Shown here: piece by piece, positions 1 through 64,000 of the stretch | How positions within the stretch are numbered: the first letter of the stretch is position 1 | Layout of the letters: each line of letters opens with the position of its first letter | Assembly (NCBI GenBank): GCA_025937835.1 | Contig: JAICQO010000001.1 | Coordinates: forward strand, 62,001 to 126,000 | DNA from: Polyangiaceae bacterium | Lineage (GTDB): Bacteria > Myxococcota_A > Polyangia > Polyangiales > Polyangiaceae | Length of the DNA stretch: 64,000 bases | Direction of reading: 5' to 3' | Notes under the pieces: model-generated | Told to the model about the DNA's origin: nothing | Databases searched by the model: none | What the model saw: only the letters and a program-made list of their open reading frames with translations | Position numbers and translations under genes: made by a program

Positions 1-715
1 GATCGATGCGGTCGATCGCGCGGGCGGAGGCGCTGCGGTCGTATTCGAAGAGATAAGTGGGCGTGTGGTTGTAGACCTTGCGCTTGCGATACCCGAGCGG
101 CCGCAGCTCCGCTTCGACGGCCGCGAGTTGCTCGGCGGTCGCAGCTTCGGCGAGCACTCGCGGCTGGCACCGCGAAATGGTCGCCTTCGCGCCGCGCAAC
201 ACCATGGGCTCCATGCCCTCGACGTCGATCTTGATCAGATCCACGTGACGCTCACCGACGATGTCGTCGAGCCGCCGGATCACGACCTGCCCCTCGGCCT
301 CCACCTGGACTCGTGCACAACCGAGGTTCGAAGGAGAGTCGTTCACGACCGCGCCGCGCGCCTGGGTATCGCCCAGCGCTATGTCGTGGACCTCGGCGCG
401 ATCTCCCAGATCGTTGAGCGCGATGTTGTCGCGTAGCAGCGCGAGGGCCACCGGGTTCGGCTCGAAAGCGATGGTCCTGGCACCGATGATCTTCGCAAAA
501 AATACGGTGTGATTGCCGATGTTGGCGCCCACATCGACGATGCAGGCCCGCTCGGGTAGGCGCGAGCACACGTCCTCGAGCATGGGGAGCTCGTAGAAGC
601 CGCCGTTTTCGCGGATTTGCCGCGGAATGTGATCCCGGGCATCGGGCAAATGCATCCGTATCGAGTGACCGTGGCTGTTGAACTGGAACACGTCCTGTTG
701 CGATATACGGTTCAT
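1..715 (-). CDS. FkbM-family methyltransferase, 3' end beyond window
   Basis: SAM-dependent methyltransferase of the FkbM type, which usually O-methylates sugars or related groups on glycans. The reading frame is open from the ATG at 715 to the window edge (238 codons), so the C-terminus is missing. After about 45 residues comes the SAM-binding motif I (IVDVGANIGNHTVFF), then an acidic motif (FEPNPVALALLRDNI), the RLDDI segment and the IDVEGMEPMVLRGA segment typical of FkbM proteins. It starts 13 bp downstream of the GT2 gene stop and so is probably the last or next gene of the same operon. The family call is firm; the substrate is unknown. Confidence 0.85.
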   Translation of the reverse strand, partial: MNRISQQDVFQFNSHGHSIRMHLPDARDHIPRQIRENGGFYELPMLEDVCSRLPERACIVDVGANIGNHTVFFAKIIGARTIAFEPNPVALALLRDNIALNDLGDRAEVHDIALGDTQARGAVVNDSPSNLGCARVQVEAEGQVVIRRLDDIVGERHVDLIKIDVEGMEPMVLRGAKATISRCQPRVLAEAATAEQLAAVEAELRPLGYRKRKVYNHTPTYLFEYDRSASARAIDRID

Positions 716-728
716 CTGATGCACCCGA

Positions 729-2279
729 TCATTCCGACATGACACACAGCGCGACGCCGCCGAATGCGTGGTCGTGATAGTGGAGATCGTCCGCCACTCG
801 CCTCCAGACGGCCAGAGTATCCCGGCGAAGCGCGTCGTGGTCGGGGGCCCACAGGCAGAGCCGGGCTCCGGCGGCGAGCCTCGAGGCGACGGCTGGCAGC
901 GCAAGCGTGGCGTGCGCCGGTTGTTCGCCCGCTTCGGCGGCCGAGACGAACACGACGTCGAAATTGCCGAGGTCTCCGGAAAGCGACCCGAGATTGGGGA
1001 AGCGGCCCTCGATCCCCTCGAACGCCGCGTCCACGTGGGGCGCGAACACGACGTTGGGCTCGAGCCCGGATGCGTACAGCCTGGCGTACAAAGCCTCGGC
1101 ACGCGGCCTATCGCCGGCCGCCGAGACCGTGCGCCCGCCGAGCGACTGCACCATCGCAAGCACCGGCGCAGCCATCGGTCCCGCTCCGATTTCGAGCAGG
1201 TTGGGGGCCTTGCTGCCTCCGCTCAACCACCGGAAAAGCTGCCACGCGCGCTCCACGCCGAGCTCTTCCGCCTGATGCCCGTCGAGCATCAGATCGAGCA
1301 AGCGTGGGCACCGCTCCGCGAGCTGGTTGGCCGCCGCCATGACCCAACCCTGAGCGCCGGAGCTGAGCTTGCCACTCTCGGCGATGTGCTTGGGCAAGGC
1401 CGCAGTGACTTGCTCGATGCTGGCGCTGACGAGCTGCGCTTGCCGCAGCATGCGCTCGCGTAGCTGCGCGTAGGCCTGATCACCACTCGGATGCTCTCCG
1501 AAGACGAAACGCTTACACGGCAACGGAGGTTTTGCGAGCACCTGCGCTGCGTTCGCTTGCTGCAGCCGCGAGCTCAGACCGTGAGCTTGCGGGTCCATGT
1601 TGTGCTGCGAGTTGAGATTGCTGGCGGTGTACCGATAAGCCTTGATCGGCAGATAGCAATAGCGGCGCGTCTGGTCCAGCACGGGGAACGCGAGCGCCAG
1701 ATCGCACGCCGCGGCGAACCACTGCCCTCGCGCGTCCTGGAAGTAACTCTCGGGAACGTTCTCGAGAAGCTCCGCTCGAAAGCTGAAAAAGTGGCTGGTG
1801 ATCCAGCCCTGACCGCGAGGTGACGCCAGTGGATCGAGGGGACCGTTCTGGCCCACTCCGCCGCCGTCCGTGACGAAATTGGTCCAGACCACATCGAACC
1901 CCGACACGTAGGCGTTCGCCATCTGCGAGAGCACGGTCACGTCGATCAGCTGATCGTCGGCGTCCAGCACGCCGACGAAGTCGCCCTCGGAGAGCGCGGC
2001 GCGCAGGTGTACGTGCGCGTTGCGGGCTTTTCCGAACTGCGACTCGTTTCGGACGTAGGTGTGGCGTCCCTCGAAGAGCTCGTTCAGCATCCGTGCGGCG
2101 ATCTCGGCGGTCGCGTCGTCGGACGCGTCGTCGATGAACAGCACGTGAACCGCGTCGTGCGTCTGGCGCGCCACGCTTGCGATCGCGTCTGCAACGTACA
2201 TCTCACAGTTGCGACCGGTCATGAAGATCAGTGCGCGGCTAGGCTTCAATTCTGGGTTCCTCACGAGGGTGGTGGTCAT
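729..2279 (-). CDS. Glycosyltransferase family 2 fused to a methyltransferase-like domain
   Basis: 516 residues. The N-terminal 250 residues are a GT-A fold transferase of family GT2: FIDDAS near residue 50 binds the nucleotide and the DADD motif at 106-109 is the metal-binding DxD. Around residue 358 the sequence LLEIGAGP looks like motif I of a Rossmann-fold methyltransferase, and the tail ends in a plausible methyltransferase beta-hairpin. The second half is less certain and may be degenerate. It lies between the FkbM gene (13 bp downstream) and the TPR-OGT gene (29 bp upstream), suggesting stepwise building and methylation of a glycan. Sugar donor and acceptor cannot be told. Confidence 0.8.
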   Translation of the reverse strand: MTTTLVRNPELKPSRALIFMTGRNCEMYVADAIASVARQTHDAVHVLFIDDASDDATAEIAARMLNELFEGRHTYVRNESQFGKARNAHVHLRAALSEGDFVGVLDADDQLIDVTVLSQMANAYVSGFDVVWTNFVTDGGGVGQNGPLDPLASPRGQGWITSHFFSFRAELLENVPESYFQDARGQWFAAACDLALAFPVLDQTRRYCYLPIKAYRYTASNLNSQHNMDPQAHGLSSRLQQANAAQVLAKPPLPCKRFVFGEHPSGDQAYAQLRERMLRQAQLVSASIEQVTAALPKHIAESGKLSSGAQGWVMAAANQLAERCPRLLDLMLDGHQAEELGVERAWQLFRWLSGGSKAPNLLEIGAGPMAAPVLAMVQSLGGRTVSAAGDRPRAEALYARLYASGLEPNVVFAPHVDAAFEGIEGRFPNLGSLSGDLGNFDVVFVSAAEAGEQPAHATLALPAVASRLAAGARLCLWAPDHDALRRDTLAVWRRVADDLHYHDHAFGGVALCVMSE

Positions 2280-2308
2280 TTTGGTGCGCGAGCCCTTTCA
2301 GCTCTAGC

Positions 2309-4459
2309 TCAGACGGCGCCGCTCACGTCGATGGCGACCGGAGCCAGGCCGGCCGCCCTTCGGCGCCACATCACGCGATAGAGCGCCTCCAGGTTCTTCG
2401 TGTACTTCGCGCTGTCGAACAGCGGCGAGCTCCGCCTGCCCTCGCTGACGCGGGCCTTCATGGCCGCGAGGGCGCTCGGGTTCTGTGCGAGCTCCTTGGC
2501 GATGCGCACGTAGTCTTCTTCGTCTCTCGCGACGAGCTCCGGGAGCCCGAGGTTCGTCACGATGCTGGCGGCCACCCGCGACACGAACGGCTCCCCCGGC
2601 AGCGTGACGACCGGAACGCCCGCCCAGAGCGCGTCGCTCGCGGTGGTGTGCGCGTTCACCGGTAGGGTGTCGAGAAAGATGTCTGCATTCTGCAGGCGGC
2701 CGAGGTGCTCGGTCTGCCGACACGCCCGCGCGAAGATCAGCTGGTTCGCGACGCCGCGGCGCTCGGCTTCGGCCTTGAGGTGCGCGCTGGTAACGTCCGA
2801 GCCGTGGAGCAGCCACAGCACGCTGCCCTCGACCTCCCGGAGCAGCCGACACCACAGGTCGAAACTGCGAGGCGTGATCTTGTAGGGCTGGTTGAAGCTC
2901 GCGAACACGACGCCGCGCTCGGGCAGGCCACAGGCCGCCCGCGTCGGACGCTCGCCGATCGGGCGTGTGTCGTCGGTCGGCTGATAGCAGTCCGGCAGGT
3001 ACGCGATCTTTTCAGTGTAATAGTGAGCCCGGTCCGGCGGCGCCACGATGCGATCGGAGACCAGGTAGTCGACGAACGGCGCGCCGATCGTTCCAGGGTA
3101 ACCGACGTGATGGATCTGCACTGGCGCTGGACGGTAGGCGAGGATGCCGAGCCGCCCATCGCGCGTGTAAGCCTTCAGGTCGACGAGCACGTCGATCTTG
3201 TCGGCGCGGATCCGATCCGCCACCTGCTGATCGGAGAGCCCTCGAACGTCCCTCAGCGACTCGAAGCAGGCCGCGATGCGCTGGCGCACGGGATCGTTGC
3301 CGTGGTTGTCCCAGGTATAGGCGTGGAGCCGGAAATTCTCGCGGTCGTGGAGCTCGAACAGGCGCGCCATCAGGTAGCCCGTAGCGTGCTCGTGGAAATC
3401 CGCGGAGAGGTAGCCGATGCGCAGCGGGCGCTCTGCCTCGCTGGCCGCGACGACGTGCGGCGCAGGAGCAGGCGGATTCATGTCCCTCAGTAGATGCGCC
3501 GCGGCACGTTCGGCGGCGGTCTTCAGATCGAGCGCCGTGGCGCCCGGCACCGATAAGAACGCGAACGGCGCGACGTGATCGCGCGTCGCGCGCAGCTGCT
3601 CCAGGACCACCTGCGCCCGCTGCTCGAGCTCGGACCAGTCCGCGGCGTGCAAGAGCTGGTGGACGATATCGGCCTCGAGCTCGACGCGGTTCGTCTCGAC
3701 CTCGGCGGCGCGCTTGAAGTAGCGTACGGCCGCTGGATTCATGCCGAGCCGCAGGCACAGCATGCCGATGTTGCGGTTCACCCGACCGTCGTTCGGCCAA
3801 ACCAGCAGAAGCGAATGGTATACCTCGAGCGCCTCCTTCAAGCGATCGAGGCGCTGGAGTACGGTCGCGAGCAGCAGGTACGCTTCCCAGTTGTCGGGCT
3901 TGAGCTTGATCGCGGCGGTCGTCCATTCGAGCGCGGGCGTCGGATCGAATGACCGTTGGTACAGGCTCGCGAGGCGGAGAGCGATGGTCCCGTCACCGGG
4001 GTCGGTGGCGTGCGCCTTCTCGAGCACTTCGATCTCGCGGGCGGGATCGCCCCACTTGCGGTGTTGATCCGCGAGCCCGAGCAACTGCGGGGCGCGGCTC
4101 TCTAGGCCGAGCGAGCGCTGGAAGGCGCGGTCGGCTGCGGCCTCGTCGCCAAGCTTGCGCTCGACCTCGCCGAGCTGTTGAAACAAAGAGGCGTCGTCGG
4201 TGATGCGTTCGGACGCAAAACGCAGGTGGGTGCGCGCCTTCTCCCGGTTGCCGAGCTCACTCTGCAAGAGCCCAGCGACCCAGTGCATCGACGCGTTCTC
4301 CGGCTCGCGCTCGAGGAAGGGCTTGAGCTCGGCCCAGGCCTGCTTCCATTTGGATTCGTCGATCAAGGTCTGGATGCGACGGATCACGGCGTGGCGACCG
4401 TCGTTCTCGCGCGCGGTCGGTTTGCCTTGGGAACGGCTCAACTTGCGGGCAGTCGGCAT
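2309..4459 (-). CDS. TPR-containing O-GlcNAc-transferase family protein (GT41)
   Basis: Large cytoplasmic glycosyltransferase of the SPINDLY/OGT type, which transfers a sugar from a UDP donor to Ser/Thr (or Asn) of proteins. About 300 residues of tetratricopeptide repeats are followed by the GT41 catalytic region: RIGYLSADFHEHATGYL with the conserved His, HHVGYPGTIGAPF, FASFNQPYKITPRSFDLW and DTLPVNAHTTASDALWAGVPVVTLPG. I chose the ATG at 4459 (716 residues) because AGGA lies 5 bp before it. A GTG at 4597 in the same frame would add 46 low-complexity residues and has no ribosome-binding site. It sits in a glycosylation cluster with GT2 and FkbM genes, so a secreted or surface protein acceptor is likely (inference). 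Confidence 0.9.
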   Translation of the reverse strand: MPTARKLSRSQGKPTARENDGRHAVIRRIQTLIDESKWKQAWAELKPFLEREPENASMHWVAGLLQSELGNREKARTHLRFASERITDDASLFQQLGEVERKLGDEAAADRAFQRSLGLESRAPQLLGLADQHRKWGDPAREIEVLEKAHATDPGDGTIALRLASLYQRSFDPTPALEWTTAAIKLKPDNWEAYLLLATVLQRLDRLKEALEVYHSLLLVWPNDGRVNRNIGMLCLRLGMNPAAVRYFKRAAEVETNRVELEADIVHQLLHAADWSELEQRAQVVLEQLRATRDHVAPFAFLSVPGATALDLKTAAERAAAHLLRDMNPPAPAPHVVAASEAERPLRIGYLSADFHEHATGYLMARLFELHDRENFRLHAYTWDNHGNDPVRQRIAACFESLRDVRGLSDQQVADRIRADKIDVLVDLKAYTRDGRLGILAYRPAPVQIHHVGYPGTIGAPFVDYLVSDRIVAPPDRAHYYTEKIAYLPDCYQPTDDTRPIGERPTRAACGLPERGVVFASFNQPYKITPRSFDLWCRLLREVEGSVLWLLHGSDVTSAHLKAEAERRGVANQLIFARACRQTEHLGRLQNADIFLDTLPVNAHTTASDALWAGVPVVTLPGEPFVSRVAASIVTNLGLPELVARDEEDYVRIAKELAQNPSALAAMKARVSEGRRSSPLFDSAKYTKNLEALYRVMWRRRAAGLAPVAIDVSGAV

Positions 4460-4644
4460 GCTGGTCCTGTCGGTAACCCCGGCCGCGGCTGGCGCTTGAG
4501 TCGCGGCATCTTTCGTAGGTCCGCCCGACTCCGAGGTCACTCGTCCCCTGAGTACGGCGGAACTGCCCGGCGTCTTAAGACGAGACCGGCGAGGCACCGT
4601 TCAATGCTGCGAGCGCCCCGGCCCCCTGCCGGGGATTCGCCCCC

Positions 4645-6066
4645 TCAACCGAGCGCGTTTTCGCCGCGCGCCTGCCGGTAGATCTGCAGATAACGGCGGG
4701 CCGCGCGGTCCCACCCCACGTCTTTACGCAGCAGCCGGCGCCGGAGCGCCGAAAACTGCGGGTGACCGTAGGCGGACAGCGCACGCTCGACCACTCCGAC
4801 CAGCGCGCCCTCCGCGATCTCCGTGAAGCAGAGGCCGGTCCCGGTTTCGAGCTCCGAGTCGATGTCGACGACCACGTCGGTGACGCCGCCGCTGGCGTGC
4901 GCGATCGGGACGGCGCCGTAGCGCTGCGCGCAGAGCTCTTCGTACGCGCACGGCACGCCGCGGCGCACGGTCAGCACGAAATCAGCGGCGGCCATCAGCC
5001 GGCGGAGCTCGGGTTCGTCACTGCGCTCGACGACGCCGAAGTCGCCCGCGTGCTCGCTGCGCATGGCCGAGAGCGCGGCGCGGATCGCGTCGCTCTGGGA
5101 GCCGGCGCCGGCCGCAACCACCGACAGATCCTGATCGAGCATGCGCTTGATCGACGAAAGGACGAGCTTCGAGTCCGAGCCGTCCTTGTTGAGCAACACC
5201 ACGAGCAGCGGCCGCTCGACGTCGAGCTCGAGCTCGAGCGCGCGCAACAGCGCGCTCTTCGAGCGGGCCTTGTTGCTCGGATCCTCGGCGTCGTAGCGGG
5301 CCTCGAGCGCCGAGTCGGTGGCGGGGTTGTAGACGGCGTAGTCGAGGCCGTCGAGCACGCCGGCGAGCGGCGTCGGGCGCGCGCGCAAGAGCGGCCCGAG
5401 CTCCCCAGCCTCGAGCTCGTGGGCGTAGCCGGCGGAGACGGTGGTGGCGACGCCGGCGGCGGCGAGGCCGAGCCGGAGCGGCGAGAGCCGGCCGTTCGAG
5501 AGCGCGCGCTCGTCGTACGCGGCCTGACCGAGCAGGCCGAGCGTCTTCGGATCGAAGCTCGGTTCGGGGCGCGCGTCGTGGACGGTGAACACGCACGGCG
5601 GAGCGCCTTCCTCGTGCGGCAGAGCCGCCAGGGGCGCCGCGGGCCAGTCGTGGAGGTGGATCACGTCGGGGGCCTTGCCGATCGCGCGGCGCTCGCGCAC
5701 CAGCGCCTCGACCGCACGACACAGGAGCGCCGAGCGCGCCCCATCGGACTCCGCCTCGCGGCTGCCCGGCGCGCCGAAGATCGGCCGCGGCTCGGCGAAG
5801 GCGGGAGAGTCGAACAGCACCATCGACACGCCCGAGGCAAGCTGCCCGTCCAGCACCGTCACCTCGAGGGACGGCTCGATCACCAGCGGGCTGAGCCTTC
5901 GCGCCAGGAGCAGCCCCGACGACTCGTGGCTCGGATACCTGGGCAGAGCGACGCTCACCGTGTGCCCGAGCTGACGCAGCGCCTTGGACAGCGCCGCAAC
6001 CGAATCACCAGCCACGGTGGCGCGAGCCTGCGGGCCGAGCTCCGCGGTGACCATCAGAATATCCAT
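4645..6066 (-). CDS. Glycogen/starch-synthase-like glycosyltransferase (GT5), divergent
   Basis: 473 residues, normal for bacterial glycogen synthase. GT5 hallmarks: IHLHDW, TTVSAGYAHEL, GVLDGLDYAVYNPATD and the C-terminal YEELCAQRYGAVPIAHASGGVTDVV. However, the N-terminal KxGGL motif that contacts ADP-glucose is replaced (ATVAGDSVA near residue 18). The RLxxQKG phosphate-binding motif of the second lobe is replaced by LLNKDGSD. It may use another donor or be catalytically weak. It is the first gene of the minus-strand glycosylation cluster, 185 bp ahead of the OGT. Calling it glgA would go beyond the evidence. Confidence 0.75.
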   Translation of the reverse strand: MDILMVTAELGPQARATVAGDSVAALSKALRQLGHTVSVALPRYPSHESSGLLLARRLSPLVIEPSLEVTVLDGQLASGVSMVLFDSPAFAEPRPIFGAPGSREAESDGARSALLCRAVEALVRERRAIGKAPDVIHLHDWPAAPLAALPHEEGAPPCVFTVHDARPEPSFDPKTLGLLGQAAYDERALSNGRLSPLRLGLAAAGVATTVSAGYAHELEAGELGPLLRARPTPLAGVLDGLDYAVYNPATDSALEARYDAEDPSNKARSKSALLRALELELDVERPLLVVLLNKDGSDSKLVLSSIKRMLDQDLSVVAAGAGSQSDAIRAALSAMRSEHAGDFGVVERSDEPELRRLMAAADFVLTVRRGVPCAYEELCAQRYGAVPIAHASGGVTDVVVDIDSELETGTGLCFTEIAEGALVGVVERALSAYGHPQFSALRRRLLRKDVGWDRAARRYLQIYRQARGENALG

Positions 6067-6255
6067 GTCGGGCCCGGGTCTAGCTCAGGGGGGTGTGGGT
6101 GTCATCCATGGGATGCGGGCGGGCTTCAGAGCCCCCAAACCCCGGCGGCAATGCCCGACACCCCGTGATATACGCCGCGCCACCGCTTCGGGCGTCTCGC
6201 TTCGGCTTCGGCTCCGGCCTGACACCTGATACCTGATACCCGAGACCCGACACCC
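6067..6255. promoter_or_regulatory. Divergent intergenic region with GATACC-type tandem repeats
   Basis: Non-coding gap between the divergent GT5 gene and argB, so it should carry promoters for both. The last 35 bases before argB (6221-6255) are built from short repeated words (TGACACC, TGATACC, TGATACC, CGAGACC, CGACACC). No convincing Shine-Dalgarno sequence precedes the argB ATG. Several GATAC words could act as a -10 element. Confidence 0.4.
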
Positions 6256-7149
6256 ATGGACGACCTGATCCGCAAAGCGGCCGTACTCGAAGAAGCTCTG
6301 CCCTACATCCGGCGCTTTCACGGGCGCACGGTCGTCATCAAGTACGGCGGCCACGCCATGGGCGAGGGCGAGATGGCGCAGAGCTTCGCCAAGAACGTGT
6401 GCTTGCTGCGCTTCGTCGGGATAAACGTGGTGGTGGTTCACGGCGGCGGCCCGCAGATCAACAAGATGCTCGAGCGCGTCGGGATCAAGAGCGTCTTCAG
6501 CGGCGGGCTCCGCGTCACCGACGACGCCACCATGGACGTGGTCGAAATGGTGCTCGGCGGCGGTGTCAACCAGGAGCTCGTCGGGCACATCTGCCAGCAC
6601 GGCGGCCGCGCCGTCGGCCTGTCCGGCAAGGACGATCGCTTCATGCGCGGGCGCCGCCACGACAAGGTCGCGGCCCGCGACGAACAAGGCAAATCGATCC
6701 TCGTCGATCTCGGCCGCGTGGGCGAGGTGGTGCACGTCGATGCCACGCTGCTCCGGCAGCTGATCGCGAGCGGCTTCATCCCGGTGATCGCGCCGATCGC
6801 CACCGACGACGACGGCAAGGCCCTGAACGTCAACGCCGACATCGCCGCCGGACACATCGCCGCCGCCCTGCAAGCCGCCAAGTTCGTGCTGATGACGGAC
6901 GTGGAAGGCGTGAAGGGCAAGGACGGCCAGCTGATCCGCTCGCTCGACGCACAGGACGTCGAACGGCTGATCTCGGAGCAGGTGATCACGGGCGGCATGA
7001 TCCCGAAGGTCCAGTGCGCGCTCGAGGCCGTGAACCTGGGCGTCGACAAGGTGCACATCATCGACGGCCGCCAGCGCCACGCGCTCTTGCTCGAGATCTT
7101 CACCGATCAGGGCGTCGGCACCGAAATTCGCCGCTCGGGCGCGCGTTAG
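6256..7149 (+). CDS. argB: Acetylglutamate kinase
   Basis: Phosphorylates N-acetyl-L-glutamate in the second step of arginine synthesis, in the cytoplasm. 297 residues, the normal length of the amino-acid-kinase family enzyme. It shows VVIKYGGHAMG (ATP/phosphate site), VVHGGGPQIN (acetylglutamate/phosphate loop), the LSGKDDR segment, NVNADIAAGHIAAAL, and MTDVEGV followed by GGMIPKVQCALEAV. It opens a plus-strand run with the pseudouridine synthase gene 30 bp downstream. No other arginine gene is in the window. Confidence 0.97.
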   Translation: MDDLIRKAAVLEEALPYIRRFHGRTVVIKYGGHAMGEGEMAQSFAKNVCLLRFVGINVVVVHGGGPQINKMLERVGIKSVFSGGLRVTDDATMDVVEMVLGGGVNQELVGHICQHGGRAVGLSGKDDRFMRGRRHDKVAARDEQGKSILVDLGRVGEVVHVDATLLRQLIASGFIPVIAPIATDDDGKALNVNADIAAGHIAAALQAAKFVLMTDVEGVKGKDGQLIRSLDAQDVERLISEQVITGGMIPKVQCALEAVNLGVDKVHIIDGRQRHALLLEIFTDQGVGTEIRRSGAR

Positions 7150-7179
7150 CCGCGCGAGCCGCCGCGCTCGCTCGTCGCC

Positions 7180-8244
7180 ATGGCCATCAGCAAGCCGCCC
7201 CCGCCCCGCGAGCTCAAACGGCCGGACGGCGTGCCAGAGGACGCGATTTTGCGCCTGATCCCGGTGCCGGCCGAGTCCGCGGGCATGCGGCTCGACGTGT
7301 TTCTGCGCGCCAAGCTCAAGCGCACGAGCCGCACGCGCGCTCAACACATCGTGCGCCAGAGCGCTTACAACGCCGAGGGCAAGCGCTTGTTCCCGAACGA
7401 CCGCGTGCGCGAGGGCCAGGTCGTGGCGCTGTGGCGTGACCCGTTCGAGGGCGACGAGCCCATGCCGCCGATGGCCGTCGTCTACGAAGATCCCCACCTG
7501 CTCGTGATCGACAAGCCGCCGCTGGTCGCGGTGCACCCGACCGCCCGCTACCACCACCACACGGTGATCAAACGGCTGCAAGCCGAGCGTCCCGACGAAT
7601 ACGTGGCGCTGATCCACCGCATCGACCGCGAGACGAGCGGGCTCTTGCTGCTCGCGCGCTCCCTCGAGTCCGAGCGGGCCTTCAAGCTCGGCTTGGAGCG
7701 CCGCACCGAAGCCGTGGCGAGCGCCGAAGGCTCGGAAGGCCCCGACGACGACGGCCTCGCGTTCGAAAAGGAGTACCTCGCGATCGTGCGCGGCGTCCCG
7801 CAGGAGGGCGCCATCACGCTCCCGCTCGAGCTCGATCCCGAAAACTCATTGCGCGTGAAAATGCGCGTGGCCGAGCCCGGCTCCGGGCTCCACGCACGAA
7901 CGGGCGTGCGTGTGCTCGAGACTCGCGGCGACTACTCGCTCGTCGCCTGCGCGCTCCACACCGGCCGCCAGCATCAGATCCGGCTCCACCTCGCCGCCGT
8001 CGGCTGCCCGCTGGTCGGCGACAAGCTGTACGGCGCCGACGAACGCATGCTCGCGCGCGCGGCGGACGGCGAGCTCCGGCCGGAGGATCTGCTGCTGCTC
8101 GAGCTCTCGCGGCACGCGCTGCACGCGCACCGCTACCGGCTGCGCCACGCCGTGACCGGGGAAATGCTCGAGCTCGTCTCGCCCCTACCCCGGGATCTCG
8201 CGGAATTTTGGGCAGGATGCGCCGAACGCCGAGCTACCCGTTGA
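7180..8244 (+). CDS. RluA-family RNA pseudouridine synthase
   Basis: 354 residues. Isomerises uridines in rRNA or tRNA to pseudouridine. An N-terminal S4-like region (about residues 25-85, RLDVFLRAKLKRTSRTRAQHI) is followed by the catalytic domain, with HRIDRETSGLLLLAR holding the catalytic Asp, and by GRQHQIRLHLAAVGCPLVGDKLYG. The central insertion around residues 165-190 is acidic and variable. The target position cannot be told. The ATG at 7180 follows argB by 30 bp; its 3' end overlaps the -35-like TTGACG in front of purH. Confidence 0.93.
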   Translation: MAISKPPPPRELKRPDGVPEDAILRLIPVPAESAGMRLDVFLRAKLKRTSRTRAQHIVRQSAYNAEGKRLFPNDRVREGQVVALWRDPFEGDEPMPPMAVVYEDPHLLVIDKPPLVAVHPTARYHHHTVIKRLQAERPDEYVALIHRIDRETSGLLLLARSLESERAFKLGLERRTEAVASAEGSEGPDDDGLAFEKEYLAIVRGVPQEGAITLPLELDPENSLRVKMRVAEPGSGLHARTGVRVLETRGDYSLVACALHTGRQHQIRLHLAAVGCPLVGDKLYGADERMLARAADGELRPEDLLLLELSRHALHAHRYRLRHAVTGEMLELVSPLPRDLAEFWAGCAERRATR

Positions 8245-8267
8245 CGGCGGGTAAGCCTTTCGATACC
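8241..8267 (+). promoter_or_regulatory. Candidate purH promoter placing +1 at or near the start codon
   Basis: TTGACG (8241-8246) and GATACC (8262-8267), spacer 15 bp. The GATACC ends 8 bp before the purH ATG at 8276 and no Shine-Dalgarno sequence is visible in CCCGCGCAC. The spacing is one to two bases short of ideal. Confidence 0.35.
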
Positions 8268-8275
8268 CCGCGCAC

Positions 8276-9841
8276 ATGCCAATCCGCCGCGCCCTTTTGT
8301 CCGTCTCCGACAAAACCGGAATCGTGGAGCTCGCCCGGGCTCTGAGCGCCCGAGGTGTCGAGCTCCTGTCCACGGGAGGGACGTACAGCACGCTGCTCAC
8401 GGCCGGCGTCCCAGTGGAGAGCGTCGAGGCCTACACCGGCTCGCCGGAGGTGATGAGCGGGCGCGTGAAGACGCTGCACCCGCGCGTCCACGGCGGCATC
8501 CTGGCCCGCACCGGGATCGACGACGCCGACATCGAGCGCATCGGCGGCCGCTACATCGATCTCGTGATCGTGAACCTTTACCCGTTCGAGAAGACGCTGG
8601 CGAAGACTGGGGCGAGCTACGAAGAGCTGATCGAGAACATCGACATCGGCGGCCCGAGCATGCTGCGCTCCGCCGCCAAGAACCACGAGCGCGTGAGCGT
8701 GGTCTGCGAGCCGGCCGACTACGGCGCGCTGCTCGAGGAAATCGCGCGCGAGGGCGACGTGACGCGCTCGACCCGCGCGCGGCTCGCGGCCAAGGCCTTC
8801 GCCCACACCGCGGCCTACGACGCCGCGATCAGCGGCTGGCTCAGCGCCCGCGGCGAAGACGACGGCTACCCGCGTCACCTGTCGGTCGTGCTCGACAAGG
8901 TCTACGCCCTTCGCTACGGCGAGAACCCGCATCAGACGGGCGCGTTCTATGTGGAGCGCACCGCGCAACCCGGCTCGCTCGGCTGCGCCGAGAGCCTCGG
9001 CGGCGGCCAGAAGGAGCTCAGCTTCAACAACCTGGTCGACGCCGACGCGGCGCTCGAGGCCGTGCGCGAGTTCGAAAACCCCGCCGCCGTCGTGGTCAAG
9101 CACACGAACCCGTGCGGCGTGGCGACCGCGCCGACACTGGCTGACGCCTACCGTTCCGCGCGCGACGCCGATCCGATGAGCGCCTTCGGCGGCATCGTGG
9201 CCCTGAACCGCGAGGTCGACGAGGCGGCGGCGCAGATCCTGGCCGAGACCTTCCTCGAGTGCATCATCGCCCCCGGTTTCTCTCCGGGCGCGCTCGAGCG
9301 CCTGCGCGCGAAGTCCTCGCTGCGGCTGCTCGCCACGGGCGACTGGTTGTTCTCCGATTACCAGGACCGCCAGTTCCGGAGGCTCGGCGGCAGCTTCGTG
9401 GTCCAGGATCGCGACCGCACCGGTGCCGGCGAAGTCGAGCGGGGCAAGACCGTGACTCGCCGGAAGCCGACTCAGAGCGAGCTCTCGAGCCTGGATTTCG
9501 CGTGGCGCGTCTGCAAACACGTGAAGTCGAACGCGATCGTGCTGGCGGGACCGGGCGCGAGCCCCGGCGTGTACGAGACGCTCGGCATCGGCGGCGGTCA
9601 GACCGCGCGCGTCACGTCCGTTCGCATCGCCTGTGAGAAGGCGGGCGAGCGGGCCAAGGGCGCCGCGCTCGCCTCGGACGCGTTCTTCCCCTTCCCCGAC
9701 GGCCTACAGGCCGCGGCGGCCGCCGGCGTGACCTGCGTGGTGCAACCCGGCGGCAGCAAGAAGGACGACGACGTGATCCGCGCGGCCGACGAAGCCGGCG
9801 TGGCCATGATCTTCACGAACGTCCGGCACTTCCGTCACTGA
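8276..9841 (+). CDS. purH: Bifunctional AICAR formyltransferase/IMP cyclohydrolase
   Basis: Carries out the last two steps of purine synthesis, from AICAR to IMP. 521 residues, full length. The N-terminal cyclohydrolase (MGS-like) domain begins RRALLSVSDKTGIVELARAL and contains KTLHPRVHGGIL and NIDIGGPSMLRSAAKNH. The C-terminal transformylase has LRYGENPHQTGAFY, the KHTNPCGVA motif with the catalytic Lys-His pair, DPMSAFGGIVALN and GGGQTARVTSVRIA. It ends 2 bp from the stop codon of the convergent FAD protein gene, leaving no room for a terminator. Confidence 0.98.
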   Translation: MPIRRALLSVSDKTGIVELARALSARGVELLSTGGTYSTLLTAGVPVESVEAYTGSPEVMSGRVKTLHPRVHGGILARTGIDDADIERIGGRYIDLVIVNLYPFEKTLAKTGASYEELIENIDIGGPSMLRSAAKNHERVSVVCEPADYGALLEEIAREGDVTRSTRARLAAKAFAHTAAYDAAISGWLSARGEDDGYPRHLSVVLDKVYALRYGENPHQTGAFYVERTAQPGSLGCAESLGGGQKELSFNNLVDADAALEAVREFENPAAVVVKHTNPCGVATAPTLADAYRSARDADPMSAFGGIVALNREVDEAAAQILAETFLECIIAPGFSPGALERLRAKSSLRLLATGDWLFSDYQDRQFRRLGGSFVVQDRDRTGAGEVERGKTVTRRKPTQSELSSLDFAWRVCKHVKSNAIVLAGPGASPGVYETLGIGGGQTARVTSVRIACEKAGERAKGAALASDAFFPFPDGLQAAAAAGVTCVVQPGGSKKDDDVIRAADEAGVAMIFTNVRHFRH

Positions 9842-9843
9842 GC

Positions 9844-10401
9844 TCAGCCTTTGGCCGGTTCGTCCCAGTCTTGGACCGGCTTACCCGTGACGCGCGAGAG
9901 GATGTCGATGGCGGCTTTCGCGCCGTCACCCGCGCTGATGATGGCCTGGCTCCTCGTGGGCCGGGCCAAGCGTCCGATCGCGTACGCGCCGGCCACACTG
10001 GTCTGACCATTGGCGTCGACACCGAGGCCATCTTGATCGTCGAACCGCAGGCCGAGCTGCAGGGCCAGCCTGGGTGACTTTCCCTCGGAGAGGATCACGA
10101 AGTCTGCCGAATCCGTGACGCCACCCTCCAGCAAGACGCGAAAGCGCGCTCCGTCCGTGGCAATGCTCTCCACGCGAGCGTTCTCGAGCCGACCACCGAC
10201 AGCTTCAACCTGTGCGCGCGCGATGCGCTGAAATTCACTCCCGAGGATTTCCGGGATGCCGAGGTAATTCTTGAGCAGCGCCCAGTGCATCGCGGTCTTG
10301 TCCTGACCGTACACCGTCACCGAGATCCCACCCTTGGCGAGGAACAGCGCGGCGCTGAGTCCGCCCGGGCCGTCGCCCACCACGATCACTGAGGTAGCCA
10401 T
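9844..10401 (-). CDS. Short FAD-dependent oxidoreductase (thioredoxin-reductase-like fold)
   Basis: 185 residues. The N-terminal VIVVGDGPGGLSAALFLAKGG is the FAD-binding dinucleotide motif, and GAYAIGRLARPTRSQAIISAGDGAKAAIDIL is the second FAD-binding segment of thioredoxin-reductase-like flavoproteins. The protein is far shorter than thioredoxin reductase (about 310 residues). It lacks both a CxxC redox pair and a separate NAD(P)H domain, so it is probably a single-domain flavoprotein that receives electrons elsewhere. It diverges from the EEP gene across 45 bp. Confidence 0.75.
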   Translation of the reverse strand: MATSVIVVGDGPGGLSAALFLAKGGISVTVYGQDKTAMHWALLKNYLGIPEILGSEFQRIARAQVEAVGGRLENARVESIATDGARFRVLLEGGVTDSADFVILSEGKSPRLALQLGLRFDDQDGLGVDANGQTSVAGAYAIGRLARPTRSQAIISAGDGAKAAIDILSRVTGKPVQDWDEPAKG

Positions 10402-10446
10402 GGGCGAGCGTCTTAGCCGGGGCCGGGCAGCGCGGCAATCGGGCGG

Positions 10447-11364
10447 ATGCTAGAGCACAGGATGCTGCGAAGGGGTCCGTCGCTGCTTTCGTCCTTGGTT
10501 TTGGGGTTGCTCTTGGTCACGGGTTCCGGCGAGGCAAAGCCGAAGCCGCGGCTCGAACAGGGACGGCTGCGCGTGATCACGTACAACGTTGCCGGCCTGC
10601 CCGAGGGCGTGTCCCGCTCGCGTCCCGTCCAGAATCTGCCGCGGATCGGCGAGCTGCTCAGCCGCTACGACCTGGCCGTGGTCCAGGAAGACTTCGCGTA
10701 TCCCGACGTGCTCCGGCAACGCCTGCGCTTGCCGTACGGCTCCGCGCCGTTCGTACGCGGCGAGCAATTGCATTTCGGCGACGGCCTGAGCCAGTTCTCG
10801 CGCCTGCCATTGACGGAGGTTGCGCGCGTGCCCTGGAGCGCTTGCCACGGCGTGTTCGAGGCGTTCTTCGACTGCCTCACGCCCAAGGGCTTGATGCTCT
10901 CGCGCGTCGAGCTCGTCCCGGGCGAGACCGTCGACGTCTACGACTTGCACATGGACGCGGGCTGGTCGGCAGAAGACAAGAGCGCGCGCAAGGCACAGCT
11001 CGATCAGCTCGCGAGCGCAATCGAGCGCTTCTCTGCCGGCCGCGCCGTGATCGTCGGAGGCGACTTCAACCTCACCCGCAAAGAAGCCGAGCTGCTGCGC
11101 CAGTTCGCCACCAAGACGGGCCTCACCGACTCCTGCACCGTCCTCGCCTGCCCCGAACCGCAGCGCATCGATCGCGTGTTGTTTCGCGGGTCGCCCACGC
11201 TCCAGCTCAGAGCCCGCAACTGGAAAGCCGATCGCAGCTTCGTGGACGCCTCGGGCAGGCCGCTGTCGGATCACCTCCCCGTGGTGGTCGAGCTCAACTG
11301 GACCCGGGTTGCTGCTCGACCGCAGGTCGCTGCCACCCGAGCCCCCGGTCCAACCGACAGCTGA
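10447..11364 (+). CDS. Secreted endonuclease/exonuclease/phosphatase (EEP) family protein
   Basis: 305 residues. A hydrophobic N-terminal segment (LLSSLVLGLLLVTGSGEA) is a signal peptide; an ATG at 10462 gives an equally good start. The EEP fold is marked by RVITYNVAGLP (metal-binding Asn), VVQEDF (metal-binding Glu), HMDAG, VIVGGDFNLT (catalytic Asp/Asn) and LSDHLPVVVEL (catalytic Asp-His). The TYNVAGLPE opening resembles sphingomyelinase-like phosphodiesterases more than DNases, but the substrate is not decided by sequence. It is exported, so an extracellular nuclease or lipid phosphodiesterase is likely. Confidence 0.8.
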   Translation: MLEHRMLRRGPSLLSSLVLGLLLVTGSGEAKPKPRLEQGRLRVITYNVAGLPEGVSRSRPVQNLPRIGELLSRYDLAVVQEDFAYPDVLRQRLRLPYGSAPFVRGEQLHFGDGLSQFSRLPLTEVARVPWSACHGVFEAFFDCLTPKGLMLSRVELVPGETVDVYDLHMDAGWSAEDKSARKAQLDQLASAIERFSAGRAVIVGGDFNLTRKEAELLRQFATKTGLTDSCTVLACPEPQRIDRVLFRGSPTLQLRARNWKADRSFVDASGRPLSDHLPVVVELNWTRVAARPQVAATRAPGPTDS

Positions 11365-11443
11365 TAGCTCGGCCGCACCGCGCGCGAAAACTTGGCCCGG
11401 CTGTTCCAGGCGCCATAAGCCCTTCGATAACAGCAACGGCGCC

Positions 11444-12808
11444 ATGGAAACACCAAGCAAGAACTGCAGTGTGTGCAGTGTGCGTTTCGACGTGCACTTC
11501 AGCTACCAGCTCGAGAGCTGGGAGCAGCAAAACCCGAGCGGGCAGAGCGTGCGCTACGAAGCCGCCTACTGCTCGCAATCGTGCCTCGAGCGAAGCCACC
11601 GCGACCGCAGCGACGGGCTCGTAGCCTGTAACGCCTGCGCCAAACGCTTCAGGGTCGAGCTGGCCGCGCAGATCGTGTTCACCGGCGGCCGCCGGCACTA
11701 CGCCTGCGACGCCGCCTGCCGCGCGCGCGTGCTCGAAGGCGCCCGCGCCGTCCGCCTCGGCGAGTTGCTCGCGACTCCCGAGCCTCCCACCGTCGCCGAA
11801 AACGGGCCCGTGCCAGTGCCGGTAAACGTGCCCGTGCCCGTAAACGTGCCCGTGCCCGCACGCCCCGCGCAGCCTCCCCCCCTGCCCTCCCCCCGCGCCG
11901 CCATCGCCGCCGCGCAAGCGCACACTCCGCCCGCTCCGGCCGTCGCCGTCCCCCTGACCCCCACCCCTCCGTCGGCCACGCAAATCAAGGGCCCGGCGAT
12001 CTCGCCGCTGCTCGGGACGCGGCCCAAGGTGCTCGCGGTGTTCAACCACAAGGGCGGAACTGCCAAGACCACGACCGCCGTTCACGTCGCAGCTGGCCTC
12101 GCCGCTCGCGGGCAGCGCGTGCTGCTGGTCGACACGGACGGCCAGGGCAACGTCGCCACCTCGCTCGGGGTCGGCTTCGAGCGCTCGCTCTATCACGTGA
12201 TCGTGATGCGCTTGCCGTTCCGCGAGGCGATCACGGTCGCCCGCCCGAACCTCGATCTCGTCCCGGCCGACGAAACCCTCGCGGCGGCCGAGCTCTACCT
12301 GGCCGGCCAGAAGCAACGCGACAAGGTGCTGCAGGGCCGCTTCGCCGACGCGCGCGCCGAATACGACGCGATCGTGGTCGACTGCTCGCCGAGCCTGTCG
12401 CTCTTGAACCAGAACGCGCTGGTGATGGCAGACGCGGTGCTGTGCCCGGTCGCCTGCGATTATCTGTCCCTGATCGGCGTGCGGCAGGTGGTCCGGACCG
12501 TGAAGCAGGTGAACCGCCTGCTCTCGCACCGGATCGGCTTCTGGGGCGTGCTGCCGACGTTCTTCGATAGCCGCGCGCGCGTCTGCCACGACGCGCTCGA
12601 CGCGCTGCGGGAGCACTTCGGCGATGTGTGCCTCGATCCGATCCGCTTCACGAGCCGCGTCAAGGAGGCGCCGTCGCAGGGCAAGACCCTGTTCGAGTAC
12701 GCACCGAGCTCGACCGCGGCGGAGGATTACTCGAAGGTCGTCGAGCGGCTGCTCGGTGAACCCAAGTCTCAATTCAACCCCGACCGCTCGATGGGAGAAG
12801 TAGCATGA
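11444..12808 (+). CDS. ParA-family ATPase with two N-terminal zinc fingers
   Basis: 454 residues from the ATG at 11444; the frame is open further upstream but lacks a sensible start. Residues 8-92 hold two similar Cys4 units, C8-x2-C11/C43-x3-C47 and C62-x2-C65/C88-x3-C92, apparently an internal duplication. A Pro/Val-rich linker follows, with a repeated VPVPVN unit. The ParA/MinD ATPase starts near residue 195: FNHKGGTAKTTTAVHVA is the deviant Walker A, VDTDGQGNVATSLG is Walker A', and IVVDCSPSLSLLNQNAL is Walker B. The downstream gene overlaps by 4 bp (ATGA). No parB or parS-like site was seen, so it is an orphan ParA, perhaps positioning a protein cargo rather than DNA. Confidence 0.9.
   Translation: METPSKNCSVCSVRFDVHFSYQLESWEQQNPSGQSVRYEAAYCSQSCLERSHRDRSDGLVACNACAKRFRVELAAQIVFTGGRRHYACDAACRARVLEGARAVRLGELLATPEPPTVAENGPVPVPVNVPVPVNVPVPARPAQPPPLPSPRAAIAAAQAHTPPAPAVAVPLTPTPPSATQIKGPAISPLLGTRPKVLAVFNHKGGTAKTTTAVHVAAGLAARGQRVLLVDTDGQGNVATSLGVGFERSLYHVIVMRLPFREAITVARPNLDLVPADETLAAAELYLAGQKQRDKVLQGRFADARAEYDAIVVDCSPSLSLLNQNALVMADAVLCPVACDYLSLIGVRQVVRTVKQVNRLLSHRIGFWGVLPTFFDSRARVCHDALDALREHFGDVCLDPIRFTSRVKEAPSQGKTLFEYAPSSTAAEDYSKVVERLLGEPKSQFNPDRSMGEVA
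11803..11860 (+). repeat. 18-bp tandem repeat inside the ParA linker
   Basis: Just over two copies of an in-frame unit made of GTGCCC words plus GTAAAC, coding for the VPVPVN linker repeat. It lengthens or shortens the hinge between zinc fingers and ATPase without changing frame. Confidence 0.7.
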
Positions 12809-13116
12809 GCGACCGAAGAGAGCTGCGAGAAGCAGCGGTGCGCGTCCTCGACCGCGACGAGGTCGAGGGCGTGCTCAGCCAGGCGTTTTACGCACGGCGC
12901 GAGCCCGAACCGGCTGCCGCCGTAGAGCCGGCCAGCAGCGAGAAACCCCTGCATTACAAGGTGATCTGCATCTCGATGTACACCGAGGATCTGAAGCGGC
13001 TCGACGGCATGGTCGATCAGCTGAAGGCTCGCGGGCTCACCAAGGCCAACCGCAGCGCGCTGATCCGCTACGCGCTCGGGGCGGTGGACGTCGAGAGCGT
13101 GCCCAAGGGGCTGTGA
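12805..13116 (+). CDS. Small ribbon-helix-helix-like protein coupled to ParA
   Basis: 103 residues. The first half is polar and probably disordered. The second half (YKVICISMYTEDLKRLDGMVDQL, then TKANRSALIRYALGAV) has the strand-helix-helix pattern of a ribbon-helix-helix DNA-binding or ParA-partner domain. Its ATG overlaps the parA stop by 4 bp and its TGA overlaps the GTG of the next gene by 4 bp, so the three proteins are made together. By analogy with small RHH partners of ParA on plasmids (known for the family) it may regulate the operon or stimulate the ATPase (inference). Confidence 0.7.
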   Translation: MSDRRELREAAVRVLDRDEVEGVLSQAFYARREPEPAAAVEPASSEKPLHYKVICISMYTEDLKRLDGMVDQLKARGLTKANRSALIRYALGAVDVESVPKGL

Positions 13117-14174
13117 TAGTTCCGCGCGAGGCCGGAGACTGGGCGCGCGAGCTCGGGATCTCGCGCGAGGCGGTCGAGCTCTACCTCGCCTCGGAGGTGA
13201 TCGACCTCCATCTCGATACGTTCATCTGGCAGCGCGTGTTCGGCTACGACCCGCTCGTCCGCCACGCGCGCCCGCCTCTCGGCGGCTGGTTTCTGGGGCA
13301 CGCGGACCTACCGCGTGCCCGCGAAGCCGCGCTCGCTGGCGCGACCTGGGTCATCACCACGAACCCGCTGCGCGACCCCGAGGACCGGCTGCGCGCGCTG
13401 CTCGACAACCTCACGCGCATGGCGGGGCTGTTCGCGCGGATGCCCGAGGACTACGCGCTGTGCCGCACGTTGTCGGACTACCGCGCCGCGCGCGCGAGCG
13501 GCCGCCACGCGGCCTTTCTCGGGATTCAAGGCGGAAACGCGCTCGACGTCGCGCCCGACGCGATCGAGCGGCTGCCCGAGGGCGTCGTGCTCCGGGTCAC
13601 GCTCGTGCATCTGTCGAGCTCTCGGATCGGGTACACGAGCTCCCCGCTGCGGCTCGGACCCGATCGCGGCATCGGCGCGTTCGGACGCGAGCTCGTGGAG
13701 CGCCTGGACGCCGCGCGGATTTTCGTGGACCTCGCTCACATCGGACCCATCGGGTTCTGGGAGGCCGTGGAAGCCCACGATCCGTCGTTGCCGCTGATCG
13801 TCACTCACACCGGCGTGTCCGGCGTGCACCGCCACTGGCGGAACCTCGACAACGCCCAGATCCGCGCCGTTGCGGCCAGCGGCGGCGTGATCGGGATCCT
13901 ATTTCACAACGCGTTCCTGGGCGGCTCGCTGTTCGGGGGAAAGGCCGAACGCGTCGTGGATCACATCGCGCACGTCGTGCGCGTGGCCGGCGAGGACTAC
14001 GCCGCGCTCGGCAGCGATTTCGACGGCGCGATCGTCCCCCCCGTCGATCTCCGGAGCGTGCTCGAGCTGCCGCGGCTCGTCGAAATCATGCTCCAACGCG
14101 GCTTCTCCCCCGAGCGAATTCAGAAGATCCTCGGGGGTAACTTCCTACGCGCGCTCGGGGCCCTGCGCGGCTGA
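13113..14174 (+). CDS. Membrane-dipeptidase (M19) family protein with altered metal site
   Basis: 353 residues, GTG start overlapping the preceding stop. The M19 metallopeptidase layout is clear: DLHLDT (H33, D35), H166 in the substrate pocket, DLAHIG (H209), VTHTGVSG (H232), RNLDNAQIRAVAASGGVIGI and GSDFDGA (D302). The glutamate that bridges the two zinc ions in this family, normally IEGG, is Gln139 here (GIQGG). Catalysis on dipeptides may therefore be changed or lost. There is no signal peptide, so it is probably cytoplasmic. Coupling to the ParA and RHH genes suggests a shared role. Confidence 0.88.
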   Translation: MIVPREAGDWARELGISREAVELYLASEVIDLHLDTFIWQRVFGYDPLVRHARPPLGGWFLGHADLPRAREAALAGATWVITTNPLRDPEDRLRALLDNLTRMAGLFARMPEDYALCRTLSDYRAARASGRHAAFLGIQGGNALDVAPDAIERLPEGVVLRVTLVHLSSSRIGYTSSPLRLGPDRGIGAFGRELVERLDAARIFVDLAHIGPIGFWEAVEAHDPSLPLIVTHTGVSGVHRHWRNLDNAQIRAVAASGGVIGILFHNAFLGGSLFGGKAERVVDHIAHVVRVAGEDYAALGSDFDGAIVPPVDLRSVLELPRLVEIMLQRGFSPERIQKILGGNFLRALGALRG

Positions 14175-14197
14175 AGCGCGAGAGCGCGCGGCCCGTC

Positions 14198-14884
14198 TCA
14201 CGCGTCGTAGAGCGCCACGTCCCCGTCGTCGTCGTCGTCCAGCGGCTCGAGCTCGATGTCCTTCTCGTCCTTGTTCTTCGACGCAGACAGATCGGTGCCC
14301 GAGAGGCGCGGCAGGCGGCGCTTGCCGACCGGACCCTCGTCCACGTAGTCGCGGAGCGCCATCATGTCACGCAGCGCCTCGAGCTTGGCGAGCGCCTTGA
14401 CCTCGACCTGACGGATGCGTTCGCGCGTCAGGTTCATGATCGCGCCCACGTCTTCGAGCGTGGTGCCGCCGCGATCGGCCACGTCGAGCGCGCACGACTC
14501 GCCGAGGTCCCACACCTCGAGATCGGGGAAATTCAGCTTGATCGCGCCGGTGCGCGGCGAGACGTCGATGAACAGGTGGTGCCGGCAGGAGACGAACGGG
14601 CACGGGCGCGGGCCGTCGGCGCACTCGGCGCGCGTGCGCGGCTTCCAGTAGTCGGTCTCGGGATAGAGCAAGCGGCCGATCTCGAGCTCGCGCTTGGTCA
14701 TGCGCTTGACGCTGATCGTCCGCGCGCGCACCTCGCGCTTGCGGCGCGAACGGCGCTGCTCGCGCGTGATGTGTTCGGCGTCGCTGGCGAGCGCGGTGGC
14801 GCCGTCCAGCGCGAGCTCGAGCTCGAGCTCCTGCACCTGGTCCTGGGACGGCGGGTTCTGACCGTGAGAATCGTTCGAGTTCAT
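14198..14884 (-). CDS. Sigma-70 region-4-like DNA-binding protein
   Basis: 228 residues from the ATG at 14884; the upstream extension of the frame runs through non-coding sequence. A basic region ([26 protein letters not shown]) is followed by [27 protein letters not shown] and [43 protein letters not shown]. The last segment is a helix-turn-helix very close to sigma factor region 4.2. No region 2 is present, so it is not a complete sigma factor and more likely a DNA-binding regulator. The tail is very acidic. The MerR gene lies 181 bp upstream on the same strand. Confidence 0.82.
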
Positions 14885-15065
14885 GCGCAGTTCTCCGTGT
14901 GCGTTCTGCCGATGCGCGCACGATGCCCGTTGCGCGCCGGGTGCCGGCCCCGACGCGTTGGTACCGCTCGCTTTGGAAAGGGGGCGCAGGTGCCTTGGCT
15001 TTTGCTGGGCGCCGACGAAGCCTTTCGTCGGCAAAAACCGCACCGCGCCGCTGGGCGCCCGTGTC

Positions 15066-15632
15066 TCAGGACGCCGCGATCGTGGTCATTCTCGTTCTGC
15101 TGGTGAGTTTGGTTTCGATGGCCGACAGGCGGGCCAAAAGATCTTTGCTGAGCGAGCGCGCGTCCACGACGTCTCGCGCCACGACCGGAGCCAGGCTCTC
15201 GGAGCGCCGCTCTTTGAGCACGCCGCCGAGGGTCTTGAAGATGCCGTCGAGCAGCTTCTCGAGCTGCTCGATGTCGCTCCTCATGAACAGAAACTCTTTC
15301 TGGATCTGCTCGATGGTGTAACTCTCGGCCATCATCTGCTTGATGCGCAGGATCTGGCGCACCACGCCGACCGGGTACATGCCTTGTGAGCCGCGGTGCT
15401 TGCCCTTGCGGCCGATGCGCACGCTGCGCGGCAAGAGGCCGAGCTGCACGTACTTCCGCAGCGTGGCCTCGCTGAAGGGCACCCCGTGCCTCGCGAACAG
15501 ATCCAGGATCTCCGCGGACGTCAGGCCGTCCGGGTGGGATCGCTCGAGCTGGCTGAGGAGTGCGGAATCGATCACGAGGGGAGCGGCCGGTGCGCCGGGC
15601 GCTGCGGAAAGCAGCGTGGTCACCGTCCTCAT
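15066..15632 (-). CDS. MerR-family transcriptional regulator
   Basis: 188 residues from the ATG at 15632; an in-frame start at 15752 would read through the promoter region and is disfavoured. The N-terminal winged helix-turn-helix (DGLTSAEILDLFARHGVPFSEATLRKYVQLGLLPRSV, then GMYPVGVVRQILRIKQMM) is MerR-like. It is followed by a helical, probably coiled-coil region (SYTIEQIQKEFLFMRSDIEQLEKLL), which is the usual dimerisation element. There is no recognisable effector-binding domain and no metal-binding cysteine. It is probably autoregulated from the palindromic sites just upstream. Confidence 0.82.
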   Translation of the reverse strand: MRTVTTLLSAAPGAPAAPLVIDSALLSQLERSHPDGLTSAEILDLFARHGVPFSEATLRKYVQLGLLPRSVRIGRKGKHRGSQGMYPVGVVRQILRIKQMMAESYTIEQIQKEFLFMRSDIEQLEKLLDGIFKTLGGVLKERRSESLAPVVARDVVDARSLSKDLLARLSAIETKLTSRTRMTTIAAS

Positions 15633-16026
15633 GCGCGCCAATATATTCCACTCAATGGATCGTCCCAAGCGATTCTCTCCAAAAATTTGCGGAAATCCCT
15701 GGGGGGCTCCATGGAGCCTGCGGCGTGCGTCAACCAGGACATTGACTGTCACATCTTACGTATCGTCCATGGAGCTGATAACCCATCCAGCCCACCTGCG
15801 CGCACAGCGGAAATTCCGGGCCTCGCTCCGCGCGCGGCGAACGCGGATTTGGCGCGCTCGCGAGCGTGCCCCGGCTGTCCGGTACGTCACAGGCTTGACG
15901 ATTTTCACGCGCTGGCGCTTGGCGCGGGCTCCGCGGCCCCGGACGCGACCTTTTGGGGCGCTCGCGCCGCCGATACCGCAGATCGCACTCCCCAGGCGCG
16001 GGCTTTAGTGACTACGCTGCCCGCCC
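15633..16026. other. Divergent intergenic region with two TCCATGGAGC boxes
   Basis: 394 bp without a gene between the MerR gene and the alpha/beta hydrolase gene. It is locally AT-richer than the genes. It holds the 14-bp palindrome GGCTCCATGGAGCC (15705-15718) and a second TCCATGGAGC (15766-15775), 58 bp apart. These are plausible operators for the MerR protein. The rest (about 15800-16026) shows no coding pattern or clear structure. Confidence 0.5.
15640..15668 (-). promoter_or_regulatory. Candidate sigma-70-type promoter of the MerR gene, leaderless
   Basis: On the minus strand TTGGGA (15668-15663) and TATATT (15645-15640) are separated by exactly 17 bp. The -10 element ends 7 bp before the ATG, so the predicted start point is at the ATG itself, implying a leaderless message. 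Confidence 0.55.
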
Positions 16027-16881
16027 ATGCCGGGCATCGTGCACCGCGACGTCACCGCCAGGGGTGTGCGGCTGCGCGTGGTCGAAGAAGGCGACGGTCC
16101 GCGGGTGGTGCTCCTGCACGGCCTGTTCGCCGACCACCGAACCTGGGACGGCGTGCGCGAAAAGCTCAAGGGCTCGTGCCGGGTGATCGCCCCCGACCTG
16201 CCCGGCTTTGGTCAGAGCGAGATCCCTCCGACCAGCCGCTTTGCGTACGACATCGACGCGTTCACCGAGGCGCTCACCGATCTGTATGCGGGGCTCGAGA
16301 TCGGACGCGCCGCGCTGGTCGGCCACGGGCTCGGCGCGGCGGTCGCGATGACCGTCGCAGCGCGCCACCCGGAGCTGGTCTCCCACCTCATCTTGATCGG
16401 AGCGCACGCGTACACCGACGGCTCCCGCGCCGAGATACGCCTTTCGCGCGCGCCGTTGCTCGGCAGCCTGGTGTTCAAGCAGCTCGTGAGCCGGACGCTG
16501 TTCCGGGCTTATTTTCGGGGACGCCTGCTATCGCCGGGAGCGCGCGTCGAAAACTCCGAGATCGACGCGCTCTACGAGGCCTTCAACGCGCCCGCAGCGC
16601 GGGGCGCCGCGCTGGCCGCGCTACGCGCCACCCAGGACACGCGCCCGATCATCGCCTGCACGGGCCGGATCCAGACCAGTACGCTCGTGATCTGGGGCAG
16701 CGCCGACGCCGTGTACCCGGCTCAGCTCGGGCATCGCCTGGCGCGGCAGATCCGCGGCGCAGGTCTGGAGCTCGTCGACGCCGGTCACCTGGTTCCGGTC
16801 GAACGCCCCGATCGGATCGCCGAGCTCATCGAGCGCTTCGTGTTCGGCGAACGCCACGGCCGCATCACCCCGGTCCGGTGA
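16027..16881 (+). CDS. Alpha/beta-hydrolase-fold protein lacking the nucleophile Ser
   Basis: 284 residues. Typical fold markers: VVLLHGLFADHRTWDGV (oxyanion loop), DLPGFGQS, VIWGSADAVYP (acid) and DAGHLVPVERPD (catalytic His). The nucleophile elbow reads LVGHGLGAA, with Gly101 where GxSxG hydrolases have Ser. As written the protein should not hydrolyse esters by the usual mechanism; it may be a pseudo-enzyme, bind a ligand, or act by cofactor-free chemistry. It is monocistronic and converges on the REC-PATAN gene 27 bp away. Confidence 0.85.
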   Translation: MPGIVHRDVTARGVRLRVVEEGDGPRVVLLHGLFADHRTWDGVREKLKGSCRVIAPDLPGFGQSEIPPTSRFAYDIDAFTEALTDLYAGLEIGRAALVGHGLGAAVAMTVAARHPELVSHLILIGAHAYTDGSRAEIRLSRAPLLGSLVFKQLVSRTLFRAYFRGRLLSPGARVENSEIDALYEAFNAPAARGAALAALRATQDTRPIIACTGRIQTSTLVIWGSADAVYPAQLGHRLARQIRGAGLELVDAGHLVPVERPDRIAELIERFVFGERHGRITPVR

Positions 16882-16908
16882 GTCGGCCGCGCGAACGCCG
16901 ATCGGCAA

Positions 16909-19497
16909 TCACTCGGTAGGAAACGCCGCCGTGGGCGGCTTGGCGCCCGCTGGCGGAGGTGCCGCGGCCGGCGGAGCGGGCTCCGCCGGTGGAGCCTTGG
17001 GCACGGGGGTGACGCGCGGCACGGGGGTGACGCGCGGCACCGGCGCGCCGGCCGCGGGTGCGCGGGGGATGCGTGGCGCCGCGGGCGCGGCGGCGCTGGG
17101 CTTGCGCGCGGGCTCGGCGTCGGGCGCGGCCTTGGCTTCGCCGTTCGCGCCGGCGACGGAGTCCACGGGCGTAGGCGGGGGAACCTCGGGCGGCGCGGCC
17201 ACCGGCTCCGGCGCCGGGACGTCCGGCGGCTGAGCCGCGGCTTCGACGCGCTCCGCCGCGGGCTCCGGTGCCGTCGTGGCCTCGGGCTCGTCGCTGCCGA
17301 CGCTGCTGACGACGAGCGCGACCAGGAACACGGCTACACCGAAGCCGATCACGCCGGCGACCACCCGCACGAAGCGCGCTCGACGCAGCTCCTGCTCGGG
17401 CGTCAGAGGGCGGCGGCGCTTCAGCACATCCACTTCGCTGAAATCGTCGTGGAGGGAGCCGTCGTCGTCCCCGTAGGAGGAACGCACGTGCTCGGGCTCG
17501 AGCCCGTCGCGGCGGGCGTTGGTGAAGAACCCGTCCCCGAGGTCGTCGTCGCTCGGGTTCGGAGCCGGCGCGCTCGCAGCGGCAGCGGGGGCCGCCGGCT
17601 CGGATGCGGGCGCTGGTTGCGCGCTCGGAACCGCCGGCGGGCTGGCAGCGCCGGACGACGGCGGCGGCTGCGGGTTCGCCGAGTCGGGCGAACCGAGCGG
17701 CATCGTCAGATTCGGCAGCGAGCGCGGTGCGGAGGACGGTGGCGACGGCGCCTCGGGCGGGAGGAGCCGGAAGGGCTCGAGCGGTATCGAGGAAGGACCC
17801 GCGCTGGCGGCTGGCTGCTGCGGCAGCGGCGGTGCCACCTGGGGTGCAGCCGGTAGCGGCGGAGGCTGCGGCAGACCGTGAATCGTGCTCTCTCCGAAGC
17901 GGCCCACCGGGATCACCGGATGCGGGGTCACGCTCGTGGTGCGCTCTTCCCTCGGCTCTTCGCGCGTGATCTCGGGCTCGCGCAGCTGCGCTTCTTTGGC
18001 AGACTCGAGCGGCGCTTGCGGGCCGTCGGGCGCGTGGCTGGGCGCGGCCTCGGTGGCTTCGTCGCGCGCGGCGGAACGGAACGGGATCACCTTGGCTTCA
18101 CTGGCGGAGCGCGGAGCCTCTGCCGGCGCGCGCGCGGCGGCTTCGCGCACGCCGTTCGTCGTGCCCGCGGGCATCGTCGTGTGCAGCGGGACGTCGGCGC
18201 GCGCCGAGCGGCCGGCGGGGGCCAGCGTCGGGTTCGCCTCTTCGGTTTCGCGCACGCTCGGCATGACGACGCGCGACCGCGCCGCAGGCCCGGAGGTGGA
18301 AGGGCTGAGCGACATGGCCTCGCCCTCGCTGATCGAGAGACCGGGCCAGGTGCGCGAGCGCGGCGAGAACGTCTCACCCGGTAGAGTGAGCGGCTCGATC
18401 AACGGCACGTTCGGGCGCCACGACGGTTGCTGCGACGGGCGGTGCGGCGGCGGAGTGAGCTCGGCCGGCACCTCTTGCTCCGTGGCGATCAGCTCGCCGA
18501 GATCGTATTCCACGCTCGGGACCACGGCCTCACCCGAGGGCTCGGGCTCCGAGACCCGCAGCAGCAAGCCTTCGAAGTAGAGCTTGCTGATCGTGAACAG
18601 AGTCGACAAATCCTCGTAAGGTGACTCGTCGATGACCTCGTTCAGCGTGCGCTGCCCGTCGACCAGCCGCAGGATCTCGTCGAGATCCTCGGGAATGGAC
18701 GACAGGCGCTTGGTGATGGCGGGGCGATCGACCTCGTAGACGCTGTCGAGCGGCGGCAGCTGTTCGAGCAGGCGGCCCCACTCGTCGACGCGACGCATGC
18801 CTTCCATCAGCAGGCCCTGCGTCGTGGTCGGGATCAAATCTTCGTTCGAGACCGGGCGGAACTCCACCTCGAACGTGCCCTCGGCGAGCGTGAGCGCGCG
18901 GTACACCGCCTCTTCGCCGCGCAGCTTGCCGAGCTCCGCGTCGACGACCTTGCCGTCGCGGAAGTACACGCGACCCTCGCGGCGCGCGGACACGATCTTG
19001 AGCACGCCGCTCTTGCGGCTGAGCTCGAAGGTCTGGAGTAGATCGACCACACCCATGTCGCGGAGCGAGCCGCTGAGGCGGGTGCGGCGCGAACCGGGCG
19101 TCTGCGTGGCGAGCTTGTCGTGCGTGCGGCGCGCGAGCAGCAAGTTCACGCGCGCCAGCAGCTCACGCACGAAGATCGGTTTGGTGAGGTAGTCCTCGAC
19201 GCCCAGCTCTAGGCCGCGGATCTTGTCCTCGATCGAGCGCTGGCTCGTGAGGAACACCACGGGAATCGCCGCGTACTCGGGGTGAGCCTTGACCCGTCGC
19301 ACGAGCTCGTAGCCGTCGAGCCGCGGCAAGCGCGTGTCGGTCAGGATCAAATCGGGGGCAGAGAGCTCGATCTTGGCGAGGGCATCTTGCCCATCGCCCG
19401 CCGTCGTCACGCTGTACCCCCCGTTCTTGAGACTGACCTCGAGCACGCGCACGCTGCGCGGGTCAGCATCTACCAGCAAGAGCTGTTTTTTCGCCAC
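16909..19497 (-). CDS. Response regulator-PATAN protein with membrane anchor and Pro-rich tail
   Basis: 862 residues, GTG start at 19497. Residues 5-120 form a receiver domain with acidic pocket D10/D12, phospho-acceptor Asp54 ([13 protein letters not shown]) and a Lys in YLTKP. Residues 140-330 match the PATAN/DUF4388 domain ([53 protein letters not shown]). A long disordered Pro/Ala/Ser-rich region follows. One hydrophobic helix lies near 703-730 ([22 protein letters not shown]), and the last 130 residues are Pro/Ala-rich with repeated PVPRVT units. A receiver with a transmembrane helix is unusual. No sensor kinase gene is adjacent. Confidence 0.85.
16991..17044. repeat. 18-bp tandem repeat in the Pro-rich tail of the PATAN protein
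   Basis: In-frame repeat of GGCACGGGGGTGACGCGC (slightly more than two copies) coding on the minus strand for the RVTPVP unit. It is a low-complexity coding repeat with no sign of mobility. Confidence 0.7.
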
Positions 19498-19700
19498 CTT
19501 GGTATCACCGCCGGATCATATATGTGGTTTGCCCTAGCACTTCACCCGAGACCCCTGAAGGGTCCAGGGAGGAGCGGCTCGTGTCAAGCGCGGGGCCTGA
19601 TTTTCGCACGCCTCGCAGCGCCGCACACCCGCCATCGTGACCTCGGATCGACGAGCTCGTCGCCGTGCCGCTCGAAGCGGCGAGCGGCGGCGGCATGAGG
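19498..19700. other. 203-bp gap between kinase and PATAN genes
   Basis: Both flanking genes are on the minus strand. Close to the PATAN start, on the minus strand, lies TATATGAT, a plausible -10 about 25 bp before the GTG at 19497. A small hairpin GACCC-ctgaa-GGGTC lies near 19551-19565. No small gene is convincing here. Confidence 0.35.
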
Positions 19701-20714
19701 TCAATCCGAGGTGCTCTCCTCGCCGCTCGGCTCGTCGGCCAGGCCCAATCGCGCCGCTTCGAGCGCGGAGACCAGCTCGCCAAGCGAGCGAAATCGCTCG
19801 TCGGGGTGCTTGGCTAGGCAGCGCAACACCACCACCTCGAGCTCCCCGAGCGGCGTGGTGACGCCCGGCGCACGGCTCGGCGGAAGGGGCTCGGCCGCCC
19901 GCTGTTGCCCGAGCACTCCAGCCTGCGTCGGCGCGTCGAACGGCACCCGACCCGTGAGCATCTCGTAAAGCACGACCCCGAGCGCGTACACATCCGCGCG
20001 GCCATCGACCGGGTCGCCCGCAGCTTGCTCCGGGCTCATGTAGTGCGGTGTTCCGAACGCAACGCTCGATCGCCCCTGCTGCGCCAGCGAGTCGACGGCG
20101 ATCGCCAGACCGAAGTCCAGGAGCTTGACGCCGCCGTCCGGCGCGAGCTGGACGTTGTCCGGTTTGAGGTCGCGGTGCACGATGCCCGCTCGGTGCGCTG
20201 CCGCGAGCGCCTCCGCGATGCGGCGCGCGATATCGATGGCACGCGCGGGAGGAAGCCGGCCGCGACGCTCGAGCACGTTCCGGAGCGACGAGCCCTCCAG
20301 CAACTCCATGACGAAGAAAGGGCGCCCGTCCGGGAGGTATCCCCAATCGATGATCTGGACGATGCCGGGGTGTACGACGCTCGACGCCGTCTCGGCCTCA
20401 CGCAGGAAGCGCTGGCGAATCTCGGGGTCATCGCTGAGCTCGCGCCGCAGGACCTTGATCGCGAACCAGCGGCCGAGCTCTCGATGACGCGCCCGGTACA
20501 CTCTGCCCACCCCACCCTGGCCGATCAGCGCCTCGACCTCATAGCGGCGATCGAGCACGGCTCCGAGCAGCGGATCGTCGCTCGCGGCCCAGTCTTCCGC
20601 CCGGAGCAAGGGCGCCGCATCGAACGGGCAGAAACGCCCGTCGGCCGCAAAGGCTTGGCCGCAGCGAGGGCAGCGTGTCGCTCCCTTCGGCCGTGAAGCT
20701 TCCGTCGAGGGCAT
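19701..20714 (-). CDS. Ser/Thr protein kinase (PknB type) with N-terminal zinc ribbon
   Basis: 337 residues. Residues 15-34 hold CPRCGQ and FCPFD, a zinc-ribbon common in myxobacterial kinases. The kinase domain covers about 57-320: GQGGVGRVYRA (P-loop), FAIKVL (catalytic Lys), HRDLKPDNVQL (catalytic Asp), LLDFGLA (metal Asp) and GTPHYMSPEQA (activation segment and APE-like motif). All catalytic residues are present. No transmembrane helix or sensor domain follows, so it is a soluble kinase. It diverges from the 20776 gene. Substrates are unknown. Confidence 0.93.
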   Translation of the reverse strand: MPSTEASRPKGATRCPRCGQAFAADGRFCPFDAAPLLRAEDWAASDDPLLGAVLDRRYEVEALIGQGGVGRVYRARHRELGRWFAIKVLRRELSDDPEIRQRFLREAETASSVVHPGIVQIIDWGYLPDGRPFFVMELLEGSSLRNVLERRGRLPPARAIDIARRIAEALAAAHRAGIVHRDLKPDNVQLAPDGGVKLLDFGLAIAVDSLAQQGRSSVAFGTPHYMSPEQAAGDPVDGRADVYALGVVLYEMLTGRVPFDAPTQAGVLGQQRAAEPLPPSRAPGVTTPLGELEVVVLRCLAKHPDERFRSLGELVSALEAARLGLADEPSGEESTSD

Positions 20715-20775
20715 CCGGTCGCGATTTTAGCGCGTCATCCTGCCGCTCGAGCCAGAGTTCGCTATATCCTCTTGC

Positions 20776-21909
20776 GTGCAGCCGAGCGACGTCGATCTCA
20801 CGAGCCTGCCCGTCCCGGCGCAGAAGGCCCTGGCAGCGGGCGCACCTCGCCCACTGCGCATGCTGGCGGCGCGCGGCGTGGTGCCCGGCCTCAAGCCCCA
20901 CGAGATCGTCCAGGTCGTGTCGCTGTTGTCGCGCGACGCCGATCCGGAGCTTTCGACGACGGCCGAGACCAGCCTGAAGGCGCTGCCGAGGCCGATCCTC
21001 GAGGGCGCGCTCACGGCCGATCTGCCAGGCTCGGTGATCGACGCTCTCGGGCGCGCCTACCTGAACCAGCACGAGGTGCTCGAGCGGCTGCTGCGCATGC
21101 CGCGCATCGACGGGCTCACGCTGCAGTTTCTAGCGCAGAGCGCCGACGAGAAGAGCGGCGAGCTCATCGCCACCAACGAGCAGCTGATGCTCGCGAACCC
21201 CGAGGTGATCGAGAAGCTCTACATGAACAAGCGGGTCCGCATGTCGACCGCGGACCGTTTGGTCGAGCTGGCAGTTCGCCACGACCTCGAGCTGTCGATC
21301 CCTGCCTACAAAGAGGCGGCCCTCGCGATCAAGAACGAGCTCATCTCCGAGCCCACCGACGAGCCCTCGTACGACGACGTGCTGTTCAGCGAGGCCGAGC
21401 GCGTCGCCGCCGAGGTGGATCCGCTCGCCGACGACGAGGACGCGTTCGAGGTCGACGAAGAGGGCGAAGAGAAGATACGCCAGAAGTTCGTGCCCCTGCA
21501 CGTGTTGATCGGTCAGATGACGATCACCCAGAAGATCCGGCGAGCGATACTGGGCAACGCCGTCGAGCGGCTTTTGCTCGTGCGCGACGCGAACCGCCTC
21601 GTGGCTCAGGCCGCCGTGAAGAGCCCGAACATGCGCGACGGCGAGGCGATTCAGATCAGCGCCAGCCGCGCCGTGTCGGAAGACGTGCTGCGCATCATCG
21701 CGCAAAATCGTGAGTTCGTGCGCCACTACCAGGTGAAGCTCAACCTGGTATCGAACCCGCGCACTCCGCTGACGTTCGCCGCGCGGCTGCTCCCCCACTT
21801 GCGGGACAACGACGTACGCAATCTGACCAAGAGCAAGAACGTCAGCGGTGCGATCGTGCAAGCAGCTCGTCAGCAACTTCAGCGCAAGCAGCACGGAAAC
21901 AAGGGCTGA
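20776..21909 (+). CDS. Conserved hypothetical helical-repeat protein
   Basis: 377 residues, GTG start. I do not recognise a named family. It looks all-helical with HEAT-like units in the first half (LKPHEIVQVVSLLSRDADPELSTTAETSLKALP). A strongly acidic stretch (residues 200-235) follows, then a well-ordered C-terminal half (GQMTITQKIRRAILGNAVERLLLVRDANRLVAQAAVKSP). No signal peptide or membrane helix. TATATC at 20763-20768 lies 7 bp before the GTG, suggesting a very short or absent leader. The divergent neighbour is the Ser/Thr kinase; a kinase-substrate link is only a guess. Confidence 0.75.
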   Translation: MQPSDVDLTSLPVPAQKALAAGAPRPLRMLAARGVVPGLKPHEIVQVVSLLSRDADPELSTTAETSLKALPRPILEGALTADLPGSVIDALGRAYLNQHEVLERLLRMPRIDGLTLQFLAQSADEKSGELIATNEQLMLANPEVIEKLYMNKRVRMSTADRLVELAVRHDLELSIPAYKEAALAIKNELISEPTDEPSYDDVLFSEAERVAAEVDPLADDEDAFEVDEEGEEKIRQKFVPLHVLIGQMTITQKIRRAILGNAVERLLLVRDANRLVAQAAVKSPNMRDGEAIQISASRAVSEDVLRIIAQNREFVRHYQVKLNLVSNPRTPLTFAARLLPHLRDNDVRNLTKSKNVSGAIVQAARQQLQRKQHGNKG

Positions 21910-22022
21910 GACAGCGTCCTACAAGCGCGCCCGAGCTGCGCTCGGGGCGCACAAGGCGCTCGACTTCGAGTGCGTGTTTCGATCGAATTTCCGGGAACCG
22001 GAGCCGCGATCGCGCACACTCA
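21910..22022. other. Gap with little coding character
   Basis: About 110 bp (effectively 280 bp if the next gene starts at its downstream codons) with lower third-position GC than the neighbours. No clear promoter or hairpin was seen. Confidence 0.3.
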
Positions 22023-22904
22023 TTGATCGCAAGTCGTCGCTGCAATCGGCAGGCGTCGAGAACCTGGTGTTTCGTGTCACGTACTCCAACCAAACGCGCA
22101 ATAGCGAACAACGTTCTCGCAAGATCCGAGTCAGAGCAGCCAGACGAGTGGGGTGAACGTCATGCGATACGAACCGACATCGTTGCCAGACCGCCCAAGC
22201 GTCCGCGCGCTCCGGTGCCGACGCCCGAACCGGACGATCCGACGACGCGCATGGCACCCGATCGGGTGAGGGCTCTCTTGAAAGCGCAGGAAGTTTTTCC
22301 AGAGCCCCTGGAGCCGACTCCCGGGAGCCCGACCCGCGTCCTCGACGCCGCCGAGGTGGCGAACGCGCAGCGTCGCGAACCCGAGCCGAGGCGGCCCTTC
22401 GAGGTCGTCGAGAGCGTGCCGGCGCGGCCGCCGCGCGCGCCCAAGGTCCCCTCCGACTTTTCCACGCTCCCCGCCGAGAAGACGCCCGCCGAGAAGACGC
22501 CCGCCGCCGTGAGCTACCGAGAGTCCGTGAGAGCGAGGTTCACGCGCGCCGGCGGCCTGGTGCTGATGGCGATCGTGGTGTTCGCGCTCACGTTCGGCGT
22601 TACCAAGGCGCTGCGCGACGAACGCTCGCTGCCGCGAGCGCGGAAGGCTCTGATCGAGGGCTACGACCGTGCCGCGGCGCGCGTCGACTCCTGGTTCGGC
22701 GCGACGCCAGAAGAGCGCACTCCGCCCGCGGCAACCACTGCCACGCCAACGCGACCCAAGGCCGCGCCGCCCGCGTCGCTCCTGCCCGCGCCCGAGCCGA
22801 GCGAGTCCGCCCCCCCGGTCGTGCGCCTCGAAGACCTGAAGCCGCTCGAGAGCAGCTCCGGCGCGCCCGTGAAGGCTCGGGCTCCCGCCGCGACTCGACG
22901 CTGA
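22023..22904 (+). CDS. Hypothetical single-pass membrane protein, Pro-rich
   Basis: The frame is open from a TTG at 22023 (293 residues), but the true start is unsure. GTG at 22074, GTG at 22215 or ATG at 22251 are possible, and the strong third-position GC bias is clear only from about 22190. The layout is a disordered acidic/Pro-rich cytoplasmic part, one membrane helix (GGLVLMAIVVFALTFGVTKAL), then a short helical region and an Ala/Pro-rich periplasmic tail. It includes an AEKTP tandem repeat. No family is recognised. It converges with the ECF sigma gene 15 bp away. Confidence 0.6.
   Translation: MIASRRCNRQASRTWCFVSRTPTKRAIANNVLARSESEQPDEWGERHAIRTDIVARPPKRPRAPVPTPEPDDPTTRMAPDRVRALLKAQEVFPEPLEPTPGSPTRVLDAAEVANAQRREPEPRRPFEVVESVPARPPRAPKVPSDFSTLPAEKTPAEKTPAAVSYRESVRARFTRAGGLVLMAIVVFALTFGVTKALRDERSLPRARKALIEGYDRAAARVDSWFGATPEERTPPAATTATPTRPKAAPPASLLPAPEPSESAPPVVRLEDLKPLESSSGAPVKARAPAATRR
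22463..22508 (+). repeat. 15-bp tandem repeat in hypothetical membrane protein
   Basis: GCCGAGAAGACGCCC in two full copies plus a partial one, in frame, coding for AEKTP. Confidence 0.75.
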
Positions 22905-22919
22905 ATTTGGCGCTCTCGC

Positions 22920-23525
22920 TCAGTCGTCGCGCGAGCTCACCCAGGCAGCCAGCTCTCGCAGCGCGTCTTCGCGATCGCTCGGCTTCAGGTTCATATCGGA
23001 GACAATCGTCTTGAGCTCGGCGCGACCGCGTGAAAGCCGGCTCTTCACCGTGCCGGGTGCGATCGACAGCGTCTCGGCGATCTGGTCGACGGAGAACTGG
23101 CTCCAGTAAAAGAGCTTGAGCACGTTCAGGTACTCAGGGCTCAGCCGGATCAAGGCCTTGACCAGGATGAAGTGCTCCTGGCGGAAGGCAGCGAGCTGAC
23201 TCGGTGAGTCGTCGCCGGTCGGGATGCCGGAGGCGGTGACGTCGCCGCCCGCTCGCGGCTCGCGCCGCAAGCTCATCAAGAACTGGTGATGAGCGATGCC
23301 CAACAGGTAGGTCTTGAAGCTCGACCGCCCCTCGTAGCGATCCACCGCCTGGACGCAAGCGAGGAGCGTGCGCTGGATGAGATCGTCGACGTTGGTGTTC
23401 ACTCGCCGCGAAAAGTAACTCTGGAGCACGGGCAGGTAACGCCGGAGCAGACGATCCCCGGAGTGCCGATCACCGGAACGCCAGTGTCGGATCAGCCTGA
23501 GCTCGGTCGTCTCTTCGGTATCCAT
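22920..23525 (-). CDS. ECF-type RNA polymerase sigma factor
   Basis: 201 residues from the ATG at 23525; an in-frame ATG at 23573 would add 16 unconvincing residues. Region 2: ELRLIRHWRSGDRHSGDRLLRRYLPVLQSYF, then DDLIQRTLLACVQAVDRYEGRSSFKTYLLGIAHH. Region 4: LSPEYLNVLKLFYWSQFSVDQIAETLSIAPGTVKSRLSRGRAEL. Both domains needed for promoter recognition are present. No anti-sigma gene is adjacent, unlike the two other ECF factors in this window; the nearest upstream gene is the SPOR protein. A 17-bp dyad (23663-23679) lies 138 bp upstream. Confidence 0.92.
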   Translation of the reverse strand: MDTEETTELRLIRHWRSGDRHSGDRLLRRYLPVLQSYFSRRVNTNVDDLIQRTLLACVQAVDRYEGRSSFKTYLLGIAHHQFLMSLRREPRAGGDVTASGIPTGDDSPSQLAAFRQEHFILVKALIRLSPEYLNVLKLFYWSQFSVDQIAETLSIAPGTVKSRLSRGRAELKTIVSDMNLKPSDREDALRELAAWVSSRDD

Positions 23526-23662
23526 CGCGGGTCGAACGCGAAGCAAGGGAAGGCGCTTCGCACAGTCGTGCAAAGTTCCAATCTAGCCCTCTCTCCCGTG
23601 TACGGCCAGCGTTGGTTGTTCGCGACGCCACACGAAGGTGCGCCCCCGCCGCACTTCATCCC

Positions 23663-23720
23663 CGGATATCGTATATCCGATACCCGATACCCGATATGCG
23701 CTACCGGATACCGATACTCA
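23663..23720. repeat. CGGATAT dyad followed by CGATACC tandem repeats
   Basis: CGGATAT-CGT-ATATCCG at 23663-23679 is a 7-bp inverted repeat with a 3-bp centre. It is followed by several copies of CGATACC/CGATAT words to 23717. It lies between the SPOR gene and the ECF gene. The same dyad, with one base changed in the centre, is at 32226-32242. Confidence 0.7.
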
Positions 23721-24584
23721 CTCCGCAGGTTCGATCGAGGCCGTGCCGGCCTTCTTGCGCCGCTTGTCCTCGGCGGCCATGCGCGCCGCGCGCACTTCTT
23801 CGGCGTGTTTCACCTTCTCCGGATCCACGACGAAGGGTGTCATGCGTTCGTTCCGTTCGAACTCGGCTTTGTAACCATTGGCTTCGAAACGATTCTTGAA
23901 CGGACCGATTCGAACTCGGTGCCAGAGGCCGCGCGCCGGCACGTACGCTGCCTGGCGAAACGCGCGGTGTCCGCGTCGTCGCAGATCCTCGACGAGCTGG
24001 TCGGCTTCGGTCTGATCCTTGAAGCTTGCGACTTGAAGCTGGAACCCGCCGTCGCTGCCCGCCGGCGCGAGCTCGGCGTCGTCCGGCACCTTCGAGGCGT
24101 CCGCCGCCATCGCGGTCAGCGGATCCTTGGGAGTGGTGGTGACGGGCGTCGCGCCGAGCAGGGTGCCCACCGGAAGCGGCACGACCGGCAGGCGATCGGT
24201 CGCGGGCGGCGGAGTCACCGAGGCCGAGGGCGCGGCCTGCACCACCAGCCGTCCGCGCTCGTCTTTCACCGCGGCAAACGCCGTGGGCGGGTTCTCGGAG
24301 TCGCTGAGCACGCCCGGAAAACGCACGTCCTGCCCTTCGAGCCGCTCGGCCGGCGGCTCGTTCTGCGCGCTGGCGACGAGGGCGGCCAGTGGATCGGCGC
24401 TCGATACGGCGGGCGGCCCACCCTTGCGGGTCACGACCACGAACGCCGTGACGATCGCTGCGGTCGCGAGCGAGCCCAGGATCAGGGCTCCGAGGCGCGA
24501 TGCGCCGTGAGCGTCCTGTTCCTGGATCTGTTCGAGGTTGCGGACGTTGACCGGTTCCAAGTTTCGGCTCTGGAAGACTGCCAA
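23718..24584 (-). CDS. SPOR-domain protein with N-terminal membrane anchor
   Basis: 288 residues. One membrane helix (ALILGSLATAAIVTAFVVV, about residues 33-52) is followed by a disordered periplasmic linker. A C-terminal SPOR domain (GFQLQVASFKDQTEADQLVEDLRRRGHRAF, then WHRVRIGPFKNRFEANGYKAEFE) covers about residues 183-255. SPOR domains bind glycan strands lacking stem peptides at the division septum (established for the family). A basic tail follows. It is probably a cell-division or peptidoglycan-associated protein like FtsN or DedD, but the exact role is not clear. Confidence 0.88.
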   Translation of the reverse strand: MAVFQSRNLEPVNVRNLEQIQEQDAHGASRLGALILGSLATAAIVTAFVVVTRKGGPPAVSSADPLAALVASAQNEPPAERLEGQDVRFPGVLSDSENPPTAFAAVKDERGRLVVQAAPSASVTPPPATDRLPVVPLPVGTLLGATPVTTTPKDPLTAMAADASKVPDDAELAPAGSDGGFQLQVASFKDQTEADQLVEDLRRRGHRAFRQAAYVPARGLWHRVRIGPFKNRFEANGYKAEFERNERMTPFVVDPEKVKHAEEVRAARMAAEDKRRKKAGTASIEPAE

Positions 24585-24624
24585 GCGCGGCAGGATCCGG
24601 AAAGTTTTCGGTTGTCCTCGGGCG

Positions 24625-25905
24625 TCAACGGCCGCGCGTCGCGCTCGCCCCTCCGTGCGCGGCCACCCGCAGCACGCTTTCCGCCTTCCAGAGGGTCTCC
24701 TCCACTTCCCGCTCGGGGATGCTGTCGGCGACGATGCCCCCGCCCGTGAAGTAGTGCCCCACCCCGCCGCAGCTGACCAGGGTGCGGATGGCCATGCCGA
24801 GCTCGAGCCCTCCGTCGTGGCCGATGCAGCCGAACACGCCCGTGTACAACCCCCGGCGGTGCGGCTCGAGCTCGCGGATGAGCTGCATGGCTCGTCGCTT
24901 CGGCGCGCCCGTGACGCTCCCGCTCGGAAGAAACGCGGCGAGCAGCGCGGCGCGGCTGACGCCCTCGGTGAGCTCGGCCTCGAGGGTCGCGAGCCGGTGG
25001 TGCACGCTCGGCCAGCTCACGACGTGCGGAGGCTCGGCGACGCGCACGCTGCCCACGCGCGCCACGCGGCCGAGGTCATTGCGCTCGACGTCGAGGATCA
25101 TGGTCAGCTCGGCTCGCTCTTTAGGATCGGCGTCCAAGTCGCGAGCCAGCCGCCCATCTTCGAGGGGATCGGGGTGGCGCGGGCGCGTGCCCTTGATCGG
25201 GCTCGTGACGAGCCGCCCGCTCGCCTCGAGCCGCAAGCACAGCTCCGGTGAGATCGCGCACACGTCCAGGCCGTCCCACCGGAGCGCGAAAGCGTGGGGA
25301 GGCAGCTCGGAGGCCGTCAAGGTCGCGAGCAGATCCCAGGGCGCTCCCTCGACGCTGAGCTCGAGCCGGCGCGCGAGGTTCACCTCGTAGACGTTGCCGC
25401 GGGCGATCTCGGTGAGCGCCCGCGCGATGCGCGCCGCGTGGAGCTCGCCCGGCTCGAGCGGCGAGCGCAACGACAGCCCGGCCGGGCGCGGCTCGGCCGG
25501 CCGGCGCAGACGAGCAGCCAGCTCGCGGACGGCTCGCGCAGCGTCGCCGACCACGGTCACGCCCTCCCGATCGATCCGCGCTACCGCCCCGTAGCGCAAC
25601 CACAGCGGCTCGCTCACGAGCGGCGCAGGCCGCGGATCGGCTGCGGTTCCGCGCTCGAGCGCGCGGCAGGCTTCGTAGGGCACGAGCCCGACCCAGCGCG
25701 GCGTCGCGCCGAGCCCGACGCCACGAAAGCGCCCGAGCCCGGGCTCCGGATCGAGCTCCCTCGACTCGAGGTCGGGGTCGGAGCCCGCGTAGGCCACGCG
25801 ACCACCGTCGCTGAAAGTCAGGAACGCGCCCGGCCGCGCGGCGAGCGCGCGGACCACGCCCAATGGGTCGTTCGGCAGCTCGAGGCGCCGCTCGAAGTAG
25901 CTCAC
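24625..25905 (-). CDS. pabB: Aminodeoxychorismate synthase component I
   Basis: Makes 4-amino-4-deoxychorismate from chorismate for folate synthesis. 426 residues from the GTG at 25905, which overlaps the stop of the upstream nucleotidyltransferase gene by 4 bp (GTGA). The signature SPIKGTRPR carries the PIKGT lysine that distinguishes PabB from anthranilate synthase (PIAGT). Also present are GNVYEVNLARRLE, ERAELTMILDVERNDLGRV, PSGSVTGAPKRRAMQLI and HYFTGGGIVADSIPEREVEETLWKAESVL. No pabA or pabC lies next to it. Confidence 0.93.
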   Translation of the reverse strand: MSYFERRLELPNDPLGVVRALAARPGAFLTFSDGGRVAYAGSDPDLESRELDPEPGLGRFRGVGLGATPRWVGLVPYEACRALERGTAADPRPAPLVSEPLWLRYGAVARIDREGVTVVGDAARAVRELAARLRRPAEPRPAGLSLRSPLEPGELHAARIARALTEIARGNVYEVNLARRLELSVEGAPWDLLATLTASELPPHAFALRWDGLDVCAISPELCLRLEASGRLVTSPIKGTRPRHPDPLEDGRLARDLDADPKERAELTMILDVERNDLGRVARVGSVRVAEPPHVVSWPSVHHRLATLEAELTEGVSRAALLAAFLPSGSVTGAPKRRAMQLIRELEPHRRGLYTGVFGCIGHDGGLELGMAIRTLVSCGGVGHYFTGGGIVADSIPEREVEETLWKAESVLRVAAHGGASATRGR

Positions 25906-26804
25906 GAGGCCTCGCTCGCGGCCGGCACGATCACGATCCGTCCGGCGCGGGTCACGAGCGCCCGCGAGAGCGGCGCAGCCGCGCGCGCCCCCGGGAAAAC
26001 CAGGCTGTGTTCGACCCGGCCGCTGCCCGTGAGCTCGGCGCCGGCCCCGACGATCGAGCCCGCGAGCTCCACGCCCGCGCCGATCCGAGCTCCCGCGCCG
26101 ACGCTCGACTCTCCCGAATGGCGCTCGGAGAGCCAAGCCAGATTCGCGTTCAGGTAGCCGGACAGATCATCCCCCGGCAGCCAGACCCGAAACGGGAACG
26201 GCTCGGTGCGCACGAGCTCGCCGCGCCGCAGGAGTGGCAGCGCAAAGTCCTGCACCAGGCAGCCCGAGTCCGGCAGGCCGCGCAACCCGCGCTCGCCGAG
26301 CGCGCACAAGCCGATGTAGTCGCCGCCGGAGAGCTCCGCTCCGAAGCGCTCCCCGCGCAGCCGCACCACCCGTCCGGCTTCACCGATCCCGACCGTGCCC
26401 TCGCCCGCCGGCCGCGGAAGCACCGCGAGCAACAGCTGATCATTCGCGGCGCGCTCCGCGAAGTCACTCGGGATTTGCGCGAAGACGCCATCGCCGTTCA
26501 GCACGACCAAGGGGCCCGGGCCGAGCCGCGGGCGCACGCCGGAAATGCCGCCGGCCGTACCGCGGATCCGAAGCTCGTGCACTACTTCGATTTCGAGCTG
26601 CATTCGCTCGATTTCACTTACGAATATGCCGTGAAGGTGGTGCGTGTTCGCAAACAGCCGCTGGAAGCCGGCGGCGCGCAACGCCGAGACCGCGTGCTCG
26701 AGTAGCGACCGGTCCCCGAACGGGAGCAGCGGCTTCGGCAGCTCGTCGGTCAGCGGGCGGAGCCGCGTCCCGAAACCTGCGCAGAGCACCAGGGCCTGAG
26801 ACAC
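25902..26804 (-). CDS. Sugar-phosphate nucleotidyltransferase with hexapeptide tail
   Basis: 300 residues, GTG start at 26804. The N-terminal Rossmann-like transferase domain begins ALVLCAGFGTRLRPLTDELPKPLLPFGDRSLLEHAV (nucleotide and activating Lys motifs). It contains VVLNGDGVFA (metal-binding Asp) and YIGLCALG. The C-terminus has short left-handed beta-helix repeats (VGAGARIGAGVELAGSIVGAGAEL). It resembles mannose-1-phosphate guanylyltransferases and other NDP-sugar pyrophosphorylases; the sugar is not decided. It is translationally coupled to pabB, an odd pairing. Confidence 0.88.
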   Translation of the reverse strand: MSQALVLCAGFGTRLRPLTDELPKPLLPFGDRSLLEHAVSALRAAGFQRLFANTHHLHGIFVSEIERMQLEIEVVHELRIRGTAGGISGVRPRLGPGPLVVLNGDGVFAQIPSDFAERAANDQLLLAVLPRPAGEGTVGIGEAGRVVRLRGERFGAELSGGDYIGLCALGERGLRGLPDSGCLVQDFALPLLRRGELVRTEPFPFRVWLPGDDLSGYLNANLAWLSERHSGESSVGAGARIGAGVELAGSIVGAGAELTGSGRVEHSLVFPGARAAAPLSRALVTRAGRIVIVPAASEAS

Positions 26805-26883
26805 GACGCTCAGTGAAGCCGCAGCTCCGTGGCGGCGCAACGGAAACTTGGGTGTGCAGAGGCGTGCATGGTACGGACCGCCC

Positions 26884-27465
26884 ATGCCTCGGCAGACTTC
26901 GGTCGCGCGCACGCTCGCCGGAGCGCTCGTTCTGGGCATGCTCCAGGTCGTTGGTTGCGGAACCGACGCGGTCGGCGTCGATCCCTGCCGCCGGATCGAG
27001 CTCGCGCGCTGCGATGCCGCGGCCGCCTGCGGGACGATCGACGACGCCGCCGAGTGCCGGCGTTTTTATCACGATCAGTGCCTGCACGGTTTGCCGGTGC
27101 CCGATCCGGGAACCGAGCTGGTCGCCGAGTGCGAGGCGACCCTGCAGCGAGCCGGCGCCTGCGCTGCGGAAGGCGTCGACCTGTCGCTCGAAGAGTGCTC
27201 GGACGCGGTCACGAGCGAGCCGACTTACGCGACGACGGCGTGTGAAATCGTCTCTGAGCCGCACCTCTCGGCGGAGTGCCGCTTCCTCAGCCCGAGCACC
27301 GATCCTCCCGAAGAGCCCGGAGAGCCCGAAGAGCCCGAAGAGCCCGAAGAGCCGGGGGCCGGCGGCAGCTCTGGCGCAAGCTCGGGCGGGAGCGGAGCAC
27401 CGGGCGAAACCCCGGGCGAAGCGGGTGCTTCGGCCGGCGGCAGCGGCGGCGCGCCGATCGAGTGA
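26884..27465 (+). CDS. Cys-rich lipoprotein with EEP repeat, unknown function
   Basis: 193 residues from the ATG at 26884. The signal peptide ends in a lipobox (GMLQVVGC). The mature protein has a dozen cysteines in about 120 residues (CRRIELARCDAAAACG, then CRRFYHDQC and similar), so it is probably disulphide-bonded outside the cytoplasm. A PEEPEEPEEP tract comes next and a Gly/Ser-rich tail ends the protein. Normally such linkers follow the lipobox; here the order is reversed. No family is recognised. Confidence 0.75.
   Translation: MPRQTSVARTLAGALVLGMLQVVGCGTDAVGVDPCRRIELARCDAAAACGTIDDAAECRRFYHDQCLHGLPVPDPGTELVAECEATLQRAGACAAEGVDLSLEECSDAVTSEPTYATTACEIVSEPHLSAECRFLSPSTDPPEEPGEPEEPEEPEEPGAGGSSGASSGGSGAPGETPGEAGASAGGSGGAPIE
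27309..27354 (+). repeat. 9-bp tandem repeat (GAGCCCGAA) in lipoprotein gene
   Basis: Four to five in-frame copies coding for EEP/EPE. It could vary in number by slippage without a frameshift. Confidence 0.75.
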
Positions 27466-27505
27466 CTTGGCGGAGCCGGAGCAATGGGTTAGAGCCAGCC
27501 ACCTC

Positions 27506-28579
27506 GTGCCGGCCCTTTCGCTGCGTTCTTCGATTTCCGCGCTCACGGCGCTGCTGATCCCCGGGCTGTTGCTCGGCTGCGGGAGCGACTCCAGCACCGC
27601 CGCGGAAGAGCCGCAGGCGACCGCGATCGTCGTGTCGGCGGCTGACTTCCTGGACGGTGCGCAATGCGTCGCCGCGACCGGCGCGCTGCGGCGGTGGGGA
27701 GTGAACCTGAAGCACACGGCACACCCGCCACCCGTCCCCGGCGTTCCCGCGGTCGACACGCCTCTGGTCGACCTCAGCTCCGGGCGGCTCGTGGATTGCG
27801 TCCAGGGGATCGCGTTCGGCAACGTGGAGCTCGGCGGAACCTACCAGGCAACGATCTGCGGCTACGACGATCCGGAGCTCGAGCTCGAGGACGCCGACGA
27901 AGACGTGTGCGCCCTGCGCAGCGGCCGCGCGCCGGGCTGGAAGTACACCTGCAGCGAGGTGGTGGTCGAGTACCAGGCGCTGCGCCACGTCCGCAACTGC
28001 GTGCTCGAAACCGACCCGCCGGACGCGGGCAAGACGGAGGTGACCGTCACGCTCGGCTCGCCGTGGTGCGATCCGGGCGAGAACCAGGTCGAGCGGTTTC
28101 GCGTCTTCCGAGACGGCGAGCCCTTCGGCGCGGGCGAGGCCGTCTGCGACGAGCCCCTCACGGCGGGGGCGATGCCCGACGAGGTGTTCGATCTCGAGCT
28201 GCTCGCCTACCGTGCCGGCGAAGAGGCCCCTGCCTTCGGTGCCGTCTGTCATGCGCGCGCGATCGCCGGGGCGACCGTCTCGGCGGCTTGCGATCCGCTG
28301 GCGTCGCAAGGGGGCATCGAGCTCTCGATCGAAGAGGCGCTCGGCGCGCTCGGTGCAACCTGCGAGGATGGCCTGCTCGATCTGTTGGTGAGCCTCGACA
28401 GCGGCCAGACGCTCGAGGTGCCGGACCCCTGCCAGGGCACGGTCCGCTTCAGCAGCGTCCCGCCCGGCACGCGGGAGGTCTCGCTCAGCGCGGTGCGCGG
28501 GGGAGAGATGCTGTCCGCGGCGTGCACCGCCGAGGTCGAGCCCGGTCTGTCCAGCAGCGCGGACTGCAGCGCCGAGTGA
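27506..28579 (+). CDS. Secreted lipoprotein, unknown function
   Basis: 357 residues from the GTG at 27506, chosen because it puts a good lipoprotein signal (SISALTALLIPGLLLGC) at the N-terminus; the frame is open far upstream with no better start. The mature part has many acidic residues and scattered cysteines, and seems to hold two or three beta-sandwich-like segments. The one at about 140-225, which includes KTEVTVTLGSPWCDPGENQVERFRVFRDG, looks fibronectin-like. It follows the Cys-rich lipoprotein gene by 40 bp, so they may be co-transcribed. No known family. Confidence 0.7.
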   Translation: MPALSLRSSISALTALLIPGLLLGCGSDSSTAAEEPQATAIVVSAADFLDGAQCVAATGALRRWGVNLKHTAHPPPVPGVPAVDTPLVDLSSGRLVDCVQGIAFGNVELGGTYQATICGYDDPELELEDADEDVCALRSGRAPGWKYTCSEVVVEYQALRHVRNCVLETDPPDAGKTEVTVTLGSPWCDPGENQVERFRVFRDGEPFGAGEAVCDEPLTAGAMPDEVFDLELLAYRAGEEAPAFGAVCHARAIAGATVSAACDPLASQGGIELSIEEALGALGATCEDGLLDLLVSLDSGQTLEVPDPCQGTVRFSSVPPGTREVSLSAVRGGEMLSAACTAEVEPGLSSSADCSAE

Positions 28580-28627
28580 TTCGGGGCTCGGGTTGCCCGA
28601 GCGCCCGAAGCAGGAAACAATCGCCGG

Positions 28628-29476
28628 GTGAGCCAAGCGGACACCTGGCAGATGGGCAACTTCCCCCGCCCCGGACGCGTGCTCAAGATCGTGATGATCG
28701 CCGTGCTGGCGATCTGGCTCACCTTTGCGATCGGCATCAACTGGGCCGGCGCGCCGGAGACGGTGTTCTTGCTGTTCTGCGGCAACACCGAGCGGCTCCT
28801 GAACGGCGAGCTGTGGCGGATTCTGACGGCGCCGTGGATGCACATGCCGTCCGGCACCATCGGCCACGTGCTCGGGACGCTGATCGGGCTGTACTTCCTC
28901 GCGCCGAACCTCGAGGAGACCTGGGGTAGCAAGCGCTTCGCGTGGTTCCTGTTCTGGTCGAGCCTGATCGCCTATGGCCTGCAGATGCTGGTCGAGATCG
29001 CGCTCCCGACTTCGCTCAGCGCGCGGCTCGTCGGTGAGTATTGGTTCGGTGGGACTCCGGTGATCGAGGCCGTCGCGATCGCCTGGGCGCTGAGCTTCCG
29101 CGGGCAGACGGTGCGGCTGTTCTTCGTGCTGCCGGTCAGCTCGCGCGGGTTGATCCTGTTCGTGGTCGGAGTGAGCGTGATGTATCTGCTCGCGGCCGCG
29201 CAGTCGCCGTCGGGCCTGGTCGCTCCCTTCGGCGGCATGCTCGCGGGCTACCTGCTCGGGGGCGGCACGCCTTCCCCGCTCCGCCGCGCGATCCTCAAGT
29301 TTCGCCTGGCGCGCCTCGACGCGGAGGCCTTGCGCGAGGCCGAGATCCGCCGGAAACGCATCCGCCGCTCCGGCCTGCAAGTCCTGCCGGGCGGTCGCAA
29401 GGGCGCGGAAGACGACGACGCTGACGGCACGGGCAATGGCGACGGACGCGGCCCGAACGGTCGCTGGCTGAACTAG
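28628..29476 (+). CDS. Rhomboid-fold membrane protein, catalytic residues missing
   Basis: 282 residues, GTG start. About six hydrophobic helices with the rhomboid pattern: GELWRILTAPWMHMPSGTIGHVLGTLIGLYFLAPNLEETWGSKRF is the L1-loop and TM2 region. The helix normally starting GxSG reads FGGTPVIEAVAIAWAL, with Thr143 in place of Ser. The last helix, normally with the catalytic His before GG, reads VAPFGGMLAGYLLG with no His. It therefore looks like a non-proteolytic rhomboid relative. A basic, then Gly/Asp-rich cytoplasmic tail follows. Confidence 0.8.
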   Translation: MSQADTWQMGNFPRPGRVLKIVMIAVLAIWLTFAIGINWAGAPETVFLLFCGNTERLLNGELWRILTAPWMHMPSGTIGHVLGTLIGLYFLAPNLEETWGSKRFAWFLFWSSLIAYGLQMLVEIALPTSLSARLVGEYWFGGTPVIEAVAIAWALSFRGQTVRLFFVLPVSSRGLILFVVGVSVMYLLAAAQSPSGLVAPFGGMLAGYLLGGGTPSPLRRAILKFRLARLDAEALREAEIRRKRIRRSGLQVLPGGRKGAEDDDADGTGNGDGRGPNGRWLN

Positions 29477-29529
29477 GGCGGACCGGCTCTAGTGAGCTGT
29501 GGCGCGGCGTGCTATAGCGCGGGCCGAAA

Positions 29530-30093
29530 ATGCAGCTGCTCCTCGACGCCGATAGCGTGGACCGCGGCCTGCGCCGAATGGCGGGAGAGATCTCGGAGCG
29601 GACGCGCGGCAGCGAGCGGCTGGTCCTGATCGGCGTGCGGCGCGGCGGTGCGCCGGTCTCCGCCCGCCTCGTGCGCTGGCTCGAGGAGCTCGAGGGGCGG
29701 CGCGTGCCGCTCGGCACCGTGGACATCACCTTCTATCGCGACGATGCCGCCACCGCCCTGCCGAACCCGCGCATCGGCCCGAGCGAGGTGCCGATGTCGC
29801 TCGACGGCCGCCACGTGATCTTGGTGGACGACGTGCTGTTCACGGGGCGCACCACGCGCGCGGCCCTCGACGCGCTCATGGACTACGGCCGCCCGCGCAA
29901 GGTGGAGCTCGCCGTACTCGTGGATCGCGGCGGGCGCGAGCTGCCAATCCAGGCGGATTATTGCGTGCGCCGCCTGGAAGTGCCGCCGAACGATCGGGTC
30001 GACGTGGTCGAGCGCGACGGGCGCCTGGTCGCGCTCGTCCAGTCGAGCGCCACGCCGACCACGCCTCCCCCTGCCCCTGCTCCCGCGCCATGA
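29530..30093 (+). CDS. pyrR: PyrR: pyrimidine regulator/uracil phosphoribosyltransferase
   Basis: 187 residues. The phosphoribosyltransferase fold has the PRPP loop [18 protein letters not shown] and the usual PyrR segments [17 protein letters not shown] and [11 protein letters not shown]. In many bacteria PyrR binds pyr mRNA to cause attenuation and also makes UMP from uracil. Here the only -10-like element (TATAGC, 29513-29518) leaves almost no leader, so attenuation at its own gene looks unlikely. The tail is Pro/Ala-rich ([12 protein letters not shown]). Its TGA overlaps the pyrB ATG by 4 bp. Confidence 0.93.
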
Positions 30094-31037
30094 CCGAACC
30101 GCAGCTTCGCCACTTGCTGTCGATCAGCGACCTCAGCCGCACGATGGCCGAGCAGATCCTGAAGACGGCGCAAGCCTTCCACGAAATCGGCAAGCGTCCG
30201 GTGCGCAAGGTGCCGACGCTGCGCGGCAAGACGGTGATCAACGTCTTTTACGAGGCCTCGACGCGCACGCGCACCTCCTTCGAGCTCGCCGGAAAGCGCC
30301 TCAGCGCCGACGTGGTCAACATCGGCGGTTCCTCGTCGTCCACGAGCAAGGGCGAGAGCCTGCGCGACACGGTGCTCACGCTCGACGCCATGCACGCCAG
30401 CGTGATCGTGCTGCGGCACGCGGTATCCGGGGCGGCCCATTACGTCGCGCGCAACACGCGCGCAGCCGTGATCAACGCCGGCGACGGCATGCACGAGCAC
30501 CCGACCCAGGCGCTGCTCGACGTGTTCACGATCCGCCAGCACAAGGGCAACGACCTCGGCGGCCTGACGGTCACGATCTGCGGCGACATCCAGCACAGCC
30601 GCGTCGCGCGCTCGAACGTCCAGCTCTTGCGCTTGCTCGGCGCGCGCGTGCGCCTCGCCGGCCCGCGCACGCTGCTCCCGCACCGCACCGAGGCCCTCGG
30701 CGTCGAGACCTTCGATCGTCTCGAGCCCGCGCTCGAGGGCGCGGACGTGGTGATGATGCTGCGCATCCAGCGCGAACGCCTGGGCGCCGCGCTGTTCCCC
30801 TCGTCCCGCGAGTACGCGCGCTACTTCGGCCTCAACGCGCGGCGCCTTTCGCTCGCGAGCCCCGAAGCGATCGTGATGCATCCGGGCCCCATCAACCGCG
30901 GCGTCGAGATCTCGGACGACGTGGCCGACGGCCCGCACAGCGTGATCTTGGGCCAGGTCGAGGCCGGCGTGGCCGTGCGCATGGCCGTGCTCTACTTCCT
31001 CGCCAGCGAGCCCGGCGCGGAGGCGACGCCGGCCTAG
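30090..31037 (+). CDS. pyrB: Aspartate carbamoyltransferase catalytic subunit
   Basis: Condenses carbamoyl phosphate and aspartate at the start of pyrimidine synthesis. 315 residues from the ATG at 30090 overlapping pyrR. Motifs: [19 protein letters not shown] (carbamoyl-phosphate loop), [44 protein letters not shown] and [12 protein letters not shown] (aspartate site). No pyrC or pyrI gene follows. The 3' end overlaps the stop codon of the convergent HAF-repeat gene by 4 bp (CTAG serves both stops). Confidence 0.97.
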
Positions 31038-32167
31038 AACGAGATCCGCGGATACCAGATCACGCCGTGGGCTGGCGGCTCGAAGTCCCCGGAGGTGATG
31101 ACCGTGCCAACCACGACACCCAGGTTGTTCAGCGCGGCCGGGAAAGTTCCATACGGGGTCTCGTGCGGCAACTCCAGCCAGGCGCTGCTCCACGGGTGGC
31201 GAATGACGGCTCGATTCGGCGATCCCGGCCGCGCCGCGCTGCCCACCACTTGACCCAAGAGGTTGACCTCGGCGGCGAGGCTCGGGATGCCGCCCGCCTC
31301 GGACTGGGCCGGACCGATATCAACCATGCCGTGCGCGCGCGTCCAACGAAACGCGCGGTCGCCCTCCGGCGTCGAATTGTATCCGACGACGACCCCCAAG
31401 TCGTTGATGGCGAGGGCGGTGCTGTAATTGCTGCCGAGCGCCCCGAGGTCCCGCATCTGGCCTCTCGACCACAGGAACGCATGGTGGGACCCATCCGGGA
31501 GGTCGGCGGTCCCGACGACCTCACCCAGCGAATTCACCGCCAATGCCTGGCTCCTCGCACCACCCAGCGTTCCGAGCAGCCGCATGCCGCTGTGCGCGTC
31601 CCAAAGGAAGGCGACCTGCGCAAACTCCGGCGCGCTCGTCCAGCCCACGACGTGACCGCGATTGTTGATGGCGAGCGCTTCCCCGGAGTCCACGGACCAA
31701 CTCGACGTGGGGGATTCGGATACGTAGCGTCCGTACGTGCCGAGGTTCCTCACTCCACCGGAATGCTCCCAGATCACGGGCCGCCTCACCTGGGGAGTCA
31801 GCTCCGCCGTGCCGGCTACCACGCCCTGTTCGTTGATCGCCCACGCAGTCATCGACTCGGCGCCCGCCAATCGCGCCAGCGTGGCGAAGCCCGCGCGCGC
31901 TGACCAGACGAACGCGTCGACGCCTGCGTCCCCGTAACACACTCCAACCACCTGACCGCGGTCGTTCAGGTCGTACGGAATCGACTCTGCGTAACCCTCC
32001 GGCACCATCAGGAACTCGGGCCGATAGGAGAGCTCCAGTGCCTCGCCCCCCTGACCGAGCGCCTCGTCGTCGAGCTCCGTGTTGGCAGGCTCGGCGCCGC
32101 CGCAGCCGATTACCGTGCACAAGAACAGCCCCAAAGACAGCCGACCAATGCCCCTCATGTTTTTCAT
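31034..32167 (-). CDS. Lipoprotein with HAF repeats
   Basis: 377 residues from the ATG at 32167; the signal peptide and lipobox LFLCTVIGC place it at the cell surface or outer membrane. The mature protein consists of about six or seven repeats of the HAF type ([29 protein letters not shown] and similar), each predicted to form beta strands, probably a propeller. HAF proteins have no established enzymatic role. The stop codon overlaps pyrB convergently. A CGGATAT dyad (32226-32242) lies 59 bp upstream of the start. Confidence 0.82.
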
Positions 32168-32225
32168 GAGCAGCACTTGAACAGGAATCCTTCCCGCTGC
32201 CAACCAGCGAGCGCACAACGGCAGT

Positions 32226-32242
32226 CGGATATCGAATATCCG
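32226..32242. repeat. CGGATAT dyad, second copy
   Basis: CGGATAT-CGA-ATATCCG, a 7-bp inverted repeat around a 3-bp centre. It is identical to 23663-23679 except for one central base, and also upstream of a minus-strand gene. Confidence 0.7.
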
Positions 32243-32291
32243 TATCGAGCTACAGAGGCAGTGCGTTATTCCGCGCTATTCGTTCAGCGCA

Positions 32292-34025
32292 CTACCGCTC
32301 CATCACCAGCCCGACGATCTTCATGTTGTAGTTCTGCGCGGTGTTGTACGTGCCCTGCATCCAGAGCACGGCCGTGTGCGTCGAATCCCACTTCGGCACG
32401 ACGGGCCGAATGTTGTCCTGCGACGAGTTCTGCGTGATCGGCGTCCAGGTGAAGGTCTTGCCGTTGTCGCAGGTGGTGCCACGCCAGATCTCGCGCTTGG
32501 CAGACATCTTCGTGTCGTCGCGCGGATCGTAGGACGTGGAGATGTAGATCACGGTCGGGTCGTCCGGGTCGGCCGCCGACAGCCCCGTGTAGTCCTGCTC
32601 GTCGTTGTAGAGCTTCTTCCCGGACTTGGCGAGGTAGGTGGTGGTCCAGGCCTTGCCGTCCCAGCGCGAGTAAATGTGGCGCTTGTCGGGATCGTCCGTG
32701 CCGGTCCCGGTGACGCGCCCCTGCCCCAGGATCACGATCGAACCGTCGGCGTAGCGCACGATGTCGTGGTTCCACATGTGCTCGAGCTTCACGCCGCCGA
32801 CGGTGCTGCCGGTCTTGAAGACCTCGGTGTACTTGTTGATGTTCTGCGCGTTCTTGTCGCCGAAGTTGTCGTCGATGACGGTGCCGTCCGAAGCGTGAAC
32901 TTTGCCGCCCTGGATGTAGCCGTGCCAGAGGCTGTTATCGACGTCGCGCGGGTGTGCGTCGGTACCGACCCAATCGATGCGATCGGTGCCGTTGCCCCAG
33001 TACTTGTAGTAGCCGGCGACGTAGCCCTGCTGCGGGCTCGAGGTGAGCCGGCCGTGGAAGCCCCAGCTCTTGCCGTTGTCGGTCGAAGTCAGGAACGCCG
33101 GGCTCGTATCGACGGAGCGCACACCGCTATAGAGCCGGTTGTTCTCGGACGCCATCAGCCAGGGGTTGGCGTAGGTGACCATGTTCGTCGAAGCGCCTGC
33201 CCAGGGGCAGCCGTCGCCCGACCAGCTGTAGGTCGACGTCTTCGACCAGGTGCCGCTCGCGTCGAGCGTCGCGAAGTAGCTGTTGCAGTTCTCGCGGTGC
33301 GTCGCCCACATCGCGGCCACGTCACCCGAGCCGGTCAGCGTGAAGGCGACGGTGTTGTGATCGTCGGTGCTCAGCTTGTTCAGCACCGTGTTCTTGCCGG
33401 TCTTCGTGGTCAGATCCCAGACCACCGCTTCGACGTTACCGGCGCGCCCGCCGGTGCCCGACATCGAGCCGACGATCATGCGGTTGTTCGCGACGTCGAC
33501 GATCACGCGCTCGTCTTGGTACCAACACCAACCGCCGTTGTCGTTGAACGTGATGAGCTGCGCGGTGGGCGGCCCCTCCGGCACCTTGCAAACGACGGGA
33601 GCAGCGCCGCCGCTACCGCCGCTACCGCCGCTGCCGCCGCCGCTAGCGCCCGCGCTCGCTCCGCCGGCACCGCCGCCCGCCACGGCGACGTTGCCGCCCG
33701 CTGCGCCGCCCGCAGGCGGAGTGCCGCCAGTCGGCGCGTGCGGATCACCGGCAACACCGCCCGCTGGGCTGCCGGCAATGCCGGGCGTTCCGCCGTTCGG
33801 CGTCGGTGCGACTCCACCGGTAGTCTGTGATGCGGCGCCGCCCGTCGGGTTGCTCACGGAGCCACCGTTGTTCGAGCTCGCGCCGCCCGTCGACGTTCCA
33901 CCCGTGATCGGCTGAGCGCTACCGCCCGTACCACCGGTGTTCGGCGACGACTCTTCCGAGCTACATGCAGGCGCGAGCGGTGCAAGCGCCGAGAGGATGA
34001 AGACGGACGCGAGTGCCTTGTTCAT
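32292..34025 (-). CDS. BNR_4-type lipoprotein, possible polysaccharide lyase
   Basis: 577 residues from the ATG at 34025. The lipobox (SALAPLAPAC) is followed by about 110 residues of Gly/Thr-rich linker. The catalytic-like part is a beta-propeller with BNR features: FNDNGGWCWYQDERVIVDV near its start, SWGFHGRL, HMWNHDIVRYADGSIVILG and YISTSYDPRDD. This pattern fits the BNR_4 family, which includes ulvan lyases of family PL24 (family knowledge). Substrate and activity are not proven by sequence. It is single-gene, with an AT-rich 150-bp upstream region. Confidence 0.8.
   Translation of the reverse strand: MNKALASVFILSALAPLAPACSSEESSPNTGGTGGSAQPITGGTSTGGASSNNGGSVSNPTGGAASQTTGGVAPTPNGGTPGIAGSPAGGVAGDPHAPTGGTPPAGGAAGGNVAVAGGGAGGASAGASGGGSGGSGGSGGAAPVVCKVPEGPPTAQLITFNDNGGWCWYQDERVIVDVANNRMIVGSMSGTGGRAGNVEAVVWDLTTKTGKNTVLNKLSTDDHNTVAFTLTGSGDVAAMWATHRENCNSYFATLDASGTWSKTSTYSWSGDGCPWAGASTNMVTYANPWLMASENNRLYSGVRSVDTSPAFLTSTDNGKSWGFHGRLTSSPQQGYVAGYYKYWGNGTDRIDWVGTDAHPRDVDNSLWHGYIQGGKVHASDGTVIDDNFGDKNAQNINKYTEVFKTGSTVGGVKLEHMWNHDIVRYADGSIVILGQGRVTGTGTDDPDKRHIYSRWDGKAWTTTYLAKSGKKLYNDEQDYTGLSAADPDDPTVIYISTSYDPRDDTKMSAKREIWRGTTCDNGKTFTWTPITQNSSQDNIRPVVPKWDSTHTAVLWMQGTYNTAQNYNMKIVGLVMER
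33602..33650. repeat. Short-period repeat in BNR_4 lipoprotein linker
   Basis: CCGCCGCTA/CCGCCGCTG units (9 bp) coding on the minus strand for the GGSGGSGG linker. Confidence 0.65.
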
Positions 34026-34090
34026 CCGCGCTTCAGTAGCAGGGTGCGCCGTGCTCAGCCACGTCTTCTGCGCGGTCATCGAGCGCGGTC

Positions 34091-34103
34091 GTTCTCAGGA
34101 ATT
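34091..34103. promoter_or_regulatory. TTTCT-AGAA-like dyad upstream of BNR_4 gene
   Basis: GTTCTCAGGAATT, 66 bp before the BNR_4 lipoprotein start on the minus strand. It is the weakest of the four related sites. Confidence 0.25.
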
Positions 34104-34177
34104 GACCGAGACTTCTCGCAATTGAACATCGAGGTTCGAAACGAGAAATTTATCGATCCTTACTCGCGATTCTGGCG

Positions 34178-34987
34178 TCAGTCGTAGCGCCAGAGCCGCA
34201 TGCCGCCCGTCAGCCCGTCGACGTTAGTAAACAGTCGTACCTCCGGAGGCAGCTCGATCTTGAGGTGCTCCGCGTTTCCGCCGCCGAGGTGCAGGAGCTC
34301 GTAATTGAAGATGGGTTTGAGCTGGTCGAGCATTTCGCCGACCCGCTCACTCCACTCCTTTTTGCCGAGGCGTTTGAACTCGGCATCGCAGATCCGCTCT
34401 TCGTAGGTCTTGCCCTTCTTGAACGGGTGATGACCGAGCTCGAGGTTCGGAACCAGGTGCCCGTTCACGAACAGCGCCGCGCCGAGGCCCGTGCCGAGCG
34501 TGAGCACCATCTCGACGCCCTTGCCGATGATCACTCCGTAGCCCTGGAGGTCGGCGTCGTTGATCACGCGCACCGGCTTTTTCGAGATCCGCTGGAGCTC
34601 CTGCTGCAAGTCGAAGCCGCGCCACGCTTCGTTCGCGAGGTTCGGCGCAGTCTGCACCGTGCCCTGCACCACCACCCCCGGGAACCCGACCGAGACCCGG
34701 TCGAAGCTCGGCTGCTCGAGCATCATCTTTCCGATCACCTCGAGCACGGCGCGCGGCACGGCGGGCTGCGGCGTGAGCCAGCGCACGCGCTCCCCGAGCG
34801 CCCGACCTGTCGGGTCGAGTCGCAGCATCTTGATGCCGGTCCCGCCGATATCAACGCTGAGGGTGACGCGCTCCGGTACGACCGTGACCGCGCTCCGCGC
34901 CCGCAATCTTGCGCAAATCAGGCGGTGCATCGCGTCGAGCCGACGCCCGTGAGCCGAAGACCGAAAGGGGATCCGGGTCGAGGTCAT
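34178..34987 (-). CDS. ROK-family sugar kinase, polyphosphate-glucokinase-like
   Basis: 269 residues from the ATG at 34987; a later start near the LSVDIGGTGIKML motif is possible. DIGGTGIK is the phosphate-1 loop, INDADLQGYG holds the catalytic Asp, and LTLGTGLGAALFVNGHLVPNLELGHHPFKKGK is the phosphate-2 region, with the Lys-rich insertion seen in polyphosphate glucokinases. The DUF-like tail (FNYELLHLGGGNAEHLKIELP) is also shared with that group. It probably phosphorylates glucose with polyphosphate, ATP or both. It diverges from the 35101 gene over 113 bp. Confidence 0.85.
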   Translation of the reverse strand: MTSTRIPFRSSAHGRRLDAMHRLICARLRARSAVTVVPERVTLSVDIGGTGIKMLRLDPTGRALGERVRWLTPQPAVPRAVLEVIGKMMLEQPSFDRVSVGFPGVVVQGTVQTAPNLANEAWRGFDLQQELQRISKKPVRVINDADLQGYGVIIGKGVEMVLTLGTGLGAALFVNGHLVPNLELGHHPFKKGKTYEERICDAEFKRLGKKEWSERVGEMLDQLKPIFNYELLHLGGGNAEHLKIELPPEVRLFTNVDGLTGGMRLWRYD

Positions 34988-35100
34988 CGGCCCCGTATAG
35001 CAACGGCCCCAACGCTCGTTCCAGCCGGCTCGCGGTCCGGTCCGCAGCCGGAAACGCGCTCCGGTTGCGCGCATCGACCCGAGGAGGGACCATCTATTCG

Positions 35101-36741
35101 GTGACGCGAGCCGTTTGGCTGGCTGTTGGGACGGGAGCCCTGGTTGCTCTGGGCGCAGGGCTTGGTCTGCGCTTTTTGCCCCAGCGGTCCGAGCCCACTC
35201 CGTCGCTCCGCGCGATGACCCCGAGCGAGGTCTCACCCGAAACGCCCGAGCCAGAGCCTGCTGCCGTCCACGATGCGTGCGAGCTCGAGCGCAAGCGGCT
35301 GGCGTTGCTCGCGCCGCTCTCGGGCGCACCGAAGCTCGAGGCAAACCGCGCCGAAGTCTTGGCGCGCGCCAAGGCCGAGCCCGTGATCTTCATTTCGGTT
35401 CCGAGCTCGACGCCGACCAAACCGCTCGCGAAGTCCCTGCGCCGCCGGCTGTTCACCGACGAGAGCCCGTGGGGCGCCTTCGAGGCTTCGTTCAAGAAGC
35501 TGTCGCGCAAACCCGAAGAGCTGCGCGAGGTGCTGCTCACCGACGGCTATCTGTACGCCGAGGATCCGACGGTCGCGGCCATGCTCGCGACGCACGTCAC
35601 GCTCGCTCACCTGTACCGCGAGCCCGAGGTGCAAGTGCAGCGCGGCGTGACGGTGCTGCGCGCAGGGCGGAAAGGCGACGATTACGTGTGGCTCGATGGG
35701 CCTGACCAGGGCGAGCCGGCGCGGCTGTGGTTGTTCGATCGGCTCGCGCCCGCCGGCGCGGCTTTTCCCGAGCCGCAGCACCTCGTGGTCTCCGAGCTCG
35801 CGGCCGAGCTCGGCACGACCGAGATCCGCATCGAGCGCCTGACGGCCGAGGGCATCACGGCCGAGCTCCGCTACGGCGACGAAGCCGTGCCCGCCGTGCT
35901 CGAGAACCAAAATGGCCGCTTGCGGCTGCGCTGCGAGCAGAGCGCCGGCGAGCTCGGTCGGCGCGTGGCCGAGGCGCGCAGCAAGGCCAAGCGCGAGGCG
36001 CGCATGGTGACCGCGCTGCGCCGTATCGTGGAACAGCAGATCGCGGAGGGGCTACCGTTCGACGAGCCGAAGACGGAAGAGGGGCAGCAAGACGGCAAGC
36101 TGCGCGCGGAGTGGCGCCACGCCTACCTACGCGGCGACGTCGAATACACGTTCAACGAAGACAAGTACTGGGTCTTCGATCGCAAGGGTCGTCCCCACGT
36201 GCCGCAGGTCTGCGTAGACTTCGTGCTCGACACCTGGGAGCGCATGGCCGACAGCTGGTATCTGCCGCGGAGCCAGGGCCGGGCGCGCCGCGTCGGGCGC
36301 TTCGACTTCGACTCGCTGGAGATGGAAAACCGGCGCAGCGTCGAGAAGCTGCTCGAGTTCACGAAGCAGCACCCGGATTGGTTCGAGCTGAAAGAGGTCC
36401 CGCGCCGCGCGCAGGTGCCGCTGCGCGGCCGGCGTCGCTTCTTCCAGCGGCTGTACCAGGAACGGCACGAGTACCGACCGGGCGACGTGGTGGTGATCCT
36501 GGGTCCGCGCGACGACGATTTGCTTCACTATCACTCGTTCTTCGTGGTAGCCGCCGACCCGGTGAGCGGCATGCCCACGTGGCTCGCGGCCAACGCCGGT
36601 CGCCCGCGCGTGCGCACCTGGGAAGCCGAGATGCAAAACGCGCCCAAGCGCGCGATCATCGCGCGCGTCCGGCCCCGCCTCGAATGGCTCGAACGACTGG
36701 TCGGGCCGGTGACCGCGAGCAACGACGCACTTCCCCCTTGA
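35101..36741 (+). CDS. Membrane-anchored protein with papain-like C-terminal domain
   Basis: 546 residues from the GTG at 35101. An N-terminal membrane helix (AVWLAVGTGALVALGAGLGLRFL) anchors a large periplasmic part. The C-terminal 170 residues include VCVDFVLDTWERMADSWY, then GDVVVILGPRDDDLLHYHSFFVV. A Cys followed much later by a His in a beta strand fits the NlpC/P60 or DUF1287 papain-like folds, which cut peptidoglycan peptides. This assignment is tentative. The middle region is helical and charged. It is followed by hom 36 bp later, but hom has its own promoter-like signals. Confidence 0.6.
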   Translation: MTRAVWLAVGTGALVALGAGLGLRFLPQRSEPTPSLRAMTPSEVSPETPEPEPAAVHDACELERKRLALLAPLSGAPKLEANRAEVLARAKAEPVIFISVPSSTPTKPLAKSLRRRLFTDESPWGAFEASFKKLSRKPEELREVLLTDGYLYAEDPTVAAMLATHVTLAHLYREPEVQVQRGVTVLRAGRKGDDYVWLDGPDQGEPARLWLFDRLAPAGAAFPEPQHLVVSELAAELGTTEIRIERLTAEGITAELRYGDEAVPAVLENQNGRLRLRCEQSAGELGRRVAEARSKAKREARMVTALRRIVEQQIAEGLPFDEPKTEEGQQDGKLRAEWRHAYLRGDVEYTFNEDKYWVFDRKGRPHVPQVCVDFVLDTWERMADSWYLPRSQGRARRVGRFDFDSLEMENRRSVEKLLEFTKQHPDWFELKEVPRRAQVPLRGRRRFFQRLYQERHEYRPGDVVVILGPRDDDLLHYHSFFVVAADPVSGMPTWLAANAGRPRVRTWEAEMQNAPKRAIIARVRPRLEWLERLVGPVTASNDALPP

Positions 36742-36768
36742 CGCTCGGGGAAGGCTCACGGCGATACT
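36738..36768 (+). promoter_or_regulatory. Candidate hom promoter, near-leaderless
   Basis: TTGACG (36738-36743) and GATACT (36763-36768), spacer 19 bp, which is long. The -10 element ends 9 bp before the hom ATG at 36778. The intervening CCCCCCACG shows no Shine-Dalgarno sequence. Confidence 0.35.
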
Positions 36769-36777
36769 CCCCCCACG

Positions 36778-38094
36778 ATGAGCCAAGAACGTCAACGATC
36801 GCCGGTCCGCATCGGCCTGCTCGGCTGTGGTGTGGTGGGCGGCGGCGTGCTCCGCCTCTTGAACGAGAACCGGAGCTACCTCGAGTTGCGCGTCGGCGCC
36901 CCGCTCGAAGTGAGGCACGTGCTGGTCCGCGATCCGAAGAAGCCGCGCGTCGCCGAGTGCCGCGCGGAGTGGGTGACCACGGACCCCGAGGTGATCTTCA
37001 AGGACGAGCAGGTGGACCTCGTGGTCGAGGTGATGGGCGGCGAAACGCCGGCCCACAGCTACCTGCAGCGCGCGATCGCCGCGGGTAAGGGCGTGGTCTC
37101 CGCCAACAAGCTGCTGATCGCCAAGCACGGCCCGGAGCTCGTGCAGTCGGCCATTTCGCGCCGCGTGGATCTCGCCTTCGAGGCCTCGGTCGGCGGGGGC
37201 ATCCCGATCATCCGCACCTTGCGCGAAGCGCTGGCGAGCGACTCGGTCTCCAACGTGCACGCGATCCTGAACGGCACGTGCAACTACATCCTGACGCGCA
37301 TGCGCGACGCGGGCCTTGGCTTCGACCAGGCCCTGGCCGAGGCCCAGAAGCTCGGCTACGCCGAGGCCGACCCCACGCTCGACGTGGACGGCCACGACGC
37401 GGCGCAGAAGCTGGTCGTGATCAGCATGCTGGCCTTCGACGCGCGCATCGATCCCGCGGCGGTGCACGTCGAAGGCATCCGCACCATCGACTCCATCGAT
37501 TTCCGCTTCGCCGAGCGCTTCGGCTTCACCGTGAAGCACCTCGGGATCGGCCACGAACGCGGGGAAAAGCTGGAGCTCCGCGTGCACCCGGCGCTGATCA
37601 GCAAGCACAGCGTGCTCGCCAACGTGGACGGCGTGCTGAACGCGGTTTTCCTGAACGGCCGTGCGCTCGGCCCCTGTCTCTTGGTCGGGCGCGGCGCGGG
37701 CGACATGCCCACGGCGGTCAGCGTGGTCGCGGATCTGGTCGATGTCGCGCGCTCGCGGCTCGAGGGTGAGCCCGGCCTGCGCACGCGCAGCATCCAGCTC
37801 TCCGATCGCGCGCTCGTGCCGCGCGACGACTGGGAGCCCCGCTACTACCTGCGCTTCGACGTGGGCGATCACCCGGGTGTGGTCGGCACGATCGCCTCGG
37901 CGCTCGGCGGCGAGGGCGTCAGCATCGAGCACATGGTGCAAGACGGGCGGGCCAGCACCGCGGGCGACGTGGTCCCGGTCTGCATCGTCACCCACGAGAG
38001 CCGCGAGGGCTCGGTGCGCCGCGCGCTGGAGACGATCTCGCGCGCGCCGTTCATGAAGAGCCCGCCGCGGCTGATCCGGATCGAGGACGTGTGA
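36778..38094 (+). CDS. hom: Homoserine dehydrogenase
   Basis: Reduces aspartate semialdehyde to homoserine for threonine and methionine synthesis. 438 residues, full length with three parts: NAD(P)-binding (VRIGLLGCGVVGGGVLRLL), catalytic domain (EASVGGGIPIIRTLRE, NGTCNYILTRM, AEADPTLDVDGHDAAQKLVVI with the catalytic Lys/Asp region) and a C-terminal ACT domain (YYLRFDVGDHPGVVGTIASALGGEGVSIEHM) for threonine feedback. Its TGA overlaps the murI GTG by 4 bp. Confidence 0.97.
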   Translation: MSQERQRSPVRIGLLGCGVVGGGVLRLLNENRSYLELRVGAPLEVRHVLVRDPKKPRVAECRAEWVTTDPEVIFKDEQVDLVVEVMGGETPAHSYLQRAIAAGKGVVSANKLLIAKHGPELVQSAISRRVDLAFEASVGGGIPIIRTLREALASDSVSNVHAILNGTCNYILTRMRDAGLGFDQALAEAQKLGYAEADPTLDVDGHDAAQKLVVISMLAFDARIDPAAVHVEGIRTIDSIDFRFAERFGFTVKHLGIGHERGEKLELRVHPALISKHSVLANVDGVLNAVFLNGRALGPCLLVGRGAGDMPTAVSVVADLVDVARSRLEGEPGLRTRSIQLSDRALVPRDDWEPRYYLRFDVGDHPGVVGTIASALGGEGVSIEHMVQDGRASTAGDVVPVCIVTHESREGSVRRALETISRAPFMKSPPRLIRIEDV

Positions 38095-38942
38095 CCCTCG
38101 AGCGCGACGCTCGCGCTCCGCTCGGCGTCTTCGATTCCGGCCTCGGCGGGTTGACGGTGGTCCGGGCGCTGCTCGACCGCCTGCCCGACGAACGCATCGT
38201 GTACCTCGGTGACACGGCGCGTGTGCCGTACGGCACGCGTTCGCCCGAGACGATCCTGCGGTATGCACGGGCCTGCGCGCGCGCGCTGCTCCGCCGCGAC
38301 GTGAAGGCGCTGGTGGTGGCCTGCAACACGGTCAGCGCCAACTCCCTCGAGTTCTTGCGCGCCGAGCTCGACCTGCCCGTGCTGGGCGTGATCGAACCGG
38401 GCGCGCGCTCCGCGGTGCGGGCCGCCGAGAGCGCTCCGGCGGGCACGGGACGGATCGGCGTGATCGGCACCGCCAGCACCGTGGCCTCTGGTGCCTATCC
38501 GCGCGCCGTGAGCCAGATTTCCACGCGCTTCGAGGTGCTGGCCAACCCGGCGCCGCTGCTGGTTCCGCTCGTCGAAGAGGGCTGGTTGGAAGGCCCGGTG
38601 CCTTCCCTCGCCGTCGAGCGCTATCTCGAGCCGTTGATACTGGAAAGGGTGAGCGTGGTGCTGCTCGGCTGCACGCATTACCCGCTGCTGAAGCCCGTGA
38701 TCAGCGAAGTGGCAGAGCGCCTCGCTGGCCACGCGATCCCGGTCGTCGACAGCGCCGAGGCCACGGCTGACGCGGTGCGCGACTGGATCGCGGAGGAACG
38801 GATTCGGCCCACGGACACCAGCCCGAAGGAGCGCCTCTCGATCCTCGTGACCGATCGGCCTACCAGTTTTGCAGCCGTTGCCAGTCGATTTCTCGGCGCG
38901 GAGGCCGGACGCATCGAGCAGATCGATCTGGAGCCCGGCTGA
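38091..38942 (+). CDS. murI: Glutamate racemase
   Basis: Provides D-glutamate for peptidoglycan. 283 residues, GTG start preceded by GAGGAC. Motifs: GVFDSGLGGLTVVRAL, YLGDTARVPYG, VVACNTVSAN with the first catalytic Cys, and LLGCTHYPLLKPV with the second catalytic Cys. Both acid-base cysteines are intact. It is translationally coupled to hom, an unusual pairing of amino-acid and cell-wall genes. Confidence 0.97.
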   Translation: MTLERDARAPLGVFDSGLGGLTVVRALLDRLPDERIVYLGDTARVPYGTRSPETILRYARACARALLRRDVKALVVACNTVSANSLEFLRAELDLPVLGVIEPGARSAVRAAESAPAGTGRIGVIGTASTVASGAYPRAVSQISTRFEVLANPAPLLVPLVEEGWLEGPVPSLAVERYLEPLILERVSVVLLGCTHYPLLKPVISEVAERLAGHAIPVVDSAEATADAVRDWIAEERIRPTDTSPKERLSILVTDRPTSFAAVASRFLGAEAGRIEQIDLEPG

Positions 38943-39015
38943 GCGCCGAAAGCTCGCGCCCTGGGGCCGGAGCGGCCCGACGTTCGAGATTGCGTTGACC
39001 GGGGAGATCGGCAAT

Positions 39016-39924
39016 ATGGCCGCCGTGATCCCCATCGATTTGAAGGGCCGTCGGGCCTTCGTCGCCGGTGTCGCGGACGACGTCGGCTTTGGATTCGCAA
39101 TCGCCAAGGCGCTCGCCGAAGCGGGAGCCAGCGTCTGTATCGGCTGCTGGCCGCCGGCGCTCGGGATCTTCGAGACCTTGCTGCGGCGCGGGAAGATCGA
39201 CGAATCGCTCAAGCTGAGCAGCGGTCAGGCCTTCGCGTTCGAGAAGATCTACGCAATCGACGCGGCGTACGACACGCTCGAGCAGGTCCCGGCGTCGGTG
39301 AAAGACAGCAAGCGCTACGCGAACCGCGGCGACTTCACGATCGACGGCGTGGGCAAGCAGCTGGTCGCCGACTTCGGCGAAAAGCCGCTCGACATCGTCG
39401 TCCACTCGCTCGCCAACGGCCCCGAGGTGAAGCTGCCACTGGTCGAGACCAGCCGTGAAGGCTACCTCGCCGCGCTCGGTATCAGCGCCTACTCGCTGGT
39501 GTCGATGGTCCAGCGCTGGAGCCCGCTGATGCGCGAAGGCGGTAACTTCCTGTCGCTCACGTACATCGCGAGCGAGCGCGTGATCCCCGGCTACGGCGGC
39601 GGCATGAGCTCGGCCAAGGCCGCGCTCGAGAGCGACACCCGGATGCTGGCCTACGAGGCGGGACGCCGCTTCGGCGTCCGCATCAACACCATCTCCGCCG
39701 GCCCCTTCGCGTCGCGCGCAGCGAGCGTCACCGGCATCATCGACGACGTCATCGACTACTACCAGAAGAACTCGCCGATCCCGGAGAAGCTCACGACGCT
39801 CGAGGTCGCGAACACCGCGGCATTTCTGGCGAGCCCGCTGGCGAGCGGGATCACGGGCTCGACCGTTTACGTGGACAAGGGCTTCCACGCCATGGGCCGC
39901 GCCATCCCCGAGCGCGAGCGGTAA
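39016..39924 (+). CDS. fabI: Enoyl-[acyl-carrier-protein] reductase, plant-type FabI
   Basis: Reduces enoyl-ACP in the last step of the fatty-acid elongation cycle. 302 residues from the ATG at 39016; the frame is open upstream but that part is not conserved. FVAGVADDVGFGFAIAKALAEAGA is the NADH site. VHSLANGPEV, LTYIASERVIPGYGGGMSSAKAALES (catalytic Tyr and Lys) and INTISAGPFASRAAS follow. The extra loop at about 40-90 (PPALGIFETLLRRGKIDES) matches the longer plant/apicomplexan-type enzyme rather than the 260-residue E. coli type. Confidence 0.93.
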   Translation: MAAVIPIDLKGRRAFVAGVADDVGFGFAIAKALAEAGASVCIGCWPPALGIFETLLRRGKIDESLKLSSGQAFAFEKIYAIDAAYDTLEQVPASVKDSKRYANRGDFTIDGVGKQLVADFGEKPLDIVVHSLANGPEVKLPLVETSREGYLAALGISAYSLVSMVQRWSPLMREGGNFLSLTYIASERVIPGYGGGMSSAKAALESDTRMLAYEAGRRFGVRINTISAGPFASRAASVTGIIDDVIDYYQKNSPIPEKLTTLEVANTAAFLASPLASGITGSTVYVDKGFHAMGRAIPERER

Positions 39925-40032
39925 ATCCCGAACGGCTCCAGCCCTCGGTCGTGCGCGGCCTCGAGTAGCCATGTGGGTGCACCGCACACCGCGCTAGCCA
40001 GCGTGCGAAATCACGCTGATTGGCGCTCGTGG

Positions 40033-40060
40033 TTGACGAGATCGCAGACAGCACTAAAGT
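40033..40060 (+). promoter_or_regulatory. Candidate sigma-70-type promoter for rnk leader
   Basis: TTGACG (40033-40038) and TAAAGT (40055-40060), spacer 16 bp, in a locally AT-richer stretch. Transcription would begin near 40067, about 190 bases before the rnk ATG. Confidence 0.55.
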
Positions 40061-40080
40061 GATCCTCACTATGGTTTTCT

Positions 40081-40172
40081 AGTCGTTGCGGCTCGCGGTT
40101 TGCCCCTCCGGGGAACCGTGATTGTTCCGCAACGACTCAGACAAGCGTCCCACGCGCACGATTTGCCGTGGG
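40081..40172 (+). ncRNA. Structured 5' leader upstream of rnk
   Basis: An 11-bp perfect inverted repeat, AGTCGTTGCGG (40081-40091) with CCGCAACGACT (40128-40138), encloses a second stem, CGGTT-tg-CCCC/GGGG-AACCG. Further down, CCCACG (40149-40154) pairs with CGTGGG (40167-40172). The whole lies between the candidate promoter and the rnk start. There is no T tract, so a simple terminator is unlikely. It does not match a riboswitch class I know; it could be an RNA thermometer, protein-binding leader or small RNA. Confidence 0.5.
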
Positions 40173-40255
40173 ATCCGCATTCAGCCCCGATGCCCGACCT
40201 CCGGGCTTCGAGCTCGCGCCTGCCGCCCGGCAGCTTCACCAACTGGGATCGAACC

Positions 40256-40690
40256 ATGTACCTGGAAACGCACGCTCACGCCTCTTCGACGAACTGGACC
40301 CTCTCCACCCTGGACTTCGACCGCCTGCTCTCGGTCGTTTCGGCAGCGGAAGCTCCCGTGGCCAAGGGCGCGCTCGACGAGCTCGATCAGAAGCTCGCCA
40401 ACGCGACCCTGGTCGCGCCGAACAAGATCGACGCCAACGTCGTGACCATGAACTCGAAGGTTCTGCTCCACTGCGCGAGCTGGGAAGAGCCGCGCGAGTA
40501 CCGGCTCGTGTACACGCGCCACGACGCCTGCAACCCCGGCGAGGTCTCCGTGGTTTCTCCGCTCGGAGCAGGGCTCTTGGGTCGGCGCGTCGGCGCGCGC
40601 TTCGCGCTCGGCAACCACGCGAGCAGCCGCTCGTTCGAGGTCGTGGCGGTGCCCTACCAGCCCGAGAGCGCCGGAGACTGGGATCTCTGA
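40256..40690 (+). CDS. rnk: Rnk-like GreA/GreB-family protein
   Basis: 144 residues from the ATG at 40256; an earlier in-frame ATG at 40190 would add 22 residues of poor quality. Residues 15-60 form a short helical N-terminus (DFDRLLSVVSA to LANATLV). The C-terminal GreA/GreB FKBP-like domain reads ANVVTMNSKVLL, YRLVYTRHDACNPGEVSVVSPLGAGLLGRRVG. This is the build of Rnk, which binds RNA polymerase in the secondary channel but lacks the long cleavage coiled coil. It stands alone and has the long structured leader. Confidence 0.88.
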   Translation: MYLETHAHASSTNWTLSTLDFDRLLSVVSAAEAPVAKGALDELDQKLANATLVAPNKIDANVVTMNSKVLLHCASWEEPREYRLVYTRHDACNPGEVSVVSPLGAGLLGRRVGARFALGNHASSRSFEVVAVPYQPESAGDWDL

Positions 40691-40712
40691 CGCTCGCTAG
40701 CCGCACCCCCGT

Positions 40713-41942
40713 TCATTTCGTCGGCAGGCAGTACCGCCCTTCGCTCGCTGCGTCGAGCGCGTAACCCTCGGGGCATGGCGCGCGCCCGGGGTAGCCCGAG
40801 AACGGGATCGGCGTGCACCAGCTCTTGCCCTCGGTCGAGATGTAAATCGTGTAGTTCGGAGGGCACTCGGGATCTTGATCGAAGCAGTTCCGTCCCTCCT
40901 CGATCACCGAGGGGTGGCAGAACGGCGTGTCCCACTCCGGCGGGCACGGATCCCCATCGACCTCGACCGTGTTCGACTCGAGCTTGGACGGCGAGGCGTG
41001 GACATTGGTGATGTACGCCTGCCCGAAGCCTGCCGCGCCGAACGCCGCGAGATCCAGCCACACCTCGTAGACCACGCGGTAGTCCCAATCCGGTGCGTCC
41101 GGGTTCGGGGTGTACTCCTCGTCGGTCGCCGGAGAATCGACGGTGTAGCAATAGCCGCAGCCGTTGAGGTTTCGATCGATCGAGGTCGCGACGCCGAGCA
41201 CCGCGCTCGGATCACCGACCAGCATCTTGCCCTCGCCTCCCTGGACGCCGAGCGTGCCGTAACCGCACGGCGCGCTCGCGTCTTCGGAGATGTAGTCGAG
41301 CTTGAAGTCCATCACGGTCTCGCCCGTGCCGTCCGTCAAGAGCAGCTCGAGGTGATCACTGCCCACGAGATCGTCGAAGCTGTGCCCGGCCTTGCCGGCC
41401 TTGCCCGCGTCGGCCTTGCCTGCCATCGGGCCGCCCGGCATGGGAGCGCCCGGCATCGCCGCGGTGGTGTCCGGCACGGGCCAACCACAGCAGGCGCCCG
41501 CGCCGTAGGTGTTGTCCACGAACGACGGATCGAAGGTGACCCGCAAGTGCACCACGTCGCGGCCGTCCTTCTCTTCGATGACCTGCTCGATCACCGCGGT
41601 CGGGTTGGTCGGCGTCGGATCGAGCGTGCCCTTGAAGCACAACGTGGCGGGCGCGCGGGAGATCCGGCCCGTGTCGGGCGCGTCGCCTTCGCAAGCACCG
41701 CCGCACTGATCCGCCGTGTCCGGACCGCAGCCTGGCGAAAGCGGCCGGTAGCTCACTCCGGCGCCGATGAAATGCGGGCCGGGCGTGGTCGGGACGCCGG
41801 ATTTTCCGCCGTTGTCGCGCGGCGCGAGGCCGCCGCCGCTGCCGCCCGGGGTCGGGCTCGGCTCTTCGGTCGCGCCGCCGCAGGCCGCGACCAGCGCTGC
41901 GCCCACGAGCCACCGCGAAAATTGGGGGATGCGTCGGTTCAT
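40713..41942 (-). CDS. Secreted lipoprotein, unknown function
   Basis: 409 residues from the ATG at 41942. The lipobox LVGAALVAAC is followed by a Gly/Pro linker and a long Cys-containing beta-rich protein. A Gly/Ala/Met-rich insert lies near residues 160-180. Toward the C-terminus EEGRNCFDQDPECPPNYTIYISTEGKSW and a final Cys pair suggest a secreted, disulphide-stabilised domain. It begins 11 bp after the stop of the von Willebrand A lipoprotein gene, so the two are co-expressed. No family is recognised. Confidence 0.75.
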   Translation of the reverse strand: MNRRIPQFSRWLVGAALVAACGGATEEPSPTPGGSGGGLAPRDNGGKSGVPTTPGPHFIGAGVSYRPLSPGCGPDTADQCGGACEGDAPDTGRISRAPATLCFKGTLDPTPTNPTAVIEQVIEEKDGRDVVHLRVTFDPSFVDNTYGAGACCGWPVPDTTAAMPGAPMPGGPMAGKADAGKAGKAGHSFDDLVGSDHLELLLTDGTGETVMDFKLDYISEDASAPCGYGTLGVQGGEGKMLVGDPSAVLGVATSIDRNLNGCGYCYTVDSPATDEEYTPNPDAPDWDYRVVYEVWLDLAAFGAAGFGQAYITNVHASPSKLESNTVEVDGDPCPPEWDTPFCHPSVIEEGRNCFDQDPECPPNYTIYISTEGKSWCTPIPFSGYPGRAPCPEGYALDAASEGRYCLPTK

Positions 41943-41953
41943 CGATGTTCTCC

Positions 41954-43123
41954 TCAGAAGATCGGCGCGACAGCGGTCTCGCAGCCGATCGAAAAGCGCA
42001 AGCGCGCGTTGGGCTCGGTGACCCGAGCACAGGTAGCCGGACACAGATTCACCCTCGTGGGTGATGCTTCGTCGTCGTAAGACCATCCGCCCTCGGCGGG
42101 GCACGCCGCCGGCTCGGTGACGTAGTAGACGGGTTCGAAGTCGCAGCCCCCGGAGGCGGACAGCGAGAGATTGACGCGCGAGTAATCGAGCGACGCCGCG
42201 CCGGGCGGCTTCGGGATCGAGAGCTCGCACGGGATCGACGCCGCGAAGCGGATCTGATTCAGCGCGGCGAGCACGTCCGCCGTGGCGTTGCGATCTTCCA
42301 CCAGGTACGCGTCCCCGGTGCCGCCCGCGCGGGCGATCCGCGCCAAATTATCGAGCGCCGGGCCGACGCCGAGCGCGAAGGTGCGAATGCCGCGCTTCGA
42401 GCACTCGGTCGCGGCCTGCACCGCGTCGTCCAGAGTCGGGCAGCACGCGTTGCCCGCGCAGCTCACCGGAGCCTCGGGGATGCCGTCGGTGACGAGCAAG
42501 ATCACAACCTCGTGGCCCGGCGCTTCGCGTTGCCAGGCGCTCACGTAGTCGCAGGCGCCGCGCAGGGCCGCGCCGGTCGGAGTTTCGCCCGTGGGTTCGC
42601 GGCCGGCGAGCGAAGCGATCACCGCCTCGTGGTCTTCTGTCACGCCCACTGCCGCCTCGCGATATTCGGCCATCTCGCACGAGGTCGCGCCGAGCGGTTG
42701 ATGACCGAAGTAGCCGATGCCGACGCCGATGCGCGAGCTCTCCGGCGCGCGCAAAAACTCGGTCGTCGCGCGCTGCACGGCCGCGAGCCGCGTCATTCCC
42801 CCCACGTCGTTCAGCATCGAGCCCGACTGATCGAACATCACGTAGATATCGAGCGGCAGGCTCTCGCCCTCGTAGCTCTGGCCCGCGCATTCGCGGAACT
42901 CGGGCTCGCCGCATAGATCCGCGCCCGGGCCCGAAGGCGCTCCCGGACCAGAGCTCGTGCCTGCGCCGAAAGAGATACCGATTCCGCCGTTGTCCGCACC
43001 GCCCGCGCCCGTCGGAGGCGCGGCATCGCCGTCCGCGCCGGAACAACCGAACAGCAGTAGGAGCGCGGGCACGAAATGCCCCATCCGGCGCAGCGCGCCG
43101 CCTCGATTTCCCGATTGGACCAT
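41954..43123 (-). CDS. von Willebrand factor A lipoprotein
   Basis: 389 residues. Signal peptide and lipobox (LLLLFGC), Gly-rich linker, then a von Willebrand A domain at about 88-290. The MIDAS motif is intact: VMFDQSGSM (DxSxS), the Thr in GETPTGAAL and the Asp of LLVTDGIPE. Such surface vWA proteins bind metal-dependent partners. The C-terminal 100 residues have paired cysteines. It is the first gene of a two-gene operon with the 40713 lipoprotein. A TTTTCTGAGAAC dyad (43165-43176) lies 42 bp upstream. Confidence 0.88.
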   Translation of the reverse strand: MVQSGNRGGALRRMGHFVPALLLLFGCSGADGDAAPPTGAGGADNGGIGISFGAGTSSGPGAPSGPGADLCGEPEFRECAGQSYEGESLPLDIYVMFDQSGSMLNDVGGMTRLAAVQRATTEFLRAPESSRIGVGIGYFGHQPLGATSCEMAEYREAAVGVTEDHEAVIASLAGREPTGETPTGAALRGACDYVSAWQREAPGHEVVILLVTDGIPEAPVSCAGNACCPTLDDAVQAATECSKRGIRTFALGVGPALDNLARIARAGGTGDAYLVEDRNATADVLAALNQIRFAASIPCELSIPKPPGAASLDYSRVNLSLSASGGCDFEPVYYVTEPAACPAEGGWSYDDEASPTRVNLCPATCARVTEPNARLRFSIGCETAVAPIF

Positions 43124-43164
43124 GTTCGTCGGCCTTCGAACCGTGAATGGCCGGGCCCGGCGGG

Positions 43165-43176
43165 TTTTCTGAGAAC
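43165..43176. promoter_or_regulatory. TTTCT-AGAA-type dyad upstream of vWA lipoprotein gene
   Basis: TTTTCTGAGAAC, 42 bp before the vWA gene start on the minus strand. Related dyads lie before three other secreted-protein genes (34091, 48212 and 51101). Confidence 0.4.
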
Positions 43177-43180
43177 TTTT

Positions 43181-44998
43181 TTAGGGCGCGCTGCAGCTCG
43201 CGTCGCCCGCGTCGATCGCGCCGTCGCCGTCGTTGTCGATCGCGTCGTCGCAGATTTCCACCGAGCAGTCGTCGATCGCGCAGTTGCAGTCGTTGTCGAT
43301 GCCGTCGTCGCACGTCTCTCGGGCGTCGCACGAGGCGCGGCAGTCCGACTCGTCCGCGACGCCGTCGCAGTCGTTGTCCAGGTCGTCGCCGCAGAGCTCG
43401 GCGCACAGACACTGAGTATCTTCGGCCGTGTGTGTCCAGAAGGCGCGATGATTGCCGTGCTCGAGGTTCTGAAATGGCGCCCAGAACGCAGCGGAGCCGG
43501 GGTCGGGCAGCGCCGGATCGATCGCGGCGATCCACAGCTGGTCTTTCTTGGTGTCCTGTGGGCGCACGCTCGCGTAGGCGCGCAAGCTCGAGAACGCGAG
43601 CCAGAACAGGCCGGGCCGCGTCGAGGGCGCCCAGGACGGCATCGAATTGCCGACGCCGAGCAGGCCGTCCATCGCGCCGACGCGCCGGTTCAAGCGCGGC
43701 AGCTCGAAGATCGTGGCGTCGGACAGGCGCAGCAAGCGCAGCTCCGCCGAGGTGGCGTCGGAGGACTTGTCCTCCGCGTGGACGTAAGCGAGGTAGCGAC
43801 TATCGGGGCTGAAAACCGGGAAAAAGTTGTTGTCGCTGCCGCCGGCGCTCTGCACCAGCGTCTCCGCGCCGCCCCAGTTACTCCCGTCGAAGCCGAGGAG
43901 CGCGATCGAGCCGCCCTCGACCTCCTTGCCGCCGCCTTTTTCGGCGAGCGTGATCGCGACGTGCTCGCCGCTCGGCGACCAATCGGGATGTGTCGCGACC
44001 AGGCCGGGCGGCGTGGGTACGATTCCGTCTGCGGGCCCCACGGGTGCTCCGGTGTCGGCGTCGAGCAGCGTCAACGTACCGCCCGCGGCGACCAGCAAGC
44101 GCTTGCCGTCCGGAGAGAAGGTCGTCCACGCGGCGGGGGTACCCGTGCCCGCCTTCGGATCCGCCTTTGCGGGAGGTACGGCCGGACCTCCGCCGGCGCC
44201 AGCGCTCGCGGTCGGCAAGATGCGCGCACGATCTGCGACGTTGATCTCGCTCAACACGTCGCCTTCGCCGACCACGGCCAGGCGCCGGCCGTCGCGGGAC
44301 AGCGAGTGGCAGCCGACACACGTGGCTTTCTCGCCGCCCTCGGGGACGGCGTAGAACTTCACGGGGCTCGTATCGCCGTCCGCGATCAGCGCCTTCATGA
44401 TGCCCTCGGCCCCGGTAGACCAGTAGTAGATGGCGCCTTCCACCGCGCTCTCGCTGAACGACAGCAGCACCGGCCGCGACGTCCAGGCCTCGACGGCGCC
44501 CGCGGCGAGCACGGAAATTTCGACGGTCACGTCCGCGCCGCGATTGGCCTCGGCGATCCAATCCCATTGCTCTTCGTCGGGCGTGAAGCGAAATCCACTG
44601 GTGTACACGCTCACTCGCGTGCGAGGGCCGGTGAAGCGCAGCTCGTAAATCGCGTCGCTGCTCGGGCTCGTCCACTCGAACAGGATCCGCGCGATGTTCA
44701 GCGGAAGCTGCGTTTCGTGGCTCGGGTAGATCAGCGCCGGCTCGCGCGCGGGCTCCGTCCCCGGCGGGCGTCGCGTCGAGCTTTCGAAGCGTTCGGGCGC
44801 GTCGCTCGGTGCTCCCGCGACGACGAATTGCTTGTCACCGGAGTGGTCGGCGCAGGGAGCCGCGCCGCACGTCACGCCGTTCGAGCCGCCGCTTCCGCCG
44901 TCGGCGGGCGCGCGGACCGAGCCGAGATCGACTTCGCCCCGCCGCCCGCAACCGAGCGCGACCACGAGCGCCGCGAGCCCGGACGAACGGCGAAGCAT
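43181..44998 (-). CDS. Cytochrome-like lipoprotein with propeller and MopE-like metal-binding repeats
   Basis: 605 residues. Signal and lipobox (LVVALGC). After an immunoglobulin-like part comes one c-type heme motif, CVGCH (near residue 225), then TolB/PD40-like propeller blades (TTFSPDGKRLLVAAGG, HPDWSPSGEHVAITL, PVFSPDSRYLAYV). The C-terminal 75 residues hold three Asp/Cys-rich units (CGDDLDNDCDG, CDDGIDNDCNC, CDDAIDNDGDG) of the putative metal-binding MopE type. It is probably a surface metal- or heme-binding protein. It is the last gene of the ECF operon, with its ATG overlapping the preceding stop by 1 bp. Confidence 0.85.
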   Translation of the reverse strand: MLRRSSGLAALVVALGCGRRGEVDLGSVRAPADGGSGGSNGVTCGAAPCADHSGDKQFVVAGAPSDAPERFESSTRRPPGTEPAREPALIYPSHETQLPLNIARILFEWTSPSSDAIYELRFTGPRTRVSVYTSGFRFTPDEEQWDWIAEANRGADVTVEISVLAAGAVEAWTSRPVLLSFSESAVEGAIYYWSTGAEGIMKALIADGDTSPVKFYAVPEGGEKATCVGCHSLSRDGRRLAVVGEGDVLSEINVADRARILPTASAGAGGGPAVPPAKADPKAGTGTPAAWTTFSPDGKRLLVAAGGTLTLLDADTGAPVGPADGIVPTPPGLVATHPDWSPSGEHVAITLAEKGGGKEVEGGSIALLGFDGSNWGGAETLVQSAGGSDNNFFPVFSPDSRYLAYVHAEDKSSDATSAELRLLRLSDATIFELPRLNRRVGAMDGLLGVGNSMPSWAPSTRPGLFWLAFSSLRAYASVRPQDTKKDQLWIAAIDPALPDPGSAAFWAPFQNLEHGNHRAFWTHTAEDTQCLCAELCGDDLDNDCDGVADESDCRASCDARETCDDGIDNDCNCAIDDCSVEICDDAIDNDGDGAIDAGDASCSAP

Positions 44999-45900
44999 CA
45001 GCGCCCTCCGAGCAGGCGCTCGAGCTGCGGCAGGTACGCGGACCTTGGATAACGCGCCCGGAACGCGTCCGCGCGCGCCTGCGCCTCGGCGTCGCGCCGG
45101 AGCCTGGCCAGCGCCGAAATGGCGATGAAGTCCCGCTCCTGCGCGTAGGTCCCGTGCGGGTATTCGGCGCCGTAGCGCCGCGTGAGCCCGAGCGCGCGCT
45201 CCGGATCGCTCGACAGGGCGCGGCGGGCTTCTTTCAAAAGCTCGACCTCGCTCGACGCCGGCGCGCGACGGAGCTCCGTTCCGGCGTTGGCCTCACCCGT
45301 CACGGCTTTCGCGACCGGCGCGGGGGGCGGCGCTTCGCCGTCGCTCGTAAAGGGCGCTTCGCTGGTTGGAACGGCGGACGCGGGCGCGGGCTCGGCGAGC
45401 TTGCGCGGAGCGGGATCACGGCGCACGACCGGCGGGGGCTGTGCGGCTTCCGCAAGCTGCTCGTCTGGCGGCTCCGGAGGTTCCACGATTCGCGCGCGCG
45501 GCGCGGGCGCCGCCTGCTCTTCACCCGTTTCGGGCGCTGCGCGCTCGGGCGCGGGAGCGCTCGTCACCGCGACCGAAGGCCGCGCCGGCGGAGCGCTCGG
45601 CTGCGTCGCGTCTTTGCCGGGAAGAGCCAGCGCCAGCGTCAACACCACGCCTCCGGTCGCAAGCGCGCCCCCAACGCCTTTCAACCACAGCGAGCTCGAA
45701 GGCGGTGAGGGCGGAGCTGCCGCCGTCTCCGCTGTCGGTTTGACGCCGCTCGGCTCCGTCGTCGGCAGGCCGAGCTCGGCGAGGCGCTCGCCGATGGCCG
45801 CGAGCCGCTCGGGCGTGGGAAGGTGACTTCGCGCCGCGCCCAGGCTTTGCGCGAGCTCCGGGTCAGCAGATTCGAAGAGTCGCTTCGGCCCCGAGGTCAC
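44998..45900 (-). CDS. Probable anti-sigma factor with TM helix and TPR-like tail
   Basis: 300 residues. Residues 1-65 are a cytoplasmic segment. One membrane helix follows (GVGGALATGGVVLTLALAL, about 75-93), then a Pro/Ala-rich periplasmic linker. A C-terminal helical domain (SEVELLKEARRALSSDPERALGLTRRYGAEYPHG, then QERDFIAISALARL) resembles TPR/BamD-like repeats. Its start overlaps the ECF sigma stop by 4 bp. In this position and with this topology an anti-sigma role is likely, though no ZAS or RskA motif is visible. Confidence 0.7.
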   Translation of the reverse strand: MTSGPKRLFESADPELAQSLGAARSHLPTPERLAAIGERLAELGLPTTEPSGVKPTAETAAAPPSPPSSSLWLKGVGGALATGGVVLTLALALPGKDATQPSAPPARPSVAVTSAPAPERAAPETGEEQAAPAPRARIVEPPEPPDEQLAEAAQPPPVVRRDPAPRKLAEPAPASAVPTSEAPFTSDGEAPPPAPVAKAVTGEANAGTELRRAPASSEVELLKEARRALSSDPERALGLTRRYGAEYPHGTYAQERDFIAISALARLRRDAEAQARADAFRARYPRSAYLPQLERLLGGR

Positions 45901-46508
45901 GGTGCCCCTCCCTGCCCCGCGCGCCGGAAGTGCGCTTCGACGTGAGCGCGCGCGGAACGCAGCCGCGAATACACCGTTTGTAAGGGACAGCCCAACGCCT
46001 CGGCGGTCTCCCGCAACGTGAGCTCCTCGATCTCGTACAACACGAACGCGCCGCGCTGCTCTTCGTCGAGCTCGTCCAGCACTCGCTTGAGACGACCGAA
46101 CAGCAGCGAGGCTTCGAGCTGGTTGTGCTGTGAAGCGGCGAGCACCGAGTCCGGCACTTCGGGAACGGCGACCTCGTGGCGCACGCGGGCGCTTCTTCGG
46201 TAGTCGGAGGCGACGCGCAGGCAGATCGCGTACAGCCAGCTGCGCAGCGAGCGCCCGTCGAACTCACGAAGCCGGCGATGAACGACCAAGAAGACTTCCT
46301 GCAGCGCGTCATCCACGTCCGCCGGCCGCACACCGAGGCCCGCCAGCGCCCGCCACAAGAACCGCGCATGTTCTTGAAAAATCTCGGCAAATGACGGAAC
46401 CAGAGCCGTTTGCTCCGAGCGTTCCGACACGGCCGTCACATTCGTGAATGGATTCAGCGCGCGATCTTTATGATCGACCCCGGTTGGAGGAGCAACCCGC
46501 GGGCTCAT
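45897..46508 (-). CDS. ECF-type RNA polymerase sigma factor
   Basis: 203 residues from the ATG at 46508, which overlaps the upstream stop by 4 bp; the longer open frame upstream is a shadow of the barrel-like gene. Region 2: FAEIFQEHARFLWRALAGLGVRPADVDDALQEVFLVVHRRLREFDGRSLRSWLYAICLRVASDYRR. Region 4: LDEEQRGAFVLYEIEELTLRETAEALGCPLQTVYSRLRSARAHVEAHF. It is complete. The operon order (barrel-like protein, sigma, anti-sigma-like, cytochrome-like lipoprotein) suggests an envelope-signal switch. Confidence 0.93.
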   Translation of the reverse strand: MSPRVAPPTGVDHKDRALNPFTNVTAVSERSEQTALVPSFAEIFQEHARFLWRALAGLGVRPADVDDALQEVFLVVHRRLREFDGRSLRSWLYAICLRVASDYRRSARVRHEVAVPEVPDSVLAASQHNQLEASLLFGRLKRVLDELDEEQRGAFVLYEIEELTLRETAEALGCPLQTVYSRLRSARAHVEAHFRRAGQGGAP

Positions 46509-47482
46509 AGCTCGAGCGCGGCTCCAAGCCCGAGCCGGGGGCAGACCGCGGACGGCTGAAACGCCGTGCGACGCTCGCCGTCGAGCCGATACGTGAACCG
46601 CTCGCGGTCGTGGGGAATGAGCGCTCCACCGCTCGCAACGAGCCAGAGCCGCTGCGTGACCCGCAGCCGAGCTTCGGCGACGGCGGTGGTCGCGAGAAAG
46701 CGACGCGAATCTCCGGTGTTCGAGTCCAAGCCATCGGTGTCGGTCGAAAGCGACCCCCAATCGAACCCGAGACAGACCAATGCGGCGAAGCGCTCCCCGC
46801 GAAAGCCGGGACACAGAGCTGCGCCGCCAGCGTAAACCCCGAATCGCGCCTCGGCCGGGCCGAGCTCGCGCGCTCGCGGCCACAGCCCCACCACGTGCCC
46901 GCGCACACCGAGCCAGCGCAGCGCGCGCAGCTCGGCGCCGAAGTCGAGCCCCAGCGTCGGCTCGGGCAGCGCGCCGCTCACGCCCACCGCGGAGAGCGCG
47001 AGCTCGAAGCGCCGGAAAGCGGGCTCGGGAGCGTGCTTTTCGCGGGGACGCTCGGGTTCGGGCTCTGGTTCCGGTTCTGATTCTGGTTCTGGCAGCGGCT
47101 CGCTGTCGACCATCAGCGCGACCGCAAAGGCGAGCGGCTCGTCGAGCGTGGAACAGCTCGCACCCTCGCTCACCAGCTCGCGCTCTCCGAGGACCCGCGA
47201 GCCATCTCGCACGCGGATCAGCGCGCGAAACCCGACGCCTTCGCGCGCGCCGACCCAGACGACCACTTCGCGATCGGCGGGCGGGCGCGAGAACGCTTCA
47301 CGGCCGAGCGACTCCGAAACCGCGCGCGAGAGCCCGCGTTGCCCGAGACAACCACTCTCGGGCCCCGCTCCGAGCCAGCGCAACGAGATCGTCGGCTCCG
47401 CCGCCCTGCCGCTCGACGCGGCCAGAAGCGCCGCAAGCAGCGCCGCGCAGCCCAGCCAGGGGCGAGAGCCGTCAGCGCGCAT
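46505..47482 (-). CDS. Exported barrel-like protein, first gene of ECF operon
   Basis: 325 residues. Signal peptide (LLAALLAASSGRAA). The N-terminal 110 residues form a soluble domain (GCLGQRGLSRAVSESLGREAF, VVVWVGAREGVGFRALIRV). A Pro/Glu linker is followed by about 170 residues of alternating strands (FGVYAGGAALCPGFRGERFAALVCLGFDWG, TAVAEARLRVTQRLWLVASGGALI), ending LGLGAALEL. That fits a small outer-membrane beta barrel. No named family. Its stop overlaps the ECF start by 4 bp. Confidence 0.7.
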   Translation of the reverse strand: MRADGSRPWLGCAALLAALLAASSGRAAEPTISLRWLGAGPESGCLGQRGLSRAVSESLGREAFSRPPADREVVVWVGAREGVGFRALIRVRDGSRVLGERELVSEGASCSTLDEPLAFAVALMVDSEPLPEPESEPEPEPEPERPREKHAPEPAFRRFELALSAVGVSGALPEPTLGLDFGAELRALRWLGVRGHVVGLWPRARELGPAEARFGVYAGGAALCPGFRGERFAALVCLGFDWGSLSTDTDGLDSNTGDSRRFLATTAVAEARLRVTQRLWLVASGGALIPHDRERFTYRLDGERRTAFQPSAVCPRLGLGAALEL

Positions 47483-47505
47483 GCGGATGAGCGACGTATA
47501 TCATC

Positions 47506-48147
47506 TCATTCGGAGCGCTCCATGCAGGCCCAGGTTCCCTTCTCGCAGCGACACAGCTCGGCTTCGTAATCGCACATCCCCTTGCCCTCGCAGGCGGTGC
47601 CCGGCTCCGGAACCTCGTCGGGACAGATCACCTCGTTCCCGCCTGGGCCCGCGCCACCTTCGGGAGGCGGCGGCGGCTCGGCCTTGCCGCCGGCCCCGCC
47701 CATCGCGACAGGCTCGGCCTTGCCCCCTTCGCCGCCGGCTTGGGGAGGCTCACCCTTTGCCGGCGCGCCGCCTTCTCCGCCCTTGCCGGGGGCGCCCGCT
47801 TCGCCAGGTGGGTCCGCCTTGCCACCGCTGCCGCCCTCGCCCGGATCCGGGGCGCCAGCCACGGGTGGGACCGGCAGCGGTGGGACCCCAGCCATTCCGC
47901 CGTCTTCACCGGGAGAGCCCGCCACGTCACCCGCTCCCGCGAAGCCGAATGCTCCTCCGCGCACGAGCCCGCCGCCCGTGCTCGCCCCGGCACGCGCACC
48001 GCCGGAGCCGCCGCTCAGCGAGCCGCCAGGGCGTCCGCCGCCGCCTCCGGTCTCGGAAAAATCCGTATCGGTGTCTCCGCCGCACGCGGACAAGCCAACC
48101 GCAACCATCGCGAAGCACGCGAGCCAATCGGACTGAGTCAGACGCAT
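47506..48147 (-). CDS. Gly-rich lipoprotein with Cys-rich C-terminus
   Basis: 213 residues from the ATG at 48147. The lipobox (MVAVGLSAC) is followed by about 150 residues that are almost all Gly, Ala, Pro, Lys and Glu (repeats of GGAGGKAEP type). A C-terminal Cys-rich knot of about 45 residues (CPDEVPEPGTACEGKGMCDYEAELCRCEKGTW) ends the protein. It is probably a surface-exposed stalk carrying a small disulphide domain. No family. Confidence 0.7.
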   Translation of the reverse strand: MRLTQSDWLACFAMVAVGLSACGGDTDTDFSETGGGGGRPGGSLSGGSGGARAGASTGGGLVRGGAFGFAGAGDVAGSPGEDGGMAGVPPLPVPPVAGAPDPGEGGSGGKADPPGEAGAPGKGGEGGAPAKGEPPQAGGEGGKAEPVAMGGAGGKAEPPPPPEGGAGPGGNEVICPDEVPEPGTACEGKGMCDYEAELCRCEKGTWACMERSE

Positions 48148-48211
48148 GAAACCTTTTCTGGCGCGCAAGTGCAGCGCGCGCCCAGTGGTTGAGATGGAGG
48201 GTCCGCTCACG

Positions 48212-48225
48212 TTTTCTGAAGAAAT
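48212..48225. promoter_or_regulatory. TTTCT-AGAA-type dyad between divergent secreted-protein genes
   Basis: TTTTCTGAAGAAAT, 65 bp before the Gly-rich lipoprotein start (minus) and 104 bp before the SGNH gene (plus). Confidence 0.4.
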
Positions 48226-48328
48226 CCGAGCCGGCCCGAGACTCAGCGCGCCTGAACTCTTTTAGTCCCGCAGGGAGGACAGTAATGCCCACTTCTACAG
48301 GGCGGCTGCACCACCTACTTCTAGCCAC

Positions 48329-49405
48329 ATGATTTGGAAGCACACGGGTCGTCTCGGTATCCTCTTGGCCGCGGGTTTCGCGGGTTTCGGTTCGACCACG
48401 GCCTGCTCATCGGATTCGGGCGACGGCACCGGGACCGGCGGCGCGAGCCCCGTGGGTACAGGCGGTGTCACAGGCGGTAGCATCAACACCGGCGGCACCG
48501 CGACCGGTGGCACCGCAACGGGTGGCACCGCAACGGGCGGAAAACCCAGCACCGGCGGCGCGGCGCCCGTCACGGGCGGCGCGATGGGCACGACGGGCGG
48601 TGCGCCCGGCGGCTCTCCGGGCGGGGGCGGAACCACGGGCGGCGTGGCACCCGGCGGCTCAGGCGGCGTGCCCGCAGCGGGAGCCGGCGGCTCGGCGGCG
48701 GGAGCTCCGGCCGGGGGCAAGGGCGGGGCGGCCGCAGGCGCTGGCGGCTCGGCTGCTGGGAGCGGCGGCGGTGGTGCCAGCGGCGGTAAGTCGTCCGGCA
48801 TGTGCGAGAAGGGCCGCATCAAAGGCAGCGAGGTCGTGATTATGGGCGAGTCGTTCTATGCGATCGCGCCTCAATACATCCAGAACGTGATCCAGAAGCT
48901 CGCCCGAGAAGCCGGCGCTCTCGACGCGAACGAGAGCTACCGCAACGTGGCGGTCAGCGGGCAGAACATGGCCTACATCGCGAATCAGGAGTGGACCGCG
49001 GCCACGCAGGGCAACGCGGCCGTCAAGTTCGTCATCATGGATGGCGGCGGCATCGACTGCCTCGCGTCCAACGGCGCGGCGTGCTCCTCGTGTCCCGGCA
49101 CGTTCGAGGATCTGCTCGAGAGAATGGCCGACTATGGCGTGGAAGACGTCATCTACACGCGCTATCCGGAGCCCGGGAACCCGCCCGGCTCGAACGCGAG
49201 CCTCAAGATGTGCCTCGACGCCACCATGCCGAACATGGAGACCGTGTGTAAGGCCTCCACGGCGCCTCGCTGCCACTGGCTCGATCTGAGGCCGGTTTGG
49301 ATGAATGGCGACACGACGGACGGCCTGCACCCGACACAGTCGGGCGGTGATCACGTGGGAGGCCTCATCTGGTCCGAAATGGTAAAGCTCTGCCTCGCCC
49401 AGTAA
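48329..49405 (+). CDS. SGNH/GDSL-type hydrolase lipoprotein
   Basis: 358 residues. A lipobox (FAGFGSTTAC) and about 130 residues of Gly/Thr linker precede the catalytic domain. SGNH blocks: VVIMGESFY (block I, with GES instead of GDS), the Asn of VSGQNMAYI, MDGGGID, and DGLHPTQSGGDHVG with the catalytic Asp-x-x-His. This is the fold of many carbohydrate acetyl esterases. With the GH10, GH16 and GH30 genes that follow, a deacetylase for xylan or similar polymers is plausible but unproven. Confidence 0.82.
   Translation: MIWKHTGRLGILLAAGFAGFGSTTACSSDSGDGTGTGGASPVGTGGVTGGSINTGGTATGGTATGGTATGGKPSTGGAAPVTGGAMGTTGGAPGGSPGGGGTTGGVAPGGSGGVPAAGAGGSAAGAPAGGKGGAAAGAGGSAAGSGGGGASGGKSSGMCEKGRIKGSEVVIMGESFYAIAPQYIQNVIQKLAREAGALDANESYRNVAVSGQNMAYIANQEWTAATQGNAAVKFVIMDGGGIDCLASNGAACSSCPGTFEDLLERMADYGVEDVIYTRYPEPGNPPGSNASLKMCLDATMPNMETVCKASTAPRCHWLDLRPVWMNGDTTDGLHPTQSGGDHVGGLIWSEMVKLCLAQ
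48480..48545 (+). repeat. 15-bp tandem repeat in SGNH lipoprotein linker
   Basis: Three in-frame copies of GGTGGCACCGCAACG-like units coding for the TATGG repeat. Confidence 0.75.
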
Positions 49406-49412
49406 TCACCTC

Positions 49413-49898
49413 ATGCTGTCTCGCCTGGCTACGACCCTCACCATCGCAACACTGGCGCTCATCGGTTGCGGCTCCGACGCCGATCCCGAACCCACTCCGG
49501 CCCCGACGGGGTCGGCCCCAATAGGGCCGCCGCCTGAGCCCTTCGCTATCAACGGGTCGTGGCTGTACCTCGGGCCGTCCGACGTTCCGCACACGCTCGC
49601 GATCAGCTCGGGCTCGATGGTTTACACCGACGTTGACGGAAATTGGTCGTCGAGCTGGAACATTCAGACCTACGACGACACGCTCAAGCACTTTCAGGTC
49701 GTATTCAGCTCGGGCTCGGGGTCATACCGGCCGATGGGGCAGATGCAGATGAGCGGAGCGTACGAGGTGACGGGTACGCTTCTCACGGTGCAGCTCGCAG
49801 ACGGCCTGGCCTCGTACCCGCCGCTGCAGGGCGCAGGAACCTGCACGGGGACGGACGGCACGCCCGTCCCCAATTGCAGGTTGTACATCAAGCAATAG
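49413..49898 (+). CDS. Small lipoprotein, unknown function
   Basis: 161 residues. Signal and lipobox (ATLALIGC), a Pro-rich linker, then a compact beta-rich domain (GSWLYLGPSDVPHTLAISSGSMVYTDVDGNW, and YEVTGTLLTVQLADG) with a Cys pair near the end. The build resembles small lipocalin-like or META-like lipoproteins, but no family is recognised. It starts 7 bp after the SGNH hydrolase stop and so is in the same operon. The hairpin repeat follows. Confidence 0.7.
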   Translation: MLSRLATTLTIATLALIGCGSDADPEPTPAPTGSAPIGPPPEPFAINGSWLYLGPSDVPHTLAISSGSMVYTDVDGNWSSSWNIQTYDDTLKHFQVVFSSGSGSYRPMGQMQMSGAYEVTGTLLTVQLADGLASYPPLQGAGTCTGTDGTPVPNCRLYIKQ

Positions 49899-49953
49899 TG
49901 CGGGCGCGAAGGCTCGGGCCGGGCGCAGCTGCCGCTCGCTCGAGCGGCGCGAG

Positions 49954-50116
49954 CGTGCCCAGAATTTCAGGGACCGCCCGCGCGGCAAGTTTGCGGTTTT
50001 GGTGAGGCAATCGCTCCGCACCGGAGCGGAGCGTACGAGGGTACGTCAGCACCGGGGCGGAGCGAAAACGAAGCCAACCCGAAATCGCCGGGCGTGGTGG
50101 AAGCTAAAGATACCGG
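49954..50116 (-). repeat. Dispersed hairpin repeat, copy A
   Basis: Read on the minus strand, this 163-bp element matches 61328-61460 along its length. The first 23 bases are identical; then come the same left arm, the CTTCGTTTTCGC segment, the right arm with AAACTTGCCG, and the TTCTGGGC end. Copy A has about 28 extra bases in the loop. The arms can fold into a long hairpin. It fills the convergent gap between the small lipoprotein and the GH16 gene and supplies the last few codons of GH16. Confidence 0.8.
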
Positions 50117-51051
50117 GAATGGCGGCGCGAGCGCCGGCCCAGCCACATCAGGGCTGCTACCCCGAACAGGGCCGAAAGGTTCGAGCGGCTGCCGCCGGGC
50201 GTCATGCTGCATCCGCCGTCGTCACTGCTCGACGACGAAGCCGGTGTCGCAGGTGCAGCCGCAGCGCCGCCCGCGCCCCCGCCTGCCGCAGGGACGGTGG
50301 GCACGCCCACGCTCGAGCCACCGCCGTCGTTCGCCAGCGCGAGCACGGCGTTGCCGTCGGCGATGGTCACGTTGCGCGGGTCGTGCGTGGACTTGTTTTT
50401 CGGCGACGGCCAGCTGCCGGTGAGCCAGCGCGAAGCGAGCGGGCCGGCGTCGAAGTCGTCGCGCCATTCGACGGTGAAGGTACCGTTTGCGTACGACGAG
50501 TATTGGACCCAATCGATGTTCTGATAGACGGGCAGGATCGACGGGCTGAAGTTGCCACCGAACGAGGCATCACCGGGCCAGACGTTGAAGCGGATCTGCA
50601 TGCCGGCAGTCGCGTTGTCCGCGTACGCTTTGGCGGTTTCACCGACCTCGCGACGAAGCTCCGTGCCGTCGACGAACCAGGCAATGTACTCGGGAGTCCA
50701 CTCGTACGTGTACGTGTGGAACGCGCTGCACAGGTCCGTGAACTGCGTGTACTTCTGCGGATGCACCGCGCCGGGGTTACCGAAGAACGCGTTCGTCTCG
50801 AGGTGGCAGTCCGCGCCGAGCGTCTCGAAGTCGAGCTCGTTCCAGAACGTACCGGAGATCTCGGAGCCGTCCTTCCACAAGAAGAACGAGCTCACCACCC
50901 CGTCGCCGCCGGCAAAGCGCAGCCGGGCTTCGAAGCGACCGTACTGGTACGCGGCGCCCGTGTAGAGCTCGGCGCTCGTTACGGCCAGCGCGGGTCGCGG
51001 CGTGAGGGTGGCAGCTAGGACGCCCAGAGCAGTCAGAGTCAGGAATTTCAT
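50104..51051 (-). CDS. GH16 beta-glucanase-like enzyme with MYXO-CTERM-like tail
   Basis: 315 residues from the ATG at 51051. Signal peptide MKFLTLTALGVLAATLTPRPALA. The GH16 active site WNELDFETLG contains nucleophile Glu72, Asp74 and acid/base Glu76; TYTYEWTPEYIAWFVDG and MQIRFNVWPGDASFGG are family segments. It should cut beta-1,3/1,4-glucans or related polymers. After a Gly/Ala/Ser linker the C-terminus has GGCSMTPG, a hydrophobic stretch (LSALFGVAALMWLG) and an Arg-rich end, which is the MYXO-CTERM pattern for retention at the cell surface. Confidence 0.92.
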   Translation of the reverse strand: MKFLTLTALGVLAATLTPRPALAVTSAELYTGAAYQYGRFEARLRFAGGDGVVSSFFLWKDGSEISGTFWNELDFETLGADCHLETNAFFGNPGAVHPQKYTQFTDLCSAFHTYTYEWTPEYIAWFVDGTELRREVGETAKAYADNATAGMQIRFNVWPGDASFGGNFSPSILPVYQNIDWVQYSSYANGTFTVEWRDDFDAGPLASRWLTGSWPSPKNKSTHDPRNVTIADGNAVLALANDGGGSSVGVPTVPAAGGGAGGAAAAPATPASSSSSDDGGCSMTPGGSRSNLSALFGVAALMWLGRRSRRHSRYL

Positions 51052-51100
51052 GGCGGGGACCAAGCGTGCCAATAGCCGCTGCCGCCCGCCCCGAGTTCGC

Positions 51101-51114
51101 GTTTCTTGAGAAAC
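51101..51114. promoter_or_regulatory. TTTCT-AGAA-type dyad between GH16 and GH10 genes
   Basis: GTTTCTTGAGAAAC, a near-perfect 14-bp dyad, 50 bp before the GH16 start (minus) and 74 bp before the GH10 start (plus). Confidence 0.5.
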
Positions 51115-51187
51115 TTTCGGTCCTCACTGGCCGCGGCGCTGGGATTGACGGAATGGCGCGGACAACGCCACTGCCAGACAGCAAGGC

Positions 51188-52534
51188 ATGTTCCCAGAAT
51201 CGCTCCGTCGCCACGCTTCTACGCTCGCCTGTTGCGCCTACGCAGCGCTCCTTCCCGGAGCTTGCTCGACGGACGACGGCTCCCCCGGCGCCGCATCCGG
51301 CGGCAACGCCACGGGTGGCGCCGTCCCCACCCCCACGGGCGGTAACCGGCCGACGACCGGGGGGGTGAGCGCGACCCCCACCGGCGGAAGCCGGGCGTCG
51401 GGAGGAACCGCGACCGGAGGAACCGCGAACGGGGGGACAAACACCGGAGGGACGACCGCGGCGGCCGGTGGAGGGACGACCGGGGGCGGCGGCGTCGGTC
51501 CCGCGGGTGGGAGCGACCCGGGTGGTGCTGGAGCCAACACCGCGGGCAGCGCTGGCTACGCCGGCGGCGGCGCGGGTGGCGGCAACCCGGGCGGCGCGGG
51601 TGGGCGCGCCGAAGGCGGCGGCGGAGCCGGGGGCGGCGGTGGCGTCGGAGGCAGCGCGCCGCCGATCGGCAAGAAGTTCGTCGGCAACATCGACACGCGG
51701 ACCCAGGTGCGCGCCGACTTCGTGAACTTCTGGAATCAGTTCACGCCCGAGAACGCCGGCAAGTGGGGCAGCATCGAGCGCACGCGGGACGAGATGAATT
51801 GGACCGCGATGGATCGCATGTACGAGTATGCGAAGCAGCACAACATCGTGTTCAAACAGCACACGATGGTCTGGGGCAGCCAGCAGCCGTCGTGGCTCAA
51901 CGGCCTGTCTCAAGAAGAGCAGCGCGCGGAGGTGGAAGAGTGGATCCGCCTGTTCTGCGAGCGCTACCCGGACACGAAGCTGATCGACGTCGTGAACGAG
52001 CCGCCGCCGCACACGACGCCGCCTTACGTGGCTGCGCTCGGCGGCTCGGGCTCGAGCGGCTACGACTGGATCGCCCAGGCCTTCAAGTGGACGCGCCAGT
52101 ACTGCCCGAACGCGATCCTGCTCCTGAACGACTACAACAACATCGAGTACCAGGCCGACAACGCGCGCACCATCGACATCGCGAAGAAGATCAAGGCCGC
52201 AGGGGCGCCCATCGACGCGGTCGGCGCGCAGGCGCACGACGCCTACAAGATGTCGACGAACACCGTGCAAGGCTTCATCGACAAGATCATCTCGGAGACG
52301 GGGCTACCCGTGTACATCACCGAGTACGACATCGATCTGGCCGACGACAACCAGCAGCGCAGCGTGATGCAGAGCCAGTTCACGATGTTCTGGAACCACG
52401 AGAAGATCCACGGCATCACCCTGTGGGGTTACGTCTCGGGCCAGACCTGGAAGGCCAACACCGGGATCATGTCGAGCAGCGGCACGCCGCGCCCGGCCAT
52501 GACCTGGCTGCTGGATTTCCTGAAGATCGAGTGA
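51188..52534 (+). CDS. GH10 endo-1,4-beta-xylanase lipoprotein
   Basis: 448 residues. The lipobox (AALLPGAC) and about 130 residues of Gly/Thr/Pro linker precede a GH10 barrel. FTPENAGKWGS, FKQHTMVWGSQQPSW, DVVNEPPP (acid/base Glu271), LLLNDYNN, AVGAQAH, VYITEYDID (nucleophile Glu379) and GITLWGYVSGQTW are all present. Both catalytic glutamates are intact. It is lipid-anchored and acts outside the cell on xylan. It converges on the GH30 gene across a hairpin and diverges from GH16. Confidence 0.96.
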   Translation: MFPESLRRHASTLACCAYAALLPGACSTDDGSPGAASGGNATGGAVPTPTGGNRPTTGGVSATPTGGSRASGGTATGGTANGGTNTGGTTAAAGGGTTGGGGVGPAGGSDPGGAGANTAGSAGYAGGGAGGGNPGGAGGRAEGGGGAGGGGGVGGSAPPIGKKFVGNIDTRTQVRADFVNFWNQFTPENAGKWGSIERTRDEMNWTAMDRMYEYAKQHNIVFKQHTMVWGSQQPSWLNGLSQEEQRAEVEEWIRLFCERYPDTKLIDVVNEPPPHTTPPYVAALGGSGSSGYDWIAQAFKWTRQYCPNAILLLNDYNNIEYQADNARTIDIAKKIKAAGAPIDAVGAQAHDAYKMSTNTVQGFIDKIISETGLPVYITEYDIDLADDNQQRSVMQSQFTMFWNHEKIHGITLWGYVSGQTWKANTGIMSSSGTPRPAMTWLLDFLKIE

Positions 52535-52578
52535 GGACTGGGCCGCGGGCCCCCGTGCCGCGGCGGGCCCACGGCAGA

Positions 52579-52599
52579 GCGAGGGCGAAACGCCCTCGC
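52579..52599. terminator. Candidate bidirectional terminator between GH10 and GH30
   Basis: GCGAGGGCG-aaa-CGCCCTCGC, a perfect 9-bp stem with a 3-base loop in the 81-bp convergent gap. There is no T tract, but a stem this strong between two stop codons is suggestive. Confidence 0.6.
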
Positions 52600-52615
52600 C
52601 CGCCGCTGCAGAGCC

Positions 52616-54361
52616 TCACTTCACGTTGAGCGTCGCCCAGCCCTGGCCCGGCATCTGGAACTGCAGCTTCTTGCCGTTGATCGCGACCGTGATGGTCTTG
52701 GCCGCGTTGGCGTAGATCACCGCCACGACCGTGCCGTCGGGGTTCTTGAACGCGACCGCGTCGTTGCTGGAAGTGCCGACCACCTTGCCGCCAGCGTCCG
52801 AGTACTGCGAGAAGTGCCGGAACACGTAGTAGGCCGGGGTCGGGATCAGCTTCTTGCCCTGGACGTCGACCACGAGCAGCGCGTTCTGCGCCCAGGGGCG
52901 CACGGTGTCGAGGCTGCGACCGACGGTGTCGAGGACCATGTTCCACGCCGAGTAGTGGTTCACGCCGAGCTTGATCCAGTCGCGCAGGTAACCCCAGCTC
53001 TCGACGCCGTAGGCGAAGTCGTTCGGCGCCTTGTTGGCGTTGTTCCCGTTCGGGAAGTTCCCGCACTGGTGCTCCGTCTGCCAGATTTCGAGGCTCTTAT
53101 CGAGGTTCGCCTGGCCGTAGGCGCCACGCATACCCCACTGCAGCCCGAAGCCCTTGATGATGGCCTTGGCGCCCGAGTCGGCCACGACCGCGTTCAAGAT
53201 GTCCTTGTCGACCGTCGGGTTCGACATCGTCCCGCAGAAGATCTTGGTCGGCAGGTTGCGCTCGGTGAGCGTGGGCTGAAGGTGGTTCTTGATGAAGTCG
53301 GCCATCTGCGCGCCGCTCCAGCCGCAGGACGGATAGTCCTGCGCGTAGCCGGGCTCGTTCTGCGGGTGGATCGTGTCGACCTTGATCCCCTCCTTGCCGT
53401 ACTCCTCGACGAAGCGCGCGAAATAGAGCGCCAACGCCTTCATCGTCGTGGCGTCGTTCTTCATGTTGCCGCGATCGTAGGCGTTGTTGGTCTTCATCCA
53501 GGGCGGCGGCGTCCATGGGCTGCCCCAGAACCGGATGTCCGAGCGCACCGCCATCGCGGCCTTGATGTACGGGATCAGCCGCATGCGATCGCGCTCGATC
53601 GAGAACTTCTCCATCGCGTTGTCGCCGGCGTTGTCGTTCAGCGTGTAGCGATCCATCGCGTAGTCGCTGGCGCCGATCGGGATGCGGCCGCTCACGAAGT
53701 TGGCGCCGTCCACCTTGTCGAAGAGCAGCTTGATCGCCAGATCGCGATCCGCCTGGCTCAGTGCTCCGAGCGCCTCCCAGCCCTTCTCGTTGAAGGTGCC
53801 GCCGAAGCCGGTCCAGTTTTGCAGCTCCTGACTGTCGTTCACGGTGATGTCGGCGTTGCCCGTGACCTCCATCGGTGTGCCGACCTTCCAGAAGGCGTTG
53901 TTCGTCGAGGTGACGAGCACGGGCTCCATCACGGTCGGCTCGCTGCCACCGCTGCCGCCTTCACTCGGGGCCCCGCCGGGCGCGGCGCCGCCGTTGTTCG
54001 ACTGTCCGCCGATGCTCGCACCGCCGGTTCCGACGGCCATGCCCGCCGAGCCGCCCTGCGGCGCCGGCCCCGAGCCGCCGGTGCTGCCGCCGGCCGAGCC
54101 ACCGCCGGACCCCGCGTTGGTCGACATGGCACCCCCCGTGGGGCTCGCGTTGCCCGAACCGCCATTGCCAGGCGGCACCACGGTGCTGCCGCCGGTGGAG
54201 TTGGCACGCCCCGCGTTCGGCGCGCCGCCCGACGGTGAGCCGGTGACTCCGCCCGTCGGCGCTGGCGTACTGCCACCGGGCGATTCACTGCTGCTGCAGG
54301 CAGTGAAGGCGAAATAAAGCGCAAAACACAGCGTTCGCGGGGGTACACGGAGGTCTTTCAT
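52616..54361 (-). CDS. GH30-family glycosidase lipoprotein
   Basis: 581 residues from the ATG at 54361. The lipobox (ALYFAFTAC) and a long Gly-rich linker precede a (beta/alpha)8 barrel at about 170-500: NWTGFGGTFNEKGWEAL, FWGSPWTPPPWMK, TIHPQNEPGYA (acid/base Glu336) and EIWQTEHQCG (nucleophile Glu430). A C-terminal beta-sandwich (VVGTSSNDAVAFKNPDGTVVAVIYANAAKTITVAINGKKL) is normal for GH30. Family members act on glucosylceramide, beta-1,6-glucan or glucuronoxylan; with GH10 nearby, xylan is favoured but not shown. It starts 40 bp after the ligase-like gene, in the same operon. Confidence 0.95.
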   Translation of the reverse strand: MKDLRVPPRTLCFALYFAFTACSSSESPGGSTPAPTGGVTGSPSGGAPNAGRANSTGGSTVVPPGNGGSGNASPTGGAMSTNAGSGGGSAGGSTGGSGPAPQGGSAGMAVGTGGASIGGQSNNGGAAPGGAPSEGGSGGSEPTVMEPVLVTSTNNAFWKVGTPMEVTGNADITVNDSQELQNWTGFGGTFNEKGWEALGALSQADRDLAIKLLFDKVDGANFVSGRIPIGASDYAMDRYTLNDNAGDNAMEKFSIERDRMRLIPYIKAAMAVRSDIRFWGSPWTPPPWMKTNNAYDRGNMKNDATTMKALALYFARFVEEYGKEGIKVDTIHPQNEPGYAQDYPSCGWSGAQMADFIKNHLQPTLTERNLPTKIFCGTMSNPTVDKDILNAVVADSGAKAIIKGFGLQWGMRGAYGQANLDKSLEIWQTEHQCGNFPNGNNANKAPNDFAYGVESWGYLRDWIKLGVNHYSAWNMVLDTVGRSLDTVRPWAQNALLVVDVQGKKLIPTPAYYVFRHFSQYSDAGGKVVGTSSNDAVAFKNPDGTVVAVIYANAAKTITVAINGKKLQFQMPGQGWATLNVK

Positions 54362-54401
54362 GGCCAATCCTTTGGTACGCAAATTTTCGAAACCGAGAGC
54401 G

Positions 54402-55808
54402 CTAACCCGCGACCTCGCATCTTTCGAGCTCGAAGCTCGAAACCGGTCCTTCATAGATCAGTCCGCGCTCGGGGCGAGCCCGATCCGCGAATTGTACTGC
54501 ACCGCCGGTCTTGAAGAAACCCTCGGCGTCGAAGGCGTTCGCCGTCAGGTCCAGGCGCTTCCAGTAACCCGGGGTGACGTTCGGCCCGCGCACGCGCGCT
54601 TCGAATTGCTCGCCGTGCGGCACCAGCTTGAGCTCCGTCCCCGGCAACGGCAGGCCAATCACCCCGGCGTGGTCGACCAGAAAATGGCCGGCGACCGCCA
54701 GCGGAGCCGTCTCCGCCATGCCCCACGACGAGAGCACGGGCACGTCGCGGTCGACGGTCTCTGCCGCGATGCGTTGCAGTGAGTCGAACACGTCCTCGCG
54801 CAGCAGGCCCGCGCACAGGATCAACTTCACGCGCCGGAAGAAGCGCTGACGAAAGGGCTCGTCGCGCTCGAGGGACGCCACCAGCAGCTCGCACGCTTCC
54901 GGAACGCTCAGATAAACCGTCGGAGCGACGTCCTTGAGCGTGGCCAGCGTCTCCTCGAAATCCGCCGGCTCGGGCCGGCCGCGGTCGATGTAGAGGACGC
55001 CGCCGTTGCGCAGCGCGAGGTTGAAGCCGAGGTTGCCTCCGAACGCGTCGGACCACGGTAAGCCGTCGATCAACACCGGCAACTCGCCGATGAACGGCCA
55101 GAGCTGCGCGATCGCGCTCTGGTTCGAGCACAGCATCCGCTGCGTGGTGGTCACGCCCCGCCACTCGCCCGCCGCGTCCTCCGTCAGCACGATCTTGGCG
55201 ACCGTGTCCGGCTTGACCGAGGCGTAAGCTCGAGCCACGAGCGGCTGGCGCTCCGCGGCGAGCGAAGCGAAAGCGAGCGCTCCCTCCGGCGGGTCTTCGC
55301 CTCCGACCACGAGCGGGCCGTCGAAGGACCGTCGGATCACCGGCAACGCGGCTTGCTCCTGCTCCGACACGTAGACGAGGCTCGGCTCGAGCAGCTGGAG
55401 CGTCGCATTCAGGTCTTCTTCGCGAAGACCGGTCGGGATCGCTGCGGCGGGGATGCCGGCGTGAAGGCAAGCCAGCATCAAGAGCGCATGCTCGATGCTG
55501 TTCTCGGAGAGGATCGCGACCGGGCGTGCCGCGGACAACCGCTTCTCGAGCAACCAGGCGGCGAGGCGCCGAACGCGCAGCCGCGCCTGGCCGTAGGTCA
55601 GGTGCCGCCACGAGCCGCGGGCGGAGCGCTCGACCAGAAACGAGCGCCCGGGAAGCAGCTCCGCCCAGTACTCGAGGAACTCCCCCGTGCAGCGGGCATA
55701 GTCGCTGAGCTCACGCTGAGAACGCACGAGCACGCCGCCACGGGAGCGCCTCACCGAGACAGCGGCCGGAGCGAAGGAAGGTCTTAACTTGCGGCTGACT
55801 TGAGTCAA
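54402..55808 (-). CDS. Truncated, degenerate AMP-ligase related to feruloyl-CoA synthase
   Basis: 468 residues, TTG start overlapping the preceding stop by 4 bp (TTGA). The N-terminal half follows feruloyl-CoA synthases closely (RHLTYGQARLRVRRLAAWLLEKRLSAARPVAILSENSIEHALL, TTQRMLCSNQSAIAQLWPF). Where those enzymes have the AMP-binding P-loop TSGSTGxPK, this protein has LTEDAAGEWRG (208-218). It ends after FFKTGGAVQFADRARPERGLIYEG, so the C-terminal lysine subdomain of about 150 residues is missing. The frame has no internal stop. It is probably inactive as a ligase or repurposed. It is cytoplasmic, between an esterase and GH30. Confidence 0.8.
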   Translation of the reverse strand: MTQVSRKLRPSFAPAAVSVRRSRGGVLVRSQRELSDYARCTGEFLEYWAELLPGRSFLVERSARGSWRHLTYGQARLRVRRLAAWLLEKRLSAARPVAILSENSIEHALLMLACLHAGIPAAAIPTGLREEDLNATLQLLEPSLVYVSEQEQAALPVIRRSFDGPLVVGGEDPPEGALAFASLAAERQPLVARAYASVKPDTVAKIVLTEDAAGEWRGVTTTQRMLCSNQSAIAQLWPFIGELPVLIDGLPWSDAFGGNLGFNLALRNGGVLYIDRGRPEPADFEETLATLKDVAPTVYLSVPEACELLVASLERDEPFRQRFFRRVKLILCAGLLREDVFDSLQRIAAETVDRDVPVLSSWGMAETAPLAVAGHFLVDHAGVIGLPLPGTELKLVPHGEQFEARVRGPNVTPGYWKRLDLTANAFDAEGFFKTGGAVQFADRARPERGLIYEGPVSSFELERCEVAG

Positions 55809-57013
55809 AATTGCGAGAAAAAGTTCCAGATCGTGGCTCCGGAATTCGGAGCGGGGGTGTGCGGACCGTTGAATTCACACCAGGTCACCGGGTAGCCCGG
55901 CATGCAGCCCTGGTAGCTCACGCAGTTGCACGGTTGGTTGCTCGAGTTGAGGCCGTCGCACCAGCTGGGCGAGACCGGCATCGTCTCTTCCGTGCATTGG
56001 TTGCGCTCGACGAACACGTCGCGACCGGCTCGGCCGCCGTCGATCCCGACCACCGTGTCGTCGTCCCCGTGGAAGCCCATCACCGCCACGGGCTGAGTGC
56101 CGTCTTCGCAACCGGCGACCTGGATGTTGCCGGCCTGCGGCGCGATCGCGCGCATGATCCCGCTGCCGCAGCCGACCGCGAACGACATCATGCCGCCGAA
56201 GCTGAAACCGGTCGAAAAGATGCGATTTTCGTCGATGCAAAGCTCGGCGCGGAAGCGCGTCATCATGGCTTCCAGGAACTTCAGATCACGGCCGTTGCTG
56301 TTGGCCCAGCCGAGATTGTTTCCCTGGAACGGCAGGCCCTCCGCCGAGACGAAGATCGCACTCCCCTCGGCTTCACGCTCAAGCCCGTAGTAGCCGCCCT
56401 TCGCGACCTGCTCGGCCGAGCCGCCGAGCGGGTGCCAGCCGAAGATCAAGCGGTAGGGATGGCTCGCGTCGTAGTCGTCCGGGACGTCGAGGATGTACTC
56501 GCGCATCGTGCCGTCGACGTCGATGTCGAAGCGGCCGCTCATCGGGGCCTTGGCAGAGCCGCAACCCATGGTGGCCTTCTGGCCTCCAGCCCCGATCGAG
56601 CTACCCCCCGCGCTCGCCCCGCTGCCGCCGCTGCCCGTGGCGCCCGCGGACGCTGCCCCGGCGCCTCCGCCGGCTTTGCCTCCGGGCCCTGGTCCGCCGC
56701 TGCTCACCGCGCCGGCGCCGCCCATGCCGGCCGCCGACACGCCACCCGAGCTCGTGACCCCGCCCGTAAAAGAACCGCCGAAGCTGCTTCCGCCCGAAAC
56801 CTGGCTCCCGCCACCGGTATTTCCGACCGTTCCGTCCGTGACGCCCAAGCCGCCCGAGCTGGCGCCGCCGGTGCTCGCGCCGCCAGTCGCCTGCGAATTT
56901 CCACCGGTGGTGGTGGTGTTGGTGTTCGTATTGGTGTTCGTATCGGTCGAGCTGGAGCAGGCAGCTCCATGGAGGATCGCCAGCACGCCGGCGCCGCGGA
57001 GTGTTCGGTTCAT
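55805..57013 (-). CDS. CE1/feruloyl-esterase-like lipoprotein (PHB-depolymerase family)
   Basis: 402 residues from the ATG at 57013. Lipobox (LAILHGAAC), a TNTNTN tract and a Gly-rich linker to about residue 150. The catalytic domain has REYILDVPDDYDASHPYRLIFGWHPLGG (oxyanion region), FSTGFSFGGMMSF with nucleophile Ser271, GFHGDDDTVV (acid) and a final GPH His. Cys-rich segments (CNCVSYQGCMPGYPVTWC) stabilise the end. Relatives release ferulate or acetate from xylan. The next gene resembles feruloyl-CoA synthase, which supports a feruloyl esterase role (inference). Confidence 0.87.
   Translation of the reverse strand: MNRTLRGAGVLAILHGAACSSSTDTNTNTNTNTTTTGGNSQATGGASTGGASSGGLGVTDGTVGNTGGGSQVSGGSSFGGSFTGGVTSSGGVSAAGMGGAGAVSSGGPGPGGKAGGGAGAASAGATGSGGSGASAGGSSIGAGGQKATMGCGSAKAPMSGRFDIDVDGTMREYILDVPDDYDASHPYRLIFGWHPLGGSAEQVAKGGYYGLEREAEGSAIFVSAEGLPFQGNNLGWANSNGRDLKFLEAMMTRFRAELCIDENRIFSTGFSFGGMMSFAVGCGSGIMRAIAPQAGNIQVAGCEDGTQPVAVMGFHGDDDTVVGIDGGRAGRDVFVERNQCTEETMPVSPSWCDGLNSSNQPCNCVSYQGCMPGYPVTWCEFNGPHTPAPNSGATIWNFFSQF
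56905..56952. repeat. Asn-Thr repeat region in CE1 lipoprotein gene
   Basis: GTGTTCGTATTG/GTGGTGGTG-like units coding on the minus strand for the TNTNTNTNTTTT tract immediately after the lipobox. Low-complexity coding repeat. Confidence 0.65.
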
Positions 57014-57314
57014 TCCGCGATCGGACCTCAGGCCGGCCCCTGTTCCAAGAGGTCGAAACTGTCCTCCGCGCAGGACTCGAAATTTCCTCGGCGCACGCAT
57101 CTCGTTCTGGGGGGGCGGATTCGTCCCTTCACCATCGGCGATTCGAAGGGCTAAGGGGCCTTTGGTCAGCCGAAGCCCGATCGCCACAGGTGGCAGTGAC
57201 GCGAGTCGCGCCGATCCGTCGACGGGAGAACCCATCGCAGCCGCACGCGGGAGCCGTTTTTTGAACCAGATCCGGCTCTGTCAGGCGACTGCGAGACATG
57301 ACCAGAGCTGGTAG
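57014..57314. other. 301-bp divergent intergenic region
   Basis: Lies between the CE1 gene (minus) and the ECF sigma gene (plus), so it should hold both promoters. An AT-rich TTTTTTGAAC element near 57262-57271 is the only promoter-like word I see upstream of the sigma gene. No small gene or strong hairpin is apparent. Confidence 0.35.
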
Positions 57315-57950
57315 ATGCCGAGCCCTCTCCGCGCGCCACTGACCCTCGTCACGGGACCGCTCCGCAGCGAGCTACCCGACGCCGAGATCGCCGAGGGTCT
57401 GGTCGCCGGCGAAGACTGGGCGATGACCGAAGCTTGGTTTCGCTTCGCGCCGATCGTGATCGGCTTGGCGGAGCGGGTGCTACGGTCGAAGCCGGACGCG
57501 GAAGACCTGGCTCAGGAGGTCTTCGCGAAACTTCTCGACCAGGCCAAGACGCTCCGCACCCCGGCCAGCCTGCGCAGCTTCGTGTACTCGATGGCCGTCC
57601 GGAAGCTGCGCTCTCAGCTCCGGTACCGGCGTGTTCGCGCGTGGTTGTCCTTCGGAAATCCGGAGGCTTTCATCGATGCCCGCCACACGACGCTCGACGT
57701 CGAGTCGCGGGACCTACTGCGCAAGGTGCATCAACTCCTCGAGCGGCTCACGCCGCGGGATCGCTTGGTCTTCGTCCTGCGGCGCGTCGAGGCCATGACC
57801 GTCGAAGAGATCGCCGCGGCCCTCGACATCTCGGAGTCGACGGCGAAGCGCTCGCTCGCGCACGCCAATCGACGGCTGTCGCGGTGGATCGAGGCGGATC
57901 CGTTGCTCGCGCAAGCGCTGGACGGCAAGCTCGGAGGATCGCCCGGATGA
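57315..57950 (+). CDS. ECF-type RNA polymerase sigma factor
   Basis: 211 residues. Region 2: AEGLVAGEDWAMTEAWFRFAPIVIGLAERVLRSKPDAEDLAQEVFAKLLDQAKTLRTPASLRSFVYSMAVRKLRSQLRY. Region 4: LTPRDRLVFVLRRVEAMTVEEIAAALDISESTAKRSLAHANRRLSRWI. It is complete and of FecI-like build. The FecR-type gene follows with a 4-bp overlap (ATGA), so sigma and regulator are made in equal amounts. Comparable to the 45897 sigma factor in context. Confidence 0.93.
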   Translation: MPSPLRAPLTLVTGPLRSELPDAEIAEGLVAGEDWAMTEAWFRFAPIVIGLAERVLRSKPDAEDLAQEVFAKLLDQAKTLRTPASLRSFVYSMAVRKLRSQLRYRRVRAWLSFGNPEAFIDARHTTLDVESRDLLRKVHQLLERLTPRDRLVFVLRRVEAMTVEEIAAALDISESTAKRSLAHANRRLSRWIEADPLLAQALDGKLGGSPG

Positions 57951-59227
57951 TCGACGCGGGTGACGATGCTTCGCCGCGGCTCGACGCGCTTGCCAACCTG
58001 GTGCGCAGGGCCGCGCCGGCCCCGACGCTGGGCGAGCTCGAGCGCGGGCGCCACGAGCTCCGAAGGCGCTCGCGTGAGCTTTCACGAAAGCGCAGCGGGC
58101 GTCGCGCGCGCCTGGCGGTGCTGGTGTGCTGCGCACTGACGCTGCTGGCCGGCGCCGCGGCCCTCTCCCGATGGTCGGGAATTGCCGCGAAAACCGTGAC
58201 GGTCGAGCGCATCGAGGGCGGCAAGATGCTCGACGGAGGCTACCTCGCCGAGCTCGGCGGCAAGGGCGTCGCGCTCTCCTTCAACGAAGGCAGCCGCTTC
58301 ACGCTCTCGCCCGGCTCGCGCGGAAGGCTACGCAGCGTCACTCACGCCGGCGCGCGCTTCGCGCTGGATACTGGCAGCGCGGAGTTCCGCATCACGCCGA
58401 GCCGAGACCACGAGTGGTGGGTCGAGGCAGGGCCGTTCGCGGTTTCGGTGCGCGGAACGGATTTCAGCGTGGGCTGGGAGCCGAGCAGCGAGCGCTTCGA
58501 GATCCAGCTGCGACACGGGCGCGTCGCGGTCAGCGGTCCGCTGGTCGGAGACGAGCTGGTGCTGAAGCCCGGCCAGCGCTTGACGGTCAATCTGCCGAAG
58601 GGCGAGACCGTGATCAGCGAAGCACCGCCCGGGCCGCTTGCCGAGCAGGCGCCGCCGCACGCTGCCCCCGCTGCGTCCGCGCTCGAGCCGGAGGTTCCGC
58701 AGCCCGCGGCCTCCGCTCCCGAGTCCGCCGGCTCAGCCTCGAAATCGCCCGGGCTCAGCTTCCGCGAAGCGCTGGCGAAGGGCGAGTGGGAGCGCATCCT
58801 CGCCGAGGTCGAGCGCCAGGGTGTCGACGTGAGCCTCCGCACGTTGCCGAGCGACGATCTGTTCGCCGTCGCCGACGCCGCACGCTATCGCCGGCGCCCC
58901 GATCTGGCGCGCTCGGCGCTGCTCGCGCACCGTTCTCGCTTCCCCGCTTCACCGCGCTCGCTCGACGCCCTGTTCCTCCTCGGGCGCGCGGAAGAGCTCG
59001 CCGCGGGCACGCGCAGGGCCGCGATCGCGCGCTACGACGAGTATTTGTCGCGAGCGCCGAAGGGCACGTACGCGGCCGAAGCGCTCGGGCGCAAGATGAT
59101 CCTGCTCAAGGATTTCGAGGGAACCGAGAGCGCGCGGAAGGTCGCCGGGGAATACTTGCAGCGCTTCCCGAACGGCAGCCATGCGAAGGCAGCGCGTAAG
59201 CTCCAGTCCCTGCCGGCCCTGCCGTAG
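57947..59227 (+). CDS. FecR-domain anti-sigma-like protein with TPR tail
   Basis: 426 residues from the ATG at 57947. A short cytoplasmic part and one membrane helix (ARLAVLVCCALTLLAGAAAL) are followed by a FecR domain at about 80-225 (KGVALSFNEGSRFTLSPGSRGRL, FAVSVRGTDFSVGW, GRVAVSGPLVGDELVLKPGQRLTV). A Pro-rich linker leads to TPR-like repeats (RYDEYLSRAPKGTYAAEALGRKM, GEYLQRFPNGSHAKAARKL). FecR proteins sense a periplasmic signal and control the partner ECF factor. It is coupled to the sigma gene. Confidence 0.88.
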   Translation: MIDAGDDASPRLDALANLVRRAAPAPTLGELERGRHELRRRSRELSRKRSGRRARLAVLVCCALTLLAGAAALSRWSGIAAKTVTVERIEGGKMLDGGYLAELGGKGVALSFNEGSRFTLSPGSRGRLRSVTHAGARFALDTGSAEFRITPSRDHEWWVEAGPFAVSVRGTDFSVGWEPSSERFEIQLRHGRVAVSGPLVGDELVLKPGQRLTVNLPKGETVISEAPPGPLAEQAPPHAAPAASALEPEVPQPAASAPESAGSASKSPGLSFREALAKGEWERILAEVERQGVDVSLRTLPSDDLFAVADAARYRRRPDLARSALLAHRSRFPASPRSLDALFLLGRAEELAAGTRRAAIARYDEYLSRAPKGTYAAEALGRKMILLKDFEGTESARKVAGEYLQRFPNGSHAKAARKLQSLPALP

Positions 59228-59231
59228 CGCC

Positions 59232-60254
59232 GTGTGGGTCGCGAAGTACGCATTCTTGCTGACCCTGGTGCTCTGGGCCGGGCCCGCGGCAGCCGCGACG
59301 GTCGCGATCCTGCAGCCGCGCGGAAGCTCGGCGCAACTGCGAGAGGCGGCGTTTCGCATCCAGGGCGAGCTCGTGGCGGTCGGTCTCGCGGTGGCCCTCG
59401 TCGAGCGCCCGCCCGGAGCGGACACACAATCGGACGAAGCACGCGCCTGGTTGGAAGAGACCGCGCAGGCACAGGGCCTGGACGCCTTCATCGACGTCGT
59501 CGGAGAGGACGCGCTGCTCGCGGTAGACGTGTGGCTCTGGGAACGTGCCACGCAACGCCTGACGGTCTCGCGCGTGTCGCTCGATCCGGGAGCGCGCAAC
59601 GCCGCGGCCACGGCGGCGATCCGCGCGATCGAGGTCCTGCGCTCGAGCTTCCTCGTCTTCGACTCCGGCACTCCCCCGCCCCGGCGTGACGCTCCCGTGA
59701 CGGCGGCGCCCGCCAGCAGCACGACGCCCGCCCGGGGCGCAGCCAGGCGGATCGGCATCTCTGCCGGCGCCGCGACGCTCACGAGCGTCGACGGCGTCGG
59801 ACCGGCCGTTTTACCGCTGGCGCGCTTCGAGTGGCTGCTCGGCCCGGGTGTGGCGCTGCAGGCGACCGCAGCAGGCTTCGGGACGCGCCCGGAGGTCGGC
59901 TCCGACGCCGGCAGCGCCGAGGTCTCGCAGCAACTCGCGTTACTCGGCGTTTGCGCGTGCTCCGCCGATTCCGGTCTGCGACCGACGCTCGCGCTCGCGG
60001 GAGGCTTACTGCGGACGGCGCTCGAGGGCCGCGCCACCGAGCCCAATCTCGCGCATCGCGTGGAGCGCTGGTCTTCGCTGTTCGAAGCCAGCGCGGGGGC
60101 TCGGCTCAACTGGGCGGAGCGCTATCAACTGACGCTGTCCGCCCACGCGCAGCTCGCCGTACCCTACGTCCGGGTGCGCATCGTCGATAGCGTGGTGGCG
60201 ACGACCGGGCGCCCCAACCTGCTGCTCTCGCTCGCGTTCGGAGGCTGGCTATGA
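59232..60254 (+). CDS. Exported barrel-like protein in second ECF operon
   Basis: 340 residues from the GTG at 59232, 4 bp after the FecR stop. Signal peptide (FLLTLVLWAGPAAAA). The N-terminal 135 residues form a soluble domain (VAILQPRGSSAQLREAAFRIQGELVAVGL). A linker leads to alternating hydrophobic strands (GVALQATAAGFGTRPEVG, YQLTLSAHAQLAVPYVRVRIV, LLLSLAFGGWL), consistent with a small outer-membrane barrel. The two-part build parallels the 46505 protein of the other ECF operon, though sequence similarity is weak. Confidence 0.7.
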   Translation: MWVAKYAFLLTLVLWAGPAAAATVAILQPRGSSAQLREAAFRIQGELVAVGLAVALVERPPGADTQSDEARAWLEETAQAQGLDAFIDVVGEDALLAVDVWLWERATQRLTVSRVSLDPGARNAAATAAIRAIEVLRSSFLVFDSGTPPPRRDAPVTAAPASSTTPARGAARRIGISAGAATLTSVDGVGPAVLPLARFEWLLGPGVALQATAAGFGTRPEVGSDAGSAEVSQQLALLGVCACSADSGLRPTLALAGGLLRTALEGRATEPNLAHRVERWSSLFEASAGARLNWAERYQLTLSAHAQLAVPYVRVRIVDSVVATTGRPNLLLSLAFGGWL

Positions 60255-61318
60255 GGCGACTGTCGATCCCGCTTTTGGTGTGCGCCGCCGCGGGCTGCTC
60301 CGGCGTCGATGCTTATCCCGTCACCCGCGAGGTTGAAGCGCCCGGCGGCAGTGGCGGCGCGGGCACGGGCGGCAGCACGGGTGGCATTGCGACCGGTGGT
60401 AGCGCAGGCACCGGCGCGAGCGGTGGCGGCGGCCTCGGTTCGGGCGGCGCGAGCGCAGGGAGCGGCGGTGGCGGCAATGCCGGCGATGGCGGCAATGGTG
60501 GCAATGGTGGCAGTGCCGGTGGTTGCGCAAAGAGCATCGCTGCGCCGGGCGACAGCGTGCAAACGCTCTCTATCGCCGGCCGCACACGCAGCTACGTGTT
60601 GCACGTTCCAGGGGCCTACGACGGCACGCAGCGCGTGCCCCTGGTGCTCGACTTTCACGCGCTCGGCGGGACGGGAAAGAGCGAGCTCTCGAGCTCCCCC
60701 TACCCCGCGGTCCTCGACCCCGAAGGCGTGATCCAGGCCTTCCCGGACGGGCTGCGCGGCCCCGCGGGAACGGCCTGGAACGTGGGCCCGTGCTGCGTCG
60801 AGGACGTCGACGACGTCGCGTTCGCGCGAGCCATCGTCGCGCACGCCCAGAGCCTCGCGTGCGTCGATCCAACGCGCGTCTACGCGGTCGGCGTGCTCAC
60901 GGGCGGCGGTCTGGCTCACTACCTCGGCTGCCACGCGGCGGATCTATTCGCCGCGATCGCGCCCGCGGCGTTCGATCTCCTCGAGGAGAACGTCGAGGAT
61001 TGCACCCCGCAGCGTCCGATCGGCTCGATCTCGTTTCGCGGCACCGGGACCTCGCGGGTGCCGTACGAGGGCGGGCCCTCTTCGCTCGTTCCGGGCATGC
61101 CCCTCACCTTCCTCGGGGCGCGAGCCACCGCAGAGCGCTGGGCATCCATCAACGGCTGCGGCGCCGTCCCCTCGGAACCCGACGCCGACGGCTGTATCAC
61201 CTACCCGGGTTGTGACGCCGGCGTCGAAGTCACCCTGTGCACCAAGCAAGGCGGGCGCGAGGACCCAGGCGATCCCAGCATCGCCTGGCCGGTCCTCGCA
61301 CGGCACCGCCTGGAATAG
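60251..61318 (+). CDS. Esterase-like (LpqC/CE1) lipoprotein with substituted catalytic Ser
   Basis: 355 residues; overlaps the previous gene by 4 bp. Lipobox (LVCAAAGC) and 65 residues of Gly-rich linker. The catalytic-type domain follows PHB-depolymerase/LpqC proteins: RSYVLHVPGAYDGTQRVPLVLDFHALGG, then FPDG, VDDVAFARAIVAHAQSLACVDPTRVYAVG. The nucleophile motif, normally GxSNGG, reads GVLTGGG with Leu216 in place of Ser. The usual final GGH motif is also replaced (QGGREDPGD). It is probably a non-catalytic binding protein. It is the last gene of the ECF operon. Confidence 0.82.
   Translation: MRRLSIPLLVCAAAGCSGVDAYPVTREVEAPGGSGGAGTGGSTGGIATGGSAGTGASGGGGLGSGGASAGSGGGGNAGDGGNGGNGGSAGGCAKSIAAPGDSVQTLSIAGRTRSYVLHVPGAYDGTQRVPLVLDFHALGGTGKSELSSSPYPAVLDPEGVIQAFPDGLRGPAGTAWNVGPCCVEDVDDVAFARAIVAHAQSLACVDPTRVYAVGVLTGGGLAHYLGCHAADLFAAIAPAAFDLLEENVEDCTPQRPIGSISFRGTGTSRVPYEGGPSSLVPGMPLTFLGARATAERWASINGCGAVPSEPDADGCITYPGCDAGVEVTLCTKQGGREDPGDPSIAWPVLARHRLE
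60481..60520 (+). repeat. 9-bp tandem repeat in esterase-like lipoprotein linker
   Basis: GGCAATGGT-type units (about four copies) coding for GNG/GDG linker residues. Confidence 0.65.
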
Positions 61319-61482
61319 ACCCATCCCCCGGTATCTTTAGCTTCCACCACTCCCGGCGATTTTGGGTTTTGGCTTCGTTTTCGCTGCGCTCCGGTGCTCG
61401 CGAAAGCCTCGCCAAAATCCCAAACTTGCCGGGCGGGCGTTCCCTAAGGTTCTGGGCCTGGGAATAGACCTAAGGATGAGCC
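61319..61482. other. 164-bp convergent gap filled by hairpin repeat
   Basis: Between the esterase-like gene (plus) and the DUF1552 gene (minus). Nearly all of it is copy B of the dispersed repeat. Confidence 0.7.
61328..61460 (+). repeat. Dispersed hairpin repeat, copy B
   Basis: 133 bp. Left arm CCGGCGATTTTGGGTTTTGG (61353-61372) and right arm CCAAAATCCCAAACTTGCCGG (61412-61432) are nearly complementary. An inner stem TTTTCGC/GCGAAAG closes the loop. The element matches copy A (49954-50116) read on the other strand. Its place between two convergent genes suggests a terminator-like or REP-like function. Confidence 0.8.
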
Positions 61483-62922
61483 TCAGGCCTTGGCGGCCGC
61501 GATCTCGCCGCCGCCCGCGAAGTTCGCGGCGGAGCCGGTCGCGGCGCTGACGATCATGTTCAGGAGCTTCGCGTTGCCCGCGCCGCCGCCGTCGATGAAC
61601 TGGCCCTGCTTGAAGTAGCCGCCGCCGTTGCCCCAGAGGATTTGCGGCACGCTGCGCATGTTGTGGTTGCCCTCGGCGATGTGGTTCGTCCAGAGCACCA
61701 CGCACTTGTCAGCGAGCCCGCGGTCGCGGAAGTGATTGAGGCCGCGCGCCAGCGTCTTCATGCGAATGACGTCGATCTCGGCATGCGCCGCCTCGGCCGT
61801 CGAGTTCTGCCCGACCGCGCCGTCGGACTGCGTCCGGTGGCTGATGAAGTGCAAGCCCCAGTTGCCGAGCGACTTGTTCGACGGCACGTCGTAGATCGTC
61901 GCGTCGGTGCCGTCGCCGGCTTGCAGCGTCGCCGTGCGGTTCAGGTTGCAGGCGAACGCCAGGGCCACGAGCTGCATGTGGAGCTCGACGCTGTTTTCCA
62001 TCCCGCCGGCGGCCTCGGCCGTCTTCGTGTACCGGTACTGCGAGACCGCTTGCAGCCCCGCGGTGTCGAGCCCTTCCTGACCGCAACCCAGGATCGCGAC
62101 CGGAGCGTCGGGGCCCACGGTCATGGTGATCTCGACCTGGCGAACGGAGTCGAAGTGTTGCTGAAGTCGCTGCTTGTCGGCGGCGCTGAGCTTCGGGTTC
62201 TGGATCAGCGATTTCAGCTCGGCGTGGACGTAGTCCACCGCGCTCTTGCGACGCAGCAGGATCTCGTCCGTGACCGAGGGCTTCGGCGGCGGGGTCATGC
62301 CCCCACCACCCGGGTCCACGCCACCGCTGCCGGTCGGCGCGACGCCCATCAGCGTCTGATAGAGCTTGTACGGCGTATCGACCGCCGCGCGCGTGTTGCC
62401 GCTCTGGTCGAACGACAGGCGCTCGGCGATGTACCCGTTGCGGATGTTGCCGGCGTACAGCGCGAGCGGGTCCGTCCCGGCCGGGTTCACGGCCTTCGAG
62501 ATCACGAAGTCGGCGGAAGGCCCGCCGGCGGTCGCCTTGCTGCCGGTGCTCTTGGGCTTCACTCCCGTGAGCGCCTGAGCAAGCCCTTCGGCGTGGCCGC
62601 AACCCTGGGGACCACCGTTCGGGTAGTTGATACCCTTGATGATCAGCAGGTTGGCGGCGTGATCCTTGAGCTGGTTCACGGCCTTGTCGCCCGACGCGAG
62701 CAGGCTCGTGAGATCTCCACTCCCCGACGGCCAGAAGCGCTTCGGCTCGACGCCGCACGCGCCGCAGATGAACAGCGAGAACACCGGCGTGTTCGTCTGC
62801 GCCCAGGCCGAGCGCTCGGGCATTCCTTCGAGATAAGGCAAGCCGATCGCGAGGCCGCCCGCACCGTACAGGAACGCGCGGCGATTCACGACGTGACGCT
62901 TGCGATTGCTGCTGCCGATCAC
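61483..62922 (-). CDS. DUF1552 protein with Tat signal
   Basis: 479 residues from the GTG at 62922, overlapping the upstream stop by 4 bp (GTGA). The N-terminus NRRAFLYGAGGLAIGLPYLEG is a twin-arginine signal, so the protein is exported folded. The remainder fits DUF1552, a family with sulfatase-like or DUF1501-like build: GHAEGLAQALTG, HMQLVALAFACNLNRTATL, VVLWTNHIAEGNHN and a final GGGYFKQGQFIDGGGAGNAKLL. The function of the family is unknown. It is paired with DUF1592/DUF1588 proteins in Myxococcota and Planctomycetes (family knowledge). Confidence 0.88.
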   Translation of the reverse strand: MIGSSNRKRHVVNRRAFLYGAGGLAIGLPYLEGMPERSAWAQTNTPVFSLFICGACGVEPKRFWPSGSGDLTSLLASGDKAVNQLKDHAANLLIIKGINYPNGGPQGCGHAEGLAQALTGVKPKSTGSKATAGGPSADFVISKAVNPAGTDPLALYAGNIRNGYIAERLSFDQSGNTRAAVDTPYKLYQTLMGVAPTGSGGVDPGGGGMTPPPKPSVTDEILLRRKSAVDYVHAELKSLIQNPKLSAADKQRLQQHFDSVRQVEITMTVGPDAPVAILGCGQEGLDTAGLQAVSQYRYTKTAEAAGGMENSVELHMQLVALAFACNLNRTATLQAGDGTDATIYDVPSNKSLGNWGLHFISHRTQSDGAVGQNSTAEAAHAEIDVIRMKTLARGLNHFRDRGLADKCVVLWTNHIAEGNHNMRSVPQILWGNGGGYFKQGQFIDGGGAGNAKLLNMIVSAATGSAANFAGGGEIAAAKA

Positions 62923-64000
62923 TGGACACCTCCGGCGCGCACGCGGAAGGTGTCGCTCTTTGCCAAGGCCACCATGACCTGCTTCAGCGAGCCTCCCGAC
63001 GCCGCGCTGGTCTTGGCGAGAGTTTCCATCAGAGGGCGATCGCCCTCGACCAGATCGCGTTCCATGGCGTAGCTCATCATCTTCTTGGACCAGCACTGGT
63101 GGGCCTGAACACCCGAGGCTATCCGCTCCATCAGGTCTGGCGCACCGTTGAAGCCGAGGCGACCCTCGACGAACGAGTAGACGCCGGTCGTGTCCACGGG
63201 CTTGCCGTTGTCGGTGTCGCGCATGCGTCCGAGCCCGTCGAAGTTCTCGAACGCGAAGCCGATCGGGTTGATCAGCTCGCCGTGGCAGACCTTTGCGCAG
63301 CCCGAGGTGAGGGTGGTGATGACCTCGCGGTTGGTCTGACTGGCGCCGGCCGCCGGCGGGTTCGGAACCACGCTGGGTAGACCCGGATCTGCGCACATGG
63401 TGTCGAGGTTGATGCGCACGCCGCGGTGGATCGAATCCGGCTCGTTGTTGCGCGCCCACAGCGCCAGGAACGGCGCCTGCGAGAAGTAACCAACGCGGCC
63501 TGGCAGCTCCATCTGCATCATGCCGCTGCCCGGAACCGTGACGCCGTAGATCGACGCCGTCTTCGGCCCCACGAAGCCGACGGTGGACAGCAGGATGTCT
63601 CGCACGCCGAGGTTCTGCGTGAAGATGCGATCGAAGAACAGCTTGGACGACTCTTCGAACTCGGCGTTCATGTCCGGCGAGTAGCCGTTGACGGCGGTCT
63701 TCGCGATCGAGTCGAACAGCGCGAACTTGTAGAGCTCTGCGTGGAACTTGCGCATCACGTCGAGAGCCGCGCTGTCTTCGAGCAGCTTCTCGACCTGCGC
63801 GCCCACTGCCTCGGGCGTGTTGAGCGAGCTCGCCGCGTCGAGCAGGGCGTCGGACGGCGACGAGTCGCGGATCCACAGTGAGAGCTTGGCTGCAATCTCG
63901 TAGCCCGAGAGCGGCGCGCCGGCGTCCGCGAGCTCCACCCGGTAGAGGAAGTGGGGCGACTGGAGCATCGCCGCGATCACCCAGTTGGCTCCCTTGGTGA
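62919..64000 (-). CDS. DUF1592/DUF1588/DUF1585 protein, N-terminus beyond window
   Basis: The frame is open to the window end (360 codons seen), so the start lies outside; the GTG at 63980 is not the true start because conserved sequence continues across it. DUF1592: MLQSPHFLYRVE, GYEIAAKLSLWIRDSSPSDALLDA. DUF1588: RVGYFSQAPFLALWARNNEPDSIHRGVRI, then CAKVCHGELINPIGFAFENFDGLGRMRDTD. DUF1585: FRVRAGGVQ end region. The heme-like motif is Cx3CH rather than CxxCH. Coupled to the DUF1552 gene. Function is unknown; family members are thought to be secreted multi-domain cytochrome-like proteins. Confidence 0.9.
   Translation of the reverse strand, partial: TKGANWVIAAMLQSPHFLYRVELADAGAPLSGYEIAAKLSLWIRDSSPSDALLDAASSLNTPEAVGAQVEKLLEDSAALDVMRKFHAELYKFALFDSIAKTAVNGYSPDMNAEFEESSKLFFDRIFTQNLGVRDILLSTVGFVGPKTASIYGVTVPGSGMMQMELPGRVGYFSQAPFLALWARNNEPDSIHRGVRINLDTMCADPGLPSVVPNPPAAGASQTNREVITTLTSGCAKVCHGELINPIGFAFENFDGLGRMRDTDNGKPVDTTGVYSFVEGRLGFNGAPDLMERIASGVQAHQCWSKKMMSYAMERDLVEGDRPLMETLAKTSAASGGSLKQVMVALAKSDTFRVRAGGVQ

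Follow-up and report, generated by a model that had tools for sequence, protein, structure and literature searches.

The locus at positions 11444-14174 of the window, by which we mean the whole 64,000-nucleotide stretch of DNA analysed here, raises the question of which of its genes form a unit and what that unit might position in the cell. The window is part of a Polyangiaceae-like draft genome, the nearest named relatives of which are Sorangium and Polyangiaceae MAGs. Three genes follow each other on the forward strand: (i) a gene for a ParA-family deviant-Walker ATPase of 454 residues with an N-terminal double Cys4 finger domain of the zf-FCS/MYM type and a Pro/Ala-rich linker of variable length (11444-12808; ZnF-ParA), (ii) a gene for a ribbon-helix-helix-like (RHH) partner of 103 residues (12805-13116), and (iii) a gene for an M19 (membrane dipeptidase family) protein of 353 residues in which the bridging Glu is replaced by Gln (13113-14174). 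An earlier, sequence-only reading of this DNA took the three genes for an orphan positioning system with the M19 protein as cargo or effector. The window sequence bears out the three reading frames and the 4-bp overlaps at both junctions, ATGA at 12805-12808 between ParA and RHH and GTGA at 13113-13116 between RHH and M19. Because 4-bp overlaps are common, they are by themselves weak evidence; that between ParA and RHH was found again in close relatives.

Other genomes separate the third gene from the first two. When the three-gene order was sought elsewhere, the ParA-RHH pair recurred, whereas the M19 gene adjoined it, less than 400 bp downstream of the RHH gene, in one well-supported Polyangiaceae clade only; in most genomes with the pair, M19 is located elsewhere or absent. 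On the ParA tree the M19-linked label changes twice, compared to 16.8 changes expected with shuffled labels, and the linkage would most simply be described by one gain and one later separation of 3 kb (L089). The conserved three-gene unit originally proposed is ruled out by this single, lineage-specific linkage, and the unit is ParA-RHH, with M19 as a lineage-specific neighbour outside the core system. A gene on the reverse strand at 14198-15043, beside a MerR-like gene, encodes a protein matching only sigma-70 region 4 and is likewise a conserved neighbour of the locus mainly in the M19-linked clade.

The missing metal ligand that the same reading had noticed in the M19 protein is real. The protein belongs to the same sequence family as renal dipeptidase (Pfam E=1.1e-60) and shares its remaining metal and catalytic residues, with HxD, both His and the late Asp retained; the lost ligand is the bridging Glu, the GxEGG of renal dipeptidase reading GIQGG in the window. 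Glu is replaced by Gln throughout this subfamily, in 26 of the 26 M19 sequences read, the window's included, so that the five-ligand site of M19 is incomplete in all of them; the other ligands are retained across the 26 except for HxE instead of HxD in two. We suggest that this Gln-type subfamily is probably altered in activity. Because unlinked copies share the Gln with linked ones, an operon-specific adaptation of the metal site is ruled out. A three-component system in which M19 is the cargo or effector of ParA-RHH would account for the GTGA overlap and for the short distance in one clade, but given that the linkage is a single lineage-specific one, that unlinked copies carry the same Gln and that M19 lies elsewhere or is absent in most genomes, we consider such a system highly improbable and M19 a bystander to ParA-RHH.

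The pairing of ParA and RHH is, by comparison, invariant within the order: among 59 genomes, the two genes are adjacent and co-directional in 52 of the 52 in which both were located, mostly with gaps below 200 bp. One further ZnF-ParA lacks RHH, at a locus cut off where its 3.6-kb contig ends (G031), and one genome has kept RHH although ZnF-ParA is missing (G009). Adjacency is also found in most named Polyangiaceae loci, and the pair reaches other Myxococcota classes. In a survey of 377 genomes of the phylum the finger domain was detected in 126 and RHH in 92, in a sample that consists mostly of MAGs and in which gene absences are uncertain. Among the other classes, a one-finger ParA occurs with RHH in L175, L176 and L180, and Bradymonadia-like genomes (a putative class name) have a two-finger ParA without an RHH neighbour (L161-L164). 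Using a simple gene caller for neighbourhoods, we also saw an RHH gene without an adjacent ZnF-ParA, in the order purH-element-rhh-M19 (L153:5860-6320), and a lone rhh after a pseudouridine synthase gene (L128:6001-6309). Uncharacterised proteins that have a hydrophobic segment at the N-terminus and match no Pfam family follow ZnF-ParA in three of the Bradymonadia-like genomes (L161:3407-4855, L162:5811-7190, L163:5771-7213) and RHH in L177 (6444-7988).

Within the family the pair is usually found behind purH, and in Sorangium-type genomes (L061-L064, G021/G368) parAB, tig, clpP, clpX, lon, purH and ZnF-parA-rhh lie in one cluster of ~12 kb. Inheritance of the pair is vertical, as part of the chromosome. 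Plasmids classically use cassettes of ParA and RHH for partition (PMC5393062), and the locus could on these grounds be a domesticated or decaying partition module of a plasmid or conjugative element (VirC1/VirC2-like) with no role in the host. Vertical inheritance across the order, strictly conserved motifs and the housekeeping neighbours, purH generally and lon-clpX-clpP-tig in Sorangium-type genomes, make such a remnant extremely improbable.

What, then, distinguishes the two proteins of the pair? ParA has two Cys4 fingers within residues 8-92, the first at residues 8-47 (C8/C11/C43/C47; 11465-11584, forward strand) and the second at residues 62-92 (C62/C65/C88/C92; 11627-11719, forward strand), followed by the Pro/Ala-rich linker and the AAA_31 ATPase domain (Pfam E=1.3e-46). 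The ATPase domain has the features of ParA-type deviant-Walker proteins, i.e. KGGxxK[ST], the signature Lys, the switch Asp and the Walker B Asp, and its catalytic residues are K203-GGTAK208-TTT, D230/D232/Q234 and D313. In the window Walker A reads KGGTAKT with Ala at the usual second Gly, as in two other rows of the alignment. All eight Cys and the listed catalytic residues are invariant across 27 homologues, in agreement with the initial description of tandem fingers ahead of a complete ATPase. The fingers carry the CxxC...CxxxC pattern of the zf-FCS/MYM class (TRASH-like treble clef) with an FCS-type motif; zf-FCS matches were obtained for 20 of the 27 ParA members (best 2.8e-8), the window copy itself being without a match. 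The structure prediction that had been recommended for the fingers gave an AlphaFold2 model with a mean pLDDT of 86.6, and comparison with an eL24-type finger by VIA-align gave a modest similarity for the first finger (Z 5.5, 43 residues, rmsd 1.8 A). No description of a zinc-finger ParA was found in the literature. We suggest that the fingers are probably a docking site for protein (or nucleic acid) that confers cargo specificity, which would make the double finger a possible partner-specificity domain on ParA.

Three parts of the partner are conserved: an amphipathic N-terminal motif (LxDxxEVxxVLSGxFY), after a linker the RHH core (HYKVICISMY...NRSALIRYAL), and a C-terminal VDxxxVPKGL. The strand-helix-helix pattern first proposed from the translation stands in so far as the family aligns to the RHH pattern and AlphaFold2 predicts two confident helices (60-75 and 83-93, pLDDT about 95); it found no significant match in fold searches. 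The window protein has no Pfam match of its own, and RHH_1 matches are weak (11 of 34 family members, best 0.011). Fold searches with the monomer using Foldseek and VIA-align returned weak matches, none significant, and a structure comparison with CopG gave a probability of only 6%; in RHH, pairing of the strand would require a dimer. Matches of the family profile to PDB look like chance, neither profile nor single sequence giving a detectable similarity or relevant match to PDB chains, and matches to PHROGs were weak only. Based on the pattern, the weak RHH_1 matches and the helix layout, we regard the RHH assignment as moderately supported. The partner-family alignment contains no invariant Lys or Arg before the RHH core of the kind expected for an arginine finger.

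A hint to the function of the pair comes from the DNA upstream of it. The new finding is a rare element upstream of parA-rhh that recurs in front of ftsA. In the window this element lies at 11388-11416 on the forward strand and consists of AAACTTGGCC and a displaced second half; the consensus in relatives is WWAYTTGGCC-N13-YRTG, and the window copy is among the weaker ones, its first half being exact and its second half (CCAT) ~3 nt out of register. A TTGGCC-type core is present upstream of ParA in 66 of 68 named loci (TTGACC or TTGTCC in four of these), typically with an AT-rich stretch upstream and YRTG 13 bases downstream. In 1.24 Mb the strict element matched 41 times, with 40 matches preceding ZnF-parA and one (L153) preceding an rhh without ParA, compared to 0 matches in the reversed-sequence background of the same 1.24 Mb. 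The lone rhh of L128 has the element with one base changed, AAAGTTGGCC, in an unrelated gene context. Between the element and parA lies a further motif, CTTCGATAAC (11423-11432, forward strand), which is present in most of L081-L098 and in L118 and L132 and resembles a sigma-28 -10 element.

Scanning 25 whole genomes with a stricter form, in which the second half is YRTGNY, gave 26 matches compared to 1 for a control pattern. Nine of these lie within copies of repeated sequence in one genome (G011); the 17 others lie directly upstream of ftsA (9), before parA or rhh (3) or elsewhere (5). A separate look at ftsA upstream regions found TTGGCC in 19 of the 19 RHH-bearing Polyangiaceae genomes tested, 17 of them with YRTG at the exact spacing; the window's own genome (L220) is among the RHH-bearing genomes with the ftsA element, as GGAACTTGGCC-N13-CATGGCAGC. 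In many of the ftsA regions (L219-L241) the element is followed by GCAGCGTC. With 0-3 strict matches per genome outside the one repeat-rich genome, a general housekeeping promoter is ruled out. Compared with a sigma-70 promoter, the TTG/TG spacing fits an extended -10, but the -10 hexamer lacks the richness in AT. Upstream of parA there is one conserved element, and no repeat array resembling a centromere was detected.

The element may serve RHH as an operator, or some other factor as a promoter, and the reader may not be RHH because the two RHH-less genomes of the family keep degenerate forms at ftsA (G105 without the second half, G110 with TTGCCC). These observations bear on an alternative in which RHH mainly controls transcription, with its own operon and ftsA as a small division regulon, and ParA modulates RHH and does not move cargo. 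The presence of the element before both parA-rhh and ftsA, its persistence with rhh where ParA is absent and its degradation at ftsA in each of the RHH-less genomes are as this alternative would have it; on the other hand, there are just two such genomes, each with half of the element intact, the same appearance would be expected of a promoter recognised by some sigma factor or other regulator, and other families of the order have looser related forms, as read by eye. We therefore consider a regulon without transport quite unlikely. In total, the sequence evidence points to a link to cell division via ftsA rather than to M19, and the part of the original proposal that described a ParA-RHH positioning system is upheld by the invariant pairing, the recurrent overlap, the RHH fit and the known cargo-positioning role of such ATPases, whereas the M19 part is not.

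Canonical ParB was detected in 9 of 9 genomes examined, and the pair therefore comes on top of ParABS; a separate parAB locus in the window's own genome makes the label orphan a fair one. The distance to canonical parAB is 10-12 kb in Sorangium-type genomes and 88-89 kb in two genomes of another family. In G048, a complete genome of 10.3 Mb, roughly half of the genome separates the locus from dnaA, near which the GC skew has its minimum (20 sampled points; noisy), and an origin-proximal centromere at the locus is unlikely on account of this position. parABS loci are usually origin-proximal; in six complete or near-complete Myxococcota genomes (G048, G382, G027, G064, G133, G193) canonical parB itself is found ~0.4-0.5 genome from dnaA. 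Alternatively, the pair could be a second segregation or organisation machine like SegAB, in which RHH binds many chromosomal sites, ParA pulls, and the ftsA link reflects shared cell-cycle expression only. The proximity to parAB in these genomes would suit such a machine, as does the precedent of Sulfolobales SegAB, where ParA and RHH are paired on the chromosome and the RHH sites are scattered (PMC12284271); with ParB present in all nine genomes, the G048 locus far from dnaA and no site array detected, we think it unlikely.

MinC scored above the cut-off in 62 of the 377 phylum genomes and occurs together with ZnF-ParA in 3 (all f15) compared to 20.7 expected (Fisher p 1.4e-8, a value that overstates the effect because families are not independent). 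This anticorrelation is largely phylogenetic. Among genomes of the same order that lack the pair, G110 has MinC and G045 a full minCDE operon (L272:3907-6021).

Combining these observations, we favor a model, to which we give about an even chance, in which ParA-RHH is a chromosomal two-gene positioning module that probably couples nucleoid position to division. In this model, (i) ATP-bound ParA dimers would coat the nucleoid, (ii) RHH dimers would bind DNA via their core, probably including their own promoter region, (iii) the N-terminal helix of RHH would stimulate the ParA ATPase by analogy with ParF-ParG, (iv) the complex marked by RHH would travel along the nucleoid or be kept in place there, as with ParF-ParG and SegA-SegB, and (v), less surely, the module would couple nucleoid position or segregation to the placement or timing of the Z-ring. 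We infer the last step, and with it a role in division, because ftsA has the same control element and MinC is missing from most of the hosts. The shared element further suggests that the moved object or the read-out concerns division or nucleoid position and that the module may be expressed together with the divisome. A more specific version, in which Polyangiales use ZnF-ParA-RHH in the role of MinCDE or PomXYZ, as their division-site or nucleoid-division coupling system, with expression of the pair locked to ftsA by a dedicated promoter element, is possible but doubtful. In Polyangiales such as Sorangium, ring placement is explained neither by MinC, which is mostly missing in the hosts, nor by PomX/Y, and the conserved ParA-RHH pair, whose rare element is also found at ftsA, offers a specific candidate for this function that can be put to the test.

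Several known systems resemble the pair in part. In PomX/PomY/PomZ of Myxococcus xanthus and in MinCDE, a ParA/MinD ATPase is tied to Z-ring placement, a tie that we infer for the window pair; the window ParA differs by its fingers and its RHH partner and has no PomX/Y or MinC/E partner. PomX and PomY have been reported together with PomZ in Cystobacterineae (PMC7993993), and ParG (PMC5393062) and PomX (PMC7993993) both use basic residues for ATPase activation. The CdbA and CdbB proteins of Myxococcales are RHH nucleoid proteins of 67 and 86 residues that act on chromosome organisation (PMC7156744); they are encoded with each other, whereas the window RHH is encoded with a ParA. In type Ib partition systems (ParF-ParG and delta-omega), ParA is followed by a small protein with a flexible N-terminus and an RHH domain, and in ParF-ParG a helix from the N-terminus of the partner enters the interface of the ParA dimer (PMC5393062). 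The window pair shares the RHH partner directly downstream of parA; in contrast to the small type Ib ParA, its ParA has a double finger domain of ~100 residues and a linker, and in contrast to type Ib plasmid partition it is chromosomal, without the conserved arginine-finger residue and with no centromere repeat array seen. SegA-SegB of Sulfolobales combines a chromosomal ParA orthologue and an RHH DNA-binding partner in one cassette, SegB being without sequence identity to bacterial proteins (PMC12284271). The window pair is likewise a chromosomal ParA-RHH cassette; it is bacterial, its ParA carries double zinc fingers, and having an element in common with ftsA is particular to it. If the model is correct, the pair would be a bacterial equivalent, encoded on the chromosome, of SegAB in archaea.
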